A stretch of DNA of 64,000 nucleotides from Candidatus Zixiibacteriota bacterium (GTDB lineage: Bacteria; Zixibacteria; MSB-5A5; GN15; FEB-12). The position numbers were made by a program, and so were the translations under genes. The stretch is from contig JAOUBJ010000001.1 of NCBI GenBank assembly GCA_029860345.1, forward strand, positions 321,089 through 385,088, read 5' to 3'. The notes below the pieces were generated by a model. It did no database searches and was not told the DNA's origin. It worked only from the letters and a program-made list of their open reading frames with translations. This document shows, one piece after another, positions 1 through 64,000 of this stretch. Every line of letters starts with the position of its first letter. The first letter of the stretch is position 1.

Positions 1-717
1 CGCGGGAAGTTCGAGCTGGCTGAGGGCGGAAGCCTGTTACTGGATGAAATCGGCGACCTCTCTACCGATCTGCAAGCCAAGTTGCTCCGAGTTATACAAG
101 AGCGGGTAGTCGAGCCGTTGGGGTCTGAGTCCAGGCGAGAAATCGATGTGCGTCTGATGGCGGCCACCAATGTCGACATGAGGAAACAAGTGGCTTCGGG
201 GAAGTTTCGCGAGGATCTGTTCTACCGCCTCAATGTCATACCGATCCATGTCCCGCCGCTGACCGAACGGCGTGAAGACATTCCCATCCTGGTCCGGGAG
301 TTTCTTAGCCGTTTTGCCGCCGGAAGTGAGATTCGGGTGGCCGATGATCTCATGAGAACTCTCGTAGAACATTCCTGGCCGGGAAATATCCGCGAACTTG
401 AAAACCTGACGGAACGAATGGTAATCCTGCGCCGGTCAGATGAACTAACGTTGGCTGATCTACCGGCCGAGTTCGATAAACTGCTCACCGCGGAATCCCC
501 GGCGACCGATCCATCGACCAGTGAGAGTCTTACCTTTCATGAGGCTGAGAAAAAACTGATTCTGGGGGCTCTGGCAAAATCGGCCGGTAACAAGTCTCTG
601 GCGGCCAAAAACCTCAACATTCCACGGCATGTACTTGTTTATCGAATGAAGAAGTACGGTCTGTTCTACGACAGCGATCAGCAGTCGTCTCGCTCTTCCG
701 GCGCATCTGAATCGTAG
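1..717 (+). CDS. Sigma-54-dependent transcriptional activator (NtrC family), C-terminal part
   Basis: The reading frame is open from base 1, so the N-terminal sensor and the start of the AAA+ domain lie outside the window. What remains begins at the Walker B region (LLLDEIGDL), followed by the sensor I segment AATNVDMRK, the FYRLNVIPI and WPGNIREL signatures of enhancer-binding proteins, and a C-terminal Fis-type helix-turn-helix over about the last 45 residues (AAKNLNIPRHVLVYRMKKYGL). Such proteins bind upstream DNA and use ATP hydrolysis to open sigma-54 holoenzyme promoters. The GAFTGA loop and the signal input cannot be assessed because they are cut off. No target gene can be named from the window. 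Confidence 0.93.
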   Translation, partial: RGKFELAEGGSLLLDEIGDLSTDLQAKLLRVIQERVVEPLGSESRREIDVRLMAATNVDMRKQVASGKFREDLFYRLNVIPIHVPPLTERREDIPILVREFLSRFAAGSEIRVADDLMRTLVEHSWPGNIRELENLTERMVILRRSDELTLADLPAEFDKLLTAESPATDPSTSESLTFHEAEKKLILGALAKSAGNKSLAAKNLNIPRHVLVYRMKKYGLFYDSDQQSSRSSGASES

Positions 718-851
718 GTCAGGACCACAGCGGTGCTGACTTGTCGTGCGATGTTAGGTCCGTAAAGGACCTGACCTGCAAAATTGCTCAATTCGTCGTG
801 TGGCATGTGGTATGAGATTGCCGCGCTCCCTCCGGTCGCTCGCAATGACGT

Positions 852-899
852 AAAACCGGACATTTCTATCTTGCTAAAAACCGGACATTTCTATTTTGC
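852..899. repeat. Two direct copies of a 23-bp sequence, 25-bp period
   Basis: Positions 852-874 and 877-899 are the same sequence, containing ACCGGACATTTCTAT, with one mismatch. It sits in the 278-bp gap between the regulator and the TonB-dependent receptor gene. The sequence resembles the direct repeats seen at ends of some IS elements, but no transposase is present, so an IS-terminus relic is only a guess. Just upstream (about 750-778) is a palindrome AGGTCCGTAAAGGACCT, a family also seen near 56207, and an 'attgccgcg ... cgcaatgac' repeat near 818-848. Confidence 0.6.
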
Positions 900-922
900 C
901 TTGACCCCCACTAGTGGGTGGC

Positions 923-950
923 TTGACAGTGAACACCATTGTCCTATATT
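923..950 (+). promoter_or_regulatory. Sigma-70-type promoter of the TonB-dependent receptor gene
   Basis: TTGACA at 923-928 and TATATT at 945-950 are separated by 16 bp. Transcription would start near 957, giving a leader of about 40 nt that contains a GGAG ribosome-binding site before the ATG at 996. Confidence 0.6.
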
Positions 951-995
951 ACCTGACACCAAACGTGCAGACGAACTCAAACGGAGAGCCTCAAG

Positions 996-3086
996 ATGCA
1001 ACACCGCCCGGGCGCCAAAGTACTCCTAACTGTCATTCTAACTATATCGCTCGTCAAAATCTCTGCCTCGACAAACGGAGCGCCTGTCGAACCGGTCGAC
1101 TCTTTAAGCCTCTTCGCTCAGCCCATCGAGGTGGAGGGGATGGTGATACGAGCCAATCGCATCCCGCTAACGGAACTGAGAATCCCGGCCGCTGCGACAG
1201 TTGTTCATCTTGATGATTCTCAACCGACGGCTATGGGCACTACCGGTGACCTCATGGCCCGACTGCCCGGTCTTAGAGCCTACCCAAGCGGCAATCGTTG
1301 GGGCCGGGCCAATGTCGATGTCCGCGGCTTTGCCGGCGGTGGCCAGGCGCAGTACCTGAAAGTTACCTACGACGGCATTCCGATCAATCGGGTCGCCTCC
1401 GGGCTGGTGAACTGGGCGGCGCTCGATCCGGCCGACCTGGATCGTGTCGAGGCAATCAACGGACCGGTTTCGGCGCAGTACGGCGATTTCGGTTTCGGCG
1501 GTCTGCTGGCGCTGACGAGTAGTTGGTTGCCGGATGATCGACGGGCAAAGGTGACGGCGAGCTATGGTTCATTCGATGCGGTCGCTATTCATGGGCAAGC
1601 GACTCATAGGTTTGAAGAAGGCCGGGCGCATCTGACTCTGTCGCAGAAACAAAGTGACGGTTGGCGTCGACACAGTCGGATTCGCGCCGAGAAAGTGGGT
1701 GTCAAGGTGCAACACAGTCTCGGCCACCGTGGCCGACTCAGCGCGCTGTTCAACTGGGCGCACACCGACGAAAAAGTGCCGGGCGCTGTTACTCAGGAAC
1801 AACTCGACACAGACCGCACCGATGCCGCTCGGGACTGGGCGGGGACGATCCTGCCGGACCAATCAGACTCAAAAGATATACTGGCCGGACTGGCCGCCGA
1901 CTTCTCGCTCGGTACTGATCATGAACTGAAGTCCCAGGTGTACTTGACTTCGTCAAGCGGCGATAGAACTGTTACCATAATCCGATCGGTTGACTCCGAA
2001 CCTGAGTTGCTGACAGTGGGCGCAGATATTTCTCTGGGCATGCAGAAGCAACTGGGCGACCGATCGGTGCACCTGGTTTACGGAACCACCTTTGAATATG
2101 GACGGCTCAACAGCAGATGGACCGAGCATCTGGGGACGACCACGCCGGGTGAGGTTATCAGTTCCGGAACAGGCAAGCGAAGCGAGGTGGCTGGCTATGC
2201 GCATTGTGTCTTCCACCCGACCGCCGGGTTTCAGGTCTCGCTCGGCTTACGGGTCGACTACATCAAAACGGAATTCAAGGCCGACCCCGGTTTGGTCCAG
2301 AGGGCAAACGACACGGAAACGAATGAGCACACGGCTTTTTCGCCAAAGGTTGCAGTGGGTTTTGAAATCGCTCCGACCGTCACGACCTATGCCTCCGTCT
2401 CCGGCGCATTCAAGTCACCGACATTGCTGCACCTGTATGACTCCCCACCTTTCGCGGTGCCTCCTCAAGTTGGCGGCCCCTGGATATTGATTTCCAACCG
2501 ACAACTCAAGCCTCAGGAAGGTACGTGCTATGAAGCAGGGATCAAGTGGATCAATAACGACACTCGACTGACGGCCGGCTACTATTTCTATGACATCACC
2601 AACGAAATCGATTTTGATCTGGCCAAAATAAGTTATGATAACATCGGTAAGTCTCGTCATCAGGGTATCGAACTGAGTTACTCACAGCAACTGAGTTCGA
2701 TACTGTCGGTTCATGGGTCGGTTGCTACTAATCTGGCCAGATTCAAAGGAGGCGACAACGACGGTAACCAGATCAACGGCGTACCGACCAGGCAGTACAG
2801 TTTCGGTTTCAAGGTGGAGCCCGTCTCCGCCGGATATGTCTCTCTTCGTACCGTAGGTCAGAACCTGCAATACCTCGACGAAGCCAACGAGCACGAACTG
2901 GATGATTATGTCACGATTACTCTAAGCGCCGGGTATCAATACCGAGCGCTAAATATCGGGGTGACTGTCGACAATCTCTTCGATCGTGAATACAGCCACG
3001 ATGGATACGTCGACCTGTTCGGTTACAATCGTTTCTACCCGGCCGCTACGCGCTCGGTAATGGTGACCGTGTCTGGAACGTTGTGA
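996..3086 (+). CDS. TonB-dependent outer-membrane receptor
   Basis: The 696-residue product begins with a signal peptide (hydrophobic run LLTVILTISL). A plug domain follows, with the typical segments GDLMARLPG, VDVRGFAGG, YDGIPIN and a DRVEAINGP-like motif near residues 85-165. The rest is a long aromatic-rich barrel ending in the usual VDNLFDREY block and a final strand. It should import a scarce ligand such as a ferric chelate or a vitamin across the outer membrane, powered by TonB. The ligand cannot be read from the sequence: no riboswitch or Fur-like box is evident and no inner-membrane transporter is adjacent. The ATG has a GGAG site and a good promoter upstream. It is only distantly similar to the second receptor at 12054. 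Confidence 0.9.
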   Translation: MQHRPGAKVLLTVILTISLVKISASTNGAPVEPVDSLSLFAQPIEVEGMVIRANRIPLTELRIPAAATVVHLDDSQPTAMGTTGDLMARLPGLRAYPSGNRWGRANVDVRGFAGGGQAQYLKVTYDGIPINRVASGLVNWAALDPADLDRVEAINGPVSAQYGDFGFGGLLALTSSWLPDDRRAKVTASYGSFDAVAIHGQATHRFEEGRAHLTLSQKQSDGWRRHSRIRAEKVGVKVQHSLGHRGRLSALFNWAHTDEKVPGAVTQEQLDTDRTDAARDWAGTILPDQSDSKDILAGLAADFSLGTDHELKSQVYLTSSSGDRTVTIIRSVDSEPELLTVGADISLGMQKQLGDRSVHLVYGTTFEYGRLNSRWTEHLGTTTPGEVISSGTGKRSEVAGYAHCVFHPTAGFQVSLGLRVDYIKTEFKADPGLVQRANDTETNEHTAFSPKVAVGFEIAPTVTTYASVSGAFKSPTLLHLYDSPPFAVPPQVGGPWILISNRQLKPQEGTCYEAGIKWINNDTRLTAGYYFYDITNEIDFDLAKISYDNIGKSRHQGIELSYSQQLSSILSVHGSVATNLARFKGGDNDGNQINGVPTRQYSFGFKVEPVSAGYVSLRTVGQNLQYLDEANEHELDDYVTITLSAGYQYRALNIGVTVDNLFDREYSHDGYVDLFGYNRFYPAATRSVMVTVSGTL

Positions 3087-3300
3087 TTTACGGGATCGGC
3101 GAACACGAGGCCCGCCGCTACGCCGAGAAATAAGATGGTAGATGGTAGGGCAGCCACAAGTGGCTTCCACTTGCCGCCCACGTTCCGTACAGGGGCCGAT
3201 GGTAGGGCGGGTCCGTCCTCGCCTGCGCGCCGCGGCGTGAACCCGCCATCTCGGTTCCCCTGAGTCATTCTTCGACTCCGCTCAACATGACACGGTTATG

Positions 3301-3465
3301 CCGTGGGTATCACGGTCAAGCCGTGGGTATCACGGTCAAGCCGTGGGTGTCACGGTCAAGCCGTGGGTATCACGGTCAAGCCGTGGGTGTCACGATCAAG
3401 CCGTGGGTGTCACGGTCAAGCCGTGGGTGTCACGGTCAAGCCGTGGGTGTCACGGTCAAGCCGTG
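3301..3465. repeat. Tandem array of eight 20-bp palindromic units
   Basis: The unit is CCGTGGGTRTCACGGTCAAG, repeated eight times in 3301-3460 plus a partial unit. Each unit contains the inverted repeat CACGG-tcaag-CCGTG, so the array can form a row of hairpins. Related arrays lie at 56281-56515 (12 units) and 5655-5705 (inverted, 2-3 units). The surrounding gap 3087-3588 also holds other dispersed repeats: 'cttcgactccgctcaacatgacacgg' type at about 3268-3296 and 'caccctgagcg' type at 3494-3560. All three frames through the array are open only because of the repeat, so it is not coding. Confidence 0.9.
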
Positions 3466-3588
3466 TTTCTCGCGCTACGCGCACCGCTGGTCTCACCCTG
3501 AGCGCCCCTAACCTCACCCTGAGCGCCCCTAACCTCACCCTGAGCGAAGTCGAAGGGTGGAGTATCAGTAGCTCAAGTGATTTAATAG

Positions 3589-4083
3589 TCAGTCCGGGCT
3601 AACCGGGTCGGGCTGGTCGGGGCCGAGATTGGCCGCATCGATGTCGGCCTTCACAAAATTCTCAGCCGGCACCGGACTACCATGCAGACGCCTGAGCAAG
3701 GCCAACTGCCCGGCGTGAGTCATGGCATCGGAGAATGGCCCCTGAAGGATTCGTTCCGGTGTCGTGCCTTCGAGCGGTGTCCCGTTATCCAAATGCTGCC
3801 CCAGACTTTCCAACAACTCATGGAACCTGAGAACTTCCTCCCGAAAAGTAGGCAGTCTCTCCGGACGCCACCGCCCACTCTCGAAAAAAGTCCGTGCGTA
3901 ACCTAACACACCGGTCATGTGACGGATTAATTCGTGCGCTGTTCGAACGCCCGGCGCCGCCTGGTAATCGGCAAATGAGTCGGGCGCGCCGCGTAGCGCT
4001 TTTTGCGTTCGATAGGCCAGTGCGGCCAGAAAGTGGCGCAGGAGTCTTCGTGTTACCGGATCGTTCTTAGCGGCAGCGTTCAA
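3589..4083 (-). CDS. DinB-like four-helix bundle protein
   Basis: The product has 164 residues and is helical throughout. It has the spaced histidines expected of the DinB/YfiT superfamily: one in the second helix (AHELIRHMTG, about residues 49-58) and one in DAMTHAGQLALLRRL near residue 125. Members are metal-binding and include thiol-dependent transferases, but most have no assigned reaction. The gene stands alone between repeat-filled gaps and its ATG is at 4083. Family assignment rests on helix pattern and histidine spacing, so the function is left open. Confidence 0.7.
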   Translation of the reverse strand: MNAAAKNDPVTRRLLRHFLAALAYRTQKALRGAPDSFADYQAAPGVRTAHELIRHMTGVLGYARTFFESGRWRPERLPTFREEVLRFHELLESLGQHLDNGTPLEGTTPERILQGPFSDAMTHAGQLALLRRLHGSPVPAENFVKADIDAANLGPDQPDPVSPD

Positions 4084-4479
4084 GATTGTCTCCTCAGTGT
4101 TTTGTCAAAGTCTGCATCTTCCGTTGTAGAACCCACCCCTCGACTGCGCTCGGGGTGACAGAATTTCGCACGTGGTGTCGGGCGACCCCGCCCGACAGAT
4201 GCCTTCTGACCCACAGGCCGTCAGGCGAGTCGCCTGACAGCACCGCCACATCCACAACCCACCTGTAGCTTCGCATCAGATGGGGTCGGAGTATTGTGTC
4301 ATGCTTCGACTCCGCTCAACATGACACGGTTATGCCGTTTTTCTCGGTTGCGTGCTCCGCTGGGTCCACCCAACTCTTGTTGGCCGGGTCTGTCTTCGCC
4401 TGCGTGCCGTGGCGTGAACCCGCCATGGATTCCCGCCTTCGCGGGACTGACAATAGTCAACAGGCCGTCTGCACAACGC
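4084..4479. repeat. Gap filled with dispersed palindromic repeats
   Basis: No gene is seen. The stretch carries a 'cctcgactgcgctcggggtgacag' copy (about 4138-4162), the palindrome GTCAGGCGAGTCGCCTGAC at 4220-4238, a 'cttcgactccgctcaacatgacacgg' copy near 4306-4331, and a 'gattcccgccttcgcgggac' copy near 4427-4446. All of these families recur in other gaps of the window. Confidence 0.75.
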
Positions 4480-5391
4480 TCACCTGCATCGACCAACAAA
4501 CCCGTCAGCGGTCTCCAGTTTCTCAAGCGCTTCCTCTTTACTACACTCGAATTGATGCATGACAATGGCGACTTTGACCGAACCATCAGCTCGCTCCAAC
4601 AGTTCATGGGCCACAGTCAAATCAAGTTCCAGAAGATCCATCAGGATTTTGCGTGAGCGTGCGGCCAGTTTCTCCGAACGCGCCTGGAGATCAACCATCA
4701 GGTTGCCGTAGGTCTTGCCGGTCAGCACCATAGCGGTGGTCGAAATCATGTTAAGGACCATCTTCTGCGCCGTGCCGGATTTCATCCGAGTCGATCCGGC
4801 GATCACTTCGGGACCGACCGGCAAGCTGATTACAACGTCGATATGTTCAGGCACGTCCAGATTGTCGTTGCAGACCACGAATACCGTCCCGGCACCCAGC
4901 GAGGCCGCATACTGAAGCCCGGCCTGAGTGTAAGGGGTGCGCACCGAAGCAGCCAGGCCGATCACGAGATCATGTTGGGCCAGATTGTGCCGTTTCAGAT
5001 CAATAACGGCTGCCTCTCGATCATCTTCGATTCCTTCTTTGGAAAGTACCATGGTAGCATAACCGCCCGCAATAACGCCCACGATCCGGTCCGGATCGCT
5101 TCCGAAAGTCGGTGGACATTCCGCCGCATCAAGCACGCCCAACCGACCGGAGGTGCCGGCGCCAAGATAAAAGACTCGTCCGTCCCGACGCAGCGATTGG
5201 GCGTATAGCTCAGCCGCCTGAGCAATCTGCGGCAGAGCGTTTTCGACTACCGCAGCGACTTTTTTGTCCTCAACGTTTATCTTCCGGGCTACCTCAAGAG
5301 AAGGCAAGCGGTCGATATCGACTGTGTCCGGATTGATCTGTTCGGTATCGAGACGGCGCAGTTGTTCAATGAGTTTGTCGTAGTCAGCCAT
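4480..5391 (-). CDS. murQ: N-acetylmuramic acid 6-phosphate etherase
   Basis: The 303-residue length is typical of MurQ, which cleaves the lactyl ether of MurNAc-6-phosphate during cell-wall recycling to give GlcNAc-6-phosphate and D-lactate. The SIS sugar-isomerase fold shows in YLGAGTSGRLGVLDAAECPP (about residues 75-94), the following GVIAGG segment, and the conserved block STRMKSGTAQKMVLNM (about residues 202-217). The C-terminal helices LDLTVAHELLERADGSVKVA match the family. No anhydroMurNAc kinase or muropeptide permease is adjacent, so it is a single-gene unit. The ATG at 5391 fits the usual N-terminus. Confidence 0.95.
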   Translation of the reverse strand: MADYDKLIEQLRRLDTEQINPDTVDIDRLPSLEVARKINVEDKKVAAVVENALPQIAQAAELYAQSLRRDGRVFYLGAGTSGRLGVLDAAECPPTFGSDPDRIVGVIAGGYATMVLSKEGIEDDREAAVIDLKRHNLAQHDLVIGLAASVRTPYTQAGLQYAASLGAGTVFVVCNDNLDVPEHIDVVISLPVGPEVIAGSTRMKSGTAQKMVLNMISTTAMVLTGKTYGNLMVDLQARSEKLAARSRKILMDLLELDLTVAHELLERADGSVKVAIVMHQFECSKEEALEKLETADGFVGRCR

Positions 5392-5761
5392 AAGGCCAAG
5401 CTATTCGGGCCGCTGGGTTGGCGCAACCTAAAAGGTCGTGAGAACAATAAGAACCATCTGTCGCATCGCTACAGGTGGGGTACTTTATCGTTCATGCTTC
5501 GACTTGGCTCAGCATGAGGTGATAAATCGCTTTCTTGTTTGTGCCCGAGTGATCTTCAGATCGCCGGAGCACAAGAGTGTGAAGTAGCAAGGCGCTTAGG
5601 GCGAGAAAGCGATTTATCGCCGCGAAGCGCAAGAGACCCATTTATGGGCGGCTTGACCGTGACACCCACGGCTTGACCGTGACACCCACGGCTTGACCGT
5701 GTCGCCCCTCGAGTGCGCTCGGGGTGACAGAGTGTTTACGGGATGATGGTGTTGGGAGCGC
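5392..5761. repeat. Repeat-filled gap with an inverted short copy of the 20-bp array
   Basis: No gene is seen. Positions 5655-5705 hold two to three copies of the 20-bp unit found at 3301 and 56281, here in the opposite orientation (GACACCCACGGCTTGACCGT). A 'cttcgacttggctcagcatga' copy lies at 5494-5514 and a 'cctcgagtgcgctcggggtgacag' copy at about 5707-5731. Confidence 0.75.
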
Positions 5762-6547
5762 CTATTGCATGGTCACGTACACCGAGTCTCGACCGGCAAC
5801 AACGATTGTGCCAAACCGACCTGAGATAGGTGTCTGATCGATGTTGTCCGTCCGGTCTCCCGGCAGAGGTACCGGCAGCGGATCATCCGACAGGGCGCTG
5901 TCGGGGGCGCCTGTATAACTGTAGGCAAAAACGTAGTACCAACCAGTGTCCAGGGCGACACCGTTTGACCAGCGGAAGGCGCTAATTGGAATCGTCCCTT
6001 CCGAACTGCCGACCCATTCGCTGTACCCGGCGCCGGTGTAGGCCAGGTGTCTGGGTACAGCAGCCATGACGTAGGCGCCCGATCCGGCCGATTCGGTCCA
6101 GTCGAGTGTCACTACGTCGCCGCCCGGATTGAGCCGGTTCGGTGGGTCTGAGACCGTTACGCTGAAGGTGTCGGCGATGTCTATTAAGACGGTGTCCATA
6201 AACTCCGGCAGGTCGGCCAGTACGAGTCGGTGGCTTCCTTCTGGGAAAGTACCCGACGGTTCCACATTCAATCGATAAGTATCGGTGGTGGAATCGAAGC
6301 TGAGAGTCTCATCGCCAATCCAGACCAGCCCTGAGTCAAACAAGGTGTCGTTGCGAGAGACAGATATCTCGGCCCGAGTAGCCATCCGATTCCAGTCTTC
6401 GATGAGAACGCCCCGAATCTGGTATTCGGCTTCACCCTGGGCGCCCCCGGTACCGGATTTACCATCACATCCCAGCGTGGCGATAATGGCCGCCATGGCT
6501 AATGTCGCCGGTACCAGGAAATCTCTTTTGATCCAAATTGCTGTCAT
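5762..6547 (-). CDS. Uncharacterised lipoprotein
   Basis: I place the start at the ATG at 6547. From there the product (261 residues) opens with a basic n-region, a hydrophobic stretch (LVPATLAMAAIIATLGC) and a lipobox-like cysteine, so it is probably anchored to a membrane facing the periplasm or outside. The mature part is rich in beta-prone segments and in Asp, Thr and Ser, with the look of one or two immunoglobulin-like folds. No catalytic motif is seen. An upstream extension to 6844 is open but lacks a signal at its start. A TATACT box ends 5 nt before the ATG, so the message may be nearly leaderless. I do not recognise the family. Confidence 0.65.
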   Translation of the reverse strand: MTAIWIKRDFLVPATLAMAAIIATLGCDGKSGTGGAQGEAEYQIRGVLIEDWNRMATRAEISVSRNDTLFDSGLVWIGDETLSFDSTTDTYRLNVEPSGTFPEGSHRLVLADLPEFMDTVLIDIADTFSVTVSDPPNRLNPGGDVVTLDWTESAGSGAYVMAAVPRHLAYTGAGYSEWVGSSEGTIPISAFRWSNGVALDTGWYYVFAYSYTGAPDSALSDDPLPVPLPGDRTDNIDQTPISGRFGTIVVAGRDSVYVTMQ

Positions 6548-7240
6548 CTTAGAGTATAATCGACATTTAGCGGCCAATAATCCACTCAAAATGTTAGACA
6601 GTTTGCTGGTACTTTCCCATCCAGGCCGGTTGCCGACCCGTAATCCTGTCTCCTGGCTCTCCGGATGGTGGAATTGGGCAGAGAACAAGGGCGGTCTCAG
6701 GGGAGAATTTAGGTCAAAAAAGTGGCAAAAACTTGTGGTTTTTTCCCGTTTTGGAACTATATTACGCACAAGTTGTTTGGAACATAGGTCAAACGTGACC
6801 ATAAAGGCCCAGGCGGCCGGATCACAGAGCACATGATCTGACAACAGTGTCGCCTGTTTTACGTCCCCGTGCCGTTCCCCTCCCCCGGCGCGGGGCGTCT
6901 TTTTGTGTCAGATTTCGTTCCGGGTTGCCGCACTCCTGCCTTAGGCCTTGTTGAAAGAGCCCCTCTTCCATGTTGCGGTGGGTCCTGTCCGCCGCGGCGG
7001 ACGCCAGCGGATTCGTGTGACCCGCCGCCGCTGTCATGTATGGAGTTAGGTGTCGGGTCACAATCACGCCTTTGGCGCGCTCAGGACCCGACACAACCAA
7101 AACGGGGTTTGTCAATAAGCCCCTTAGCCTGACTTTTGCGATATCATATATAGCGTCATTTTCATTACCAACTTGGCGGTGTTTGCGTATAATTGTCAAT
7201 GCAACTTGGTGACGTAACGAGATGATGAGAGCCTTACCCG
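6548..7240. other. 693-bp gap with a weak terminator-like hairpin and a dispersed repeat
   Basis: No coding gene is supported. CCCCG-GCG-CGGGG at 6883-6895 is followed by a short T-run, which could end a short plus-strand transcript, but no clear promoter was found for one. The segment about 7030-7095 ('gtgtcgggtcacaa...' to '...caggacccgacac') is a long inverted repeat whose relatives occur near 9548-9592 and 42043-42246. Confidence 0.4.
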
Positions 7241-8437
7241 ATGCGTGAATTCTTTCCCCTGATTTTCTCGCTGATCGCCATCGGTGTGATCGGATTGATT
7301 GAGATTCTGCTTTTGGCGCTGGCCAACCGACCCTGGTGGAGTCGCCCCTGGGTGCGACGAGTTTCGTGGGGGTTGCCATTGTTCGGCATTCTGATGGTTC
7401 TGGTCTGGGGGCTCGGTCAGTACTACGCTGTGACCTGGCTGAGGTCGCCCGCGGCCGTTCTGGCCGTTTTGTCCTTTGTACTGGAAGTTGCGTTGATGTT
7501 ATCGCTGCCGGTATCGGGAGTCATCCATCTGGCTCATTGGGTGGTCGATCGAGTGGTTCGTCGCCGCCGCCTGAACGACCCCAAAAGAGTCGATAACAAT
7601 CGTCGGGCATTGTTGCGCGTAGCCGCGGCCGGATTGCCGGTGGCCGCCGTCAGCATGGGTCTGGCCGGCGTCACCCATGCCTTCAGCGACATCAGAGTTT
7701 ATCTAAAACCGATCAAAATCGATCCCCTGCCACCCGCCCTAGAAGGACTGCGCATCCTGCACATCAGCGACAGTCATCTGTCGCACTATATAACTTTGGA
7801 TGCTATCGAAGACGTGCTAACTCGAGCCGAGTCCCTGGCCCCCGACCTCGTAGCTATTTCAGGTGACATTGCCGACGATCTCTCTATGTTAGGCGGCGCC
7901 CTGAACATGATTACCGAACTGCGCGCCCCGCTTGGTGTTTACGCCTGTTTGGGCAATCACGAATATTACCGAGGTCTGCACAAGGTAAAGCAGATTTTCG
8001 GACGCACGACGGTGCCTCTTCTGGTCAATCAATCGGTCCGGCTGGATGTCAACGGTACCAAGTTGCGAGTAGCCGGGATTGAGGACCCCCGCTTCGTGGG
8101 CGGCGGGGATCGTGCTTTTTTCAAGAACGCTATAGACAGTATGCTCGAAGATACAGACCCAGCCGACTTCACCATACTTCTTAGCCACCGTCCATCGGCT
8201 CTGGATTATGCATCCGAAGTCAATCTTGATTTGATCCTGGCCGGCCACACGCACGGTGGACAGATCGGCGGCTTACAACGATCACTGTTTGAAGTGGTCA
8301 GTCCCGACAGCTACCTGTGGGGGCACTACCAAAAAGAGCAAAGTCATTTGTACACATCCAGCGGCGTCGGCCACTGGTTCCCATTCCGTCTGGGCTGCCC
8401 GGCTGAAGCGCCGGTCATCGAACTCTCATCGAAATAG
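7241..8437 (+). CDS. Membrane-anchored metallophosphoesterase (YkuE/YaeI-like)
   Basis: The 398-residue protein starts with several hydrophobic segments (about residues 4-28, 40-62 and 68-98), then a basic linker and a further hydrophobic stretch. A calcineurin-like phosphoesterase domain fills the C-terminal 240 residues. The metal ligands are visible in order: HISDSHL, SGDIAD, LGNHEYY and AGHTHGGQ. Relatives act on membrane-associated phosphate esters such as lipid A precursors or phospholipids, but the substrate here cannot be told. The start ATG follows an AGAGCC segment with a weak ribosome-binding site. It is a single gene between repeats and the H1-like/SWIB gene. Confidence 0.88.
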   Translation: MREFFPLIFSLIAIGVIGLIEILLLALANRPWWSRPWVRRVSWGLPLFGILMVLVWGLGQYYAVTWLRSPAAVLAVLSFVLEVALMLSLPVSGVIHLAHWVVDRVVRRRRLNDPKRVDNNRRALLRVAAAGLPVAAVSMGLAGVTHAFSDIRVYLKPIKIDPLPPALEGLRILHISDSHLSHYITLDAIEDVLTRAESLAPDLVAISGDIADDLSMLGGALNMITELRAPLGVYACLGNHEYYRGLHKVKQIFGRTTVPLLVNQSVRLDVNGTKLRVAGIEDPRFVGGGDRAFFKNAIDSMLEDTDPADFTILLSHRPSALDYASEVNLDLILAGHTHGGQIGGLQRSLFEVVSPDSYLWGHYQKEQSHLYTSSGVGHWFPFRLGCPAEAPVIELSSK

Positions 8438-8663
8438 TTGATCCAACCGCCAATTTCCCCTATGAAAACGACTCGCGCTGAGGCCTGTTTTTTTTTGCCC
8501 GACAGTGATCTTTTTTCTTGCAAAAAAACATTGAAAACTCGAATTTTAACGCTGGAAGCTAAGGATGGATGAACCACAAAGGTATCTTGTTTAGATTTGT
8601 CCATGATTGTTTGGATGTAAAGTGAGTCGAGTAACCATAACCTGAACGTTAAAGGAGCAACCA

Positions 8664-9227
8664 ATGGCAGTAAAGAAAAAGGTTGTGAAGAAGACTGCCA
8701 AGAAGGCAACCACCAAGAAGAGGACGCCGGCCAAGAAGGCAGCGCCCAAGAAGAAAGCTGCGAAAAAGGCACCGGCCAAAAAAGCCGCCGCCAAGAAGAC
8801 AGTGAAGAAGAAGGCTACGACGAGAAAGAGTACCGCCAAGAAGACTACGGCGCGTAAGACTACTCGCAAGGCCACGACACGGAAAACGGCCGCCAAAAGA
8901 GCTCCGGCCAAAAAGGCAGCCGCCACCAAGAAAGCTGCCCCCAAGAAGAAGGCGCCAGCCAAGGCCAAAACCAAACGCAAACCAAACCCGGCTTTCATGC
9001 GGCCGATGAATCTCTCGGATGCTCTCGGCGCCGTGATCGGCAAGAAGCCGATTCCGCGCACCGAAGTGACCAAGAAACTGTGGCAGTACATCAAGAAGAA
9101 CGACCTTCAGGATCCTGTCAACCGGCGCATGATCAATGCCGACGAAAAACTGAAGAAGGTTTTCGGCGGTAAGAAGAAGGTTAATATGTTTGAGATGACC
9201 AAGCTGGTCTCCAAACATATGGAATAG
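8664..9227 (+). CDS. Histone H1-like lysine-rich protein fused to a SWIB/MDM2 domain
   Basis: Residues 1-105 are almost only Lys, Ala, Thr, Arg and Pro in repeats such as AKKAAPKKKAAKKAPAKKAA, like eukaryotic H1 tails and bacterial Hc1-like proteins. Residues about 110-187 form a SWIB domain, with the signatures RPMNLSDALGAVIG, LWQYIKKNDLQDP and a final FEMTKLVSKHM. The tail should bind DNA nonspecifically and condense the nucleoid. The SWIB part is a presumed protein-interaction module, known in Chlamydiae and other bacteria. The ATG has an AGGAG site 8 nt upstream and a strong terminator follows at 9257, so it is a one-gene unit, probably well expressed. Confidence 0.92.
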   Translation: MAVKKKVVKKTAKKATTKKRTPAKKAAPKKKAAKKAPAKKAAAKKTVKKKATTRKSTAKKTTARKTTRKATTRKTAAKRAPAKKAAATKKAAPKKKAPAKAKTKRKPNPAFMRPMNLSDALGAVIGKKPIPRTEVTKKLWQYIKKNDLQDPVNRRMINADEKLKKVFGGKKKVNMFEMTKLVSKHME

Positions 9228-9256
9228 CATCTCGAGTATACAACTTTGCGTGTACA

Positions 9257-9285
9257 AGGCCGGAGATATCTCCGGCCTCTTTTTT
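9257..9285 (+). terminator. Rho-independent terminator after the H1-like/SWIB gene
   Basis: AGGCCGGAGA-TA-TCTCCGGCCT at 9257-9278 is a perfect palindrome, followed by C and a run of six T. It lies 30 bp downstream of the stop codon. Confidence 0.9.
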
Positions 9286-10030
9286 GTGCGGTGTTTTCGT
9301 TATAACTTCACAACTGCAAGAAGTTCATACTTCGACTCCGCTCAGTATGAGGTTACTGTAGGTTCGCGGTGAATCCGATGGATGCTCACCCTGAGCGGAG
9401 TCGAAGGGTGAATCTATCGTGCAGATACCTGCTCCAAACAAAGAGGCTGTGTCGCAATCGTGTGTTCCACCGGTTCCTGCGTTCGCCGAAGGCGAGCGTG
9501 TGAACCGGTGGTTCTTGAGGTTGCTCTCTCACAACACGATGCCGAGAATCGCAGGGTCACAACCACGCCTGGGGCGTGGTCAGGACCCTGCGAAACCCTA
9601 TTACGACACAGCCTGAAGGTTTGGGACGGCCACGCCAGATCGTGTTTCTCGCGCTACGCGCGCGCAACCTTTGGCAATGTTTGAGTCATGTCACAAGACG
9701 CGAAGCACAAAGAAGCGATTTATCACCGCGAAGGGCGCAAGACCCATTCATGGGTGCCAAAAAAACCGGCCCCGAGGGGGGGCCGGATTCATAGGAGGAA
9801 TAGGTTGGGAAATCTATATTCAAGAGAGTTTCGACGCGCCTGCTGCGCTCTTTTTTTGTCTCTCAGTTCATTATACGTGGACACTCCATTTAAGTTTCCA
9901 AAAACCGATAATCTCAGTTTGTGATCAACCGGACCCCGGTTTTATGGTGCTTGCGCAGGGCTGCATTTATGAGTATTATTGCCGACTTAGTCAGGAACAA
10001 ATTGGCCACGCCCTTGACGGGAGACAAAGA
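9286..10030. repeat. 745-bp gap with several inverted repeats and an orphan terminator
   Basis: No gene is supported. The gap holds 'cttcgactccgctcagtatgagg' (about 9331-9353) and 'caccctgagcggagtcgaagggtg' (about 9387-9410) repeats. The arms CCACCGGTTC (9467-9476) and GAACCGGTGG (9502-9511) enclose an inner CGCC/GGCG hairpin. A GCAGGGTC/GACCCTGC pair lies around 9548-9592. CCGGCCCC/GGGGCCGG at 9766-9786, preceded by seven A, is a terminator for minus-strand transcription, although no minus-strand gene lies to its right nearby. Confidence 0.6.
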
Positions 10031-11428
10031 ATGGATTACAAAGTTCGAACCAAGATCGCCAGAATATTGGTAGACGACAAACTACCGGTCGACAGCGAGG
10101 TGACAATACTCGGTTTCGTGCGGACGGCTCGGATCGGTAAGGGGGTCGCTTTTGTCGAGGTCAACGACGGCTCCTGCATGGGTAATCTTCAGGGCGTGGT
10201 GGCCAATCCGGAGCAGTTTCCTATACTTGAGAAGATTCTCACCGGCGCTTCGGTTCGGATGAAGGGGAAGCTGGTCGTGTCGCAGGGAAAAGGGCAGAAA
10301 TACGAAGTGGCCGTGGATTCCATCGACCTGATCGGTGAAGCCGACTCTACATATCCCCTTCAGAAAAAGCGGCACTCAATGGAGTTCCTGCGCGAGATCG
10401 CCCACCTGCGAGGGCGCACCAACACGTTCGGTGCGGTCAACCGGATTCGTTCGAAGATATCGTATGCCATCCATACCTACTTTCAGGAACGCGGATTCTA
10501 CTACGTGCATACGCCGATAATCTCAGCCTCCGATTGCGAAGGGGCCGGTGATCTGTTCAGCGTTACCACTCTTGATCCGCAGAAGCTCCCGATGAAAGAC
10601 GGGAAGATCAACTGGGACGAGGACTTTTTCGCCCAACAGGTCTTCCTGACCGTGTCCGGGCAGTTTGAAGCGGAAGTGGCCGCGCTGGCCTTCGGTGATG
10701 TTTACAATTTCGGTCCTACCTTTCGCGCCGAGAACTCCAACACGGCCCGTCATGCTTCTGAGTTCTGGATGATCGAGCCGGAGATGGCCTGGGCGGAGTT
10801 GGAAGACAACATGGATTTGGCCGAGGACTTCCTCAAGTGGTTGTTTGCTTATGCCCTCGAAAAGTGCACCGATGAAATGGACTTCTTCGGCAAGTGGATC
10901 GACAAAGAAGCTCGTCAGACTCTGGAGGGTGTGGTCAATTCGAAGTTCGAGCGCATCACCTACACCGAGGCCCAGGACATTCTGGCCAAGAGCGGCGAGT
11001 CGTTCGAGTTCCCGATTGGTTGGGGCAAGGATATGCAGACCGAGCATGAGCGCTACTTGACCGAGAAAAAGTTTGGTTGTCCGGTAATCGTGACCGATTA
11101 TCCGGCCGTGATCAAGTCGTTTTACATGCGGGCCAACGACGACGGCAAGACGGTCCGTGGTATGGACGTGCTGGTGCCCAGGGTGGGTGAGATCATCGGC
11201 GGGAGTCAGCGTGAAGAGCGTTACGACGTACTTCAAGATCAGATCAAGCAGCACGGGATCGAAAACTTCGAGGATTACCAATGGTATCTCGACCTGCGCA
11301 AGTATGGTTCGGTGCCGCACTCCGGTTTCGGGCTTGGTTTTGACCGTGCTATTATGTACATCACCGGCATGGCCAACATCCGCGACGTGCAGCCTTTCCC
11401 CCGTGTCCCCCGCTGGGCGAAGTTTTGA
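10031..11428 (+). CDS. asnS: Asparaginyl-tRNA synthetase
   Basis: The 465-residue product matches the usual AsnRS length and charges tRNA-Asn with asparagine. An N-terminal OB-fold anticodon-binding domain (SEVTILGFVRTARIGKGVAFVEVNDGS) precedes the class II catalytic core: motif 1 near HTPIISASDCEGAGDLF, motif 2 with FRAENSNTARHASEFWMIEPE, and motif 3 GFGLGFDRAIMYITG near the C-terminus. The Asn-type FRAENSNT segment separates it from aspartyl enzymes. I chose the ATG at 10031. The frame stays open to 9671, but the homologous N-terminus begins at MDYKVRTKIARIL, with a GGGAGA site upstream. A dedicated AsnRS means Asn-tRNA need not be made by transamidation. Confidence 0.95.
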   Translation: MDYKVRTKIARILVDDKLPVDSEVTILGFVRTARIGKGVAFVEVNDGSCMGNLQGVVANPEQFPILEKILTGASVRMKGKLVVSQGKGQKYEVAVDSIDLIGEADSTYPLQKKRHSMEFLREIAHLRGRTNTFGAVNRIRSKISYAIHTYFQERGFYYVHTPIISASDCEGAGDLFSVTTLDPQKLPMKDGKINWDEDFFAQQVFLTVSGQFEAEVAALAFGDVYNFGPTFRAENSNTARHASEFWMIEPEMAWAELEDNMDLAEDFLKWLFAYALEKCTDEMDFFGKWIDKEARQTLEGVVNSKFERITYTEAQDILAKSGESFEFPIGWGKDMQTEHERYLTEKKFGCPVIVTDYPAVIKSFYMRANDDGKTVRGMDVLVPRVGEIIGGSQREERYDVLQDQIKQHGIENFEDYQWYLDLRKYGSVPHSGFGLGFDRAIMYITGMANIRDVQPFPRVPRWAKF

Positions 11429-11873
11429 TCGAGTAAGGAATGTCGAAACCCGCCTCCGGCGGCCATAAATGGCATTTATGCCCTTCGGACCAGGGGTTTC
11501 GACCTACTTCCGAAGATCAAAGGGCACAAACCGGAGGTGGCGGGTTCGAAGACGGACCCGCCCTACGAAGAATGAGATTGCCGCGGCCCGCAAAGTGTGC
11601 CTCGCAATGACCTCACAATGACGTGAACCGGAGTTTTTTGGGTTTCCCCACCGCCCCAAGCGAAGATGGATTCCCGCCTACGCGGGAATGACAGAGGGGC
11701 GCGGGAATGACACCGATGAATCGGTTTCTTGCGCTTCGCGCACCGTTAACCTCACCCTGAGCGGAGTCGAAGGGTGCCACCCACACGATATCCCACAGCA
11801 AGCCGGTGGGCCACCCACCAAAAAAACGTTGCGGATAGTGTCTGAGAGCCGTAGTATTCCTCGGAAGAAAGAT
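11429..11873. repeat. Repeat cluster upstream of the TPP riboswitch
   Basis: No gene is seen. Copies of at least four dispersed families occur: a 'gtcgaaacccgcc ... ggggtttcgacc' inverted pair (about 11443-11503), 'gagattgccgcgg ... cgcaatgac' (about 11573-11622), 'tggattcccgcctacgcggg' (about 11668-11692) and 'caccctgagcggagtcgaaggg' (about 11753-11775). A 'cccacagcaagc' copy lies near 11791. Confidence 0.7.
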
Positions 11874-11952
11874 CCGTTGGGGGTGGCGTAAAAAACCGCC
11901 TGAGATTATACCCCCACGACCTGATCCGGGTAATACCGGCGTAGGCAAACGG
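11874..11952 (+). promoter_or_regulatory. TPP riboswitch (THI element)
   Basis: The conserved TPP aptamer signatures are present in order: CTGAGA at 11900-11905, and ACCTGAT, GGGTAATACC and GGCGTAGGCAA across about 11919-11948. The helices can be drawn: P1 CCGTT (11874-11878) with AACGG (11948-11952), P2 GGGGGT with ACCCCC, and P3 GGCG with CGCC. It lies about 100 nt upstream of the TonB-dependent receptor at 12054, so it should shut off the receptor-symporter unit when thiamine pyrophosphate is plentiful. No obvious intrinsic terminator lies between the aptamer and the ATG, which suggests control of translation initiation. Confidence 0.92.
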
Positions 11953-12053
11953 AGATGTGCGAAGCATCCCCCGTCCCGCCCTTGGCGAGACACCCTATCG
12001 ATTCAGGACGGAATCTTGCAGCAACTATAAACGTTCAATGCGAGGTTACTGTC

Positions 12054-14516
12054 ATGAAGTGTATCACAGCACTGTTTATTTTCACTCTGTCATTCTCATT
12101 GCCGAGCCAGGCCTTCGACCTGAGCGGAAAGGTAGTGGATGACAATGGCGATCCGATTATCGGTGTCTCGGTGGTGACCGATGTCACCGGAGTCGGCACC
12201 GCCACTGATGAGCAAGGCGCCTTTACTTTGCCACAAGACGTATCCATGACCAGGATAACGTTTTCCGCGGTAGGCTACCGCTCCCGACAATTCCATCCGG
12301 GCAGCCTGCCTGAAAAAGTACAGCTTGAGCCTGTCTACATTCGCGGCGAGGATATCCAGGTTACGGCCGACCGAGCCAAGGTCGGAGTGACACCGATTGC
12401 GTTCGATAACTTATCGTCCGAAGATATCGAGCGCGACTACACTGTGGGTGAGTTTCCATTGTTGCTGGCCTCGACGCCCAATCTTCACGCCTTTTCGGAT
12501 GGCGGGACGCCCCTCGGATATAGTTATATGAAGATACGCGGATTCGATGACAAGCGTATTTCGACCTACATCAACGGCGTGCCGTTGAACGACCCGGAAG
12601 ATCAAGCCACCTACTTTGTCGACCTGCCCGACTTCGCGGCCAACGTCACAGACATCCAGGTGCAGCGCGGTGTGGGTAATTCGCTCTACGGCGATGCTAG
12701 TTTCGGCGGTTCGGTGAACATCGTTACTTCCGGTTTCAATCGGGAGCGTAAAACGACTTTGTCGTTCGGTTATGGTGAATACACTTCCGACGGTGGATCG
12801 GTCAGTGACATTTATAAACAATCGCTTGAGTACTCTTCCGGGCTGATCGACGGCCGCTGGTCTTTTGCCGGTCGTTTTTCCAAACAGAAAACGGGCGGGT
12901 ACCGGTACAATAGTTGGTACCGCGGATGGAGCTACTATTTTTCGGTGGCCCGGCTCGACCGGAATTCGTGGACCGAACTTTTTGCCTACGGCGGACCGAT
13001 GAAGATGCATCTTGCATACTCCGGAGCGTCGCGCGAGGTGCTTGATGCCGATCGCCGAGCGAATCCCTATCACACATACTCTAACGAAACCGACAATTTC
13101 AATCAACCGCACTATCATCTGCATAATATCTACCGATTGGGCGACCGCGCTACGTTGTCCAATACTCTGTACTATATTCGCGGGCGGGGTTTCTACGAAC
13201 AGTTCAAGCAGGATCGCTGGTATCCCGAGTACAACCTCGATGCGTCCATGACCGGCGGTGAGCAGGAGGGTGATCTGGTACGACAGCAGTGGGTCGAGAA
13301 GAACCAGTACGGCTGGAATCCACGGTTGGATATCGATCATGATCGTGGTCGTCACTCGATGGGAGGATCGTTATACTATTTCGAATCCGACCATTGGGGA
13401 CAGGTAGTCTGGGCACAACACATCACCGGCTCTTTTGATCCTCAACATCGCTATTACCAGTATAACGGCAAGAAAGTGGTGGGTTCGGTTTGGCTCCAGG
13501 AAAACTACGAGTTGACAGAGCAACTTTCGGTGTTGACAACGGCACAAATCAGGTATCAACGGTATAGCTTCGATCAGGCCATAATGGGGGCATTCAGAGG
13601 CTATGACTACACGGTTGACTGGCTGTTTTTCTCACCCCGGATCGGCTTCAACTACGACTTTGAAAACGGCTGGTCAATGTTCAGCACTTTTGCGATTTCA
13701 TCGCGCACACCGACCGACGCCGCCATCTATGACGCCAATGATCCGTCAATTATGCCGTCGCTGGAGATCGAATCGGTTTCGTTGACCGCTTCGGGAGACA
13801 GCGTTTTTCAATTCGGCGATCCCACCGCGGCCAATGAACGAGTGTACGATTTTGAGCTTGGTGGAGAGTACCGACAACCCGGATACGCTCTCGGCATCAA
13901 CGGATTCTGGATGAGATTCAACGACGAGATCATTCCCAACGGCGGTATTAACGATAACACCGGGCTACCGATCACAGTCAATGCCGACCATTCGGTACAC
14001 GCCGGAGTTGAACTTACTGCGGCGGTGAAACCGCGAGAAGAATTCAAGCTCGACGGAAACTTTTCGTACAACTACAACCGGATCAGGAATCATCGTGAAC
14101 ACCTTGGGTGGGTAACGCTCAATCATAACGGCCGGACGATTCCCGGATTCCCGGAGTATCTGGGCAACTTCATAGTTGATTACAACGCCGACCCCTTTCG
14201 GGCAACCATGCGGACGCACTTTGTAGGCAAACAGTTTATGGAGTTGAACAATCTGGATGACCTGGCCATAGACCCGTACTGGACGGCTTCGGTTTCGCTG
14301 GCCTATACGGCGAAGAATCTGCTCGGGCTCGGCACCGTAACCGTTCAGGCAAGGATCGACAATTTGTTCGACAGACAGTACGAAACATCCGGATACGGAG
14401 ACAGCTATGTCACCGGAGTCGAACCTAATGGCGACTTGGTTGCGTCAGGTTGGGCTGAGTACTTTGTTGGTCCGGAGCGTTCGATCTACGGGCAGGTCAA
14501 GGTCGACTTGTTCTGA
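12054..14516 (+). CDS. TonB-dependent receptor under TPP riboswitch control (predicted thiamine uptake)
   Basis: The 820-residue product begins with a signal peptide ending near PSQA. A carboxypeptidase-regulatory-like beta domain follows (FDLSGKVVDDNGDPIIGVSV, about residues 20-85), then a plug (MKIRGFDDKRISTYINGVPL and IQVQRGVGNSLYGDASFGGSVN), then a barrel ending in ARIDNLFDRQYETSGYGDSY. I chose the ATG at 12054, preceded by GAGGTT, because it gives a clean signal peptide; the frame stays open upstream across the riboswitch. The TPP riboswitch and the downstream SSS symporter at 14607 make thiamine or a pyrimidine precursor the likely cargo. THI-regulated outer-membrane receptors are known from comparative genomics of other phyla. 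The cargo is inferred, not shown. Confidence 0.9.
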   Translation: MKCITALFIFTLSFSLPSQAFDLSGKVVDDNGDPIIGVSVVTDVTGVGTATDEQGAFTLPQDVSMTRITFSAVGYRSRQFHPGSLPEKVQLEPVYIRGEDIQVTADRAKVGVTPIAFDNLSSEDIERDYTVGEFPLLLASTPNLHAFSDGGTPLGYSYMKIRGFDDKRISTYINGVPLNDPEDQATYFVDLPDFAANVTDIQVQRGVGNSLYGDASFGGSVNIVTSGFNRERKTTLSFGYGEYTSDGGSVSDIYKQSLEYSSGLIDGRWSFAGRFSKQKTGGYRYNSWYRGWSYYFSVARLDRNSWTELFAYGGPMKMHLAYSGASREVLDADRRANPYHTYSNETDNFNQPHYHLHNIYRLGDRATLSNTLYYIRGRGFYEQFKQDRWYPEYNLDASMTGGEQEGDLVRQQWVEKNQYGWNPRLDIDHDRGRHSMGGSLYYFESDHWGQVVWAQHITGSFDPQHRYYQYNGKKVVGSVWLQENYELTEQLSVLTTAQIRYQRYSFDQAIMGAFRGYDYTVDWLFFSPRIGFNYDFENGWSMFSTFAISSRTPTDAAIYDANDPSIMPSLEIESVSLTASGDSVFQFGDPTAANERVYDFELGGEYRQPGYALGINGFWMRFNDEIIPNGGINDNTGLPITVNADHSVHAGVELTAAVKPREEFKLDGNFSYNYNRIRNHREHLGWVTLNHNGRTIPGFPEYLGNFIVDYNADPFRATMRTHFVGKQFMELNNLDDLAIDPYWTASVSLAYTAKNLLGLGTVTVQARIDNLFDRQYETSGYGDSYVTGVEPNGDLVASGWAEYFVGPERSIYGQVKVDLF

Positions 14517-14606
14517 CAGGCAAGCCTGTTTCTCGCGCTTCGCTCGCCGGGTTCGGAAATGGCGAGGTGCTCCTTGTGGGCTGCTTCCGAGTAGTGTAAA
14601 GAACTT

Positions 14607-16004
14607 ATGCATGTTATCGATTACAGTCTGATCGCTGCCTATCTCGCTTTACTCCTTTGGCTGGGGTTGCGCTATCGGGTGGAGGGCGGCAGTGGCGCGC
14701 GTGACATGATCGTTGGCGGGCGGATGCTTACGCTGCCGGCCTTTGTGGCCTCGCTGGTGTCCACCTGGTATGGTGGCATCTTAGGGGTGGGCGAATACAG
14801 TTACAACTACGGGCTGTCCAACTGGTTGGTTTTCGGGTTGCCGTACTATCTCGCGGCTGCTCTTTTTGCGATATTCCTGGCGCGCAAAGCCCGCCAAACA
14901 GAACTGCTCACTATCCCTCAGCGACTGGGGCAGGTGTACAACAGTCGGACAGCCATGGCCGGGGCGGTGACTGTCTTTTTCATGACAGTGCCGTCGGCTT
15001 ACATCCTGATGTTGGGCGTGCTGTGTCAGTTCCTTTTCGGGTGGCCGGCCTGGGCTGGGATTCTGGGAGGGACCTTATTCTCGATAGTCTATGTTTTCAC
15101 CGGCGGCTTCAAGTCGATTGTACGCACAGATGTGCTCCAGTTCGGGCTGATGTTTGTCGGCTTTGGCGGGTTGTTGGGGATGCTGTTGGCAGAGTATGGC
15201 GGGCTGGATTTTCTGGTGGCCAGCCTTCCCCAAACGCATCTCACCTGGCATGGCGGTAATTCCGGATGGTACATAGCCGTTTGGTATGTGATCGCGCTTG
15301 CAACGATGATCGAACCTGCGTTTTACCAACGCTGCTACGCAGCCCGATCACCCCGGACAGCCCGTCGGGGGATATTTATTTCAATAGGCTGTTGGTGCTT
15401 GTTCGATTTCATGACCACCACGTGCGGTCTGTATGCCCGGGCCTTGTTGCCGGAGCTGGCCGACCCGGTGGGAGCTTATCCGGCTTTGGCGCAGGCGGTC
15501 CTGCCGGTTGGTTTGATGGGTCTGTTCGCGCTGGCGCTATTGGCCACGGTGATGTCGACCGTGGATTCCTACTCATTCCTGGCCGCCTCGACCTGGGGTC
15601 ACGATGTCGTTCCACGCCTGAGAAAACTGGACGACCAGGGTATTGTCCGTCAGACGCGGATCGGCCTGCTTTTGTCCAGTGGGCTGGCGGTCGTGTTGGC
15701 CCTTTTCTTTCGGTCGGTGGTGGATATCTGGCATGCCCTTGGTTCGATCGGCACTCCGGCCCTGCTGGTGCCGCTGTTCACCGCCTTTGTGGGCAATCGT
15801 CGTCTGCCGCCGCGAGTCGCGTTCGTCTCGATAGTCACGAGTTCATTGCTATCTCTGGTGTGGTACTTGTCAAAGTATATGAACATCGACGGCAGCTACT
15901 GGTGCCAGGTCGAACCTATCTTCCCCGGCTTGCTTTGGTCATTGGTTTTGTTCGCCGTTTTTTCGCGTCGTTCACCGCAGCCTGACTTGCCAGAATCCCG
16001 TTAG
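14607..16004 (+). CDS. Sodium/solute symporter (SSS family), predicted thiamine or precursor transporter
   Basis: The 465-residue protein has about 12-13 hydrophobic segments along its whole length. It carries the SSS-type start (DYSLIAAYLALLLWLGLRYR), a conserved early helix with SWYGGILGVGEYSYNYG, and the mid-protein block ALLATVMSTVDSYSFLAAS (about residues 310-328), which in this family holds sodium-site serines and threonines. It starts 90 bp after the riboswitch-controlled receptor on the same strand with no terminator between, so it is probably co-transcribed and carries the ligand across the inner membrane. SSS proteins have been predicted as thiamine-related transporters from TPP-riboswitch context elsewhere. 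The ion coupling and substrate here are inferred. Confidence 0.88.
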   Translation: MHVIDYSLIAAYLALLLWLGLRYRVEGGSGARDMIVGGRMLTLPAFVASLVSTWYGGILGVGEYSYNYGLSNWLVFGLPYYLAAALFAIFLARKARQTELLTIPQRLGQVYNSRTAMAGAVTVFFMTVPSAYILMLGVLCQFLFGWPAWAGILGGTLFSIVYVFTGGFKSIVRTDVLQFGLMFVGFGGLLGMLLAEYGGLDFLVASLPQTHLTWHGGNSGWYIAVWYVIALATMIEPAFYQRCYAARSPRTARRGIFISIGCWCLFDFMTTTCGLYARALLPELADPVGAYPALAQAVLPVGLMGLFALALLATVMSTVDSYSFLAASTWGHDVVPRLRKLDDQGIVRQTRIGLLLSSGLAVVLALFFRSVVDIWHALGSIGTPALLVPLFTAFVGNRRLPPRVAFVSIVTSSLLSLVWYLSKYMNIDGSYWCQVEPIFPGLLWSLVLFAVFSRRSPQPDLPESR

Positions 16005-16024
16005 TTAATTATATTGATCTGGTT

Positions 16025-16501
16025 ATGAGCGAATCGATCAAAATGTCACGAGCCGCGCTGGTCAAACTCGAGGCGGAGTTGAAACGTCTCAAGTTCGAAG
16101 AGCGCCCGAAAATCGTCGCCGAGATTAAGCGCACCATGGAGTTGGGCGACCTCTCCGAGAACGCCGAGTATCACGCCGCCAAAGAAACCCAGCGACACCT
16201 TGAGGCCAAACTGGCCGACCTGGAATACAGCCTGTCGCGAGTGGAACTGATCGATACCGATGCTATCCCATCGGACAAAGTTTACTTGTACGCCAAGGTG
16301 CTGGTGAAAGACCTCAGTGACGGTGAAGAGATTGAATACACTATAGTGCCGGCCGAAGAAGCGGATGTCGACAACGATATCATCTCGGTCAAATCGCCGG
16401 TAGCCTCGGCCATGCTGGGCAAGGCAGTCGGCGACAAGGTCGACATCAAAGTCCCGGTCGGGACGATCAGCTACGAAATTCTAAAGATATCCCGCGATTG
16501 A
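16025..16501 (+). CDS. greA: Transcription elongation factor GreA
   Basis: The 158-residue length is exactly that of typical GreA. It reaches into the RNA polymerase secondary channel and stimulates cleavage of backtracked RNA. The N-terminal coiled coil holds the family motif LSENAEYHAAKE (about residues 42-53), whose acidic tip residues complete the polymerase active site. The C-terminal FKBP-like domain ends with SPVASAMLGKAVGDKVDIKVP. The gene lies 20 bp after the symporter gene on the same strand and may share its transcript, although greA normally also has its own promoter. Confidence 0.95.
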   Translation: MSESIKMSRAALVKLEAELKRLKFEERPKIVAEIKRTMELGDLSENAEYHAAKETQRHLEAKLADLEYSLSRVELIDTDAIPSDKVYLYAKVLVKDLSDGEEIEYTIVPAEEADVDNDIISVKSPVASAMLGKAVGDKVDIKVPVGTISYEILKISRD

Positions 16502-17159
16502 AAGCTGGGTGGCCAGGCTGGTGTTTTCGTTGTCGCGTGGAGCGAAGACACGATCAGACCCATCCGTTGGGGGCAGTAGCGAATGCAGAACTGGATGTCG
16601 GTTCAAGATCGGCATGATAGATACTGATGTCGAAACCTGCCCTTCGACTGGTTCATGCTTCGACTCCGCTCAGCATGAGGTTGTCGACACCTCGCCCTTC
16701 GACTGCGCTCAGGACGACACGGTCAAGCCGTGACTTTCACCCTGCGGGTCAGGGATTTCGACCTACCGCAGTGGGTGGGACGGCAGGTGTCGGGCGGGGT
16801 CGCCCAACACCACCTGCGATCTGGACCTTGTGGACTGGTCCGTTCAGGTGCTGTCAGGCGACTCGCCTGACGGCCTTTGGGTGGGACGGCAGGTGTCGGG
16901 CGGGGTCGCCGCGACACCACCTGGCGGCAGATGTGGACATCTGCCGTGCACGAAACACCACCGAACCGAGAGATTGCCACGACATCCCGCCAATAGGAGC
17001 CACTTTTGGCCGCGGGATTCCTCGCATTGCCGGTTCCGTAGGTTCGTCAGCAAGCCCGTTGCGTGGGGTGGCAGAGTTGTCGGGCACAGTACAAACTTGA
17101 CAGAACAGCCGCTCAGATCGTCTATAGGTGAAGCACAAGCATATTCGTGGGAGGATCAG
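16502..17159. repeat. Dense dispersed-repeat block
   Basis: No gene is supported in 658 bp. The block has 'cttcgactccgctcagcatgagg' and 'cttcgactgcgctcaggacgacacggtcaagccgtg' copies (about 16657-16735). Two near-identical stretches follow (about 16769-16815 and 16875-16922) with the inverted repeat 'gtgtcgggcggggtcgc', one flanked by CTGTCAGGCG/CGCCTGACGG at 16851-16874. The palindrome GGCAGATGTGGACATCTGCC lies at about 16924-16943; the same palindrome is at about 31092-31111. A TTGACA near 17098 may belong to the promoter of the next gene, but its -10 is poor. Confidence 0.7.
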
Positions 17160-18929
17160 ATGCATCAACTATACAGCGTTATAACAACCGGTCTGATCGG
17201 ACTCTTGGTAGTGGGCGGCACAGCCTGGGCGGGTGCGGCCGGTGAAGCCAAAACCACCCGCGTGGCGACGGGCCTTTGCCTGAGCAACGCCCGGCTTTCA
17301 CCAATCGGAGACCGCTTGGCCGTTACCAGGCGCAACTGCGATCATGACCCGCACCTGTCGGATTTCGAACCTCGTGTGGAGTTGTTGATCTCAGAGATAG
17401 GCAGCTCGGACTTCCGGAGCGTGCTGGCAGCCACCGATATCGATTATGTCAGTTGGTCGGCTGATGGAAAGCAGATCCTGGCCCGCGCCAAAGCGGACGG
17501 AAAACACCAGATCATGCTAATCGATGTGGATAGCGAAACCAACAGGCAGCTTGACCTCCTCCCAACCCAATCTTGCTGGTCGCCTGATGGACGCATCATA
17601 GCCACTTCGAGGCGCGGTGGTATACTTCTGTTCGATCTGACGACCACCGATTCAACGATCCTGCGCCTGCCCGATTCGACAGTCGGGCCGAGACGGATGG
17701 ATTGGAGCCCCACTGGTAGGCATATTCTCTTCACGATTGGTCGGTCATCGAACAAACCTTGCCCCCTGTGGACGGTCGCTGTCGACGGTAGCACGGCGCC
17801 CATGCTGATTGACACGGCGGTGTTTTCAGGCCGATGGTGTCCGGATGGTGACGGCGTTAATGTTTTGCAATGCGGTCCGCGGTTGAACAAGTCGTTGGTC
17901 AGGATACCAATCGATCCGGAAACCGGAGCGCCTCAGGGCGACGGGACGACTCTGCTGCAGGGGATAGAGGGGGATGGCAGCTTCACCGTCTCTGCCGATG
18001 GGCGACGGCTGCTTTACGAGGAGGAAGTCATGGGGTCTGATGTGTGGCTGTTTGAAAGAACAACGTCTGGCAGCTATGTCAAGAAACTACTGCACAGCGA
18101 CAACAGACCTCTGCGGTCACCGGCTATTTCGCGCGACGGCGAGAAACTGCTCTGCGTGCGCGAGTTTAATTCTGGCTGGGGACCGAGCGATATCTATGTG
18201 TTTGACCTGACCTCCGGGGAAGCTGACTCGGTAACGACCACAGCCAGTTTCACGCCATCGGCGGCCTGGTCGCCGGACGGTCGGTTCATTGCCTTACCCA
18301 CCGGCGAGGGTGACTATTGTTCAGAATCCTACCTGACCGCTGTTCCAGCCGCCGGTGGCCCGCACAGGGTTTTTGAAACAGAAGTTACCAGGCGCTGTGG
18401 ACCTCAGATCGCGTGGCAGCCTATGGAATTCATCAGCTACTTCGGCAAGACGAACAAGAACCGCAGTTGCTACTACCCTGATGTCGACAGTAGCGGACTG
18501 TTTTATTCACTGGACACACTGATGCTCCTCCCCGAGCATCACTCGGCGGCGATAGTATCACCAGATGGTCGGATGGCGGCGGTATACACGCACGGTGACT
18601 ACCTGGGAATTATTCCATTGGCCGACCCGGCAGGGTACTACACAATCCGGGGTGACTTCTGGCCCCTGATGTGGTCGACCGACGGAGAGGTACTGTTCGT
18701 CTGGAAGTTCGAGCGCGATCGTGCAATCTGTCGACTCGCCCTGGGCTCCCGGGAGCCTGAGACAATACTTGAACTGTCGTTTGATACACCTTGGGACTAC
18801 TTCCTATACGATCTTCCCGAACCGCCCGGAGTTGCCATAGATCCTTCGGGGGAAAGAATCGTCTACATTGAGGGCACTAATCGCAGCGACATTTGGCTGG
18901 TGGAAGATTTCGATCCTGGTGTAGAATGA
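17160..18929 (+). CDS. Secreted TolB-like beta-propeller (PD40/WD40-type) protein
   Basis: From the ATG at 17160 (GGGAGG site 5-6 nt upstream) the product has 589 residues. It opens with a signal peptide, LIGLLVVGGTAWAGA. The mature part is a series of propeller blades carrying the PD40 signature: YVSWSADGKQILARA, QSCWSPDGRIIATS, MDWSPTGRHILFT, RLLYEEE and AAWSPDGRFIALP, with later SPDGRMAAVY. Such domains bind proteins or peptides in the periplasm, as in TolB, but this one lacks the rest of TolB and has no tol-pal neighbours. Its partner is unknown. An upstream extension to 16830 runs through repeat DNA and is not credible. Confidence 0.8.
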   Translation: MHQLYSVITTGLIGLLVVGGTAWAGAAGEAKTTRVATGLCLSNARLSPIGDRLAVTRRNCDHDPHLSDFEPRVELLISEIGSSDFRSVLAATDIDYVSWSADGKQILARAKADGKHQIMLIDVDSETNRQLDLLPTQSCWSPDGRIIATSRRGGILLFDLTTTDSTILRLPDSTVGPRRMDWSPTGRHILFTIGRSSNKPCPLWTVAVDGSTAPMLIDTAVFSGRWCPDGDGVNVLQCGPRLNKSLVRIPIDPETGAPQGDGTTLLQGIEGDGSFTVSADGRRLLYEEEVMGSDVWLFERTTSGSYVKKLLHSDNRPLRSPAISRDGEKLLCVREFNSGWGPSDIYVFDLTSGEADSVTTTASFTPSAAWSPDGRFIALPTGEGDYCSESYLTAVPAAGGPHRVFETEVTRRCGPQIAWQPMEFISYFGKTNKNRSCYYPDVDSSGLFYSLDTLMLLPEHHSAAIVSPDGRMAAVYTHGDYLGIIPLADPAGYYTIRGDFWPLMWSTDGEVLFVWKFERDRAICRLALGSREPETILELSFDTPWDYFLYDLPEPPGVAIDPSGERIVYIEGTNRSDIWLVEDFDPGVE

Positions 18930-19274
18930 TCGCGACTTGACAGACCATAGGCCCTGTCGATTTCATACCTCGACCGCGCTCGGCATGACACGTACAAAGA
19001 AGGCGGGGTCACGCCTCGGCGCGCAGGCGAAGACGGACCCCGCCCTACAAGCTGGTTTCCGGTCAGGCGAGTCACCAGACAGCACCTGCAATCTCAATCG
19101 TTGAGTGACTCGCTGAGTGAGATTGCCGCGCTCAGCCGCGAAGCGCGGATACGCTCGCGATGACTCGAATGCGGACTTCTTCGACAAGCCCGAACGGTCG
19201 GTATGGCTCAGTTTGACCGGCAGTGCTTCGCACCACACAAACAAAGTAAATAAGGCCTTTTTGTCATATATCGC
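18930..19274. repeat. Repeat-containing gap before the IPTL-CTERM gene pair
   Basis: No gene is seen. The gap carries a 'cctcgaccgcgctcggcatgacacg' copy (about 18968-18992), a 'ggcgcgcaggcgaagacggaccccgccctac' copy (about 19018-19048), and a 'gagattgccgcgctc ... cgcgatgac' copy (about 19118-19164). Confidence 0.65.
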
Positions 19275-19303
19275 TTGACAACTGCACTCACACGAGGTAA
19301 GAT
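19275..19303 (+). promoter_or_regulatory. Sigma-70-type promoter with a long leader
   Basis: TTGACA at 19275-19280 and TAAGAT at 19298-19303 are separated by 17 bp. The next gene starts at 19674, so the untranslated leader would be about 360 nt. The leader contains a GTGGA/TCCAC hairpin near 19596-19611 but matches no riboswitch class I recognise. Confidence 0.55.
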
Positions 19304-19673
19304 AAGCATGTACAAACTTACGCAGCGGAATTCGCTGACGACTTCAGGTTTTAGGGACGTTATCAGAAAGGAGATGTTAGGCAATAATTCCACAAGAGAA
19401 AAGTTAACGCAAGCCTTCACGGGCTGATCTTTACAGCATTTGCGGGACCGCCCAAGAGTAAATGCATCTTTCGATTGTCGTCCGACGGTCTCAAACAACA
19501 TTCGACATACTAATCGTGATTCATCATCGCACTCTGCGTTTCAGTGTGTGATGTTTGGGGTGGGCGTTGGCCTGCCTGAGTGAGAACATGAAAACGTGGA
19601 TATAAGTCCACTGTAAGGCGGAAACCATTATGGCATTGATCTACGGAACTCATCATCGAAAGGTGGAAGCGCA

Positions 19674-20966
19674 ATGAGACGCATTACTCCAAAGGAGGCC
19701 GATGTGTGGCCGCCGACAGCGAGCACAGCCGCCTCGGTACGACAATTGGGCCGGATTCTACTTGTAGCTATCGTGGTCTTTTCATGCGGCTGGTCCCTTG
19801 CGCAGGCCGCTCCTGAGGACTGGGATATCTACCTCACGATAGACAACTTCGGGACAGTCTACGCAGGTACCAACACACAAACTGTCGGAGGGCCTATCGG
19901 CGTATCCAACTCATGGCCGGTGGAAGATCATTTTACGACGACGCAGCCGTCTGACGCCTACCTTTATGTGGCAGCTTCATCGGATCATAGTATTGCTCAG
20001 GGATTTATCTGCAAGTTCATCAACATGACGCGGTATTTGGAGGGGTTCACCGGAGAACCGGCCTGGGAGGTCTTTCCCGCCGGTAAATATGCAAGTGCCC
20101 TGGGGATACCTGATCCCTGGCCGGCCAGCACTCAGCCGACACAAGCACAGGTCGATGCAGCCATCGCCTACGCGACGGCCAACAACCTTTGGGTGGCTCC
20201 AACGAGCGTTCCCGGCTATGATCTTGATCCCACTACTCCCACCGCACCTTTCTCATATGTCTGGGGTTACGGTTTCCCGAATATCTGGGTTGCGGCCTAT
20301 TCACCCAGGCAGGCGAAGTGGATTTGGTATGAGAGCGGTCTCGTTCCCAGCGGCACGTTTTCGACCCCGTTCCAGGCCGGGAATCATCACGAGTTCCTGG
20401 TGTTCCGCATTCACGGCACCATACCGGGCGAGTATATCGAAGACTGCGGCACCATAATCCAAGGTGTCGAATGCCAGTTGTTTGATTCTGACAATTACGG
20501 AGTCTACATACTGGCCGACTATGGTGGTTTCACGGTCGGCGATCGGGTACTGGTGAAGGGACGATTGATGTCCCAATGCATTTCGTTTTGCCAGCAGGGC
20601 GACGGCTGTTTTCAGTACAACACGATTGAAGCTTGTCCCGGCATCCAGTTCTCAGTCTGCGGTACTATAATCCAAGGTGTCGAATGTTGGCTGCTTGATG
20701 CCGACAACGGCCTGGTTTATGAAGTTCAGAATTTCGGCAGCTTCAATCTCGGAGATCGTGTATTGGTAAGGGGCATAATACCCCCGGAATGCTTCTCGTT
20801 TTGCATGCAAGGCGACGACTGCATTCGAGACAACACGATAGAGGCTTGTTCCGGAGAAATTCCCACCCTGACCGAATGGGGGATGATCATCTTTTGCGTG
20901 CTGCTGTTCGCTTGGATGGCCTGGATGCTGGCGAAAAGGAAAAAGAGAATAACAATAGGAATATAG
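19674..20966 (+). CDS. IPTL-CTERM surface protein with a duplicated Cys-rich domain
   Basis: The 430-residue protein has an N-terminal signal or anchor segment (LGRILLVAIVVFSCGWSLAQA) and ends in the IPTL-CTERM sorting signal: IPTLTEWGMIIF, a transmembrane helix, then a basic tail (KRKKR). Between them, two tandem copies of a roughly 75-residue domain (about residues 257-330 and 335-408) share CGTIIQGVEC, GDRVLVKG or GDRVLVRG, SFCxQGDxC and NTIEAC, giving six conserved cysteines each. The region before the repeats is unique. IPTL-CTERM tails are thought to be recognised and processed at the cell surface in the manner of PEP-CTERM. No processing enzyme is in the window. The next gene carries the same tail. 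Confidence 0.82.
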   Translation: MRRITPKEADVWPPTASTAASVRQLGRILLVAIVVFSCGWSLAQAAPEDWDIYLTIDNFGTVYAGTNTQTVGGPIGVSNSWPVEDHFTTTQPSDAYLYVAASSDHSIAQGFICKFINMTRYLEGFTGEPAWEVFPAGKYASALGIPDPWPASTQPTQAQVDAAIAYATANNLWVAPTSVPGYDLDPTTPTAPFSYVWGYGFPNIWVAAYSPRQAKWIWYESGLVPSGTFSTPFQAGNHHEFLVFRIHGTIPGEYIEDCGTIIQGVECQLFDSDNYGVYILADYGGFTVGDRVLVKGRLMSQCISFCQQGDGCFQYNTIEACPGIQFSVCGTIIQGVECWLLDADNGLVYEVQNFGSFNLGDRVLVRGIIPPECFSFCMQGDDCIRDNTIEACSGEIPTLTEWGMIIFCVLLFAWMAWMLAKRKKRITIGI

Positions 20967-21017
20967 CTACAGACAGAGGGTGAAACCAGAGAGGTTTCAG
21001 CATATGGAGAGGATGTT

Positions 21018-21917
21018 ATGAGAAACCGCACGTGTTTTTGTCTTGTGGCCGCACTTATGTTCGTCACTGGACTCATCATACCTAGTGAAGCCGTCGCCGG
21101 CAGGGTGCATGCCAGGACCAAGATCACATATCGCCGTGTCTTCCTGGTCGGCTGGTGCAACAAGATGGACGCCGACTACTCCATGTTCACTTGGGGCAGC
21201 GCAATGTGCTATCGCAGCGTAAGAGCCAGAGCCTATGCCCTGGAGGAGTGGCGGGGCACAGACCCTGGACAGGTTCCATATCTATACAATAGGTGGTGGA
21301 AGACGGATTACAGAAAATACCGTGGGTACGCTAGTGCGTGGCACAGCGGGTCTATGCCTGCCCGTGCCAGCGAGATGGGACCGACAGCCTGCTCCGAGCC
21401 GGACACGCTCTCGCCGCCGATTCCCGGTGACACCATGACCGCAGCGGACTTTGCTATCAGCTACATGGACTCTGAGGAGGGCTACATCGATATCTCCATC
21501 GACTCGTCTTCGTTCCTTCAAGTATACTTGGGTGACGTCGAAGAGGGTGATTCGACCGAGATGGAGTGGAAAGTCGATATCAATGGAGAGGTCAGCCGAG
21601 TCCGCCTGGTTGGTTATGTTCTGCCCCCTGGAGCGGATTCTGTTGCACCGAGTGTGGATGGACTCTTTGCCGGGTGGACTTACACGCTGACGCCGTACCC
21701 GGATCGCGTTTACGTGTTAACTTTCGGCCCGCTTCACTTCACCGCGCCAGGGACCGTGGAGGATTCCTATTTGGAGATATCTTCAGGCGATGAGCCGATC
21801 ACTGAAAATATCCCCACTCTTTCCGAATGGGGGATGATTGTGTTTTGTGCCTTGTTGTTCGCTTGGATGGCCTGGATGCTTGCGAGAAGGAGAAAGAGAA
21901 TAACGGCAGGAATGTAG
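21018..21917 (+). CDS. IPTL-CTERM surface protein
   Basis: This 299-residue protein follows the other IPTL-CTERM gene by 51 bp on the same strand, with its own GAGAGG ribosome-binding site. It has a clean signal peptide (FCLVAALMFVTGLIIPSEAVAG) and a C-terminal IPTLSEWGMIVF motif, hydrophobic helix and KRRRK-like basic end, nearly identical to its neighbour's tail. The body (residues 30-260) contains tryptophan- and tyrosine-rich segments and an acidic stretch (YLGDVEEGDSTEMEWK). I do not recognise its fold. The shared tails and close spacing suggest that both are exported and displayed together. Confidence 0.8.
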   Translation: MRNRTCFCLVAALMFVTGLIIPSEAVAGRVHARTKITYRRVFLVGWCNKMDADYSMFTWGSAMCYRSVRARAYALEEWRGTDPGQVPYLYNRWWKTDYRKYRGYASAWHSGSMPARASEMGPTACSEPDTLSPPIPGDTMTAADFAISYMDSEEGYIDISIDSSSFLQVYLGDVEEGDSTEMEWKVDINGEVSRVRLVGYVLPPGADSVAPSVDGLFAGWTYTLTPYPDRVYVLTFGPLHFTAPGTVEDSYLEISSGDEPITENIPTLSEWGMIVFCALLFAWMAWMLARRRKRITAGM

Positions 21918-22007
21918 TTAAAGACAGACGTCGAAACCACAGGGGTGTTGACCATCAGAGGTGTGAGGCGCTGTCAGGCGAGTCGCCTGACAGCACCGCC
22001 ACCCCGG

Positions 22008-22178
22008 CTACTCGTCTTCTTCGTAGATGCCTTCCAACTCCGATTCTTCATAGTACCCTTCTCCCTCTTCCGGATCGAGGTCGAAGGCCAAGTTGGCGCA
22101 ACTTTCGGAGCAATAGCTGGCGCCGGCCATTTGGATAGGTTCATCCAGGATTCTCTCGGTACAATGAGCACAAACCAT
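22008..22178 (-). CDS. Tiny zinc-ribbon (TRASH-like) protein, 56 residues
   Basis: The translation starts MVCAHCTERI at 22178 with a GGAGG site 7 nt upstream on the minus strand. It contains CxxC (Cys3, Cys6) followed by YCSESC (Cys23, Cys27) and LAF, the spacing of TRASH or MYM-type metal-binding knuckles. An acidic C-terminal half of Glu, Asp and Tyr follows. It most likely binds zinc or another soft metal. TRASH domains are linked to metal sensing and trafficking, but the role here is unknown. The gene runs against the IPTL-CTERM genes and away from the transsulfuration unit. Confidence 0.75.
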   Translation of the reverse strand: MVCAHCTERILDEPIQMAGASYCSESCANLAFDLDPEEGEGYYEESELEGIYEEDE

Positions 22179-22369
22179 TTGAATTCCTCCAAATGCTTAT
22201 ATTAACACGGTACTATGCCTGAAATATCGGGCAACTCCTGTTTTTCTGAATCCATATTTTTATATGCACGACTTGTTGTCAACTTTTTTTTCGGGACTCC
22301 CGATAGAGAAGAACCCTTGCTCAGAAGGGCATTAGGTTGGTCGGGGACAATCCGAGAGACGGAAACATC

Positions 22370-22397
22370 TTGACAAATCCAAGTTACCTGTTATAAT
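22370..22397 (+). promoter_or_regulatory. Strong sigma-70-type promoter of the transsulfuration leader
   Basis: Perfect TTGACA (22370-22375) and TATAAT (22392-22397) hexamers lie 16 bp apart. Transcription should begin near 22404 and read the leader and then the cystathionine beta-synthase gene. Confidence 0.85.
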
Positions 22398-22403
22398 CCA
22401 TCT

Positions 22404-22577
22404 AAGATAGGCATTCTTGGTACATATTTATGACACCGATTTACACCCAGAAGACGATTTGCCGAAACAATATAGTAGGCTGTTGTTGTTGTAGTCAGCA
22501 AGAATGGCGAGGTGTGCCTTAGTCTGCCTTTGTATAGGAATTCTTGAAGGTCCACCTCGACGGAGGTGGATTTTTTT
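22404..22577 (+). promoter_or_regulatory. Candidate cis-regulatory leader with terminator and alternative pairings
   Basis: The leader ends in an intrinsic terminator (TCCACCTC 22551-22558, GAGGTGGA 22563-22570, then seven T) about 45 nt before the cystathionine beta-synthase start. CAAGAATG at 22499-22506 can pair with CATTCTTG at 22412-22419 or, in part, with ATTCTTG at 22540-22546. The two targets sit in a direct repeat (22407-22419 and 22534-22546, 12 of 13 identical). GAGGTG at 22509-22514 could also pair with CACCTC 22553-22558 and break the terminator. It matches no SAM, SAH or T-box consensus I know. A free-standing small RNA ending at the terminator is the alternative. Confidence 0.6.
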
Positions 22578-22621
22578 GTTATGATAGGCAAGGTTATTGA
22601 TAGTACTAGATGAAAGGGAAA

Positions 22622-23647
22622 ATGAAAACAAAACAGCAAGGGATCCAGTCTGTGCAGCCAAGTGGCCAATTCTACGGTGAGGACATAACAGCCGCTATCG
22701 GCAATACGCCTCTTATAAGGCTCCGTCGAATGACCACGGTGCGCAATATCAAGGCGACCGTCCTGGTGAAACCGGAGTTCCTGAATCCGACCGGTTCGAT
22801 CAAGGACCGGATGGTTGTCTACCTTCTCGACCAGGCGGTCGAGCGCGGCGAACTGCCGCCCGGTGGCACAATTGTCGAAGCAACCTCGGGCAACACCGGC
22901 GCGGCTGTAGCCATGTATGCAGCAGCTAACGGCTACAATACAATTCTGACTATTCCGGACAAGATGTCCGATGAAAAAGTCGACACCCTGAGAGCTTTCG
23001 GCGCCGAGGTGCATATTTGTCCGACCGCCGTTCCCGGTGAGTCTCCTGAGAGTTACTATGAGACCGCCAAGCGAATCCACCGCGAGACACCCGGTTCATA
23101 CATGGTGGGGCAGTATTTCAACCTCGACAATATTGAAGCGCACTACCGACTGACCGGCCCTGAAATCTGGCGCCAGACCGGCGGGCGGATCGATGTGCTG
23201 GTAGGCGGCGTTGGGACCGGCGGTACTGTTTCCGGAACGGCCCGCTATCTGAAGGAGCAAAACCGAGAGATAGAAGTTGTGGGCGCCGACCCGATTGGTT
23301 CGGTCTACTATCAGTACCATCAGGATCAGACCATGATCCAGCCGCACCCCTACCAGGTGGAAGGAATCGGCGAGGACATTCTCTGCCCCACGATTGACTT
23401 TTCGGTGATCGACAAGATTTATCAGCACACCGACCAAGAGGCCTTTGTAGCCGCTCGCGAACTGACCCGCACCGAAGGAATATTCGGCGGCGGTTCATCC
23501 GGGGCGGCGGTACATGTGGCGCTCAAACATGCCGCCTTACTTGAGGAAGGAAAGATCGTTGTCGTGATTCTTCCCGACAGTGGCTTCAAGTACATCTCGA
23601 AAGTATTCAACGACGCCTGGATGCGTGAACACGGACATATCGATTAG
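22622..23647 (+). CDS. Cystathionine beta-synthase (PLP-dependent)
   Basis: This fold-type II PLP enzyme condenses serine and homocysteine to cystathionine. The lysine motif PTGSIKDR, the asparagine loop SGNTGAA and the phosphate-binding GGVGTGGT are all present. The segment VEGIGEDILCPTIDF and the C-terminal PDSGFKYISKVFNDAWM resemble the catalytic core of cystathionine beta-synthase more than O-acetylserine sulfhydrylase. There is no CBS-domain pair at the C-terminus. The ATG at 22622 has an AAAGGG site; an in-frame ATG at 22610 lacks one. It starts an operon with the gamma-lyase gene 8 bp downstream, which fits reverse transsulfuration from homocysteine to cysteine. A plain cysteine synthase is the main alternative. 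Confidence 0.85.
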   Translation: MKTKQQGIQSVQPSGQFYGEDITAAIGNTPLIRLRRMTTVRNIKATVLVKPEFLNPTGSIKDRMVVYLLDQAVERGELPPGGTIVEATSGNTGAAVAMYAAANGYNTILTIPDKMSDEKVDTLRAFGAEVHICPTAVPGESPESYYETAKRIHRETPGSYMVGQYFNLDNIEAHYRLTGPEIWRQTGGRIDVLVGGVGTGGTVSGTARYLKEQNREIEVVGADPIGSVYYQYHQDQTMIQPHPYQVEGIGEDILCPTIDFSVIDKIYQHTDQEAFVAARELTRTEGIFGGGSSGAAVHVALKHAALLEEGKIVVVILPDSGFKYISKVFNDAWMREHGHID

Positions 23648-23655
23648 AGGAGTTC

Positions 23656-24828
23656 ATGGACGACCATCTCAAAGACAGAAAGTTAGCCACCCGCGCCGTG
23701 CACGCAGGTCGCGTTCCCGAGGACGGCACCAATTCGGTGACGACCCCGATTTATCCCAGTTCGACTTATCGTATCGCCTTCCCCGGTGACGAGTCGGGGC
23801 ATGTCTATTCTCGCTGGTCCAACCCGACCCGGGTTGCTCTGGAATGCGGTCTGGCTTCGCTCGAAAGCGGAAACCACGCCTACGCTTTTTCATCGGGCAT
23901 GGCGGCCGTCAGTGCCGTCACCAATCTGCTCAAGACTGGCGATCATGTGGTGGCCGTTGATGATCTCTATGGCGGTACACATCGTCTGTTCGACCGTTTG
24001 TTGGGTAATTTTGGTCTTGAGTTCAGCTACGTTGACGGACGCGACCCGAGCGCCTTCGAGAACGCAGTCAAAGAAAATACGCGCCTCTTCTGGCTGGAGA
24101 CACCGACCAACCCGCTGTTGCGTCTGATAGATATCTCCGCGGTCGCGAAGATCGGTCGTGCCCACGACATTCTCACCGCCGTCGATAACACCTTCGCCAC
24201 GCCTTATTTGCAGCAGCCGCTCAAGCAGGGCGCCGATATCGTACACCACTCTCTGTCCAAGTATCTGGCCGGACACTGTGACGTTATCGGGGGCGCCCTG
24301 GTCACCGGCGATGAGAAGCTGGCCGAGCGATTGTGGTTCAACCAATATGCGGTCGGGGCACAACTCGGTCCCTTCGAATCATGGTTGGTGCTGCGCGGCC
24401 TTAAGACCCTGCATGTGCGGATGGATCGGCATTGTGACAATGCCTGTCGGATCGCTGAATTCCTGCAAAGTGTTGATATCGTCGAACGAGTTTACTTTCC
24501 CGGGTTACAGACGGAGTCGTTGCCGAACGGTATGATGGGACCGGGCGGAATCGTGTCGTTCAGAATCAACGCCGACTTTGAGCAGGTTAAGTCATTCGCT
24601 ATGGCCACCAAGCTCTTTGTGCTGGCCGAATCGTTGGGCGGCGTGGAGTCGTTGATCAACCACCCGGCTTCAATGACCCATGCCTCTATCCCGCGCGCTG
24701 TTCGCGAACCACGCGGGGTCGGGGACGGACTCATCAGATTGTCGGTCGGGTTGGAGGATGTTGATGATCTGGTGGCCGATCTTGAGCACGCTTTTGAGGT
24801 TATGCAAAGTCACAAAGTAGTCCGCTGA
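23656..24828 (+). CDS. Cystathionine gamma-lyase / gamma-synthase family enzyme
   Basis: The 390-residue product is a fold-type I Cys/Met-metabolism PLP enzyme. It shows the N-terminal TRAVHAGR and TTPIYPSSTY motifs, the YSRW(S)NPTR substrate segment, SGMAAVSAV, the DNTFATPYLQQPL block and the PLP lysine in HHSLSKYLAGH (about residue 198). Paired with the upstream cystathionine beta-synthase, the natural reading is cleavage of cystathionine to cysteine, 2-oxobutyrate and ammonia. Sequence alone does not exclude gamma-synthase activity. A GAGGAG site overlaps the 8-bp gap to the upstream gene, so translation is probably coupled. Confidence 0.9.
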   Translation: MDDHLKDRKLATRAVHAGRVPEDGTNSVTTPIYPSSTYRIAFPGDESGHVYSRWSNPTRVALECGLASLESGNHAYAFSSGMAAVSAVTNLLKTGDHVVAVDDLYGGTHRLFDRLLGNFGLEFSYVDGRDPSAFENAVKENTRLFWLETPTNPLLRLIDISAVAKIGRAHDILTAVDNTFATPYLQQPLKQGADIVHHSLSKYLAGHCDVIGGALVTGDEKLAERLWFNQYAVGAQLGPFESWLVLRGLKTLHVRMDRHCDNACRIAEFLQSVDIVERVYFPGLQTESLPNGMMGPGGIVSFRINADFEQVKSFAMATKLFVLAESLGGVESLINHPASMTHASIPRAVREPRGVGDGLIRLSVGLEDVDDLVADLEHAFEVMQSHKVVR

Positions 24829-24965
24829 CATTTCGGCGGTGACAGCCCGGCGGCGGCGGCCGCTGACAGATACAAGTACTTATCGTTTGGCCGGTCGATA
24901 CGGTCGGATGTTATCGAATACCATGGTTCGATCAGTATGTCCATGAGACAGATTTGAGGTAGATT

Positions 24966-25790
24966 ATGAAGACACACAGTTTCAATCAAGTGGCCGCGGA
25001 TTACTCCCAGAAAGTAGCACCTTACCGTTTCTCTCAGTTTCTCACGCTGATTCATGAACTGGATCTCTTTGGCGATGAGAAGGTGCTTGACATCGGCAGT
25101 GGTCCCGGGGAATTGTCGATGGAGATCGCCAAACGTCTGGCCGATGGAGGCTTTTTGCAGGGGGTCGATCTATCGCCACAAATGATAGAGTTAGCCAGTC
25201 GAATTGCCGAGCAGCAGAAGCGCAAGAATGTTGCTTTCGCCGCCGGTGATGCTCTTGATTTGGAGTTTGAAGAAAACTCGTTTGATGTGGTCGTATCGTC
25301 CAATGCTTTCCCCTGGGTGCCGGATCGGCAGAAATTTCTCAATGAGGTGCTGCGCGTGTTGAGACCAGGTGGTCGGCTTGGGTTGGTGGCGCTGTCCAGT
25401 CGTTGCTATCAGGAGTTCTTTCACGCTTTCGCGCGGGTGGCCGCGAGTAATCCCGACCTGTTTCCCCAGGAACGACCGCACGACTCTATGGGCGCACGGT
25501 TGCACACGCCCAAGGAGTTATCGGAACTCGTCGAAGAAGCCGGGCTGAAAGTGATAAAACGGTTTTCCGCCTCGACCGAAGAACCGATAGATGCAGCCGG
25601 ATATGTTGAACGGGTCAACGCTATCGTGGGCGAAAATTATCTGGACCACCTGAACAACAACGGCGCACAGACCAAAGCCCGCGCCTTGATTCTGGACGCT
25701 CTCAAGAGCAAAGTCGACTTGAATATTACTGAATCATCGGCCTTTGTTCTGGCGCGCAAACCGGGTTGGGATATCAACTACCAGATTTGA
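24966..25790 (+). CDS. Class I SAM-dependent methyltransferase (type 11)
   Basis: The protein has 274 residues. Motif I is VLDIGSGPGELSMEIA (about residues 40-55), followed by the acidic GVDLSPQM end of strand 2, and the DVVVSSNAFPWV and LRVLRPGGRLGLVAL motifs of the type 11 methyltransferase fold. It should transfer a methyl group from SAM to a small molecule or lipid. The C-terminal 100 residues resemble those of BioC- and UbiE-like enzymes, but nothing fixes the substrate. It lies 137 bp after the transsulfuration genes with a GAGGT site before its ATG, and may be separate from them. Confidence 0.85.
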   Translation: MKTHSFNQVAADYSQKVAPYRFSQFLTLIHELDLFGDEKVLDIGSGPGELSMEIAKRLADGGFLQGVDLSPQMIELASRIAEQQKRKNVAFAAGDALDLEFEENSFDVVVSSNAFPWVPDRQKFLNEVLRVLRPGGRLGLVALSSRCYQEFFHAFARVAASNPDLFPQERPHDSMGARLHTPKELSELVEEAGLKVIKRFSASTEEPIDAAGYVERVNAIVGENYLDHLNNNGAQTKARALILDALKSKVDLNITESSAFVLARKPGWDINYQI

Positions 25791-25922
25791 GGTGGGGATT
25801 GCTCAGACTCAGGTTTGATCCCGACGACAGGTCCAATATAATCCCAATCAATCTCCAATGAAACTGTAGTGTCGGCAGTTAACTTATTGTTATAATTGCC
25901 GATAGCTTCCAATAAAAAGCCA

Positions 25923-25951
25923 TTGACAATACAATATCAAACCTATAGTAT
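25923..25951 (+). promoter_or_regulatory. Promoter predicted to give a leaderless fic mRNA
   Basis: TTGACA (25923-25928), 17 bp, then TAGTAT (25946-25951). The usual start point, 6-7 nt downstream, falls on the ATG at 25957. No ribosome-binding site precedes that ATG. Confidence 0.6.
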
Positions 25952-25956
25952 TAACT

Positions 25957-27156
25957 ATGATTCAGTATCGGTTGCCAGATTCCTGGCTCAAGTACGATAT
26001 TGGCGCGATTGCGGGAGACTTAGTGGAGGCAAAATCGGCTGTTATATCATTGCACTCCATGCCATACCAGCGCTCATGGGTCGAGCAATTGCAGCAGATC
26101 GAACTTAAGCGTGAAGTGGCCGGCACCTCACGAATTGAGGGTGCCGATTTCACCGAGAAGGAGTTGGACATTGCGCTGGGCGAATCGCCCGACCAACTGA
26201 TTACCCGATCGCAGCGGCAGGCTCATGCAGCCAAGAATGCTTACCTATGGATAGCTACTATCCCGGACGACAGGCGCGTGGATGCAGAGTTAGTCAAGGA
26301 AATCCATCAGCGCATGGTGCGAGGAGCCGATGATGACCATTGCGAACCCGGAAAGCTCCGAGGACCGGATGACAATGTAACGTTTGGGAACCCGCGACAC
26401 CGGGGTGTGTCCGGTGGCGACGAGTGTAGTGATGCTCTTGAGCGGATGGTTGCGGCAATTCAGACTGGGTACAACCAACACGATCCGCTGGTCCAAGCAT
26501 TGGCAGTTCATTACCACTTCGCAGCCATGCATCCTTTCGTTGATGGCAACGGTCGAACGGCGAGGGCACTTGAGGCTCTCATGCTTCAGCGGGCCGGGCT
26601 CAGGGATTTCTGTTTCATTGCTATGTCGAATTACTACTATGATGAGAAGACGAACTATCTGGCTGCGTTGGCCGCTGTGCGTGCTAATGAGCATGATCTG
26701 ACACCGTTTCTGAAGTTCGGTCTGAAGGGCATTGCCACCCAAAGCAAACGGGTGTTAGGAGAAATCAAGACTGCCGTGGCCAAGGCTGTCTACCGCGACA
26801 CCATGTATGACCTGTTTAACCGTTTGCTGTCACCGAGGAAGCGAGTTATCCGAGAGCGTCAGCTTGCGATTTTGAACCTGTTGCTAAAACATGATGAGAT
26901 GAGCATTGGCGACCTCTATTATATTCATACCAAGCATCTTTACACAAGACTAAAGAAACAAGCCGAAGCGTTTTTCCGTGACATAGACGGACTGATATCC
27001 ATTGGTGCGGTCTCCATTTACAAGATCGCAGACCCATCCTTCGGAACCTTATATCGCCTTCGTTTGAATCTTGATTGGCCGACTGAGATCAGCGATACAG
27101 ACTTTCTTGAGCGGATGAAAAACCTGCCCCAAGCAAAGACCTATCCATTCTTGTAA
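25957..27156 (+). CDS. Fic-domain protein with N-terminal inhibitory motif
   Basis: The 399-residue protein has the Fic active-site loop HPFVDGNGRTARALE (about residues 188-202), with the catalytic histidine and the GNGR anion hole intact. Most Fic enzymes transfer AMP from ATP to a hydroxyl of a target protein. Near residue 60, TSRIEG fits the (S/T)xxxE(G/N) inhibitory motif, placing the glutamate in an N-terminal autoinhibitory helix (class II Fic). The C-terminal 110 residues look like a winged-helix region. No antitoxin gene is adjacent, in line with self-inhibition. The promoter overlaps the start so closely that the mRNA may be leaderless. The target is unknown. Confidence 0.88.
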   Translation: MIQYRLPDSWLKYDIGAIAGDLVEAKSAVISLHSMPYQRSWVEQLQQIELKREVAGTSRIEGADFTEKELDIALGESPDQLITRSQRQAHAAKNAYLWIATIPDDRRVDAELVKEIHQRMVRGADDDHCEPGKLRGPDDNVTFGNPRHRGVSGGDECSDALERMVAAIQTGYNQHDPLVQALAVHYHFAAMHPFVDGNGRTARALEALMLQRAGLRDFCFIAMSNYYYDEKTNYLAALAAVRANEHDLTPFLKFGLKGIATQSKRVLGEIKTAVAKAVYRDTMYDLFNRLLSPRKRVIRERQLAILNLLLKHDEMSIGDLYYIHTKHLYTRLKKQAEAFFRDIDGLISIGAVSIYKIADPSFGTLYRLRLNLDWPTEISDTDFLERMKNLPQAKTYPFL

Positions 27157-27172
27157 CCAGCCCCCGACTTCC

Positions 27173-27898
27173 CTACTGGCCGCCCTCTTCCACCAGCGAC
27201 ATCATGTCCTGCACCTGGATCGGTTCGACAGCATAAAAACCCTGACCAAATTTGCACCCGGCCTGCAAACCGAATGATCGAGCCATCGAGGCGATGTGGT
27301 CGATGTAGTCTTTCTCTTTGTCCGGATTGAGAAACTGTGATTCGTGAGCGCAGAGTGCCTGGCACCATTGGTCGAAGTAGGCCGTGATGTCGACCACAAA
27401 GTTGGGCGCTACTCGCGGCGGCAGAAAGTAGTGAAAGATTCGTTTTACCAGATGAGGCTTACCCTTCAGGTCGGCTTTTTTGAGTGAACATAGATTGGCC
27501 GCGTTTATAGCCAGGATGCCGGCGGCGACATGGTCGGAATGCGACTGGCGGCGTCCGTGACCGACGTGGGGATAGGGCGCCAGGACTATCCTGGGCCGGG
27601 TCTTTCGAAGTATCTCACCCAGTTGTAGTCTTCGTGGATAGGTATCCTCAAGTCGCGTGTCTCCCCAATCAAAGGTCCGAACGATGTCCACGCCGAGAAT
27701 TCCAGCTGCCTTCTCAACCTCGACGGCGCGGATATCAGCGTCGCCGCCGGTACCCATCTCACCCTGGGTGAGTATGACGATACCGCAACGGTAGCCCCTT
27801 TTTGTCAGGCTGATCAATACGCCGCCGGTGCCGACCTCGACATCGTCGGGATGAGCGCCAATTGAAAGCAGATCGTAGGTTTGTGAGTTGTCTGCCAT
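27173..27898 (-). CDS. PIG-L/LmbE-family deacetylase, BshB1-like
   Basis: This 241-residue zinc hydrolase carries GAHPDDVEVGTGG at its N-terminus (metal-binding His, Asp and Asp) and the second metal site QSHSDH near residue 116. The segments GIVILTQGEMGTGG and the C-terminal VVDITAYFDQWCQALCAHESQF match BshB1, which removes acetyl from GlcNAc-malate in bacillithiol synthesis. BshA and BshC are not in the window, so the pathway is inferred. The ATG lies only 6 nt after the T-run of a terminator that ends the upstream gene, and has no ribosome-binding site. Expression must come by read-through or from an unusual start. Confidence 0.82.
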   Translation of the reverse strand: MADNSQTYDLLSIGAHPDDVEVGTGGVLISLTKRGYRCGIVILTQGEMGTGGDADIRAVEVEKAAGILGVDIVRTFDWGDTRLEDTYPRRLQLGEILRKTRPRIVLAPYPHVGHGRRQSHSDHVAAGILAINAANLCSLKKADLKGKPHLVKRIFHYFLPPRVAPNFVVDITAYFDQWCQALCAHESQFLNPDKEKDYIDHIASMARSFGLQAGCKFGQGFYAVEPIQVQDMMSLVEEGGQ

Positions 27899-27904
27899 CG
27901 CAAT

Positions 27905-27934
27905 AAAAAAACCCGGAGACTCAGGTCTCCGGGT
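27905..27934 (-). terminator. Rho-independent terminator of the esterase-fold lipoprotein gene
   Basis: On the minus strand, ACCCGGAGAC-CTGA-GTCTCCGGGT is followed by six T. It lies 19 bp after the stop of the gene at 27953 and only 6 nt before the ATG of the BshB1-like gene. Confidence 0.9.
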
Positions 27935-27952
27935 ATGTCATTTAGTTTCGAA

Positions 27953-29254
27953 TCAGTTTCCTGCGCCGTTGGCTTCAAAGTTGTCGGAATGGAACTTAAG
28001 CATATCGCGCATCAGCTCGAAAATGTACTGGTGGGTGGTGGCTGGGTTTTCATCGGTGCCGGTATACTCCACCACTGTTGGTGAGTAGCCGCTGCCCTCC
28101 AGGGTCGATATCCACGACATGGTCTGATCATGATAACCGTAGTGGACTTCCGGGCTGGTGGCGATCCAGATATCAACGCCGTCCAATTCGTTCCCGGTCA
28201 TCATGTTTTCCAGGTTGTTTTCAAGCCACAGGTTCCAGATGGGTGGGTGGGGCTGTCCTGCGTAATCAAAGGGCAGGTGGAAATCAAAGTTGCGAACATC
28301 CTCGGTAATGATTCTGGAAATCAGAGTTGTTGAATCCAGTATGGCGTAGCCGGCCGTCCCACGGGTGTTCTCGTCGATGGTTATCAGCAATTCTGAGAAG
28401 CCACCGGGGGAAGTATGCGGTTCCGTCTCATAGTCGAGGGCGGTGTCGTGCGGCGAGAAGGCCATCGAAGCGCCAATAAACATCCTGGACAAAGGATAAG
28501 CCGCTAAGCTGTCAAAACGGTTTCTGAAGTCTTCGTTATCAACAAAACCGCCTTGTTCTTCGGCCACGATCTGAGCCATCAGACCTATCAAACCGTTACC
28601 TCGTCCGGCCGAGCCGTCAAAATCCAGCGGGCCATCGACGACCGTGATAGACGAGAAAGCGCCCGGGTGGACAAGAGAGGCTCTGAAAGCGCCATAAGCA
28701 CCTGTGCCGACGCCGCCGATTCCACGAAAGTCCGGATTCTCGCTTGGATATTCCCAGGTCTTACTGATGTAGTCCATCAGGGTATTGCCGATTAAGGCGT
28801 CGTTGTTTCCCGCAGCAAAGACCTTTGATCCGGCGTACATGTAACCGCCGAAGGCTTCAGTCGGATCGGAGGGTATGGTGGCGATATACATGGGCACAAT
28901 CTCACCAGACGAAATCATCTGGTCAGCCAGGTCTTTCAGGCCATGTTCAAGATAGAAACTGGCGTCCTGGCCGTGCGGCGGCAGAAGTAACAGCAAAGGC
29001 AACTCTCTGGCGCCTGATCCGCCGTAGTGCACCGGGAACGACGCCCGCGGCATATACAGCATTATTTGAATGAGCTGAAACTGATTGCGAAGCTGCAGCA
29101 GTAGCTCGTCCACAAAGACGTGATTCTTGGGAGACATACCGCCGGTCGTGATGTCGGTTGTGGTGATCAGAGATTCCCGGTCGGAGCAACCTCCAACCAA
29201 AGCTAAGACCAATATCACTGTAGACAATATTATGAGTATAGTCTTTCTTGCCAT
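27953..29254 (-). CDS. Esterase-fold lipoprotein lacking the catalytic serine
   Basis: The start is the ATG at 29254, with GAGGAG 7 nt upstream, giving 433 residues. A lipoprotein signal peptide ends in LALVGGC. The fold follows the putative-esterase (enterochelin esterase-like) alpha/beta-hydrolase pattern: ELPLLLLLPPHGQDASFY, then a GIGGVGTGAYGAFRAS nucleophile elbow, then a later His in HYGYHDQTMSW. In active members the elbow reads GxSxGxxG; here the serine position is glycine (GVGTG), so hydrolase activity is doubtful and a binding role is possible. It follows the FadL gene by 11 bp in an operon and has its own terminator. Confidence 0.75.
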   Translation of the reverse strand: MARKTILIILSTVILVLALVGGCSDRESLITTTDITTGGMSPKNHVFVDELLLQLRNQFQLIQIMLYMPRASFPVHYGGSGARELPLLLLLPPHGQDASFYLEHGLKDLADQMISSGEIVPMYIATIPSDPTEAFGGYMYAGSKVFAAGNNDALIGNTLMDYISKTWEYPSENPDFRGIGGVGTGAYGAFRASLVHPGAFSSITVVDGPLDFDGSAGRGNGLIGLMAQIVAEEQGGFVDNEDFRNRFDSLAAYPLSRMFIGASMAFSPHDTALDYETEPHTSPGGFSELLITIDENTRGTAGYAILDSTTLISRIITEDVRNFDFHLPFDYAGQPHPPIWNLWLENNLENMMTGNELDGVDIWIATSPEVHYGYHDQTMSWISTLEGSGYSPTVVEYTGTDENPATTHQYIFELMRDMLKFHSDNFEANGAGN

Positions 29255-29265
29255 CACTGATCTCC

Positions 29266-30732
29266 TCAAAAGCGATAATTAAATGCAAACACTGTTTGGT
29301 ACGTTGCGCCCTCGAAATCACCCGCGAAGTTTTCCGGATGACCGTTGCCGTCGGCATCTTCTAAGTCAGCCACGCTGGCTGAGGGGTGGCGGGTATAGCT
29401 GGTGGAAACGCCCAGGTCCCAGCGATCCAGATGCAACTGCGCTCCGGTGCTGAAAGTCAACTTGGTTCCCAGATCAAAAAACAGTGGGTGGAATTTTTCT
29501 TCTTTACGCGCCGGTGACTGATCGTAAGAAAAGCCGCCCATAATGGTGAAATTGTCGGAGTAATCGAAGGCGGCGCCGGCCATCAATTCGACGGTATTTG
29601 ACCAATCCACGGTATTGGATATGTCAGCCGTGAAGAACTCTCTCATGTCGGTGGCGGTATCGGCCGCTCCGGTGAGACCCCGGTGATTGCTGTATTCGAA
29701 ATTGAACCCGTCAAACTGCGACCAGAACGTGTATTCGGCATCGAAGGAGACCAGGAGCCTCTCCGAGGCCTGGTAAGCCATACCCAGACCGACCGTCGGC
29801 GGCAGTTTCAGCTTGGCTTCGTAATGAGCCGAGTCGACAACTTTACTGCCGGCCGTCAACAGGTGTTCAACCGTGCCTTGATGCTCGACCGGGTTGTTAA
29901 GTTTGGGCATGTAGAATTCCAAGGCACTCTCACCTTTGGCCGTAACGGTAAAGGGCACCGCCACCGATGCGCCCAGTGTGAGGTTTTCGCCGTGCTTAAG
30001 TTTGGCGCCCAGGTTGAACCCAAGGCCCCATCCGCTACCGTCGTTGGAAGCCCATTGGGTGACCTTATTACGCGGATAGAAAGCCGGCTCCCACTCCGAA
30101 TCACGGGCCAGGTAAGGGTTGTTTCGGAAGATTATTTCGGTGTACAGCAAGTCTACCCTGAGCAGTTGCAAGCCCACACCCAATGAGAGCTTATCGGCAA
30201 TGTGCTCGCGGGCCGCCGTCACCTGAAAGGCAACTACGTCAAAATTGTTCTGGAACTGGTTTTTGGGAAAGGTCAATGAGTCGTTGTAAGTACTCACCGG
30301 CCGGTAAAGGTCCCACATGACATTATAGTCAAACGGCTGGTAAGCCGAGATTCCGAAAACGGACTCACCAAAAAACGGCATGCGAACAGCAAAGCCGGCC
30401 GAGGGATTATTCAGTATCTCGTCGAAATTGTAACCGGGTTGCCCGTTGAAAATACCGGACTCATACTGACCACCCCAGAGATAGTTGGGAGTAATCTCAT
30501 TGCGATACTGGAACAGGGCCAGATTGGCGCCCATTTGATTGTCCAATAGGTCGGCATAGCCTGCCGGATTGTAGTATGCGGCAGTCCAGTCGTCGGCCAC
30601 GGCTCTGAAGGCGCCACCCATGGCGGTGGCTTTGACACCCACGCCGTTGGCCTCAAATCCGCTCGCCATGATACCCGGAGCCAGCAGCAACAGTGCCAAG
30701 AGTCCCGCTGCCGTAAACCTAACTATCCCCAT
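29266..30732 (-). CDS. OmpP1/FadL/TodX-family outer-membrane transporter
   Basis: From the ATG at 30732 (GGAGAAAAGA site) the product has 488 residues and a signal peptide ending near GIMAS. The mature N-terminus GFEANGVGVKATAMGGAFRA and AVADDWTAAYYNPAG are the hallmark hatch and first-strand motifs of FadL-type porins, which take up long-chain fatty acids or other hydrophobic compounds. The rest is a beta-barrel ending in TYQTVFAFNYRF. It is upstream in an operon with the esterase-fold lipoprotein, so the pair may handle a hydrophobic ligand together. Two upstream in-frame ATGs (30744, 30789) lack ribosome-binding sites. Confidence 0.92.
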   Translation of the reverse strand: MGIVRFTAAGLLALLLLAPGIMASGFEANGVGVKATAMGGAFRAVADDWTAAYYNPAGYADLLDNQMGANLALFQYRNEITPNYLWGGQYESGIFNGQPGYNFDEILNNPSAGFAVRMPFFGESVFGISAYQPFDYNVMWDLYRPVSTYNDSLTFPKNQFQNNFDVVAFQVTAAREHIADKLSLGVGLQLLRVDLLYTEIIFRNNPYLARDSEWEPAFYPRNKVTQWASNDGSGWGLGFNLGAKLKHGENLTLGASVAVPFTVTAKGESALEFYMPKLNNPVEHQGTVEHLLTAGSKVVDSAHYEAKLKLPPTVGLGMAYQASERLLVSFDAEYTFWSQFDGFNFEYSNHRGLTGAADTATDMREFFTADISNTVDWSNTVELMAGAAFDYSDNFTIMGGFSYDQSPARKEEKFHPLFFDLGTKLTFSTGAQLHLDRWDLGVSTSYTRHPSASVADLEDADGNGHPENFAGDFEGATYQTVFAFNYRF

Positions 30733-31357
30733 TCTTTTCTCCATACGATTTATAGACCAAAACTTCATATTTCCCATCCGTGTCCTCATACCTATGTTGC
30801 AACCGCATCGGCGGTAATTCGCCTAACCGCCGCCGGTCAATACGTGCTGTAAAGGGCAAAAGCGAAGGTCGCCGATAGCCTGGGTACAGCAACTTGCAAA
30901 CTTACAAAATGCCATCTGTATTGTCAAGGGCCGCACCCGCTTTTTTAGGCCGTCCGCCCGCTGTCTGAGCGGGCTTGCCAAAGCCACGTCGGCGCCACAT
31001 TTAGAGACGTAAGCCGACTGGTGAGCGTCTAATGAAAACCGCCCATATTTGGCGAGGTTCTGAGGGCTTCGGTGGGTCCGAACCATGAGATCGCGGCAGA
31101 TGTGGACATCTGCCGGTCACGGAAAGAAAGAGCCCCTGCTATCCGTCATTCCTGCGAGCGCAGGAATCCAGACTTTGATCTTGTGGGGCGGAGGCTTTCT
31201 AGTGGTTGCACAATCGGTAGGCGGCAGAACCAGAAGCGGCTCGTCCCTACATCGGTTCTCGGTGGGGCGTCGGCCGGTCGACCGGCACCCCACGCAGGTT
31301 TGGTAACGTTACTTACACCGTCATACTACAAGGTGGTTGCTGAGGAGAGGTGCCCCG
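30733..31357. repeat. 625-bp gap with dispersed palindromes
   Basis: No gene is supported. The palindrome GGCAGATGTGGACATCTGCC lies near 31092-31111 (also at about 16924-16943). A 'cattcctgcgagcgcaggaatcc' inverted repeat is at about 31148-31170. A 'gcagaaccagaagcggctcgtccctac' stretch near 31224 recurs near 46850. Open frames here have repeat-like composition and no start signals. Confidence 0.55.
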
Positions 31358-31540
31358 TCAACAGGGACCGTCCCAAAAGCATTCCCACTGACCGCCACCG
31401 ACGGGACAGCAGACCCAATACCAACCGTTAATGCAGGTTGCGATGCACTTCGGTGCGGCCTCGACCGTTGGCGTCAGAGTCGATACTGCAACCCCGAGCA
31501 CCAGGGCAACGATAAAGACCAATGCTAACAGTTTCTTCAT
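31358..31540 (-). CDS. Small secreted Cys-rich peptide (60 residues)
   Basis: A perfect AGGAGGTG site lies 7 nt before the ATG at 31540. Residues 1-28 form a strong signal peptide (MKKLLALVFIVALVLGVAV, cleavage near VEAA). The remaining 31 residues hold six cysteines in CIATC, WVCC, WECF and a terminal PC, with Trp and Gly between them, a pattern of disulfide-stabilised secreted peptides. I cannot assign a family. It lies downstream of a TPR/AAA+ regulator on the same strand, behind one copy of a structured RNA that is duplicated beyond the other side of the regulator. A signalling or antimicrobial peptide is plausible. Confidence 0.75.
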   Translation of the reverse strand: MKKLLALVFIVALVLGVAVSTLTPTVEAAPKCIATCINGWYWVCCPVGGGQWECFWDGPC

Positions 31541-31651
31541 CCGATTTCACCTCCTTTGTGTGGTTGAGATTAACCTCCTACTCCTGCGGACACAATGCGT
31601 CCATCCCGGGACATCCGTCTTCTCTCCGTTCTATCATTCGGCCAACTGAAA

Positions 31652-31796
31652 GGTATCCTCGTGTTTACCGGCATAACCAAAAACCCACCCTTCCAAGCCG
31701 CCGAGGCTTCACGGGTAACCATCGCCAACGGTTTGCGCCACAACTCGTGCTGCTAAGCCGGTCCCGAATGTTGATTTTGAGTTGTCCTAATACTCC
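31652..31796 (-). ncRNA. Structured RNA, copy 1 (leader of the Cys-rich peptide gene)
   Basis: This non-coding stretch is a diverged duplicate of 34744-34887. Shared blocks on the minus strand are TTAGGACAACTC, CAACATT, ACGAGTTGT, GGTTACCCGTG and CGGCTT. Conserved pairings include ACAACTC/GAGTTGT (31779-31785 with 31740-31746) and ACCC/GGGT, plus a 3' hairpin whose arms differ in sequence from those of copy 2 but still pair (GGTTAT/GATACC here, CGTATG/CATACG there). Open frames are not conserved between the copies. Transcription from 31803-31831 would read through it into the peptide gene at 31540. It matches no Rfam class I can recall. Confidence 0.6.
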
Positions 31797-31802
31797 GCCA
31801 TT

Positions 31803-31831
31803 AGCGTATCGAATTCCAGAAAGCGTGTCAA
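31803..31831 (-). promoter_or_regulatory. Promoter of structured RNA copy 1
   Basis: On the minus strand TTGACA (31826-31831), 17 bp, then TACGCT (31803-31808). Its position relative to the conserved RNA equals that of the stronger promoter of copy 2. Confidence 0.55.
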
Positions 31832-31879
31832 GCGAAAAGACGACTTTTTTGTCGGTGCTTGGTCCCATGCTACGCCGTT

Positions 31880-32036
31880 CATGATGCCACTGCGCTCAAT
31901 ATGACGTGGTGAGTGTCGTCCAATTCGGAAGATGGACCCCGGCCTTCGCCGGGGTGACAGACAAAGACCGCGCGGTTCGGCTGTGCTCATGCTTCGGCTG
32001 TGCTCATGCTGCGACTGCGCTCAGTATGACGTAGAG
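31880..32036. repeat. Dispersed repeats downstream of the TPR/AAA+ regulator gene
   Basis: The stretch contains 'ccggccttcgccggggtgac' (about 31940-31960) and two to three 'ctgcgctcaatatgacgtgg' or 'tgcgactgcgctcagtatgacgt' copies (about 31886-31908 and 32008-32035). Confidence 0.6.
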
Positions 32037-32082
32037 TGGCGCCGAAATTTAGAGCGGCCCCTGAATCTTGTGTGAAAGAAGA

Positions 32083-34209
32083 TCAGTCGGTGACCGGTTG
32101 GGTCAGGGCGTACTTCTCGATGCGGCGGCGAACAGTGGCTTCGCTGACGCCCAACAGAAGCGCTGCTTCGCGGCGGTTCCAGTCGCACGATTCGAGCGCC
32201 TTGAGAGTGCGCTCGCGTTCGGACCCGGATTGTTTGGCCAGGGCGATCATGCGGTCGATGTCGTTTTTACCAACGGTGACAAGTTGTTTCACCCGCGCCT
32301 GCAACTCGCGCACGTTGCCCGGATACTCCTGAAGAGCCAGCACTGCGGCAAAATGATCGGCGCCGTCGCCGTTCGCGGTGAAACCGGCTTCTTTGAGGAA
32401 GTGCTGCACCAACGGTGCGATATCTTCGGTGCGGGCCGACAGAGGCGGCAGGGTCAGCGGTATCTCGTTGAGACGATGGTATAGATCGACCCGGAAATGT
32501 CCGTCGTGCATGCGCGCTTTGAGGTCGTGGTTGGTGGCGGCGATCAGACGGAAGTTGACTTTTTTGGACTTGTTGCTGCCAAGTTTGCGCACCTCGCGGG
32601 TCTCCAGCACTTCGAGTAGCTTGGCCTGAAACTCCGGGGTGGCGTCGGCGATTTCGTTCAGGTAGAAAGTCCCTTTGTCGGCCAGTTCGAGCAGTCCTTT
32701 GCGCTCTGCCTCGGCTGAGGTGAAGGCTCCTTTGGTGTGGCCGAACAGTTCCGCCTCGATCATCGGGTTGGGAATGGCGGCGGCGTTGACGGTGACAAAC
32801 TCACCTTTGCGACCGGAACAGAAGTGCAGGTAGCGTGCCAACAAATCTTTGCCGGTGCCCGTATCGCCGGTGAGGAATACGGTCATCTCCGACTGGGCCA
32901 CGTGCTCGGCCAAGTCGAGCAGTTTTTTCATGTCGTCGTTGACGGTGATGATGTTCGGGCAACCGTCGGATGTTTTGTCGACGTTGACAGGTGACGGTTG
33001 TCGGCTGAGTTGCGTTTCGACCTTTGCGATAAACGGCGTGATCCCCTCTGCCTCGAAATATTCTCGTGCCATGTACAGCATAGCCGTCCGCTCACTCTTG
33101 CTGTAGAGCCCGGACGCGGCGGCCAGGTAGCGGGCGACGGCCAACTCATAGCGGGTGCCGATCAAGTTGAACAGATCGATCGCTTTATCGAACCACTCGC
33201 GCGCCTGGGCCTCCTCGCTACGGTGCTGCGCCACCTGGGCGAAGATGCGCCAACAGGCTGCTATCTCGACACGCTCGTTGATTTTTTCTGCAACTACCAG
33301 GGCTTCGGATGCAAACTTCTCGGCCAGGTCGTACTTTTCAGTGGCGATATAGAGGTCGCCGAACAGTCGTTTGTTCTGTGAAATCAGGGCCGACTCCGGG
33401 GCGATAGTGAGCGACAGTTCCAGACCTTCTTTGAGCGCCTTTTCGGCGGCAGCGTATTTGCCATCGAGGATATTGATCCAACCAAGGTTCTCGAAGTAAA
33501 TAGCTTTTTCACGCGGATACTTATCGAGGTACGGCTTACATTTGGCGATCCGCCTGCGGGCTTCTTTGATGTCACCTTTGAGGGCGTAGGGGATAGCGGA
33601 GTTGTAGAAGAAGACGACAGCAAGCTTCTCCTCTGAAGCTGAGACTGAGGGTCCATACTCTGAAAAAACAGAGAGCGATTCTGTAAGTCTTCCAGAACTC
33701 CACAACACACCCGCCAAATTGATTGCAAACCTCGTTTGATGAAGATTGTCCCCAATTTCTTCATAAATCCTTATGGCATTTTCTAGGTTTTCAACGGCTG
33801 ATTGAGTATTCCCGGTCTGTAATGAGCCATAGGCCAAACGATTAAGCACCAAACCTGCCTTATGTTTCTTCCCGCACCTCAGATAATTCGCGTATGCTTC
33901 AAGCAAGACCTGCTTTGCATCAGCGTGCATCCCTTGAAGCGATAGGAGCCAACCTTTCGCATACTTGGCTCTGGCAAACATCTCAGTTTCAACCGAGTGC
34001 CGGAATATCTCCACCGCTTCATCAATGAATCTCTCGTCATAAGTGCCTAAGTAGGCGTTTGCCTCGGTCAGGAGGATACAGTAGAATCCATAGTCTCGGC
34101 TCGAGAGCAAAGACGCATCCAAGGCTTCCAGTGAACTCAGAGCTGAGGCGTATTCACTATTGCGGAGCAGTTGTTCTGTCGTGGTCAAGACTTTGGCGGT
34201 CATTTCCAT
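32083..34209 (-). CDS. TPR-domain sigma-54-type AAA+ transcriptional regulator
   Basis: The product has 708 residues. Residues 1 to about 390 are helical repeats of TPR type, residues about 420-640 an enhancer-binding AAA+ domain, and about 665-705 a Fis-like helix-turn-helix (REAALLLGVSEATVRRRIEKY). The Walker A motif is GDTGTGKD (about residue 446) and Walker B is in GTFYLNEIADA. RLIAATNHDLKAR, LYHRLNEIPLTLP and YPGNVREL follow. The sigma-54 contact loop reads GAFTSA instead of GAFTGA. There is no receiver or GAF domain, so the TPR array is the likely sensor, as in peptide-binding RRNPP regulators. The start overlaps the upstream small gene by 53 nt. Confidence 0.88.
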   Translation of the reverse strand: MEMTAKVLTTTEQLLRNSEYASALSSLEALDASLLSSRDYGFYCILLTEANAYLGTYDERFIDEAVEIFRHSVETEMFARAKYAKGWLLSLQGMHADAKQVLLEAYANYLRCGKKHKAGLVLNRLAYGSLQTGNTQSAVENLENAIRIYEEIGDNLHQTRFAINLAGVLWSSGRLTESLSVFSEYGPSVSASEEKLAVVFFYNSAIPYALKGDIKEARRRIAKCKPYLDKYPREKAIYFENLGWINILDGKYAAAEKALKEGLELSLTIAPESALISQNKRLFGDLYIATEKYDLAEKFASEALVVAEKINERVEIAACWRIFAQVAQHRSEEAQAREWFDKAIDLFNLIGTRYELAVARYLAAASGLYSKSERTAMLYMAREYFEAEGITPFIAKVETQLSRQPSPVNVDKTSDGCPNIITVNDDMKKLLDLAEHVAQSEMTVFLTGDTGTGKDLLARYLHFCSGRKGEFVTVNAAAIPNPMIEAELFGHTKGAFTSAEAERKGLLELADKGTFYLNEIADATPEFQAKLLEVLETREVRKLGSNKSKKVNFRLIAATNHDLKARMHDGHFRVDLYHRLNEIPLTLPPLSARTEDIAPLVQHFLKEAGFTANGDGADHFAAVLALQEYPGNVRELQARVKQLVTVGKNDIDRMIALAKQSGSERERTLKALESCDWNRREAALLLGVSEATVRRRIEKYALTQPVTD

Positions 34210-34528
34210 TACCCTGATCTGGCGTAACCGATGAATCCATCAACTCCAAGAACCAAAGGAAAAGTGTGGGAGCAGTGTACCTGATGTCAAAACAACCAAA
34301 CTTGTTCTTACTCGGGCTGGAGGATTTGGTTTGGCCATCGACCCACCCTATATCATCCATCTCCGGCCTGACGATAACCTGGTCTCTTTCTGGAAAGACC
34401 TTATCGGGGGCCCATTGCGTGGCTGTCACTGTGGGCGCGAATATCGCCACACAAAAGACAGCCAAAAGCAGAAGGACGACAGCCCTGCGTTTTCCCGAAC
34501 CTCTGGTATTGCTCATACCGTTTATCAT
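34157..34528 (-). CDS. Small secreted protein upstream of the TPR/AAA+ regulator
   Basis: AGGAGGT lies 7 nt before the ATG at 34528, and a promoter is at 34562-34590. The 123-residue product has a basic start and a long hydrophobic segment (AVVLLLLAVFCVAIFAPTV) ending near TAT, probably a signal peptide. The mature part (about 85 residues) has one cysteine and no known motif. Its last 17 codons overlap the start of the regulator in another frame, so the two are transcribed together and may be translationally coupled. It may be the cognate signal or a chaperone of the regulator. The function is unknown. Confidence 0.6.
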   Translation of the reverse strand: MINGMSNTRGSGKRRAVVLLLLAVFCVAIFAPTVTATQWAPDKVFPERDQVIVRPEMDDIGWVDGQTKSSSPSKNKFGCFDIRYTAPTLFLWFLELMDSSVTPDQGNGNDRQSLDHDRTTAPQ

Positions 34529-34561
34529 AGCTTTTACCTCCTGAAAACCGGATTACGGTCT

Positions 34562-34590
34562 ATACTATAAGTAGTCGACCGACGGGTCAA
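34562..34590 (-). promoter_or_regulatory. Sigma-70-type promoter of the small secreted protein and regulator genes
   Basis: On the minus strand TTGACC (34585-34590), 17 bp, then TAGTAT (34562-34567). Transcription would start near 34555, 27 nt before the ATG at 34528. Confidence 0.6.
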
Positions 34591-34743
34591 TCCGATTTAC
34601 AGGTGTTGCTAGTTCATTTATTTCCGTTCAATTGTCGATACCACCGGTGGCGCACCTTCCGATCCCACAGCAAGCTGTGGGCCACCCGTTCAGGGGTCTC
34701 GACCTGCATATAATTGTGCCTTTACTCCATTAGCCACTTGAAT

Positions 34744-34887
34744 CGTATGTTGATGTTTCCCTGCATACGCAAAGACCCAACCTCTCAAAGCCGTCGAGGG
34801 TCCACGGGTAACCACAAGCGACGGACACGATACAACTCGTCCTGCGATGCCTGACCCAAATGTTGCTCTCGAGTTGTCCTAACTTTA
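34744..34887 (-). ncRNA. Structured RNA, copy 2
   Basis: This is the duplicate of 31652-31796, on the same strand, upstream of the second small secreted-protein gene. The stem ACAACTC (34871-34877 read on the minus strand) with GAGTTGT (34832-34838) is identical to copy 1. The 3' hairpin CGTATG/CATACG differs from copy 1 in sequence but still pairs, which supports selection on structure. Because the gene at 34528 has its own promoter nearer by, this copy may be a free small RNA rather than a leader. A CCCACAGC/GCTGTGGG hairpin lies at about 34665-34682, without a clear T-run. Confidence 0.6.
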
Positions 34888-34893
34888 CACCAA

Positions 34894-34922
34894 ATGATAG
34901 GTAAAGCTTGAAATTGTGTCAA
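34894..34922 (-). promoter_or_regulatory. Promoter of structured RNA copy 2
   Basis: On the minus strand TTGACA (34917-34922), 17 bp, then TATCAT (34894-34899), a close match to consensus. The predicted start near 34887 is 9-10 nt before the conserved ACAACTC stem. Confidence 0.7.
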
Positions 34923-35086
34923 GGGATAAAACAGGTTTTCTTTAGTTCATACTTCGACTCCGCTCAGTATGAGGTGGTGTGTGCGTGGTCCTCTTCTTGT
35001 CATGCCGGACCTTGATCCGGCATCCATCCGGAGATGGCGGGTTCGAAGACGGACCCGCCCTACTAGATGCTTACATCACCCCGCCT

Positions 35087-35259
35087 GCGACGCTATAATG
35101 GCTGTCTGCGACGCATTTACCCCGAATGCGTCGCAAAACGATCCCTTTTCGACGCTAAAAGGGCTAACTGCGTCGCTTTTTGGTCGTGCTGCGACGCTGG
35201 GCGGTTTGCGGATAAGTCGAGCGACCGACCCGGGAAATTGTTCCCGGTCGCATTCGACT
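35087..35259. repeat. Cluster of four strong hairpins sharing the GCGACGC motif
   Basis: TGCGACGCATT/AATGCGTCGCA (35107-35117 with 35125-35135) is followed by CCCTTTT/AAAAGGG (35143-35149 with 35157-35163), whose loop also contains CGACGC. Next come GCGTCGC/GCGACGC (35170-35176 with 35191-35197) and an extended hairpin centred on CCGGGAA/TTCCCGG with outer AGTCGA/TCGACT arms (35215-35259). A further GCGACGC lies at 35087-35093. The block is unlike the dispersed repeats elsewhere. It lies in the 1-kb gap between structured RNA copy 2 and the bacteriocin-like gene; the gap also has a 'cttcgactccgctcagtatgagg' copy near 34952. Confidence 0.75.
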
Positions 35260-35314
35260 CGCATCGCATTGTAAGCCAGTCGGATGCAAGAAAGATAGCT
35301 ATCTTACAAGGCGT

Positions 35315-35331
35315 TTGGCACGATTGTTGTA
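35315..35331 (+). promoter_or_regulatory. Sigma-54-like (-24/-12) promoter
   Basis: TTGGCACG, four bases, then TTGTA. This matches the TGGCACG-N4-TTGCW consensus with correct GG-to-G spacing, and one deviation (GT for GC at -12). It points at the bacteriocin-like gene, leaving a leader of about 210 nt. I found no equally good match elsewhere in an intergenic position in this window. Confidence 0.5.
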
Positions 35332-35555
35332 TAGCATACCAGTGGACAGCGGAAGGTTCCCAACCTCTCTGCCGCAAGAGCGCGGAGTTGCCAATAGCCG
35401 GGTGTGGGTGTTGGGTTTCACACGGGTCAAGACGCCCACCCCCCACCCGGCAAAAAGAAAAGGGGTCAGAATATGAAAGAGTGAAAGGACGCCAATGAGC
35501 GAGGCGACATACGACAATGTTTTATTTGAATTCACTCTGGAAAAAGGGGTAAGCT

Positions 35556-36296
35556 ATGTACAAGAAGACTTTTCAAGAACTGTTTATGGTGTTCATGGTG
35601 GTAGCCATGCTGAACGGCACAATGGGCTGTGATCTGACCGACTTCTCTTCGCAGCAGGAGCTGGATGAGAACGTCTCCGTTCGTCTGACGGCGAATAGTA
35701 TCGCTCATGAGACACTGCTGGATGAGACCGAGGCGAAGGCGCACGTATTACAGAGTTGTATGGCCAATCAGGATGTCGCATGGGGTCATTCGTGGCTTCA
35801 GTCACAGGGATACGCCTTCGTCGATACCAATTCGTTGGTGCTGATTGAGATGGAGTACCGAACCGATCCGCCGATTCAGGATGACGAAATCACACGACCG
35901 GGCCTCTCAAAACAGGGTCCTGAACCGGGTCATACGCCGATCTTGATTCGTGCCGATACGATGGTTTGGCAGGCGTTTGAGAATCCGACGCATGATTCGG
36001 CCAATCATACCGCGTTATTGACCTATTGGCGGAACGGCGGCGAGCCACAGACAATATTCTTTGAGTTGGATATATCGGACAACCCGCCCGTAGTATTACG
36101 CGAAGGGCATGTTAGCTCCGAACAGTTCATCGCAGGTGATGTCGGGATAGTGGATTGGTGGGGATGTGTGGTGGGCGGCCTTGCCGCAGCCGGCACACTT
36201 TGTCTATTCACCAATTGCGGGTGGGGGCACTGTGTAGTCGCCGGCGCTGGGGCAGCAGTAGTAGGCTGCACAGCGCAAGCCATCTGGAATTGGTAA
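35556..36296 (+). CDS. Bacteriocin-like precursor with Cys/Gly-rich hydrophobic C-terminus
   Basis: The 246-residue protein starts with an export signal (LFMVFMVVAMLNGTMGC). A soluble domain of about 170 residues follows. The last 50 residues are quite different: Gly/Ala/Val-rich with five cysteines (WWGCVVGGLAAAG, LCLFTNCGWGHC and AAVVGCTAQA) and a terminal WNW. That pattern resembles the peptide end of halocin C8-like precursors, in which a C-terminal Cys-rich peptide is released and the N-terminal part gives immunity. Its start has an AGGGG site. A small membrane protein gene follows 13 bp later, and a sigma-54-like promoter lies upstream. Family assignment is tentative. Confidence 0.6.
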   Translation: MYKKTFQELFMVFMVVAMLNGTMGCDLTDFSSQQELDENVSVRLTANSIAHETLLDETEAKAHVLQSCMANQDVAWGHSWLQSQGYAFVDTNSLVLIEMEYRTDPPIQDDEITRPGLSKQGPEPGHTPILIRADTMVWQAFENPTHDSANHTALLTYWRNGGEPQTIFFELDISDNPPVVLREGHVSSEQFIAGDVGIVDWWGCVVGGLAAAGTLCLFTNCGWGHCVVAGAGAAVVGCTAQAIWNW

Positions 36297-36309
36297 AGGA
36301 GGTACTGAA

Positions 36310-36570
36310 TTGAGTGATTTCTTGTCCGGTAGATACCTTTTGTCCATGCTCGGTGTCCTCATCGGCGTGTTGGTGGCAGAAACTTGTGCTAACAGATTGG
36401 CGATGCCGATCCTTGGTTGGTTTATCGGCGGGTGTGTAATTGGGACCTCATTACACATCCGCTTTCCGGTCAAGAAAAGCGAGTGGTATCTCGCTAAGGC
36501 GATCGGAGCAGTGATACTGACCGGAATTGTGGCCAGCGCCGCTTACTATATCGCGGGTCGACTCCTGTAA
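36310..36570 (+). CDS. Small membrane protein, candidate immunity or export partner
   Basis: I take the TTG at 36310 as the start because a perfect AGGAGGT lies 6 nt upstream and no ATG is available nearby. The 86-residue product has three hydrophobic segments (about residues 9-25, 31-48 and 62-83) separated by short polar links (RFPVKKSEWY). It follows the bacteriocin-like gene by 13 bp and must be on the same transcript. Small membrane proteins next to bacteriocin genes often give self-immunity. That role is inferred from context only. Confidence 0.65.
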   Translation: MSDFLSGRYLLSMLGVLIGVLVAETCANRLAMPILGWFIGGCVIGTSLHIRFPVKKSEWYLAKAIGAVILTGIVASAAYYIAGRLL

Positions 36571-36907
36571 GAGCGAGACCAAATCTAGGCCGGTTCGGTA
36601 TGATCTGGCCACGGCGGGTCAGGATCTGCGGAGCGATTGCAGCCCCATGCAAGAAGGAAAGCTATCTCCGCCGGAGATTCACAGCTGTTGGTAACTCATT
36701 TAGTTTCGTTCAAATGTCGAAACCTGCCTGCGGCAGCCCTTCGGGCCAGGGGTATCGACCTACGCTTGCTTCGACTGCGCTCAGGGTGACGGTGAATGAG
36801 ATTGCCGCGTCACCCGCTTGCAGCGGATTCCCCGCAATGACAAGTTCCGGCGGACTTGTTGGTGAAGATCGGATGCCGGATCATGTCCTGCATGACAAAC
36901 GAAACGC
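36571..36907. repeat. Dispersed-repeat gap
   Basis: No gene is seen. A 'gtcgaaacctgcc ... ccaggggtatcgaccta' pair lies at about 36717-36763, a 'cttcgactgcgctcagggtgac' copy at about 36770-36790, and a 'gagattgccgcg ... cgcaatgac' copy at about 36797-36841. Confidence 0.65.
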
Positions 36908-37609
36908 CTACTGGCGTACGCGGTACATACGTTTGATGGGAAGGGAGTAGCGGATACCACTGCCGTCGTCGAGCTCAAAAGTGACGGAATGCTCAAACCC
37001 GGTAGGAATGGCCTCATCTTTGACAATAACGCCGCCCCAAACGGAGTCCATTGCCGGCACCATCTCAGGCATTTTTATGTCAAAGACCTGATCGGCGTAG
37101 TCGATAACTTTGATTCGATAATCGACTGAGTCCTTGTTGTGAATCCAGAATCTCGCCCGACGCCTTACTTCCGGCTTAAACTGCGAGACATCAAGACGCG
37201 AGGGACTGAGATGGATAGGCATGATCGTATCAGGCTCGGGCAGGAGTTCGGACTGGAACCTGATATAGTACTTGGCTTCTGAGATATTGGTTTCGATATA
37301 AGCGCTCTTGTTCACGATTCCCCTAAACGACTTGGTGGAGAAAAACAACTCCAGAGTGGTTTTTTCCCCGGGGGCCAATACAGAATCGGCCAGTGGCGCC
37401 TTGGTGCAGCCACAGCCTGGAACTACTTTGTTGATCACCAGAGTATCATCACCGGTAGACGCAATGGTAAAGCGATGACTTAGCACGGCGTGCTGCGCGG
37501 CACGCCCAAAATTGAAACTGTCTTCGGCGATTTCGATATCCGCACCCGCCTCTACCGTTGTGAACAAGACAGTCAGACCAAGGATCGATAGTAGCAGAAC
37601 TTTTATCAC
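36908..37609 (-). CDS. Secreted DUF1573-family protein
   Basis: The 233-residue product starts at a GTG (37609) with a clear signal peptide (VLLLSILGLTVLFTTVEAGA). The first half matches DUF1573: FGRAAQHAVLSHRFTIASTG followed by VVPGCGCTKAPLADSVLAPGEK, an Ig-like beta-sandwich with the conserved CGC motif. The second half looks like another beta-sandwich. DUF1573 proteins are common in Bacteroidetes and related phyla and are presumed periplasmic; no activity is established. The gene is the last of the minus-strand series containing the two signal peptidases. Confidence 0.8.
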   Translation of the reverse strand: MIKVLLLSILGLTVLFTTVEAGADIEIAEDSFNFGRAAQHAVLSHRFTIASTGDDTLVINKVVPGCGCTKAPLADSVLAPGEKTTLELFFSTKSFRGIVNKSAYIETNISEAKYYIRFQSELLPEPDTIMPIHLSPSRLDVSQFKPEVRRRARFWIHNKDSVDYRIKVIDYADQVFDIKMPEMVPAMDSVWGGVIVKDEAIPTGFEHSVTFELDDGSGIRYSLPIKRMYRVRQ

Positions 37610-37708
37610 TTAAAATGCCTCAAATTTCACTGTGTTTGATGTCGGTAAATCTCAATAGAGGAATCATCGGCCTTTCTCGCTAAAGAATGAACAGGTTCGG
37701 CCGCTCAC

Positions 37709-38458
37709 TTAGATGATGGTGAAGAGGCGATCGAAACGTACCTTCTCATGGAAATGCACGACTTCATGAATAAACATCCGTGGCACCGAAAGCGGGTCCT
37801 GCCAGTTCACTTCCGGTGACGGCGATCGTGTATCATCCCACGACCAGTGGATCATCATGGCTTTGCCCACCACCAGGTCCTTTGATACCGGACCCCAATA
37901 ACGAGAGTCGGAGGATTTGTCGCGGTTGTCGCCCATCATAAAGAAACTGTTATCCGGAACCACACGCGGGCCGTAATTGTCACGAGACGGCTGAATCCGC
38001 CTCTGGCCGGTTCTCAGAGTATCGACAAATTTGGAATCATCCGGGTCCGGGAACCGCCTGCCGTTGACATACAGTTGTTTGTTGCGAACCTCGACCGTGT
38101 CGCCGCCCACGGCAATGCAGCGTTTTATGTAGCGAGTGGTTGAGTCTTCCGGGAAGAGAAAAACGACTATGTCACCCGGCTCCGGTTCACGAAAAGCGGG
38201 GAAGCGGTATTCGACAAAGGGCAGGCGAGCGCCGTAGATAAACTGGTTGCACACCAAGAAATCACCCACCAGAAGGGTATCCTCCATTGACGACGAGGGG
38301 ATTTTGTATGCGGCCAAAACACTGGTCTTGAGCACGAAAAACAGAAGGACGTAGACGACTAACTCCCTGAAAGTGCGCCACACGGAGTATTCCGGGGCTT
38401 GGGCCGGACTGCTTTGAGGAATTGGAGCGGGCTTTGTCGTTTCGTCGTTCATAGTCAT
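37709..38458 (-). CDS. lepB: Signal peptidase I (second of a tandem pair)
   Basis: The 249-residue membrane protease removes signal peptides after Sec export. A single N-terminal membrane anchor (TFRELVVYVLLFFVLKTSVLAAY) leads into the catalytic serine motif IPSSSMEDTLLVGDFL. The catalytic lysine sits in RYIKRCIAVGGDTVE, and the box D-E motif FFMMGDNRDKSSDSRYWG follows. It differs from its neighbour at 38574 in having a longer Pro-rich cytosolic start. The tandem arrangement points to duplication, and both copies keep all catalytic residues. Confidence 0.93.
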   Translation of the reverse strand: MTMNDETTKPAPIPQSSPAQAPEYSVWRTFRELVVYVLLFFVLKTSVLAAYKIPSSSMEDTLLVGDFLVCNQFIYGARLPFVEYRFPAFREPEPGDIVVFLFPEDSTTRYIKRCIAVGGDTVEVRNKQLYVNGRRFPDPDDSKFVDTLRTGQRRIQPSRDNYGPRVVPDNSFFMMGDNRDKSSDSRYWGPVSKDLVVGKAMMIHWSWDDTRSPSPEVNWQDPLSVPRMFIHEVVHFHEKVRFDRLFTII

Positions 38459-38573
38459 ATCCAGGTTTGGCCTTCTTCCGGGGCCGCTTTTTGTTAGTTA
38501 TTTATACGCAGATTCCGGCTGGTGGTGCCATTAGTCTGGTGCATAGGCTCAAAGACAGGCCACAACGCACAGC

Positions 38574-39281
38574 TTATGAGACCAGATTGAACAGACGTTT
38601 CCACCTGACCTTCTCGAAGAAATAGATGGCGTTATGGACAAACAGACGCGGCACCGACAATGGATCGGAGACCGTTACCTCGCCTGAGGGATGGATATCA
38701 TCATTCCAGGACCAGTGAATCATCATCGCCTCGCCCAGGATATTTGCCTGAGGCACCGGCCCCCACCAGCGCGAGTCGTAAGAATTGTCGCGGTTATCGC
38801 CCATCATGAAGTAATGCCCGGGTGGCACCACGAATGGTCCGAAGTTGTCCGGGCTGTCGGTTCCTCCGGCTCCTCGCGGCTCAATCCGCGGCTTGAGAAA
38901 TTTGGATTTATCCGGGTCGTCAAAGCGCGCGCCGTTTACAAAAAGCTCTTTGTTCTTGATCGTCACTGTGTCGCCGGCCAGTGCGATACAGCGTTTGATA
39001 TACTTGGTAACACCGTCACGCGGGAAGATGAAAATTACAACATCCCCTGGTTCGGGATCGTGAAAAGCAGGCATGCGCCAACCGACGATGGGCAGTTGTG
39101 CCCCGTACACGAACTTGTTGGCCAAAAGAAAATCACCCACCAGCAGAGTGTCCTCCATAGATTGCGAAGGAATCTTGTAGGCTTCAACAATCGAAGTCTT
39201 GATCAGCAGGGCCAGCACCACCGCCACCCCAACTTGTTTGACATTATCCCAAAGTGAAAGAGAAAGATTTTTGCTCGCCAT
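38574..39281 (-). CDS. lepB: Signal peptidase I (first of a tandem pair)
   Basis: The product has 235 residues with the same layout as its neighbour: an N-terminal anchor, IPSQSMEDTLLVGDFL with the catalytic serine, KYIKRCIALAGDTV with the catalytic lysine, and YFMMGDNRDNSYDSRWWG. The two copies are similar along their full length, down to the C-terminal DPLSVPRLFVH and FEKVRWKRLFNLV segments, so they come from a local duplication. The gene lies 115 bp before the second copy on the same strand and downstream of rseP. Confidence 0.93.
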   Translation of the reverse strand: MASKNLSLSLWDNVKQVGVAVVLALLIKTSIVEAYKIPSQSMEDTLLVGDFLLANKFVYGAQLPIVGWRMPAFHDPEPGDVVIFIFPRDGVTKYIKRCIALAGDTVTIKNKELFVNGARFDDPDKSKFLKPRIEPRGAGGTDSPDNFGPFVVPPGHYFMMGDNRDNSYDSRWWGPVPQANILGEAMMIHWSWNDDIHPSGEVTVSDPLSVPRLFVHNAIYFFEKVRWKRLFNLVS

Positions 39282-39426
39282 TTACTGTTTCCTGTTTGGT
39301 TGGGTCATCAAATCGTCCGGAATCATCCGCCCACGGTTAGTCGCCCAGTGGGCGTTTGATGTCCTCGTCTGCGCCTGTACCAGCGCCGGGCACGAACGGG
39401 CGGACATACCGGCCGTATCCATGTCT

Positions 39427-40497
39427 TTAGTAACCAAGAAAGAGTCGTGCAATATCATTATAGGTCACCATCAGAATAAGTCCCAGAATGGCCACCAGGC
39501 CGATCTGTTGGGCCCAGGTACGCGCCTTAATCGAGAGTGTCTTGCCGCGAATCTTTTCGATAGCCAAGAAGACCAGGTGGCCTCCGTCGAGTATCGGAAT
39601 CGGAAGCACATTCAATACGGCCAGGTTTATCGACAGTAGTGCGATCAGATTAAACAGAGCGTAAGCTCCCCGGCGCGCCTGTTCGCCGGACAATTGGGCT
39701 ATGAATATGGGGCCACCCACCGCCTTGGATGAGATATTTCCGGTGATAAACTCTTTCAAAAAGAAAGCGGTGGCGGCTACTTTCCAATGAGTGTCATTGA
39801 CCGCTTGCACCAGCGCCTCACCCAGGCTGTATTGCACGCGGCCCAGCGTCATTTCGGTAAAGCCCAATTGCCCCACCGAATCAACACCCCCTTCAGCGTT
39901 TCTTAGAGGCCTGACAGCGGTAACGGCCGATGTCGAAAGGGTGTCATTATCGTGGAGCCAAACCAACTCGACCGCCTGGGCCGGTTTGGCGTAGATACGA
40001 TAGCGCAGGCTGTCGAAACTACTGACCGGGTGACCATCGACACTGATAATCTGATCGCCGGTCTGAAGCCCGGCCAGTTCGGCCGGACTATCCGGCTGGA
40101 TCTGGCCGATCATGACTCTGTCCGGGTCGGTGATAAACTCTCCCCCACCGAAAGCAAAGAGGCCGAAGGAGACGACCATAGCCAGAACATAGTTCATAAA
40201 CGGTCCGGCAAAGATCACGGCCGCCCGATGGGCGATCGGTTTGGAAAGAAACTCGTCCGGCGCTCCGGCTGTTTCCTCAAGCGGATTGTCGCCGGCCATC
40301 TTGACATAGCCGCCGAGTGGGATCAAGCCTATACAATATGTTGTGTCGCCGACCTTGTGTTTGAAAATATTCGGAGGAAAGCCTAACGAAAATTTCTCCA
40401 CACGAATCCCTGCCTTCTTGGCCACCAAAAAATGACCCAATTCGTGGATGAAAATCAGGATTCCGAGAACAAAAATGAATGATGCAATTGTTACCAT
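39427..40497 (-). CDS. rseP: Site-2 intramembrane zinc protease RseP
   Basis: The 356-residue protease has the zinc-binding HELGHF in its first transmembrane segment (residues about 18-23), a single PDZ domain (AGLQTGDQIISVDGHPVSS, about residues 120-140) and the C-terminal LDGGH motif (VLPIPILDGGHLVFL) that supplies the third metal ligand. In other bacteria it cuts anti-sigma factors and remnant signal peptides inside the membrane. Its ATG overlaps the stop of dxr by one base, the common dxr-rseP arrangement. Confidence 0.93.
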   Translation of the reverse strand: MVTIASFIFVLGILIFIHELGHFLVAKKAGIRVEKFSLGFPPNIFKHKVGDTTYCIGLIPLGGYVKMAGDNPLEETAGAPDEFLSKPIAHRAAVIFAGPFMNYVLAMVVSFGLFAFGGGEFITDPDRVMIGQIQPDSPAELAGLQTGDQIISVDGHPVSSFDSLRYRIYAKPAQAVELVWLHDNDTLSTSAVTAVRPLRNAEGGVDSVGQLGFTEMTLGRVQYSLGEALVQAVNDTHWKVAATAFFLKEFITGNISSKAVGGPIFIAQLSGEQARRGAYALFNLIALLSINLAVLNVLPIPILDGGHLVFLAIEKIRGKTLSIKARTWAQQIGLVAILGLILMVTYNDIARLFLGY

Positions 40498-41657
40498 TAC
40501 TTAAGACCTGCTAAATGAGCCGCTTCTTTTCTGGCCAGACTGTCCGCCTCCAGAATATCACTGAGAGTAGGGCCTGACACAATAGTTAATTTATCGACCG
40601 CTTCTGCAATAACCCGGCCGATCTGCCCGAACTTGATCCGGCCATCCAGGAACGCAGCCACCGCCACCTCGTTGGCGGCGTTGAACACGGCCGGAGCGGT
40701 ACCGCCGACGGCTGCTACTTCAAAGGCGATCTTAAGCGCCTCAAAGCGGTTGAGATCGGGCGGTTCAAAAGTCAGACGGTTCAGGTTGCTCATGTCCAGC
40801 CGCCCGAAATCAGACTCGACCCGCTCAGGCCAAAACAAAGCGTTCGTTATCGGTAAACGCATATCCGGCGTTGATAGTTGCGCCAAAATCGAACTATCTA
40901 CGAATTCCACCATAGAATGGACAATCGACTGCGGGTGGATGACCACTTCGATCTGCTCAACCGGCACCTGAAAGAGGGCTACCGCCTCGATCACCTCAAG
41001 ACCTTTGTTGGCCAGAGTGGCGGAGTCTATGGTTATTTTCGGACCCATTTTCCAGGTAGGATGATTTAGTGCTTGATCTTTGGTGATGTCATCGAACTGC
41101 TCAAGCGGGTATTCGCGAAATGGTCCACCGGAGGCGGTGATGATGATTTTTCTGACTTCCTCTTTTCGACCGCATGCGAGGGCTTGCCAAATGGCTGAGT
41201 GTTCGGAGTCGATGGGCAGGATAGTACCGCCGCTCTTTTCCATGAGGGCGGGGAATAGCGGTCCCCCGGCCACCAGCGACTCTTTGTTGGCCAAAGCCAG
41301 CGCTTTCCCCTTTTCGACCGCGGCCAGAGAAGCACGCAGTCCGGCCGCTCCGACCACCGCGTTGACAATCATCTCGGCCTCAGATAAAGAGGCCAGTCGG
41401 ACCAGTTCTTCCTCACCGGCCAACACGGTGACCGATTGATCGCTCAGTTGTTCCGTAAGCAGCGACGCTTTGGACTCATCGACGACGCAGACGTATTCCG
41501 GGTGAAGTTTTTTGGCCTGACTGACCAGCAGTTCGACATTGGAATGCGCGGCCAGTGCGCAAACATTGAAGCAGTCGGCGTGGGCCTCAAGAACCTCTAT
41601 GGTGGAACGTCCGATAGAGCCGGTCGAGCCTAAGATGACAATGTTTCGTTTGCTCAT
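40497..41657 (-). CDS. dxr: 1-deoxy-D-xylulose 5-phosphate reductoisomerase
   Basis: The 386-residue enzyme catalyses the committed step of the MEP isoprenoid pathway, from DXP to 2-C-methyl-D-erythritol 4-phosphate, with NADPH. The NADPH-binding ILGSTGSIGRSTIEVL is at the N-terminus. The metal and substrate motifs are all present: LANKESLV, PIDSEHSAIWQ, ASGGPFR, GPKITIDSATLANKGLEVIEA split over two segments, and HPQSIVHSMVEF. It is followed directly by rseP. Confidence 0.95.
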   Translation of the reverse strand: MSKRNIVILGSTGSIGRSTIEVLEAHADCFNVCALAAHSNVELLVSQAKKLHPEYVCVVDESKASLLTEQLSDQSVTVLAGEEELVRLASLSEAEMIVNAVVGAAGLRASLAAVEKGKALALANKESLVAGGPLFPALMEKSGGTILPIDSEHSAIWQALACGRKEEVRKIIITASGGPFREYPLEQFDDITKDQALNHPTWKMGPKITIDSATLANKGLEVIEAVALFQVPVEQIEVVIHPQSIVHSMVEFVDSSILAQLSTPDMRLPITNALFWPERVESDFGRLDMSNLNRLTFEPPDLNRFEALKIAFEVAAVGGTAPAVFNAANEVAVAAFLDGRIKFGQIGRVIAEAVDKLTIVSGPTLSDILEADSLARKEAAHLAGLK

Positions 41658-42287
41658 GCTTCTCTTTCCAGGAATCGAAGGCTCACTCCCCCCGTTTCTG
41701 GGAGTATTGAGTAACTAAAAACTCTCGTCATTGCGTGCGATCCCCGCGCCATGCGGGGTGAGCGCGGCAATCTCATGCCTCGACTCCGCTCGGCATGACA
41801 CTTAGCCAACGAATTGAGATTGCCGCGGTCCCGCGAAAGGCGGGACCTCGCAATGACGGCAAACAGGGGTTTACCAGCAAGCCCCTTCAGCGGGGTCCAA
41901 GACCACACACAACGACTGGGTGGCACCCTCAAACCCGGTTTGGGGGTGGTTCTTGCTACCCGCCCCAAACAAGGTTTGAGGCGGCCACCCGGCCACCGGC
42001 TTGTCAGCCCACAAAGGGCAGGAATACCCCGCGTGGCGCGGGGTGTCGGGTCACAACCCCCGCTTTCGGGCTTGTTGATAAACCCTCTGCGCCGCCAAGT
42101 GACGTGCCTTGCGGTACCGGTGCTGTAAGGCGACTCGCCTGACAGCCAGCGGGTTGGACGATAGGTGTCGGGCGGGGTCGCCCAACACCACTCACGTTTT
42201 GGACCGTTTTCAACCCCAGCTTTCAGCGGGGTCCAGGACCCGACACAACGGCTTGATTCACAGCTCTTATACGTCAAAACCGGCCGT
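41658..42287. repeat. 630-bp block of dispersed repeats
   Basis: The block holds 'cattgcgtgcgatcc ... gcgcggcaatctcatgcctcgactccgctcggcatgac' (about 41730-41800) and 'gagattgccgcggtcccgcg ... cgcaatgac' (about 41816-41858). A CGACTCGCCT copy of the 'tcaggcgagtcgcctga' family lies at 42123-42145, and 'gtgtcgggtcacaac ... ggacccgacac' copies near 42043 and 42230. An open frame of 225 codons on the minus strand runs through these repeats, overlaps the cyclophilin gene and is not a gene. Confidence 0.75.
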
Positions 42288-42995
42288 CTACAACGGACTC
42301 CCCTCGGCGTCGGATAGATAGGCTTTGACAATCATCACATCTTCGACCGGTTTGGTGTTTTCTTTCGGATTGGCCGGGTTAGTCATGCATTCTACATTGC
42401 CAATCGCATGCAACGCCTCATATCCCTTCAACAGATGTCCGAACACCGTGTAGGTCCCATCCAGTCCTTCTGAGGCAGCGGTACGGGCCAGGCAGATAAA
42501 GAACTGAGACGAGGCGCTGTTGGGATCTCCGCTTCGCACCATCGAGAGGGTTCCCTCAACGTGCGGTAGATCCGAGAACTCCGCCTTCAGATAATACCCG
42601 GCATTGCCCTTTCCGGTCCCCAACGGATCGCCTCCCTGGATTATGAAATTCCTCCAGACGCGATGGAAGATCGTTGAGTCGTAGTAGCCTTCGTTGGTGC
42701 GGGCGATAAAACTATCGACATGGACCGGGGCTACATCGTGGTAAAGTTCGAGCGTCATATCACCGTAGTTTGTAGACAACGTAACGATGGGATTGTCCGC
42801 ATTTCTAATCATGGGACCATCGTCGACCAGGCTGTCGGTCTCGGCCTCAGAAACGGTAGTGTCGATCCTGCTTTCGGCGATATTGGTTGCCGAATCGGAG
42901 GCTGTCTGGTCGGTCGTCTCGCCGTTGTCGGAACAGGCCAACATGGAGAGAATACACAGCAGAGCCAACATCACGATACTGATTCTGATATTCAC
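42288..42995 (-). CDS. Cyclophilin-type peptidyl-prolyl isomerase lipoprotein
   Basis: The 235-residue protein has a lipoprotein signal peptide (MLALLCILSMLAC) and an acidic, Ser/Thr-rich linker. A cyclophilin domain starts near residue 70: GDMTLELYHDVAPVHVDSF, FHRVWRNFIIQGGDP, and the active-site-like SASSQFFICLA. Cyclophilins isomerise X-Pro bonds, and this one would act on proteins in the periplasm. The tryptophan usual in human CypA is absent, as in many bacterial types. It stands alone between repeat blocks. Confidence 0.9.
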   Translation of the reverse strand: MNIRISIVMLALLCILSMLACSDNGETTDQTASDSATNIAESRIDTTVSEAETDSLVDDGPMIRNADNPIVTLSTNYGDMTLELYHDVAPVHVDSFIARTNEGYYDSTIFHRVWRNFIIQGGDPLGTGKGNAGYYLKAEFSDLPHVEGTLSMVRSGDPNSASSQFFICLARTAASEGLDGTYTVFGHLLKGYEALHAIGNVECMTNPANPKENTKPVEDVMIVKAYLSDAEGSPL

Positions 42996-43163
42996 GGTGA
43001 TTCCTTTCAGGTTGACAGACTTCGATACCGGGCGCGAATATAGAGTCTGCCCAGGACGGTGTCAAGGTAGTAAACCAAGGGGAGTCAAGGCAGCCTTGCG
43101 TCGCCGCGGATGTATGTCAGCCTTCGGCTGCCGGGCTGTGTCACAATCCTGTGTTCCACCGGT

Positions 43164-44318
43164 TCAGCGCTTGTGGCGGGTAACAATTGATTCCACCGCG
43201 TCGCAGACTGCGTCGACCTGGCTAAGCTTCAAGGTGGGATAGAACGGCAGCGACACCACTCGCAGACCGGCGTAGGCAGCATTGGGGAAGAATTGCGGCG
43301 ACAAGCTGAGGTGGTTGCGATAGAACGACAGGTCGAACAGCGGTTTGTAATGTACGCCGCATTCGATCCCGCGCCGCGCCATCAGATCGATAAATCGATC
43401 ACGGTCAATCTTGAGGGCCGAGAGATGCAGCCTGATAATGAAAAGATGCCAGCCGTGACGGCAATGTTTGCGTTCTACCGGCGGCTCAAGAAAGTCGGTC
43501 AGGTCGGACAGGTTGGCCAGGTATCTTTGGGCCAATCGTTCGCGTTGTTTTTGCTGTTTTTTGTATTCGCCCAGTTGGCCCAGCCCTACCGCCGCATGAA
43601 GCTCCGACATGTTGGCTTTGAGGCCGGGCCGCACTACGTCGTAGTCGGCACTGCCGGAGGTGCGTCGTTCGTGGGCGGTATTGGTCAAGCCATGCCGAGA
43701 GATTAATCTGACCATCTCGATGAACGGTTGATGACGCGACAGCACCATGCCACCCTCACCACAAGTCAGATTCTTGGTCGAATAAAACGACAGCACGGCG
43801 CCGTCGGCCGCCAGGGGGACACTGCGTTTTTTGTGTGTTGCTCCGATAGAATGAGCGGCGTCGGCTATCAACGGTACGGTGGCTCGGTTGCAGAGCGCTT
43901 GGAGGCGGTCGTAGTCGGCTGGATGACCGGCTATATCAACCGGGATCACTGCCCCGGTGCGGGCGGAGAATTTGCGGTCTATCTCATCGGGATCGATGTT
44001 GAGAGTATCGGGGCTTATGTCCGCGAGCACCGGATGTGCCCCTACGGCCATTATTGCTCCTACCGTGGCCACATAGGTGAAGGGCGTGGTGATAACCTCG
44101 CGTCCCGGACCGACGCCGATCGCCTGCAATGCAACCTGCAATCCGGTGGTGGCCGAGTTGACGGCCACGCCGTGCGGGACCTTCAGAAGTGAGGTGACCT
44201 TTTTCTCGAACGCGGCCACTTTCGGACCGGTTGACAACCAGCCGGAGCTCATCACAGCAGCAACTTCCCTTTTGGCTGCAGCCGACAGTTTGAGATCGAA
44301 CAGAGGTATTTTTTTCAT
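43164..44318 (-). CDS. DegT/DnrJ/EryC1-family sugar aminotransferase
   Basis: The 384-residue PLP enzyme matches the nucleotide-sugar aminotransferase family. It shows a GWLSTGPKVAAFEKKV N-terminus, VAVNSATTGLQVALQA, TTPFTYVATVGAI, DAAHSIGA and the PLP lysine in FYSTKNLTCGEGGM (about residue 178). Such enzymes convert keto-sugars to amino sugars for surface polysaccharides. Its ATG at 44318 faces a divergent pair, an AAC(3)-family acetyltransferase and a deacetylase-like protein, which supports a role in surface glycan modification. The exact sugar is unknown. Confidence 0.9.
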   Translation of the reverse strand: MKKIPLFDLKLSAAAKREVAAVMSSGWLSTGPKVAAFEKKVTSLLKVPHGVAVNSATTGLQVALQAIGVGPGREVITTPFTYVATVGAIMAVGAHPVLADISPDTLNIDPDEIDRKFSARTGAVIPVDIAGHPADYDRLQALCNRATVPLIADAAHSIGATHKKRSVPLAADGAVLSFYSTKNLTCGEGGMVLSRHQPFIEMVRLISRHGLTNTAHERRTSGSADYDVVRPGLKANMSELHAAVGLGQLGEYKKQQKQRERLAQRYLANLSDLTDFLEPPVERKHCRHGWHLFIIRLHLSALKIDRDRFIDLMARRGIECGVHYKPLFDLSFYRNHLSLSPQFFPNAAYAGLRVVSLPFYPTLKLSQVDAVCDAVESIVTRHKR

Positions 44319-44453
44319 AGACCAAGCCTGCTATCTTTGGGCGCAGTTTCTAAAGTCCGTTTTAAGTCTAATGCGGCTGCCGCCGTGATGCAACATAAGT
44401 TTTGCATTGCCATAGCATACCGTTGACCGTATCGTTGACCGGCCTGAGATTCA

Positions 44454-45461
44454 GTGGACGCCTTGGAGCATGTAGAAACGACGAAAATGGGAAAACAATC
44501 CAGCCTATCGTATCGATTCCGCCGCTGGGCCAAACGAGTCGCGCCGCCGACTCTGGTCGGTTTGGCGCGCCGACCGTTGAAAGCAATTCGGTCTCGAATC
44601 GGAGCGCGAAGCCGACGCGGCGAAGCAATGCTCACAAGGGAACAGCTGGCTCACGACCTGAGACAGGCCGGAATTGCCGACGGCGACATCGTGATGGTGC
44701 ATACATCGCTGTCCAAACTGGGGCATGTCGACGGTGGTGCCGAGACCGTAGTCTCCGGGTTGATCGATGTTGTGGCTGATCGCGGAACAATTCTGATGCC
44801 CTGCTACAACTCAGCCGACCAGATGATCCGTGAAATGAAGCGAGGCCGTCTTATCGATCTGACGCGCCACCCAGCCGTGACCGGCGCTGTGACCGAATGC
44901 TTTCGGACCTGGCCGGGCGTGCTCAGGTCCTCGCATCCTTTTTCATCCGTCTGTGCCTGGGGCGCCCAGGCCGAGTTTGTGACATCGGGTCATGCCGACC
45001 GCCCGGAAATCTGCCACGCCGCTTCACCGGTCGGTCGGTTGGTGGAACTCGACGGCTGCGTGGTCGGCCTGGGTATTTCAATCGCACAGGGGCTGGGAGT
45101 AGCCCATTGTGTCGAGGACACTACTGATGACTTCCCTATTGAAGTCCACACTCAGGCCTTCGAGGTGACCTATATAGATGGTCATGGTGAGCAGATCACA
45201 CGCGAGATTCGTCGCTACGATCCGGTGGTTTCCGAAACTCGCATCGACTACCCCCGAGGTCGATGGATCCTCGAAAGACTCACGCAGCATCTGGTCGGCA
45301 AGGGTATTTTGGCAGAGTTTCGCTGCGGCGCGGCAGATGCCTGGATTATGCCGGCACGTCCGCTCTACGATGAGCTGAAACGGCTGGCCACCAAGGGGGT
45401 GACCATGTATCTGACTGAGGAGCAACTGACCGATAGAAACTCAGACATTGAGAATTGGTAA
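44454..45461 (+). CDS. AAC(3)-family N-acetyltransferase
   Basis: The family core begins at MLTREQLAHDLRQAGI. The motif MVHTSLSKLG, the SSHPFSSVCAWG segment with the conserved histidine, and the CVEDTTDDFP region are those of aminoglycoside 3-N-acetyltransferases and relatives. Many environmental members acetylate amino sugars or amines rather than antibiotics. With a sugar aminotransferase gene divergent to it and a deacetylase-like gene 6 bp downstream, glycan acetylation is more likely than drug resistance. The start is uncertain: GTG 44454 has a weak GAGA site, ATG 44487 has none nearby. Confidence 0.8.
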   Translation: MDALEHVETTKMGKQSSLSYRFRRWAKRVAPPTLVGLARRPLKAIRSRIGARSRRGEAMLTREQLAHDLRQAGIADGDIVMVHTSLSKLGHVDGGAETVVSGLIDVVADRGTILMPCYNSADQMIREMKRGRLIDLTRHPAVTGAVTECFRTWPGVLRSSHPFSSVCAWGAQAEFVTSGHADRPEICHAASPVGRLVELDGCVVGLGISIAQGLGVAHCVEDTTDDFPIEVHTQAFEVTYIDGHGEQITREIRRYDPVVSETRIDYPRGRWILERLTQHLVGKGILAEFRCGAADAWIMPARPLYDELKRLATKGVTMYLTEEQLTDRNSDIENW

Positions 45462-45467
45462 CTGATC

Positions 45468-46571
45468 GTGCAAGGCCAAGCTCCACGCCCAATCAACCTG
45501 CTGATCACGGCCGACTATGAGTTGTTCCTGGGGCGCAACTTTTTCGGGCATGATGAAGTGCTGTTCGGTCCCGCCGAACAATTAATGGCAAGATGCGAAG
45601 GGCTGGGTGTCGGCGTTACTTTTTTTGCCGATGTTTGCTCGGTTTGGGCGCACCGCAGGTTCGGACTTTCCGATTACGCCGATCAATTCGAGACCCAGAT
45701 GCAGGAGGCCGTGAAGCGCGGTCACGATGTGCAGCTTCACCTCCACCCGCACTGGCTGAATTCGACCTGGTGTGAAGATCGCTGGCAGGTAGCAACCGAC
45801 CGGATGTATCTTGCAGAGTTCGGCTTTTCAAGCGACGAAGAGGCAGCCCCGGCTATCATCAAACGCGGTGTGGACTATCTGCACGACCTTCTGCGACCGG
45901 AAACACCGGAATATCGTTGTGCGGCTTTCCGCGCTGCCGGGTTGGCCCTGCAACCGGATGAGCGCAAGCTCATCGCCGCTCTGTTAAAACTGGGTATCAA
46001 GATAGATTCGAGTATTGCCAAGGAGCTCGTGCTCGATCTTGACACCATCGCCATCGACTACCGCCGGATGCCCGGCGCGGCCAATTGGTATCTCGCACCC
46101 GATTGTGGCATTGCACAGGACGCCGGCGCGGGTCTTCTGGAGATTCCGATTGCAACATTCAAGTGCGGTTTGCTCAGTCGGCTTGGCTTTCTGAGTCGCC
46201 GCCTTCGCTCGGTCCGAATGCGTCGCGGTGCCGGTATCTCAAGAAGCTCCGAACAGACTCGTTGGTCCAACCTGAGTACCATGCTGCGCTACAATCTTCG
46301 CTACCTGTACGGCAACCCGCTGTTTTCATTGTCGTGCGACACCAAAGGGCATAATCTCGACATGCTTTTGAACGGCTTCGGAAAATACTTAAGACAGCAC
46401 TCAGACAGCTCACCTATATATGTGGCTATGATTAACCATCCCAAACTGATGTTCGATGCTCAGTTCGACATGCTGGAATCGTTCGTGAGCGCGGCCAGAA
46501 GTCGGTATGGTGATGCGCTCGATTTCGTGACCACTACCGATGTGATTAGGCAGATTGATGGCGAGAATTGA
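45468..46571 (+). CDS. Polysaccharide deacetylase-like (NodB superfamily) protein
   Basis: The 367-residue product begins with GTG at 45468, 6 bp after the acetyltransferase gene, so the two are one operon. INLLITADYE resembles the first metal-binding strand of the NodB fold. The segment HDVQLHLHPHW (about residues 84-94) gives the histidine cluster, and the middle has FRAAGLALQPDE. Family enzymes remove acetyl groups from amino sugars in surface polymers. No signal peptide is present, so it probably works in the cytoplasm on a precursor. It could also be a non-catalytic relative. Confidence 0.7.
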   Translation: MQGQAPRPINLLITADYELFLGRNFFGHDEVLFGPAEQLMARCEGLGVGVTFFADVCSVWAHRRFGLSDYADQFETQMQEAVKRGHDVQLHLHPHWLNSTWCEDRWQVATDRMYLAEFGFSSDEEAAPAIIKRGVDYLHDLLRPETPEYRCAAFRAAGLALQPDERKLIAALLKLGIKIDSSIAKELVLDLDTIAIDYRRMPGAANWYLAPDCGIAQDAGAGLLEIPIATFKCGLLSRLGFLSRRLRSVRMRRGAGISRSSEQTRWSNLSTMLRYNLRYLYGNPLFSLSCDTKGHNLDMLLNGFGKYLRQHSDSSPIYVAMINHPKLMFDAQFDMLESFVSAARSRYGDALDFVTTTDVIRQIDGEN

Positions 46572-46936
46572 CACGGCTCTTTAGAAGTAGGGTGGGTCCG
46601 TACTCGAACCAACGGTTTCGACCTAACGAAAGGTCACACGTGGCGCACGAGGACGTACACCACGCACGAGGATGGATGCCCGCCTTCGCGGGAATGACCC
46701 ATAAATGGGTTCTTTGGCGCAACGCGCTGAAGATTCGCAGGGTGGGTTACTTGCAATCCCGCCTTTTCTTGTAGCATAGATAACAGCGACAAGAACAATA
46801 TGCAAGGGCGTCCGCCCCGGCGGATTAGCGGTTCCGTCATCTATATTGGCAAAACCAGAAGCGGTTCTGCCCTACGTCGGTCAACTCATTTCGAACCGTC
46901 GGGCGTGTCGCCTGACGGCACCTGCAAACGGCCGGT
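46572..46936. repeat. Dispersed-repeat gap
   Basis: No gene is seen. A 'ggatgcccgccttcgcgggaatgac' copy lies at about 46673-46697. 'gcaaaaccagaagcggttctgccctac' (about 46848-46874) is related to about 31224. A 'cgggcgtgtcgcctgacggcacctgc' copy lies at about 46899-46925. Confidence 0.6.
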
Positions 46937-47932
46937 CTACAAATGAAACTCGAGTATGTCTTCGTCGATTAGTTTGAAGTCGCGCTGGACCCGCTGACCA
47001 TCGAACTTACCTTCCCCCCATATCTTGGCGAACTTGAAACGGGTAGCGAAATCTTTGTGCAGATCGACAGCGGCATCTTCGACCGTGCTGCCGATCGGCA
47101 GAATGACCGGATTGGAAAAATCCGCCTCTTTGCCGACCGGTTTGGTGTAGACGCGGATAATCGAGAGGTTCCGAAAAACGGCTGTCCGAAAAGCGTCCAG
47201 AGAATCGTCATCGAGAATCGAGGTTGGAACCATCTCAAAGTCTGAGAACTGCGCAGCGACTCTTTTTAGCATCTCGCCGGATTCGTCGTCGTACTCCTTG
47301 TGCCCGCAGAGCATGCAGCGCTTGACACAATAGCGCGGATCGTCCGGTTGTTCGTCGGCTTCAGGTTTCAGAATGATCCGCTTCTCGTTGAGTTTCTGCA
47401 TAACGAATTCGAGATCATCGGGACATTCGTCAGCAGCCAGATCGCACACGAGCACGACCAGATCGGCGTTGCGAATCAGACCGGACAAGTAGTTTTCATA
47501 CGACTCAGGCGAAATCGGTGGCGTGTCGATCAGTTGAATCTGAATGGTCTGAAAAGACATCATCCCGGCTTGCGGTTCACGGGTGCTATAGGGATAGTCG
47601 GCCACCAGCGGTTTGGCATGGGTAAGCGCGTCGAGCAACGATGACCTCCCCGAGTTGGGCGGACCGATCAGGATGACCTGTCCGGCTCCCTCTTTGTCGA
47701 TATGGTCGTGGGTGGGTGCTTGCCGAGCGCCGGGGGACTTGCTCGGTTGCACGATTTTCTTTTTCAGCGCAGAGATTTTGGATTTCATCTCGGCCTGAAG
47801 TTTGTCGGTCCCCTTGTGCTTGGGCATCATGCGCAGGAGTTCTTCGGCCATACGCAGTTTTTCGCGGGTATCTTTCTCGGCGCGGAACTCGCGTTCCAGT
47901 TCGTAATACTGTGGTGGCAAATTGGCCGGCAT
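46937..47932 (-). CDS. DRG/Obg-like GTPase-fold protein with TGS domain and degenerate G motifs
   Basis: From the ATG at 47932 (the family's usual MPANLPPQYYELE start) the product has 331 residues. It has a helical N-terminus, a GTPase domain from about residue 85 and a C-terminal TGS domain (about residues 260-331, VYTKPVGKEADF and ending in EDILEFHL). The P-loop reads GPPNSGRSS, so the lysine that binds the beta-phosphate is arginine. The region expected to be NKxD reads GHKEYD. Both changes would weaken GTP binding or hydrolysis. G3 appears as DTPPI. DRG and Obg relatives bind ribosomes. The upstream extension to 48031 is not supported. Confidence 0.8.
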   Translation of the reverse strand: MPANLPPQYYELEREFRAEKDTREKLRMAEELLRMMPKHKGTDKLQAEMKSKISALKKKIVQPSKSPGARQAPTHDHIDKEGAGQVILIGPPNSGRSSLLDALTHAKPLVADYPYSTREPQAGMMSFQTIQIQLIDTPPISPESYENYLSGLIRNADLVVLVCDLAADECPDDLEFVMQKLNEKRIILKPEADEQPDDPRYCVKRCMLCGHKEYDDESGEMLKRVAAQFSDFEMVPTSILDDDSLDAFRTAVFRNLSIIRVYTKPVGKEADFSNPVILPIGSTVEDAAVDLHKDFATRFKFAKIWGEGKFDGQRVQRDFKLIDEDILEFHL

Positions 47933-48122
47933 AATCTTATAGATAATAATCATGGACCGCTTTGGCAAGGCGACAGGTCGCTTTTTTGCGCTTCGCGCAT
48001 CGTAACCTAATGCAGCACGGAGTTGGAGCATTCCCCGGTGCGACTCCGAGTTGATGGGGTACGTTTCTTATGCTTTCGTCCGGCGAGTTTTTTGTCTATA
48101 CTGACAGTCCAAGGAGAATTCT

Positions 48123-49064
48123 ATGCCGCTCACCGTTGACATCGGCCAGCATTCAAGTGCATTCATCACCGAACAGCGCATGGCAGATCGTACCGGGCTG
48201 GGACTAGCCCTCATCTCTGTTGTGGTAGCTGGTCTGTTTTTTATCGGCTGCAAAGAGGACCCGACCAAGTCCGGTGGCTCAGGCTTTCATCCCCGTTACA
48301 AAATCGAAACCGAACCGACCCGCACGCTGGATGGTCAATACATTTACTATATTGCCACCGACACTCTCAACCTCGGCAATAGCGGTGTGTTTCGCGCTGA
48401 AATCGATAAACCGATACGAGAGTTGGTGCTGGCAGGCGAGGACCTCCACTCCCCCACGTTGGCGCCCGACAATAACAGACTGGCCTACCTCAACGGTGGA
48501 ATCATCGAGTACTACAATCTTTCCACCCAGGCGGTTGATACATCCAGCATTGACCGGGAATTCAGTTCGATAGTGTATCTCAATGACACTTTGCTGGTGG
48601 GACGCGCCAACATGTCTATCTATATAGTGAACGAAGTGCGCGGGACGTTAATCAATGTAGGGAATGGTTGGCATCCATCGGTGGTAACACAAGATACGTT
48701 CACTTACACAGCGCCAAGACACGGCCTTAACGACGTGGTAGTGAAGCGCGATGCCTCGCTGACTGTAAACGACACCCTGCTGACGTTGCCGCTTGAATCT
48801 ACCTGGAGGACAATTCTATGGCCGGGCGGGGACCCATCAAGCGATCGTTGGGTCTGGGTGCGTTCCAGCAACAACGGGCTGGCCCTACATGCCGTTCAGT
48901 TGCAGCCGTATGTCGACAGAATGCTCGATTCGACCATGAGTGAGAAAGCACTGTTGCTGGGTCCTGACAAAATCATCTTCACCAGCTTTGACGGACGCTT
49001 TTATGAGACTGACTGGGCCGGCTCTGATCCATTCCCCTGGTGGTACCAAGAGCCGAACGATTGA
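48123..49064 (+). CDS. Uncharacterised lipoprotein, possibly beta-propeller
   Basis: The ATG at 48123 has an AGGAG site 6 nt upstream, so I use it although it puts about 20 residues before the next ATG (48180). The 313-residue product has a hydrophobic segment (LGLALISVVVAGLFFIGC) with a lipobox-like cysteine, then DPTKSGG and beta-rich sequence with propeller-like phrases (LDGQYIYYIATD and LAPDNNRLAYLNGG). It should be a membrane-anchored periplasmic protein. No enzymatic motif is seen and I do not recognise the family. Confidence 0.65.
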   Translation: MPLTVDIGQHSSAFITEQRMADRTGLGLALISVVVAGLFFIGCKEDPTKSGGSGFHPRYKIETEPTRTLDGQYIYYIATDTLNLGNSGVFRAEIDKPIRELVLAGEDLHSPTLAPDNNRLAYLNGGIIEYYNLSTQAVDTSSIDREFSSIVYLNDTLLVGRANMSIYIVNEVRGTLINVGNGWHPSVVTQDTFTYTAPRHGLNDVVVKRDASLTVNDTLLTLPLESTWRTILWPGGDPSSDRWVWVRSSNNGLALHAVQLQPYVDRMLDSTMSEKALLLGPDKIIFTSFDGRFYETDWAGSDPFPWWYQEPND

Positions 49065-49512
49065 CAGGGTCAAGGCCTGTTTTTCGCGCTTCGCGCGTTG
49101 CCACCATCACCCTGAGCGGTTGAATGCGGCCCCCAATCATGTCATTCAGGGCTTTGACCCGGAATCCAGTCTTGGATTTGAAGGCTGGATGCTGGCCTTC
49201 GCCAGCATGACAGTAGTCGTCAGGACCACAAGGGTCCTGACCTCTAAGATTGCGGTGGCCGGGAACCAAGGCGACAAGTCTCTTCCTTCCTGGGTGGCCG
49301 TCCCAAACCTTGTTTGGGGCGGTAATCCACACGAGAAGAATCACCCCCAAAGAGGCTTTGAGGGTGCCACCCGCCGACAAACCAGGCGCCACACAGTTGT
49401 CAATGTCGAAACCTGCCTTCGGCAGTCCTACGGACCAGGGGTTTCGACCTACCTTACACACAAGGATGGATTCCCGCCTGCGCGGGAATGACAGAGCACC
49501 GCGGATCAACGA
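49065..49512. repeat. Dispersed-repeat gap
   Basis: The gap holds a GTCAGGACC...GGTCCTGACC palindrome (about 49218-49241), 'gtcgaaacctgccttcgg ... ccaggggtttcgaccta' (about 49403-49452), and 'tggattcccgcctgcgcgggaatgac' (about 49467-49492). The middle part ('ccgtcccaaaccttgtttggggcgg ... gaggctttgagggtgccacccg') recurs in inverted form near 41925-41990. Confidence 0.65.
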
Positions 49513-50094
49513 TCAAGTGACATTGAACTTCCTACTACCACGCTGGGTGAGGGATTCGCCATTGGCACAAAGCGGACATTCGTCGGTCGACCAGTCGTCG
49601 GCGACAACGGATGCAAGGGCATTGAACGGGTAATCGAAGGTCACGGTACCATTGGAACGTTCAAGCATGACGTTGATCGAGACAATGTCGGCATCGTACT
49701 GGTTCACCAGTTCGATACACTCGCGCACAGAACCACCACGGGTGAGTACATCGTCGACAATGGCTACTTTCTGACCCTTTTCCAGTGAAAACCCGCGCTT
49801 GAAAACACGTCCGCTTTCCCCCGGTTCGGCATAGATCGCTTCGAGTCCGAGATACCTGGCAACATCGTAGGCGATGATAATTCCGCCGGTGGTGGGACCG
49901 ACAATTGTGACTGCGCCGCTGGGTCGGATGCGCTCGGCCATTTCTTCACAGATGCGCGTACAGATAGCCGGCTGTTTTAACAACGTGAATTTCTCGTAGT
50001 AGATGTCGGAGTGGCGACCGGAGGACAATTTGAAGTGTCCGTCCAATAGAGCGCCTGAGTCTTTGAACAGTTTCAGTAGTTCATCCTGATTCAT
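49513..50094 (-). CDS. pyrE: Orotate phosphoribosyltransferase
   Basis: The 193-residue type I phosphoribosyltransferase makes orotidine 5'-phosphate from orotate and PRPP in pyrimidine synthesis. The PRPP-binding motif is VAIVDDVLTRGGSV (about residues 112-125). The N-terminal LSSGRHSDIYYEKF and the VGPTTGGIIIAYDVARYL segment are typical. The C-terminus carries DECPLCANG, a short CxxC extension found in some OPRTs. Its ATG overlaps the acpS stop by 4 bp. Confidence 0.93.
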   Translation of the reverse strand: MNQDELLKLFKDSGALLDGHFKLSSGRHSDIYYEKFTLLKQPAICTRICEEMAERIRPSGAVTIVGPTTGGIIIAYDVARYLGLEAIYAEPGESGRVFKRGFSLEKGQKVAIVDDVLTRGGSVRECIELVNQYDADIVSINVMLERSNGTVTFDYPFNALASVVADDWSTDECPLCANGESLTQRGSRKFNVT

Positions 50095-50465
50095 GACGGG
50101 TCCTCAAAAACAGCCACCGCGGCGGCGTAGTTTCGTTCGTGTGTGATCGACAAATGGCATCGTGCGCCCTCGAGATTCGCTTCAACATCGCTCGGCATTT
50201 CAAGCCGTGGTTGTCCCGAGTCGTCGTTGATGATCTGAAGGTGCTGAAGCGGCGGTCGGTCGGTAAGGTATCGCCCCAGGGCTTTCACGATGGCTTCTTT
50301 GGCCGCGAAGCGTCCGGCCAAAAACAGCGTCTTATCCTGACGTTTCTCGAACATTGCCAGTTCTTTCTCGCCCAAGATGCGCTCAACGAAACGAAGACCG
50401 AATCGTTTCACATCTTTTTCGATCCGAGCGATCTCAACAATGTCCAAGCCTACCGACGCTATCAT
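50091..50465 (-). CDS. acpS: Holo-[acyl-carrier-protein] synthase
   Basis: The 124-residue length and motifs fit AcpS, which moves 4'-phosphopantetheine from CoA to a serine of ACP. VGLDIVEIARIEK at the N-terminus holds the magnesium-binding aspartate. LFLAGRFAAKEAIVKALG contains the second metal site (FAAKEA), and CHLSITHERNYAAAVAV ends the domain. The gene overlaps pyrE downstream by 4 bp. A divergent 6S-like RNA gene lies upstream. Confidence 0.95.
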   Translation of the reverse strand: MIASVGLDIVEIARIEKDVKRFGLRFVERILGEKELAMFEKRQDKTLFLAGRFAAKEAIVKALGRYLTDRPPLQHLQIINDDSGQPRLEMPSDVEANLEGARCHLSITHERNYAAAVAVFEDPS

Positions 50466-50600
50466 CCGTGTTCAATCCCTGTTCGTTCGATCTTTCTTTC
50501 GGCCCACAACATATTATAAAATGTGGTCTGAGGCAACCACGTCAAAATTATCTTGCGAAAAAGTTTGTTCATTTCGATATTACTTATAGATAAGAGTAAA

Positions 50601-50785
50601 GTGTGGAGAGAGAGGTCATTTGAAAACCTCTAACAATTTGCTCATGAAGGTCGTCTCTTGATTGCTGCGCCGACGCCGTGACCCGCCCTTTGGACGGCAG
50701 CGAGAGCTAAATGCCGCAAGTGGCTGTAAAAACCCTTTACCGTGAATACGGTGAGCGTTTTCAAATAGCAGTCTCTCTCCCAATT
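50601..50785 (+). ncRNA. ssrS: 6S-like RNA
   Basis: The 5' and 3' ends of this roughly 180-nt stretch pair into a long rod. GGAGAGAGA (50605-50613) pairs with TCTCTCTCC (50772-50780). After a small internal loop, ATTTGAAAAC (50618-50627) pairs with GTTTTCAAAT (50757-50766). A large central open region follows, with a small ACCGT/ACGGT hairpin on its 3' side, then a GC-rich distal part. This matches the architecture of 6S RNA, which mimics an open promoter and binds sigma-70 RNA polymerase. A TATAGA box at 50585-50590 sits just upstream and a terminator hairpin follows. Primary-sequence conservation with known 6S RNAs is weak. Confidence 0.65.
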
Positions 50786-50789
50786 ATTC

Positions 50790-50816
50790 AAAACCCGTTC
50801 TGTGTGAGCGGGTTTT
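50790..50816. terminator. Terminator hairpin after the 6S-like RNA
   Basis: AAAACCCG (50790-50797) and CGGGTTTT (50809-50816) form an 8-bp stem with an 11-nt loop. The A and T ends let it work in either direction. Confidence 0.75.
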
Positions 50817-50946
50817 GCTTTACGTCGCGGTTGCGTTTTCTTATCTTCGAAAATCGCAGGCGAGTTTACGGACGCTTTGACATGGGCGGCTGAGTAACTC
50901 GCGTCGGACATGGATGGCGTCTTACGCCTCACAGAAAGGAACGTGA

Positions 50947-51930
50947 ATGTCTCGCCTCTCTGCAGGACGCAAAACCAAAATAGCTGCTCGCACCGCGCTC
51001 AATATTGTGCGTGGAAAACCGGTCACGGTATCATTTGAGATTACCTACAACTGCAACGCCAATTGCGAACACTGCGACCTCGGGCATTATGTTGAGGAAC
51101 CTCGCCTGGGTCCCGAGGTCTTTGCCGACTGGGTGCCAAAGCTCAACCCGGCCGTAGCCCAGATATCCGGCGGTGAGCCGACCTTACGCAAGGACCTGGT
51201 TGATATAGCGAAAGCGATGAGAGCCAAGGACAGCACCATGATCCTGGTGGTTACGACCAACGTGCACAACCTGAACGAGAAGAGATACCTCGACTTAAAA
51301 GAAGCAGGCATAGACCATTTCTCGTTCTCACTGGATTATCCGGATCAGCGTCACAATACTTTTCGTCATCTTAAGAAGAACTTCGAGCACATGGAAGAGC
51401 TGGTGCCCAAACTGGCCAAGCACGATAATCAGGACATCATAATGGCCTGTGTCGTGCAGAGTGACAATTTTCGTGAGTTACCGAAAATCGCCGAAGTGGC
51501 CAAGCGCTGGGGGGTGGCGTGCAATTTCTCCACCTACAACTCTCTGCGTACCGGCAAGGATTTCTACTTTATCAGCGAACCGGACGATCAGGCGGAACTG
51601 GCCGAAGTAGTCGAAAAACTTCTGGCCATGCAAAAAGAGGGGTATCCGATCCTGACTTCGGAGTGGACCCTGCGTGCAATGATGAAGTTTTTCAAAGCGG
51701 GGAAACACACCAACTGCAAAGCGGGAAAACGGTTCGCCATCGTGAATCCATGGGGCAAGCTGACACCGTGTGGGATGGTGCGTGAGCAGTTCGATACGCA
51801 GGCCGACATGGTCGAGAGGTTCACTCAGGAGAACCGCTGCGAGAAGTGCTTTACGGCCATTCGCGCCAATTGCGAGAAGACGCCCGGACGCATGCTGAAA
51901 GACTCGCTACGCGCTGTCAGGGCCCGGTAG
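50947..51930 (+). CDS. Radical SAM protein with C-terminal Cys cluster
   Basis: The 327-residue protein has the radical SAM motif CNANCEHC (CxxxCxxC) near residue 36, which binds a 4Fe-4S cluster and SAM. The SGGEPTLRKDL motif follows, then TTNVHNLNEKRYLDLKEAGIDHFSFSLD. The C-terminus has further cysteines (CKAGKR, TPCGM, CEKCFTAIRANCEK) in SPASM/twitch style, probably for a second cluster. Relatives modify peptides, lipids or hopanoids. No peptide substrate gene is adjacent. It forms an operon with a flavin-binding protein gene 7 bp downstream. Confidence 0.88.
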   Translation: MSRLSAGRKTKIAARTALNIVRGKPVTVSFEITYNCNANCEHCDLGHYVEEPRLGPEVFADWVPKLNPAVAQISGGEPTLRKDLVDIAKAMRAKDSTMILVVTTNVHNLNEKRYLDLKEAGIDHFSFSLDYPDQRHNTFRHLKKNFEHMEELVPKLAKHDNQDIIMACVVQSDNFRELPKIAEVAKRWGVACNFSTYNSLRTGKDFYFISEPDDQAELAEVVEKLLAMQKEGYPILTSEWTLRAMMKFFKAGKHTNCKAGKRFAIVNPWGKLTPCGMVREQFDTQADMVERFTQENRCEKCFTAIRANCEKTPGRMLKDSLRAVRAR

Positions 51931-51937
51931 GTTTTCC

Positions 51938-52483
51938 ATGCGCAGAAACGATAGAGAGTTTACCGATCCAGAATCCATGCTGGAATTGTTGAGCCGCTGT
52001 CAGGTCGGACGACTGGGGACGGTCGGCTCCGATGGCCGGCCGCGAATCAAGCCGGTGAATTTTGTGGCTTTAGACAACTTCATTTATTTTCACACAGCCT
52101 TAGAAGGGGAAAAAATAGACGACATCAAACGCGACGGACGAGTCTGTTTTGAAGTTGACCTGCCTATTGCCTACGTGGCCAGCGGAAACAAAGCTTGCAG
52201 CGCCGGGTATCTCTATCGCAGTGTCATGATCCAGGGGAACGCCTCGCTAGTGGATGATCCTCAGGAGAAGATCGGTGCTCTGGATGGTCTCATGCAAAAG
52301 CACGAAGGGGCTGACAAGCCGTTTCACTATGGCCGGGCTGCTCTTGAGGAAACCGGTATCGTCCGTATCGCAATCGAACAGATGACCGGTAAAGAATCAC
52401 TCGGCCAGGGTAAAGCGCGCGAGGCGGCGCTTGAAGCGCTTGACACGGGCGCACCTTTACCCATTGTGATTAAGCCAGAATGA
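51938..52483 (+). CDS. Pyridoxamine 5'-phosphate oxidase-like FMN-binding protein (NimA-like)
   Basis: The 181-residue product fits the split-barrel flavin family: LSRCQVGRLGTVGSDGRPRI, PVNFVALDNFIYFHTA and KIDDIKRDGRVCFEVD are the usual strands. A cysteine-containing GNKACSAGYLYRSVMIQG resembles NimA/nitroreductase-like members rather than PdxH. It lies 7 bp after the radical SAM gene, so a flavin reductase role for that partner is possible but unproven. The start is the ATG at 51938. Confidence 0.82.
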   Translation: MRRNDREFTDPESMLELLSRCQVGRLGTVGSDGRPRIKPVNFVALDNFIYFHTALEGEKIDDIKRDGRVCFEVDLPIAYVASGNKACSAGYLYRSVMIQGNASLVDDPQEKIGALDGLMQKHEGADKPFHYGRAALEETGIVRIAIEQMTGKESLGQGKAREAALEALDTGAPLPIVIKPE

Positions 52484-52621
52484 ACCGCAAGGGGCTAACG
52501 CCTAAGATCCAACTGAATTCCTGTTGACTTACGAAGTATATGCGAGGTAACTTGGAGTCGGTCGGATACTTGGCTTGACAAACTCCAATCGACTTCGTAA
52601 AGCCGGCAAGGAGGTTTTTAT

Positions 52622-53227
52622 ATGTCACTCTCTTTCAACTGCCCCCACTGCAATGCCTCACTAGTGGCACAATATCTAAGACCGGGCGACGTTTGCAAGT
52701 GTCACCAGTGTGGGCAGGAGTGCAGTGTGCCGGTCGATGCCACCTCGGTGTGGCAACCTTCTTCCGCGGACGGCCAGCCGACTATGGCGGCCCCACCACC
52801 ACCCCGCCAGGTGGCGGGACAGTTGGCTGATCGCGGTACCAGGCTGGGTGCACAGCTAATTGACGGCTTACTGGTTCTTCCTCTTATTATTGTATGGGTC
52901 ATCATAGCCGGTACGTCCGAATCTGATGCCGGTGAGCTGATGGGATTCTTGCTCTTCATTCTGGGCATGGTTGGGCTCATCGCTTACCAATGGTGGCTTC
53001 TTTCGACCGAAGGCCAGTCAATCGGCAAGAGAATGCTCAATATTAAGGTTGTCAAATTGGATGGCACCAACGGTGGATTCGAAACTAATGTCCTCATGAG
53101 ACTGATTATAAACGGATTTATATGCATCATTCCATTATATTGTTTGGTGGATGTGCTCTTTATCTTCAGCGAGGAACGACGCTGCATTCACGACCATATC
53201 GCCGGCACTAAAGTGATAATGGTCTGA
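52622..53227 (+). CDS. RDD-family membrane protein with N-terminal zinc ribbon
   Basis: Residues 1-40 carry two CxxC pairs (CPHCNASL and CKCHQCGQEC), a zinc ribbon. After a Pro-rich linker comes an RDD domain of three transmembrane helices: GTRLGAQLIDGLLVLP with the conserved R and D, EGQSIGKRMLNIKVV, and RRCIHDHIAGTKVIMV at the C-terminus. RDD proteins are linked to transport and stress but lack a fixed function. The ATG at 52622 has GGAGG 10 nt upstream. It precedes the selenoprotein gene by 38 bp and may share a transcript with it. Confidence 0.87.
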   Translation: MSLSFNCPHCNASLVAQYLRPGDVCKCHQCGQECSVPVDATSVWQPSSADGQPTMAAPPPPRQVAGQLADRGTRLGAQLIDGLLVLPLIIVWVIIAGTSESDAGELMGFLLFILGMVGLIAYQWWLLSTEGQSIGKRMLNIKVVKLDGTNGGFETNVLMRLIINGFICIIPLYCLVDVLFIFSEERRCIHDHIAGTKVIMV

Positions 53228-53265
53228 ATGAACGGGTACATGCTTAGAGAGTATAAGAGCCAAAC

Positions 53266-54438
53266 ATGAAACATCTGGTAATCATCATATCGGCTGTAGT
53301 ATTGCTACTGCCAACGATGGCGAAGGCCGCCGAGCAGATCAGTTTCGACCAAGCCGCCAAGCTGTCATCCCAGGGCGGGAAGCCGCTGCTTTTGGAGTTC
53401 TTTCGCGACGACTGAGAGTATTGCGAACTGGCCGCTCGTGAAGTGGCCTCGGAGCAACGAATCAGCGACGCGCTCACCCAGGTGGTGCACCTGCCGCTGA
53501 ATATCAAAAAAGGTGAAGGGATTCAACTGGGCGAACGGTACAGCGTGGGACCGTACTTTCCGGTGTTCATACTCACCAACAGCGAGGGCGCGGTCATCAA
53601 CCGCTGGACCGGATACACAGGCGCCGAACGTTTTCTCAGATCGTTTTACAAGGCCATGTCGAACCTTACCCCGATTGCTGAACGCATTGCCGCCTTTGAC
53701 AAGATGCCCAGTCATGCCGAGGCATTGTTCCTTGCCTCCTACCATGCCGACATATCGGAATTCGTAAAAGCAGCCAAATACTATCAGCGTGCCCAGACGC
53801 TCAATGGTTCATCGACTGATTACTCATACCAGGTCTTCGAGAACTACGCCAACGCGGCATGGAACGATCAGATTCCGTTCGACGACGTCCTGCCCGCCGC
53901 CGACGCTGTACTTGAAGCGCCGCGCAAGAATTTACAGAACATCGCAAGTGTGGCCCAGTTGATCTGCAAGCTGGCGCGGCGAAGAGATGCAACCGACCGG
54001 ATTGCGAAATACTTGCAAGCCGGAATCGCGGCCTCCGGTGCGCGTAAAGATGACAAAGGTCGCAAGCTGCAGGCCGAGCTTAAAGCCGATCAAGCGCTGT
54101 ATGTCCATGGGGACACGTTGGGTGCCATCGAGCAAAAGAAGTCCGGTTTTGGTGAGAACTGGGACACGAACCTGAACAACTACCTGCCCTTTGCAACTTA
54201 CTGTTTTGAACGGCGGATCAATCTGGAGGAAGCGCAGCGTTTTGTCGAGACGGCGGCGCAGCGCGCCTCGGACGGATCGTTCAAGGCCAAGCATCTGAGT
54301 TTGCTGGCCAACATTTGCGAAGCGCGCGGCAACTTCGCCGATGCGCTCCGGCATGCCGAGGCTGCCGCTGTGCAAGACCCGGATAACGAGGCGTATGCCA
54401 AACAGCTTTTGCGCATGCGCGAGGCTGCGGGGCGGTGA
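53266..54438 (+). CDS. Predicted selenoprotein: secreted thioredoxin-like protein with UxxC and a helical C-terminus
   Basis: Translated from ATG 53266 with the TGA at 53413-53415 read as selenocysteine, the product has 390 residues. A signal peptide (VIIISAVVLLLPTMAKAA) leads into a thioredoxin-like domain: KPLLLEFFRDD, then Sec50-EYC, then a cis-Pro segment GPYFPVFIL. The TGA falls exactly where thioredoxins have the first CxxC cysteine. The frame stays open on both sides for 49 and 340 codons with continuous homology-like sequence. A SECIS-like hairpin lies 14 nt after the TGA, and a tRNA-Sec gene is at 62916. The C-terminal 250 residues are TPR-like helices. A nonsense mutation of TGC is the alternative. 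Confidence 0.85.
53430..53448 (+). promoter_or_regulatory. Candidate bacterial SECIS hairpin
   Basis: GGCCGC (53430-53435) and GTGGCC (53443-53448) pair with one G-U. The 7-nt loop TCGTGAA contains a GU. The stem starts 14 nt after the UGA, within the usual bacterial SECIS distance for SelB recognition, inside the coding region. Confidence 0.65.
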
Positions 54439-54847
54439 TAAATCACTTTTCCCGCTTCGCGCACCGCACATCGGGTCTTGAACCATCACATGTCACGCAG
54501 AGCGGAGTCGAGGGGGTTTTCGTGCGTGGTGTACGTCCTCGTGCGCCACGGATGGATTCCCGCCTGCGCGGGAATGACATAGGGGCGCGGGAATGACACC
54601 CCGCGCCACGCGGGGTCCTTTGCGCTTCGCGCACCCTTCAACTGCAATCGGAGTGACAATGGCTGCGCGGGAATGACAGCGGGGAGCGGGTTCACGCCGC
54701 GGCGCACAGGCGAAGATGAACACAGCCTGCAAAACCCCAGACCTACCGTTGGTGGCGGGTTCACGCCACGGCGCGCAGGCGAAGCCGGACCCGCCCTACA
54801 AGAAGAGATGTACCCCGGCCTGCGCCGGGGTGTCAGAAAGTAAGGGG
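54439..54847. repeat. Dispersed-repeat gap
   Basis: No gene is seen. 'ggattcccgcctgcgcgggaatgacat' lies at about 54552-54580, and two 'gggttcacgccgcggcgcacaggcgaagatg'-type copies at about 54687-54790. 'ccccggcctgcgccggggtgtcag' is at about 54813-54836. Confidence 0.65.
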
Positions 54848-55465
54848 CTACGGCACGACCTCGAAGCAGTGCGGGCCGTCCCAACCCGGTGGCTCGGCGC
54901 CTGCACTACCGAACGACCACATCCAAGTGCCGGACGGAGGATAAAAGCTGGAGTCGAGACAAATGTGTTTTCCCGCTTGAGAGGCATCAATCGGACCAAT
55001 GGTAATCGCATAGGCGACATCATCGAACCCATCAACCATACCGGGGCCGGACATACTGGCCCCACCGTAGGCTACTGTGTCGCTGCCGCTACCACTGATG
55101 GAGAAGGAATTCGACGTAAAGATCAGATCGTAATCATCTTTGGTTAACGCACCCGTCGTGTCAATGGATGTCGTAGTCCAGGTGGCATTGTCGGTTGAGT
55201 AGATTCGCCAGCCGTTGGTGATCCCTTTGGCCACGAAGCCGCTGGCGTTTTTCAGACGAAGATAAAACACCACGCTGGTACCGACCGAGATTTTCCCAGC
55301 CGCCGGTGAACCATCGACATGATCCAGAGTTATACTGCGCAGCGAATCAACAGGCCCGCCACCGTTACCACCATTGTTAATATCGCCGTTGGTTTCATCG
55401 TCGTCGGCACACCCGGCAACTATGAAGATCAGACCGAACATCAGACACAGGATCAGATTACGCAT
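54848..55465 (-). CDS. Uncharacterised secreted lipoprotein
   Basis: The 205-residue product has a lipoprotein signal (LCLMFGLIFIVAGC) followed by an acidic Asp/Asn/Gly-rich linker. A single beta-rich domain starts near residue 42 (LRSITLDHVDGSPAAGKI, VFYLRLKNASGFVAKGITNG) and ends in GPHCFEVVP. Two cysteines near the C-terminus (HICLD and PHCFE) could form a disulfide. No catalytic motif is visible. It resembles an Ig-like or cohesin-like sandwich on the cell surface, but I do not recognise the family. Confidence 0.65.
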   Translation of the reverse strand: MRNLILCLMFGLIFIVAGCADDDETNGDINNGGNGGGPVDSLRSITLDHVDGSPAAGKISVGTSVVFYLRLKNASGFVAKGITNGWRIYSTDNATWTTTSIDTTGALTKDDYDLIFTSNSFSISGSGSDTVAYGGASMSGPGMVDGFDDVAYAITIGPIDASQAGKHICLDSSFYPPSGTWMWSFGSAGAEPPGWDGPHCFEVVP

Positions 55466-55647
55466 GTTAGTTTTACTCCTATAAGCGTTGCACGAATCTT
55501 CTACACAATAGAACCAGTATAGCCCAGACCATCTCGCCTGTCAACGGCAAGTTAACAGCCGGACTCCGTTTTCAAAATGTGCTTTGGGTTACTATTGAGT
55601 GTATAAGAAAACAGACAAGACAGTGGTTAATCTAAGGAGACTTTGGG

Positions 55648-56175
55648 ATGACCCATCACGATAAGGACCAACATCGGCCCACACCGCTATGGGGATCGAT
55701 TCTGACGGTCATTGCCGGCGTGACGATCATTGCGTTGGCCGCGACTGTTATCCATTACCGCGATTTGTACGGTGACACCCTTGATGATTTGCGAAAAGCC
55801 GAGTTCCGACGCAAGACGCTGGAGGAAGACTCTTCCAATTTCCGCTATGTTCAAAGGGACAAGTCGGCATACACACTGCAACTGATTCCGACCCTCACCC
55901 AGGCGGAGACGACGGCCTTTCAAGCGAGAGGACTGCGGGCACCATACGACGACCTGGCGGCCGACCTGGTCAACAACTGGGACTCGCTCGGTCGACTGGA
56001 CAGACCGTCCGGCAGTCACGACTCGCTGGTGCGAGACGCCGTATGTGTACTTGGGCCCGACCGCGCTTTGGCCTTGTTCGATGACGGAGACCGGCATGGT
56101 ACCGCTTTGCTGGCTTATCGAGTTTCGGAAAGTGGTGAGATTACTTGGCAATTGCTTGAAACAGTCGTGCAGTAA
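55648..56175 (+). CDS. Uncharacterised membrane-anchored protein
   Basis: The 175-residue product has a short cytosolic start rich in His and Asp, one transmembrane helix (LTVIAGVTIIALAATVIHY, about residues 15-33), a short coiled-coil-like stretch (DLRKAEFRRKTLEED) and a small periplasmic domain. An AAGGAGA site lies about 9 nt before the ATG. It stands alone. I do not recognise it. Confidence 0.65.
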   Translation: MTHHDKDQHRPTPLWGSILTVIAGVTIIALAATVIHYRDLYGDTLDDLRKAEFRRKTLEEDSSNFRYVQRDKSAYTLQLIPTLTQAETTAFQARGLRAPYDDLAADLVNNWDSLGRLDRPSGSHDSLVRDAVCVLGPDRALALFDDGDRHGTALLAYRVSESGEITWQLLETVVQ

Positions 56176-56280
56176 TTCAGGACCCTTGTGGTACTGATGA
56201 TAATGTCAGGTCCGTTAAGGACCTGACCTACCGTTGTCTTCGGTTGTCGAAACCTCGCCCTTCGACTGCGCTCAGGACGA

Positions 56281-56515
56281 CACGGTCAAGCCGTGTGTGT
56301 CACGGTCAAGCCGTGGGTATCACGGTTAAGCCGTGTGTGTCACGGTCAAGCCGTGGGTATCACGGTTAAGCCGTGGGTGTCACGGTCAAGCCGTGGGTGT
56401 CACGGTCAAGCCGTGGGTGTCACGGTCAAGCCGTGGGTGTCACGGTCAAGCCGTGGGTGTCACGGTCAAGCCGTGGGTGTCACGGTCAAGCCGTGGGTAT
56501 CACGGTCAAGCCGTG
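56281..56515. repeat. Tandem array of twelve 20-bp palindromic units
   Basis: The unit CACGGTCAAGCCGTGGGTGT repeats about 12 times with sparse variants (GTTAAG for GTCAAG, GTGTGTGT or GGGTAT spacers). It is the same repeat as at 3301-3465 and, inverted, at 5655-5705. A 'cttcgactgcgctcaggacgacacgg' copy joins its left end (about 56260-56285). It fills most of the 413-bp gap 56176-56588, which also has the palindrome AGGTCCGTTAAGGACCT near 56210. Frames through it are repeat artefacts. Confidence 0.9.
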
Positions 56516-56588
56516 TTGCTCGCGCTTGGGGGTAGGGAACTCGATTTATATTTACATCGACAGATTGAAACAACGGTACAGCAACCGA

Positions 56589-57542
56589 TCATCGCCGGTA
56601 CCGATTCAATACGCTGTCGATAGCCGGACCCGACGGCGGCGCCTCAAAGAGAGACACATCGAATTCCTCGGCGATGTCGATCTGATAGACGGTACTGTCT
56701 GACTGGCGACTCCAAAGGGTCAGGTGCAGGGCATCAAAGACTACTTTGTGGGATAGCAGGTTCGGGTCGCTGTTGTCTACTATGACGAAATCAGGAAAAC
56801 CATAGATCGGTATGAACTCGTTCCACCAATGCGAACCGATTCCGAGGCCGTCGATGGTAGTGCCCTCATATCGTGCACTCATAGTGGCGCCGCTGGGTGG
56901 TTGTGGATAAACGGAGTCAACGACAATAATCGAGAAAATCGGCGAAGTTGCTTCGATAACACCGTTTGTGTCGGTGTCATAGATGACAAAGACCACCCCC
57001 ATGGTCGCTTCGTAATTGGCCACAAGAATCTCAGCACCCGGAAAAACATCGAGCGACACGGGTGGGCCGTTGAAATCGACAATATCGCCATAGGTGTCAT
57101 CGAGCAATACATACTGCCCCTGCCCATGGTCCCCCGGAACCAGCAAGTCGGCCCGCAGATAGACTTCGAGCGTATCCAGATTGCGGGCAATAGCTCGGAT
57201 GGTGGCATGCCCCATATTGCCGGAGAAGTTGTATTCGAGGGTCACCAGCCCATCGCTCCCGGACTTGATCGAGTCGGCGGAAATGCTGCCGTCCCCTTCC
57301 AGGAGCGAGAAGTGGATCCATTGATCGACCACAAAACTGCCGCTTGAGTTTTTCACGCCAAACTGAAGCGGCTGGTCAAGCCCGGAACCGCCCATCACTC
57401 CCTTGTAAACCTGGCCGTTCACAGCCATCACGCCGGTCGGATTGGGCGGCTGGGGCGGATCGTCACCGTTGCAGCCGCAGCCTGAGACAATTCCGATAAC
57501 GAGTATCAGGGACAACAAAAGACGGGGCGAGCTTGCGATCAA
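56589..57542 (-). CDS. Uncharacterised lipoprotein with Ig-like segment
   Basis: The start is a TTG at 57542 with GAGAGG 6 nt upstream. The 317-residue product has a lipoprotein signal (LLLSLILVIGIVSGC), a CGCNGDDPPQPPNP linker, then a bacterial Ig-like segment (LQFGVKNSSGSFVVDQWIHFSLLEGDG, split, and DGLVTLEYNFSGNMGHATIRA). The C-terminal 170 residues are beta-rich with no motif I know. It is probably a cell-surface or periplasmic protein. It lies 44 bp downstream of the OMP-like gene on the same strand. Confidence 0.7.
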   Translation of the reverse strand: MIASSPRLLLSLILVIGIVSGCGCNGDDPPQPPNPTGVMAVNGQVYKGVMGGSGLDQPLQFGVKNSSGSFVVDQWIHFSLLEGDGSISADSIKSGSDGLVTLEYNFSGNMGHATIRAIARNLDTLEVYLRADLLVPGDHGQGQYVLLDDTYGDIVDFNGPPVSLDVFPGAEILVANYEATMGVVFVIYDTDTNGVIEATSPIFSIIVVDSVYPQPPSGATMSARYEGTTIDGLGIGSHWWNEFIPIYGFPDFVIVDNSDPNLLSHKVVFDALHLTLWSRQSDSTVYQIDIAEEFDVSLFEAPPSGPAIDSVLNRYRR

Positions 57543-57586
57543 CTTGGGCCTCTCAGGTTTTCTGGTTTCTTGTTTTATCGGCCGAA

Positions 57587-58273
57587 TCAGGGTCGAAAGT
57601 AATACTTGAGCGCCGCACCGACATTGAGATACTTGGGCCGATTGCCGGAGGCGAAGAGGTCATAGCTGTTGACCGAGGCCAGGGTCATAAAAGATTGCTT
57701 TTTCGCGCCCTCCCAGAGTTTCAGCTCAGCCCCACCGCTGGCCATAAACACGGTGTTGATGTGGGACTCCGACTCAAAGCCTGAGGCCGAAGCGTTGGTG
57801 AAACCGGCACGAACGCCTACACCGACGAAGGGTGCAAAGCTCTTCTCAACAATATTCATGAACAAGTAATAGAACGCGATTTCGAGATCATACTGATGAA
57901 GTTTGGCTTCGGCCGTCTGGTCATCGGGGCCAAAAAAGATCAGCGGGTTGTCGCCGGCCTGCTCAATACGAGTGTATCGAAAGCCTACATCCAAAAGCAT
58001 TTGGTTATTACGCAATTGTCCATAGCTGAGCCCGAGATTGTATGTCGGGTCGTAGACCTTGTCGCCATCGACCTCGACCAGCCGTCCCTGTTCGTCAAGG
58101 AAATCTACAAACCCGGCTATCCCCTCGTATTTTCCGACCGGGCTGGAGGAGCCTGCGAAAAAACTGATGACGTTGTATCGACGAGCCACTCTGACGATTT
58201 CACCGTTGACCGACGATGAGAACAAAGGTAGAATGAGCGCCACTAGCATCGCTGTCTGTGCAAATCTGAGCAT
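57587..58273 (-). CDS. Outer-membrane beta-barrel-like protein
   Basis: I start it at ATG 58273, where GAGGA lies 9 nt upstream. The 228-residue product has a signal peptide (TAMLVALILPLFSSSVNG) and alternating amphipathic strands typical of small 8-strand barrels: LGLSYGQLRNNQMLLDVGFRY (split), YDLEIAFYYLFMN, PFVGVGVRAGFTNA and a last strand ending in KYYFRP. Function is unknown; such proteins are often structural or adhesin-like. It lies just upstream of the lipoprotein gene at 56589 and may be co-transcribed with it. Confidence 0.72.
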   Translation of the reverse strand: MLRFAQTAMLVALILPLFSSSVNGEIVRVARRYNVISFFAGSSSPVGKYEGIAGFVDFLDEQGRLVEVDGDKVYDPTYNLGLSYGQLRNNQMLLDVGFRYTRIEQAGDNPLIFFGPDDQTAEAKLHQYDLEIAFYYLFMNIVEKSFAPFVGVGVRAGFTNASASGFESESHINTVFMASGGAELKLWEGAKKQSFMTLASVNSYDLFASGNRPKYLNVGAALKYYFRP

Positions 58274-58523
58274 TTGGGTATTCCTCGTTTTTCGGTCTGT
58301 TTCGTCTCGATTGCCGGTTATCATCGACCTGCCCGCAATCAAATCAATAGGCCGGGCTTCGTCAACTTTTTCTACAATTCAGAAGCGGTTTGGCCGACTT
58401 TTGTAGTAGCAAGATTGTTGGGTGAATTCGGTTTGACCTGAGCCCAACTATGTGCTTACTTGACCATGAAACTATGGATGGGCCCGAGCCGAGTCGGGCC
58501 GACACAAAGGATTAGGTTATTCG

Positions 58524-59441
58524 ATGTCAAGAACGAGAATAATAATCATAGGCGCCGGCGTGATGGGACAGGGACTCAGTGAGGCGATTGCTACTTCCGG
58601 CGAGGAAGTCACGTTGTGCGACAAGACAACCAAGCTGGCCGAGCGGGGTATCCGCGGTATCGGCGAGTCGATCGACCGAGAGATCCACAAGTGGGGCCTT
58701 ACCCAGACCGACAAACGAGCTATACTTGCCCGAGTGTTTCCTTCGTCGGATGTGTCGCTGGCTGAAGATGCCGAGATCGTGATCGAGTGTATTCCCGAAA
58801 ACCTTCAGAAAAAACGGGAACTGTTTATTGAGTTGGATAAAATCTGTAGTAGCGACGCTCTGCTGATTACCAATTCCGGCACCCTTTCAATCTCCGAGAT
58901 CGCCGAGGCCACCCAGCGTCCGAGCAAGATTATCGGAATGCATTTTCTCAATCCGGTCACCAAGGTGCCGTTGGTTGAAATCGTCAAAGGTCTCAAGACC
59001 GACGAAGAGACTTTCCAAAGAGCGGTTGACTTTGCCGAGCTTCTGGAAAAGAAATGGATCACCGTCAACGAATATCCGGGCTATGTAACCACACGCATCA
59101 TTGTACCGCTGCTGAACGAAGCCATGCATGTGCTGATGGAAGGGGTGGCCACAGCCGACGATATCGACAAAGCGTTGAAGCTGGGCTTCGGTTTCAACAT
59201 AGGTCCATTGGCCCTGGCCGACATGATGGGTCTCGATGTGGTGATGTCGTGGATGGAGAACCTGCTGGCCGAGCTGTCCGAGCATAAATACAACCCTTGC
59301 CCGCTGCTTAGAAAAATGGTTCGCGCCGGGCATCTCGGTGTCAAAACCGGTTGGGGGTTTTTCCGCTACGACCAGGACGGCAACCGCATCGCCAACGGTT
59401 CAGATATAGCGCATGATAAAGAGGGGGAAAAGGTATCATGA
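58524..59441 (+). CDS. 3-hydroxyacyl-CoA dehydrogenase (3-hydroxybutyryl-CoA type)
   Basis: The 305-residue NAD-dependent enzyme interconverts 3-hydroxyacyl-CoA and 3-ketoacyl-CoA. The Rossmann motif is IIIIGAGVMGQGLSEAIATS. The catalytic region has SGTLSISEIAE, then GMHFLNPVTKVPLVEIV with the catalytic histidine. The C-terminal domain shows GYVTTRIIVPLLNEAM and HLGVKTGWGFFRYD. Its length is that of single-domain fermentation or beta-oxidation enzymes. The stop overlaps the acetate kinase start (ATGA), so the two are translated together, tying acyl-CoA metabolism to acetyl phosphate. Confidence 0.93.
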   Translation: MSRTRIIIIGAGVMGQGLSEAIATSGEEVTLCDKTTKLAERGIRGIGESIDREIHKWGLTQTDKRAILARVFPSSDVSLAEDAEIVIECIPENLQKKRELFIELDKICSSDALLITNSGTLSISEIAEATQRPSKIIGMHFLNPVTKVPLVEIVKGLKTDEETFQRAVDFAELLEKKWITVNEYPGYVTTRIIVPLLNEAMHVLMEGVATADDIDKALKLGFGFNIGPLALADMMGLDVVMSWMENLLAELSEHKYNPCPLLRKMVRAGHLGVKTGWGFFRYDQDGNRIANGSDIAHDKEGEKVS

Positions 59442-60676
59442 AGTTGTTGGTGATCAACTGTGGCTCGTCCTCAATAAAGTACCAGCTTATCGACTCCGAA
59501 ACCGAAGCGGCTCTGGCCATGGGAAACGTCTCGCGGATAGGTATGGCCGGCGCCGTACTTACGCACAAGCCGTTCGACCGACCGGAAGTAAAGGTGTCAG
59601 GCGAAATCCTCGATCACATAGTTGCTATCCAGTATGTCGTGTCGATTTTGATGTCGGAAAACCACGGTGTTATTGCAGACAAGTCCGAGATTGCCGCTGT
59701 GGGTCATCGCGTGGTGCACGGCGGTGAGACGTTTACAGAACCGGTTTTGGTCACGCCGGAGTTGATGCAGAAACTGCGTTCACTTATCGAACTGGCTCCG
59801 CTGCACAATCCACATAATATTCGCGGCATCAACGCAGCCATGAAAACGCTGCCCGGGGTGCCGCAGGTAGCTATGTTCGACACTGCTTTTCATCATCGGA
59901 TGCCCCCCCATGCCTACATTTACGGCATCCCTTATGTGCTGTACAAACGGTATGCTATCCGGCGCTACGGTTTCCACGGCATGTCACACAGGTTCGTCAG
60001 TAACCGCACAGCCGACATTCTTGGTCGACCGATTGAAGAGCTTAAGATAGTCACTTGTCACCTGGGAAGTGGTGCTTCGATGGCCGCGGTCAAAGGCGGC
60101 GTGTCGGTGGATACCTCGATGGGCTTCACGCCACTGGAAGGGTTGTTGATGAGTACGCGGTCAGGTGATGTCGACCCGGCCATTATCCTGCACATCATGG
60201 CGCGCGAAGAACTCAACCTGCACGAGGCCAATACGCTGTTGAACAAGCATTCCGGCCTGTCTGGGCTTTCCGGAGTGTCGTCGGATCTGCGCGACATCGA
60301 GAGCGCCGCGGCCGACGGCAACAAAAACGCACAGTTGGCCATCGATGTTTACTGTTACCGACTAAAAAAGTACATTGCCGGGTACGCTGCGGCGATGAGT
60401 GGACTCGATGCATTGGTATTTACAGCCGGCGTTGGCGAGAACTCGTCGATGGTACGATCCAGAACATGCGAAGACCTGGCATGGATGGGTATCTCGTTGG
60501 ATGAATCCCTGAACACTGAGTGCCAGGCCACCGAAACGGTGATTTCTGCCACTGACAGCAAAGTTCAGGTGCTGGTCGTGCCGACCAATGAGGAACTGGT
60601 CATCGCGCGCGAGACGAAACGGCTTGTGGAGTCGATTAAGCAAGCGGAACCTGCTAAGGCTGGGCAGGTGGAGTAG
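59438..60676 (+). CDS. ackA: Acetate kinase
   Basis: The 412-residue ASKHA-fold kinase interconverts acetyl phosphate plus ADP with acetate plus ATP. Both signatures are present: VINCGSSSIKYQLID at the N-terminus and VTCHLGSGASMAAVKGG (about residues 205-221). The RRYGFHGMSH segment and the C-terminal LVFTAGVGENSSMVR are typical. Butyrate kinases are shorter and differ in these motifs. It overlaps the 3-hydroxyacyl-CoA dehydrogenase gene by 4 bp. No pta gene is in the window. Confidence 0.94.
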   Translation: MKLLVINCGSSSIKYQLIDSETEAALAMGNVSRIGMAGAVLTHKPFDRPEVKVSGEILDHIVAIQYVVSILMSENHGVIADKSEIAAVGHRVVHGGETFTEPVLVTPELMQKLRSLIELAPLHNPHNIRGINAAMKTLPGVPQVAMFDTAFHHRMPPHAYIYGIPYVLYKRYAIRRYGFHGMSHRFVSNRTADILGRPIEELKIVTCHLGSGASMAAVKGGVSVDTSMGFTPLEGLLMSTRSGDVDPAIILHIMAREELNLHEANTLLNKHSGLSGLSGVSSDLRDIESAAADGNKNAQLAIDVYCYRLKKYIAGYAAAMSGLDALVFTAGVGENSSMVRSRTCEDLAWMGISLDESLNTECQATETVISATDSKVQVLVVPTNEELVIARETKRLVESIKQAEPAKAGQVE

Positions 60677-60716
60677 AGAGGCAACGCCAGACACCTCTTT
60701 CCACCCCCTGGTCACG

Positions 60717-61634
60717 TTACCTGAACACGCCCGCTTTTTCCAGATACCTATCCAGCCAGTCGGTGTCCTCGGATTCGTGCCACAGCGAACCTTCATAACC
60801 GCGCTCTTTGGCAATCGCAGCCACCCGCCCCTGGTTGTTGAGCAAAACGTCCGGGAGTTCATCGGCTATGGGATCGGTGTAGGCCTCGGTAGGCGAGATG
60901 ATAGTCCAACCCTCGGCGCGGATGCGCGCGATCAGTGCATCTATGAACAGGGCAGCCACGTCGTTCTCGTGAAGCAGCAAGACATGCTTCGGAGAGCAAC
61001 CCAACGTGCGCACAGCGATACTGTCATAGAATAGTATGCCCGACCAGAGAATGTCGACATACGCAACTTTGAGTTTTTCAAAATCAACCGCGCGATCATC
61101 TTTCAGCGCCGTTTGAAACGCTTTATCGATATACCAGTCGTAGTTGTCGACGGTCACGTAGCCATTGATGTAGCCGTGTTGCGCCAGGAGTTCACGCACA
61201 CTGTCGCGCTCCGGCCGCGTGCGTCCTTCATGCAGATAGGGATACCGAAACCAATCGACCCGGGACGTGAACGATGTGAGCTCCTGGTGCGCGCGCGTGA
61301 TGTTGGTGCCGAACCGCTTGGCGCCGACTTTGTCCAGATCGGGATGGTTGTGGGTATGATTGGCCAGAAGATGTCCGGCCTCAGCGTACAACTCCAGCCG
61401 CGCCCGCCCTGAATGACCGTCGAGCCGATTGGTGACACAATAGAAGACGACTTGTTCGATATCCAGGCTGTCGAGTTTTGCAATCAGTGTGCGAGTGCGC
61501 TCCATACCGGTCAGGTAGCCACGCCCGCTCATGGGAGCATCGTCGAAACTGAGCGCGATTTCACCGGCGGCGCAATACCCAGCGACTGCCAGCGATAACA
61601 ATGTCGTTGTCAAGAGAACCATTATCTTGTTCAT
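60717..61634 (-). CDS. Secreted polysaccharide deacetylase (NodB domain)
   Basis: The start is ATG 61634, which gives a signal peptide (MVLLTTTLLSLAVAGYCAAG); the frame is open further upstream but that part is not signal-like. The 305-residue product has the NodB motifs EIALSFDDAPMSG (catalytic Asp-Asp), LLANHTHNHPDLDK (the HxxxH metal site) and FRYPYLHEGRT. The C-terminus has VLLLHENDVAALFIDAL. Such enzymes de-N-acetylate peptidoglycan, chitin-like or capsule sugars outside the cytoplasm. It is a single gene, divergent from the alcohol dehydrogenase. Confidence 0.88.
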   Translation of the reverse strand: MNKIMVLLTTTLLSLAVAGYCAAGEIALSFDDAPMSGRGYLTGMERTRTLIAKLDSLDIEQVVFYCVTNRLDGHSGRARLELYAEAGHLLANHTHNHPDLDKVGAKRFGTNITRAHQELTSFTSRVDWFRYPYLHEGRTRPERDSVRELLAQHGYINGYVTVDNYDWYIDKAFQTALKDDRAVDFEKLKVAYVDILWSGILFYDSIAVRTLGCSPKHVLLLHENDVAALFIDALIARIRAEGWTIISPTEAYTDPIADELPDVLLNNQGRVAAIAKERGYEGSLWHESEDTDWLDRYLEKAGVFR

Positions 61635-61723
61635 TAACTCAGTATCTGTTGATGACCGTTGCGCATCAACCAAAACATGCCCGGTGATTCGAGAGGATTG
61701 TAGGAAACTGAAGGAGATTCGAT

Positions 61724-62878
61724 ATGCAAAACTTTGACTACCGAAACCCGGTCCGCATTCTGTTCGGGAAAGGACAGATCGCCAAACTGGCAAGCCTGGT
61801 CGACCGCTCACACAAGATCATGTTGATCTACGGCGGTGGCTCGATCAAAAAGAACGGTGTGTATGACCAGGTGACCAAAGCGCTCTCCAAAGTGGACTTG
61901 ATCGAATTCTCAGGAATCGAACCGAATCCGCAATACGACACCTGCATGAAAGCTGTGGATGCTATCAAGAATGAAAAGGTCGATTTCCTGCTTGCGGTCG
62001 GTGGTGGATCTGTGGTGGATGCCACCAAGTTCATTGCCGCGGCGGCTTGCTTCAAAGGCGCCGACCCATGGGCCATTCTCAGTCAGTGGAAACCGGTCAG
62101 AGAGGCGGTGCCTTTCGGTTCGGTGCTGACACTGCCCGGTACCGGGTCGGAGATGAACTCAGGCTCGGTGATATCGCGCGCCGAAACCGATCAGAAACTG
62201 TTCTTCAACTCACCGGCTGTCTACCCGCAGTTTTCTATTCTTGATCCCGAGACGACATTCAGCCTGCCGACAAGGCAAACAATCAACGGCATTATCGATG
62301 CCTATGTTCATGTCGCCGAGCAGTACCTGACATACCCGGTTAACTCTCCTCTGCAGGATCGATACTGCGAATCAGTCTTGCTGACTCTCATTGAAGAGGG
62401 GCCCAAAGTTCTGAGAGAGCCCAACGACTACGATGCCCGCGCCAATGTCATGTGGTGCGCCACTTGCGCACTAAACGGTTCGGTCGCTCCCGGTACCCCG
62501 AGCGATTGGGCGACGCATATAATCGGCCATGAGATCACCGCCCAGTACGGCCTGGACCATGCGCAAACATTGGCCCTGGTTCTGCCGGGAACTCTCCAGG
62601 TCCAAAGAGAGGCCAAGAAAGATAAGCTGTTGCAGTATGGCGCACGAGTGTTTGGCATCGACAGTGGTGCAGACGACGAACGTATCGACGCGACTATTAC
62701 TGCGACCGAAGAGTTCTTCCGTTCACTGGGTCAGATGACACGCCTGTCCGAGTATGAAATCGCCGACGAAGCTTGCGATATCATTGCCAGGCGGATGGGC
62801 GCCAAGCCGGTGAAGTTCGGCGAGCATCAGGATATCGGCCAGGACAAAACGCGGGAGATAATGAAGCTGAGGGTGTGA
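61724..62878 (+). CDS. Iron-containing alcohol dehydrogenase (YqhD/BdhA-like)
   Basis: The 384-residue NAD(P)H-dependent group III dehydrogenase starts with NFDYRNPVRILFGKGQIAKL, characteristic of the butanol dehydrogenase/YqhD branch. The cofactor motif is AVGGGSVVDATKFIAA. The metal-binding histidines sit in WATHIIGHEITAQYGLDHAQTLAL, split over two segments near residues 265-288. It probably reduces aldehydes to alcohols during fermentation or detoxification. The ATG has a GGAG site. It ends 38 bp before the tRNA-Sec gene, which points toward it. Confidence 0.92.
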   Translation: MQNFDYRNPVRILFGKGQIAKLASLVDRSHKIMLIYGGGSIKKNGVYDQVTKALSKVDLIEFSGIEPNPQYDTCMKAVDAIKNEKVDFLLAVGGGSVVDATKFIAAAACFKGADPWAILSQWKPVREAVPFGSVLTLPGTGSEMNSGSVISRAETDQKLFFNSPAVYPQFSILDPETTFSLPTRQTINGIIDAYVHVAEQYLTYPVNSPLQDRYCESVLLTLIEEGPKVLREPNDYDARANVMWCATCALNGSVAPGTPSDWATHIIGHEITAQYGLDHAQTLALVLPGTLQVQREAKKDKLLQYGARVFGIDSGADDERIDATITATEEFFRSLGQMTRLSEYEIADEACDIIARRMGAKPVKFGEHQDIGQDKTREIMKLRV

Positions 62879-62915
62879 GAAAAAGTGTACGTTCTTGGAA
62901 CCGCATGTACAAAAG

Positions 62916-63009
62916 CGGAAGGGGTGGGAATCGAACCCACCGGGGACAGCATAACTGCCCCCCACACGGCTTTGAAGGCCGGGACCGCCACCAGACGGCA
63001 TCCGCTTCC
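62916..63009 (-). tRNA. selC: tRNA-Sec (anticodon UCA)
   Basis: On the minus strand the 94-nt gene has the anticodon loop CTTCAAA (UCA reads UGA), identical to the E. coli selC loop. It has a 6-bp D-stem (GCCGTC/GGCGGT) with a 4-nt loop, a long variable arm (GGGG/CCCC with inner GCAG/GCTG), T-loop TTCGATT and discriminator G. All are hallmarks of selenocysteine tRNA. The acceptor arm is GGAAGCGG against CCCCTTCC with one C-C mismatch. The acceptor-plus-T helix appears to be 12 rather than 13 pairs. CCA is not encoded (CTT follows). SelA, SelB and SelD are not in the window. Confidence 0.93.
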
Positions 63010-63181
63010 GAAAACAATATAGGAAATCGGACAAGCGACGGCAAACTCAGAATTCACAGCTGTCAGGCGAGCCGACAAGTCGGTTTCTCGCGCTACGCGC
63101 GCCGTCACCCTATCTTTGGCTCGGCACAATAACCGCAAGTGCGTGTTTCAGTGATTGGCAGATTTAACCGACAAACAGGTT

Positions 63182-64000
63182 ATGGCAGTGAAAAAAGTAG
63201 CATTCCAGGGCGAACGAGGCGCCTTCTCCGAGCAGGCGGCCCGTCAGTTGGCCGGTAGTTCGGCGCGAGTTATCCCCTGCGATTCGTTCGACACTTTGTT
63301 TGACAGAGTCGAGTCCGGCAAGGCGACGGCCGGGGTTATTCCAATCGAGAATTCGTTGATTGGATCGATCCATCGCAACTACGATCTGCTGTTGGAGCGT
63401 GACCTTCATGTAATCGACGAGACCCAGGTGCGGGTGCTGCACTGTTTGATAGCTCCACCCGGAGTTACCGTGCGCAGGGTCAAAAAGGTTTTCTCCCACC
63501 CGGCGGCTCTGGATCAGTGCCGCAGGTTTTTCACCAAGCATCCGGGCCTGTCCGCTGAACCGTTCTACGACACGGCCGGTGCGGTCAAGATGCTCTCAGA
63601 GGAAACACCTCCCAATGCCGCCGCGATAGCCTCTCCCCTGGCCGCTGAAATCTACGGTATGAAAGTACTGCGCAAGTCGATCGAGGATGAAAAGTTCAAC
63701 TTCACCCGTTTCCTGTTGTTGTCAAAAAAGATGCGACCAGTGCGCGGTGTGGCCAAAACATCGGTGGTGTTCTCATTGAAGAACGAACCGGGAAATCTCT
63801 ACCGTGCCCTGTCGGTGTTCGCACTGCGTGATATCGATCTGCGTAAGATCGAGTCGCGCCCCTCCCGACGCAAGGCATGGCAGTATTACTTCTATGTCGA
63901 TTTCATTGGATCGCTGGACGAGGATCGGGTGAAGTATGCATTGGCCAATCTCGATGAGATCACGCATTTTGTCCGGATACTCGGCTGCTACCCGGCCCGC
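63182..64000 (+). CDS. pheA: Prephenate dehydratase with ACT domain (C-terminus cut by window end)
   Basis: The frame starts at ATG 63182 and is open to the last base (273 codons), so only the final residues are missing. It begins VAFQGERGAFSEQAA and has the PIENSLIGSIHRNYDLL segment, the catalytic FNFTRFLLL (TRF motif, about residue 178) and a C-terminal ACT domain with ESRPSRRKAWQYYFYVDF, where ESRP binds phenylalanine for feedback control. It makes phenylpyruvate from prephenate. There is no chorismate mutase domain at its N-terminus, so it is a monofunctional dehydratase. Confidence 0.94.
   Translation, partial: MAVKKVAFQGERGAFSEQAARQLAGSSARVIPCDSFDTLFDRVESGKATAGVIPIENSLIGSIHRNYDLLLERDLHVIDETQVRVLHCLIAPPGVTVRRVKKVFSHPAALDQCRRFFTKHPGLSAEPFYDTAGAVKMLSEETPPNAAAIASPLAAEIYGMKVLRKSIEDEKFNFTRFLLLSKKMRPVRGVAKTSVVFSLKNEPGNLYRALSVFALRDIDLRKIESRPSRRKAWQYYFYVDFIGSLDEDRVKYALANLDEITHFVRILGCYPAR

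Follow-up and report, generated by a model that had tools for sequence, protein, structure and literature searches.

The window analysed here, a 64,000-nt stretch of a contig from Candidatus Zixiibacteriota bacterium, contains a gene that very likely encodes an exported selenoprotein with a thioredoxin fold and a TPR-like tail. The features of the locus are as follows.

53266 to 54438, + strand: complete gene of the putative exported thioredoxin-TPR selenoprotein (translation with TGA read as U; 24-member alignment, 36-67% identity to homologues)
53266 to 53331, + strand: N-terminal export signal MKHLVIIISAVVLLLPTMAKAA (sequence; hydrophobic N-terminus of low pLDDT, hydrophobic in nearly all homologues with a known start)
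53332 to 53664, + strand: thioredoxin-fold domain, residues 23-133, with U50xxC53 and cis-Pro99 (Pfam and AlphaFold)
53413 to 53415, + strand: inferred selenocysteine codon TGA, first position of UxxC (TGA or Cys codons in homologues)
53430 to 53448, + strand: putative SECIS hairpin GGCCGCU-CGUGA-AGUGGCC, apical loop 21 nt past the TGA (conservation, covariation, homogeneity of synonymous codons)
53665 to 54435, + strand: TPR-like helical repeat region, residues 134-390 (Pfam TPR in most members; Foldseek)
62915 to 63010, - strand: tRNA-Sec gene, anticodon UCA (ARAGORN; Rfam RF01852, 69.4 bits against a gathering threshold of 47)

When TGA is read as selenocysteine (U), 53266-54438 is a single open frame of 390 residues. 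It starts at ATG 53266, carries an in-frame TGA at residue 50, continues for 340 sense codons and ends at a natural stop, TGA 54436-54438. Residue 50 lies in the context KPLLLEFFRDDUEYC, where it takes the first Cys position of the thioredoxin CxxC motif, and the N-terminus upstream of it is hydrophobic and signal-like. P99 occupies the cis-Pro position and is invariant in 24 aligned orthologues. A standard ORF finder takes GTG 53443 as the start and reports an ORF of 331 aa, which drops the signal, the first strand and the active site of the selenoprotein. By scanning the window for frames open for at least 40 codons before and at least 60 codons after a TGA, it was found that TGA 53413 is the sole thioredoxin-like U..C site. 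These observations bear out what the first-pass annotation had read at the locus: a TGA at 53413 replacing the first cysteine of CxxC (DD-Sec-EYC), a signal peptide before it (here, the hydrophobic N-terminus), a cis-Pro segment and 340 open codons after it, a hairpin with GU in its loop 14 nt on, and a gene caller's start at 53443 that would lose the active site. As a separate observation, the window also contains a tandem array at 56281-56515, with about 12 copies of the 20-bp unit CACGGTCAAGCCGTGGGTGT (94% matches), and this unit includes the inverted repeat CACGG...CCGTG.

A search of 61 genomes, including that of the window, yielded 24 full-length homologues, 20 of which have one in-frame TGA, at the same codon. 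Widening the search to the whole phylum Candidatus Zixibacteria (132 genomes) brought the total to 50 distinct genes, of which a few are truncated at contig ends. The codon aligned with residue 50 is TGA in 38 and Cys (TGC or TGT) in 12; TAA, TAG or any other residue was found at this codon in none of the 50. In every close pair, synonymous changes outnumber non-synonymous ones on either side of the TGA, so that the two parts are one protein under selection. About eight Sec/Cys changes are placed on the family tree, five of which are forced by well-supported branches, and exchanges of this kind fit the expectation for a catalytic position. Named records with homologues belong to Candidatus Zixiibacteriota or to unplaced bacteria, and one is labelled Calditrichota. 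A scan of a genome collection did not detect the family outside Zixibacteria; this is suggestive only, as the scan used short peptide patterns, one of which is unable to match a TGA. A well-supported subclade (L095, L097, L099, L100, L101, and L103) has the motif DF[FY]..WU..CK and a stem that is equally far from the TGA but differs in its outer sequence; both forms occur in some genomes.

The hairpin starts 14 nt past the TGA and has a GU in its loop. Published rules for bacterial SECIS elements call for a loop of 3-9 nt, a stem of 4-16 bp, a G in the first two loop positions, a UGA-to-loop distance of 16-37 nt, and an MFE of no more than -7.5 kcal/mol (PMC13188914). The window hairpin meets them, with 7 bp, the 5-nt loop CGUGA, a spacing of 21 nt, and -10.5 kcal/mol. 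Its folding energy alone is unremarkable (z -1.1; 34 of 200 shuffles are as stable), and as isolated hairpins only 12 of the 38 Sec genes, the window's among them, reach the -7.5 kcal/mol bar. It is only through comparison across the family, not in the single sequence, that the hairpin exceeds chance. If a hairpin is counted only where a 5-nt loop on a stem of 4 bp or more lies at precisely the position seen in the window gene, it is present in all 38 TGA genes versus 1 of the 12 Cys genes, and 4.98 of 38 would be expected by chance (same amino acids recoded synonymously with the codon usage of the family). Codons 56-60 (GCC GCT CGT GAA GYG) are among the most uniform of the gene in synonymous usage. 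Across the family, the innermost stem pair occurs as U-A, A-U, C-G, and U-G. The outer pairs alternate between C-G and U-A or between G-C and U-A, and double compensatory changes were counted in 16 cells, a covariation score that none of 500 shuffles equalled. A test on independent pairs of Sec and Cys genes gave three results in the same direction, none in the opposite direction, and one without difference, and the well-supported pairs are too few for significance. Among the Cys genes, L098 retains the hairpin and L086 only its 5' half. These remnants fit switches from Sec to Cys, although the direction is inferred. Position, covariation, and loss in the Cys forms thus support the reading as a SECIS element.

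A rival explanation takes the TGA for a genuine stop or a sequencing error, the 331-aa ORF from GTG 53443 for the functional gene, and the upstream part for a pseudogene fragment. In its favor, precisely this ORF is what the ORF finder yields, and the hairpin of the single sequence is statistically ordinary. Against it, 38 homologues, many of them only 36-46% identical, keep the TGA, and the others have Cys, never TAA, TAG or another residue. Moreover, purifying selection acts on the segment upstream of the TGA, which supplies the first strand of the thioredoxin fold, and downstream of the TGA lies a hairpin conserved at synonymous positions. The recurrence of the TGA in many separately assembled genomes rules out a sequencing error. 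This rival can hardly be maintained.

The genome of the window (4.76 Mb, 99% complete) encodes selA, with selB adjoining it, and the tRNA-Sec gene sits inside the window. Its selD (L040, G000:C24:6940-7866) is itself Sec-containing, with an in-frame TGA at the active site in an SCAGU context. In the phylum, selA is above the cut-off in 116 of 132 genomes and selB in 113 of 132. Because these genes are near-universal, and selA is also present in genomes with Cys forms, co-occurrence does not separate the Sec forms from the Cys forms. A full selA match is missing in 5 of 35 genomes with a Sec form, which are 79-94% complete or fragmentary. A second rival is that an alternative code or a suppressor places a different amino acid, such as Trp or Cys, at the TGA. 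The frame would indeed be open under any reassignment of TGA. However, TGA terminates this same gene and others in the family, the genome has the full Sec machinery, and the hairpin is specific to the TGA forms, which leaves almost no room for this rival. The preferred reading thus remains selenocysteine insertion. The first-pass annotation had named three findings that would refute it: homologues with neither Cys nor Sec at the site, a genome without selA, selB or selD, and reads with TGC in place of TGA. The homologues have TGA or Cys only, all three genes are present together with the tRNA-Sec, and the TGA recurs in many separate assemblies, so that none of these refutations applies.

The thioredoxin domain scores above the Pfam Thioredoxin_2 cut-off. 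Its AlphaFold model (pLDDT 91.7) has thioredoxins, 2kuc, and the C-terminal domain of DsbD as Foldseek matches. In the model, U50 is situated just before the helix 51-62, and C53 lies in the first turn of this helix. With its redox pair placed where the first active-site helix begins, and with the cis-Pro, the protein satisfies the criteria for a thioredoxin-fold UxxC redox protein. The full-length model (pLDDT 91.3) shows helices as helix pairs over residues 137-389; these tandem pairs are predicted to form a superhelix, as expected for a TPR or alpha-solenoid. The best Foldseek matches of the tail are TPR superhelices (E 8e-7, with a moderate TM of 0.3-0.5). Pfam TPR models match most of the homologues; of the repeats in the window protein, just the last one nears the cut-offs. 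Pfam and Foldseek thus support the TPR-like tail that had been proposed from sequence alone. Several residues in the repeat part are invariant, indicating that this part is constrained too. The 390-aa protein does not qualify as a DsbD, since it has neither the transmembrane nor the N-terminal domain of DsbD; the genome encodes DsbD as a separate, full protein that comprises the N-terminal, the membrane, and the C-terminal thioredoxin parts. An all-against-all comparison of flanking ORFs at 41 loci revealed no widely conserved neighbor beyond the genus, and therefore no partner or client can be named.

The weaker matches of the search are shorter (~300 aa) exported thioredoxin-TPR proteins, which form a second family of UxxC selenoproteins. 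Among those read, 20 distinct genes have an in-frame TGA in a UxxC motif, and in most of these the conserved hairpin differs from that of the first family and is built around CGGUCG or CGUGAC. Thioredoxin and TPR domains are recognized by Pfam in the second family too. Members (L146, L125-L142, L144, and L031) occur in the genome of the window and in about 20 relatives. The copy in the genome of the window (L146, G000:C6:120595-121431) is 49% identical to the query used and has its TGA in EWUPGC, followed by GACACGGTCGTGTT. These findings suggest that exported thioredoxin-TPR selenoproteins form at least two lines in the phylum. Two further observations concern individual genes. In L146, a lipobox-like AVAC is present and the TGA is followed by the hairpin GACACGGUCGUGUU. 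L027 (G049) has Cys (TGT) and carries the 7-bp hairpin UCGAUAC-CGUGAC-GUAUCGA exactly as in its Sec-containing relative L031 (G046) of the same genus, an apparent SECIS fossil after a Sec/Cys switch.

Taken together, the gene very likely encodes an exported thioredoxin-TPR selenoprotein, which is most likely a thiol-disulfide reductase of the cell envelope; recoding and function are both inferred, and there are no protein or activity data. In the proposed mechanism, SelB with Sec-tRNA-Sec would bind the hairpin after the UGA and insert Sec at residue 50; the machinery and the element are identified by sequence, and the insertion is inferred. The precursor would be exported via its signal peptide, and Sec50 and Cys53 would form the redox center of the thioredoxin fold in the envelope. 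The selenolate may attack a substrate disulfide (or a sulfenic acid), with Cys53 as the resolving residue, and the resulting selenenylsulfide would be re-reduced, most likely by the DsbD of the genome. The TPR-like solenoid may act as a docking platform and so keep a client or other partner close to the active site. The role of the TPR part and the link to DsbD rest on inference, and no conserved neighbor beyond the genus backs a partner.

It remains possible that the protein, while a selenoprotein, acts mainly in oxidative folding or in the chemistry of peroxides, selenium or metals and not in disulfide reduction. A UxxC with Sec suits more than one redox role, and the pathway is not pinned down by any partner gene. 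On the other hand, the closest proteins in fold and sequence are thioredoxin, 2kuc, and the C-terminal domain of DsbD rather than peroxiredoxins or DsbA, and the DsbD of the genome could supply electrons. Disulfide reduction is preferred as the main role. A bolder reading, for which the case is as strong as the case against, is that Zixibacteria run a dedicated selenium-based redox system in the envelope with several families of exported thioredoxin-TPR selenoproteins. Jointly with this, and no more securely, the repeat tails may steer selenocysteine chemistry to particular envelope clients, in an architecture undescribed among bacterial selenoproteins.

Because gene calling removes the active site and the signal peptide, the family is invisible in annotation. 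The present analysis adds a selenoprotein family, and an architecture outside current catalogues, in a phylum for which the literature searched contained nothing relevant on selenocysteine. With 38 Sec forms and 12 Cys forms, and a SECIS in decay in some, the family offers a natural series in which to study the benefit of selenium for envelope redox chemistry. The near-universal selA and selB suggest that Zixibacteria are a selenium-committed lineage, whose full selenoproteome would be worthwhile to determine.

None of the NCBIfam models of June 2026 recognizes the window protein (the best is DsbD, with 18 bits against a cut-off of 330), and no thioredoxin-TPR selenoprotein was found in the selenoprotein catalogues and literature searched. 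The closest sequence match is 2kuc, a putative disulphide isomerase from Bacteroides (E 9e-9; fold TM 0.85), and the C-terminal domain of DsbD resembles the thioredoxin domain in fold (TM ~0.75). However, both have Cys instead of Sec and lack the repeat tail, and DsbD is membrane-anchored. Two selenoprotein models share part of the design. The Trx7/PDZ domain (seleno)protein (NF041199) likewise fuses a thioredoxin domain to another domain, but it has CxxU rather than UxxC and PDZ rather than TPR, and the window protein gives no match to it. The TsoB rhodanese/DsbD fusion-like selenoprotein (NF045694) likewise has a DsbD-like thioredoxin part; the second thioredoxin-TPR family matches this model through its thioredoxin part, far below the cut-off, and the window protein does not match. 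Thioredoxin-like UxxC selenoproteins are already well known and common, one of them on the same PF13098 domain (PMC13188914). This 'Thiol:disulfide interchange protein' (PMC13188914 Table 1, PMC9312934) has the same Thioredoxin_2 domain and the same UxxC with Sec first, but it is catalogued by its thioredoxin domain only, with no mention of a TPR solenoid; the sequences were not compared directly. The claim of a new selenoprotein in the first-pass annotation is thus supported for the family and its architecture, but not beyond these: lacking any NCBIfam model or catalogued thioredoxin-TPR counterpart, the window protein is well supported as a new family, with a new architecture, of the known thioredoxin-like UxxC class.
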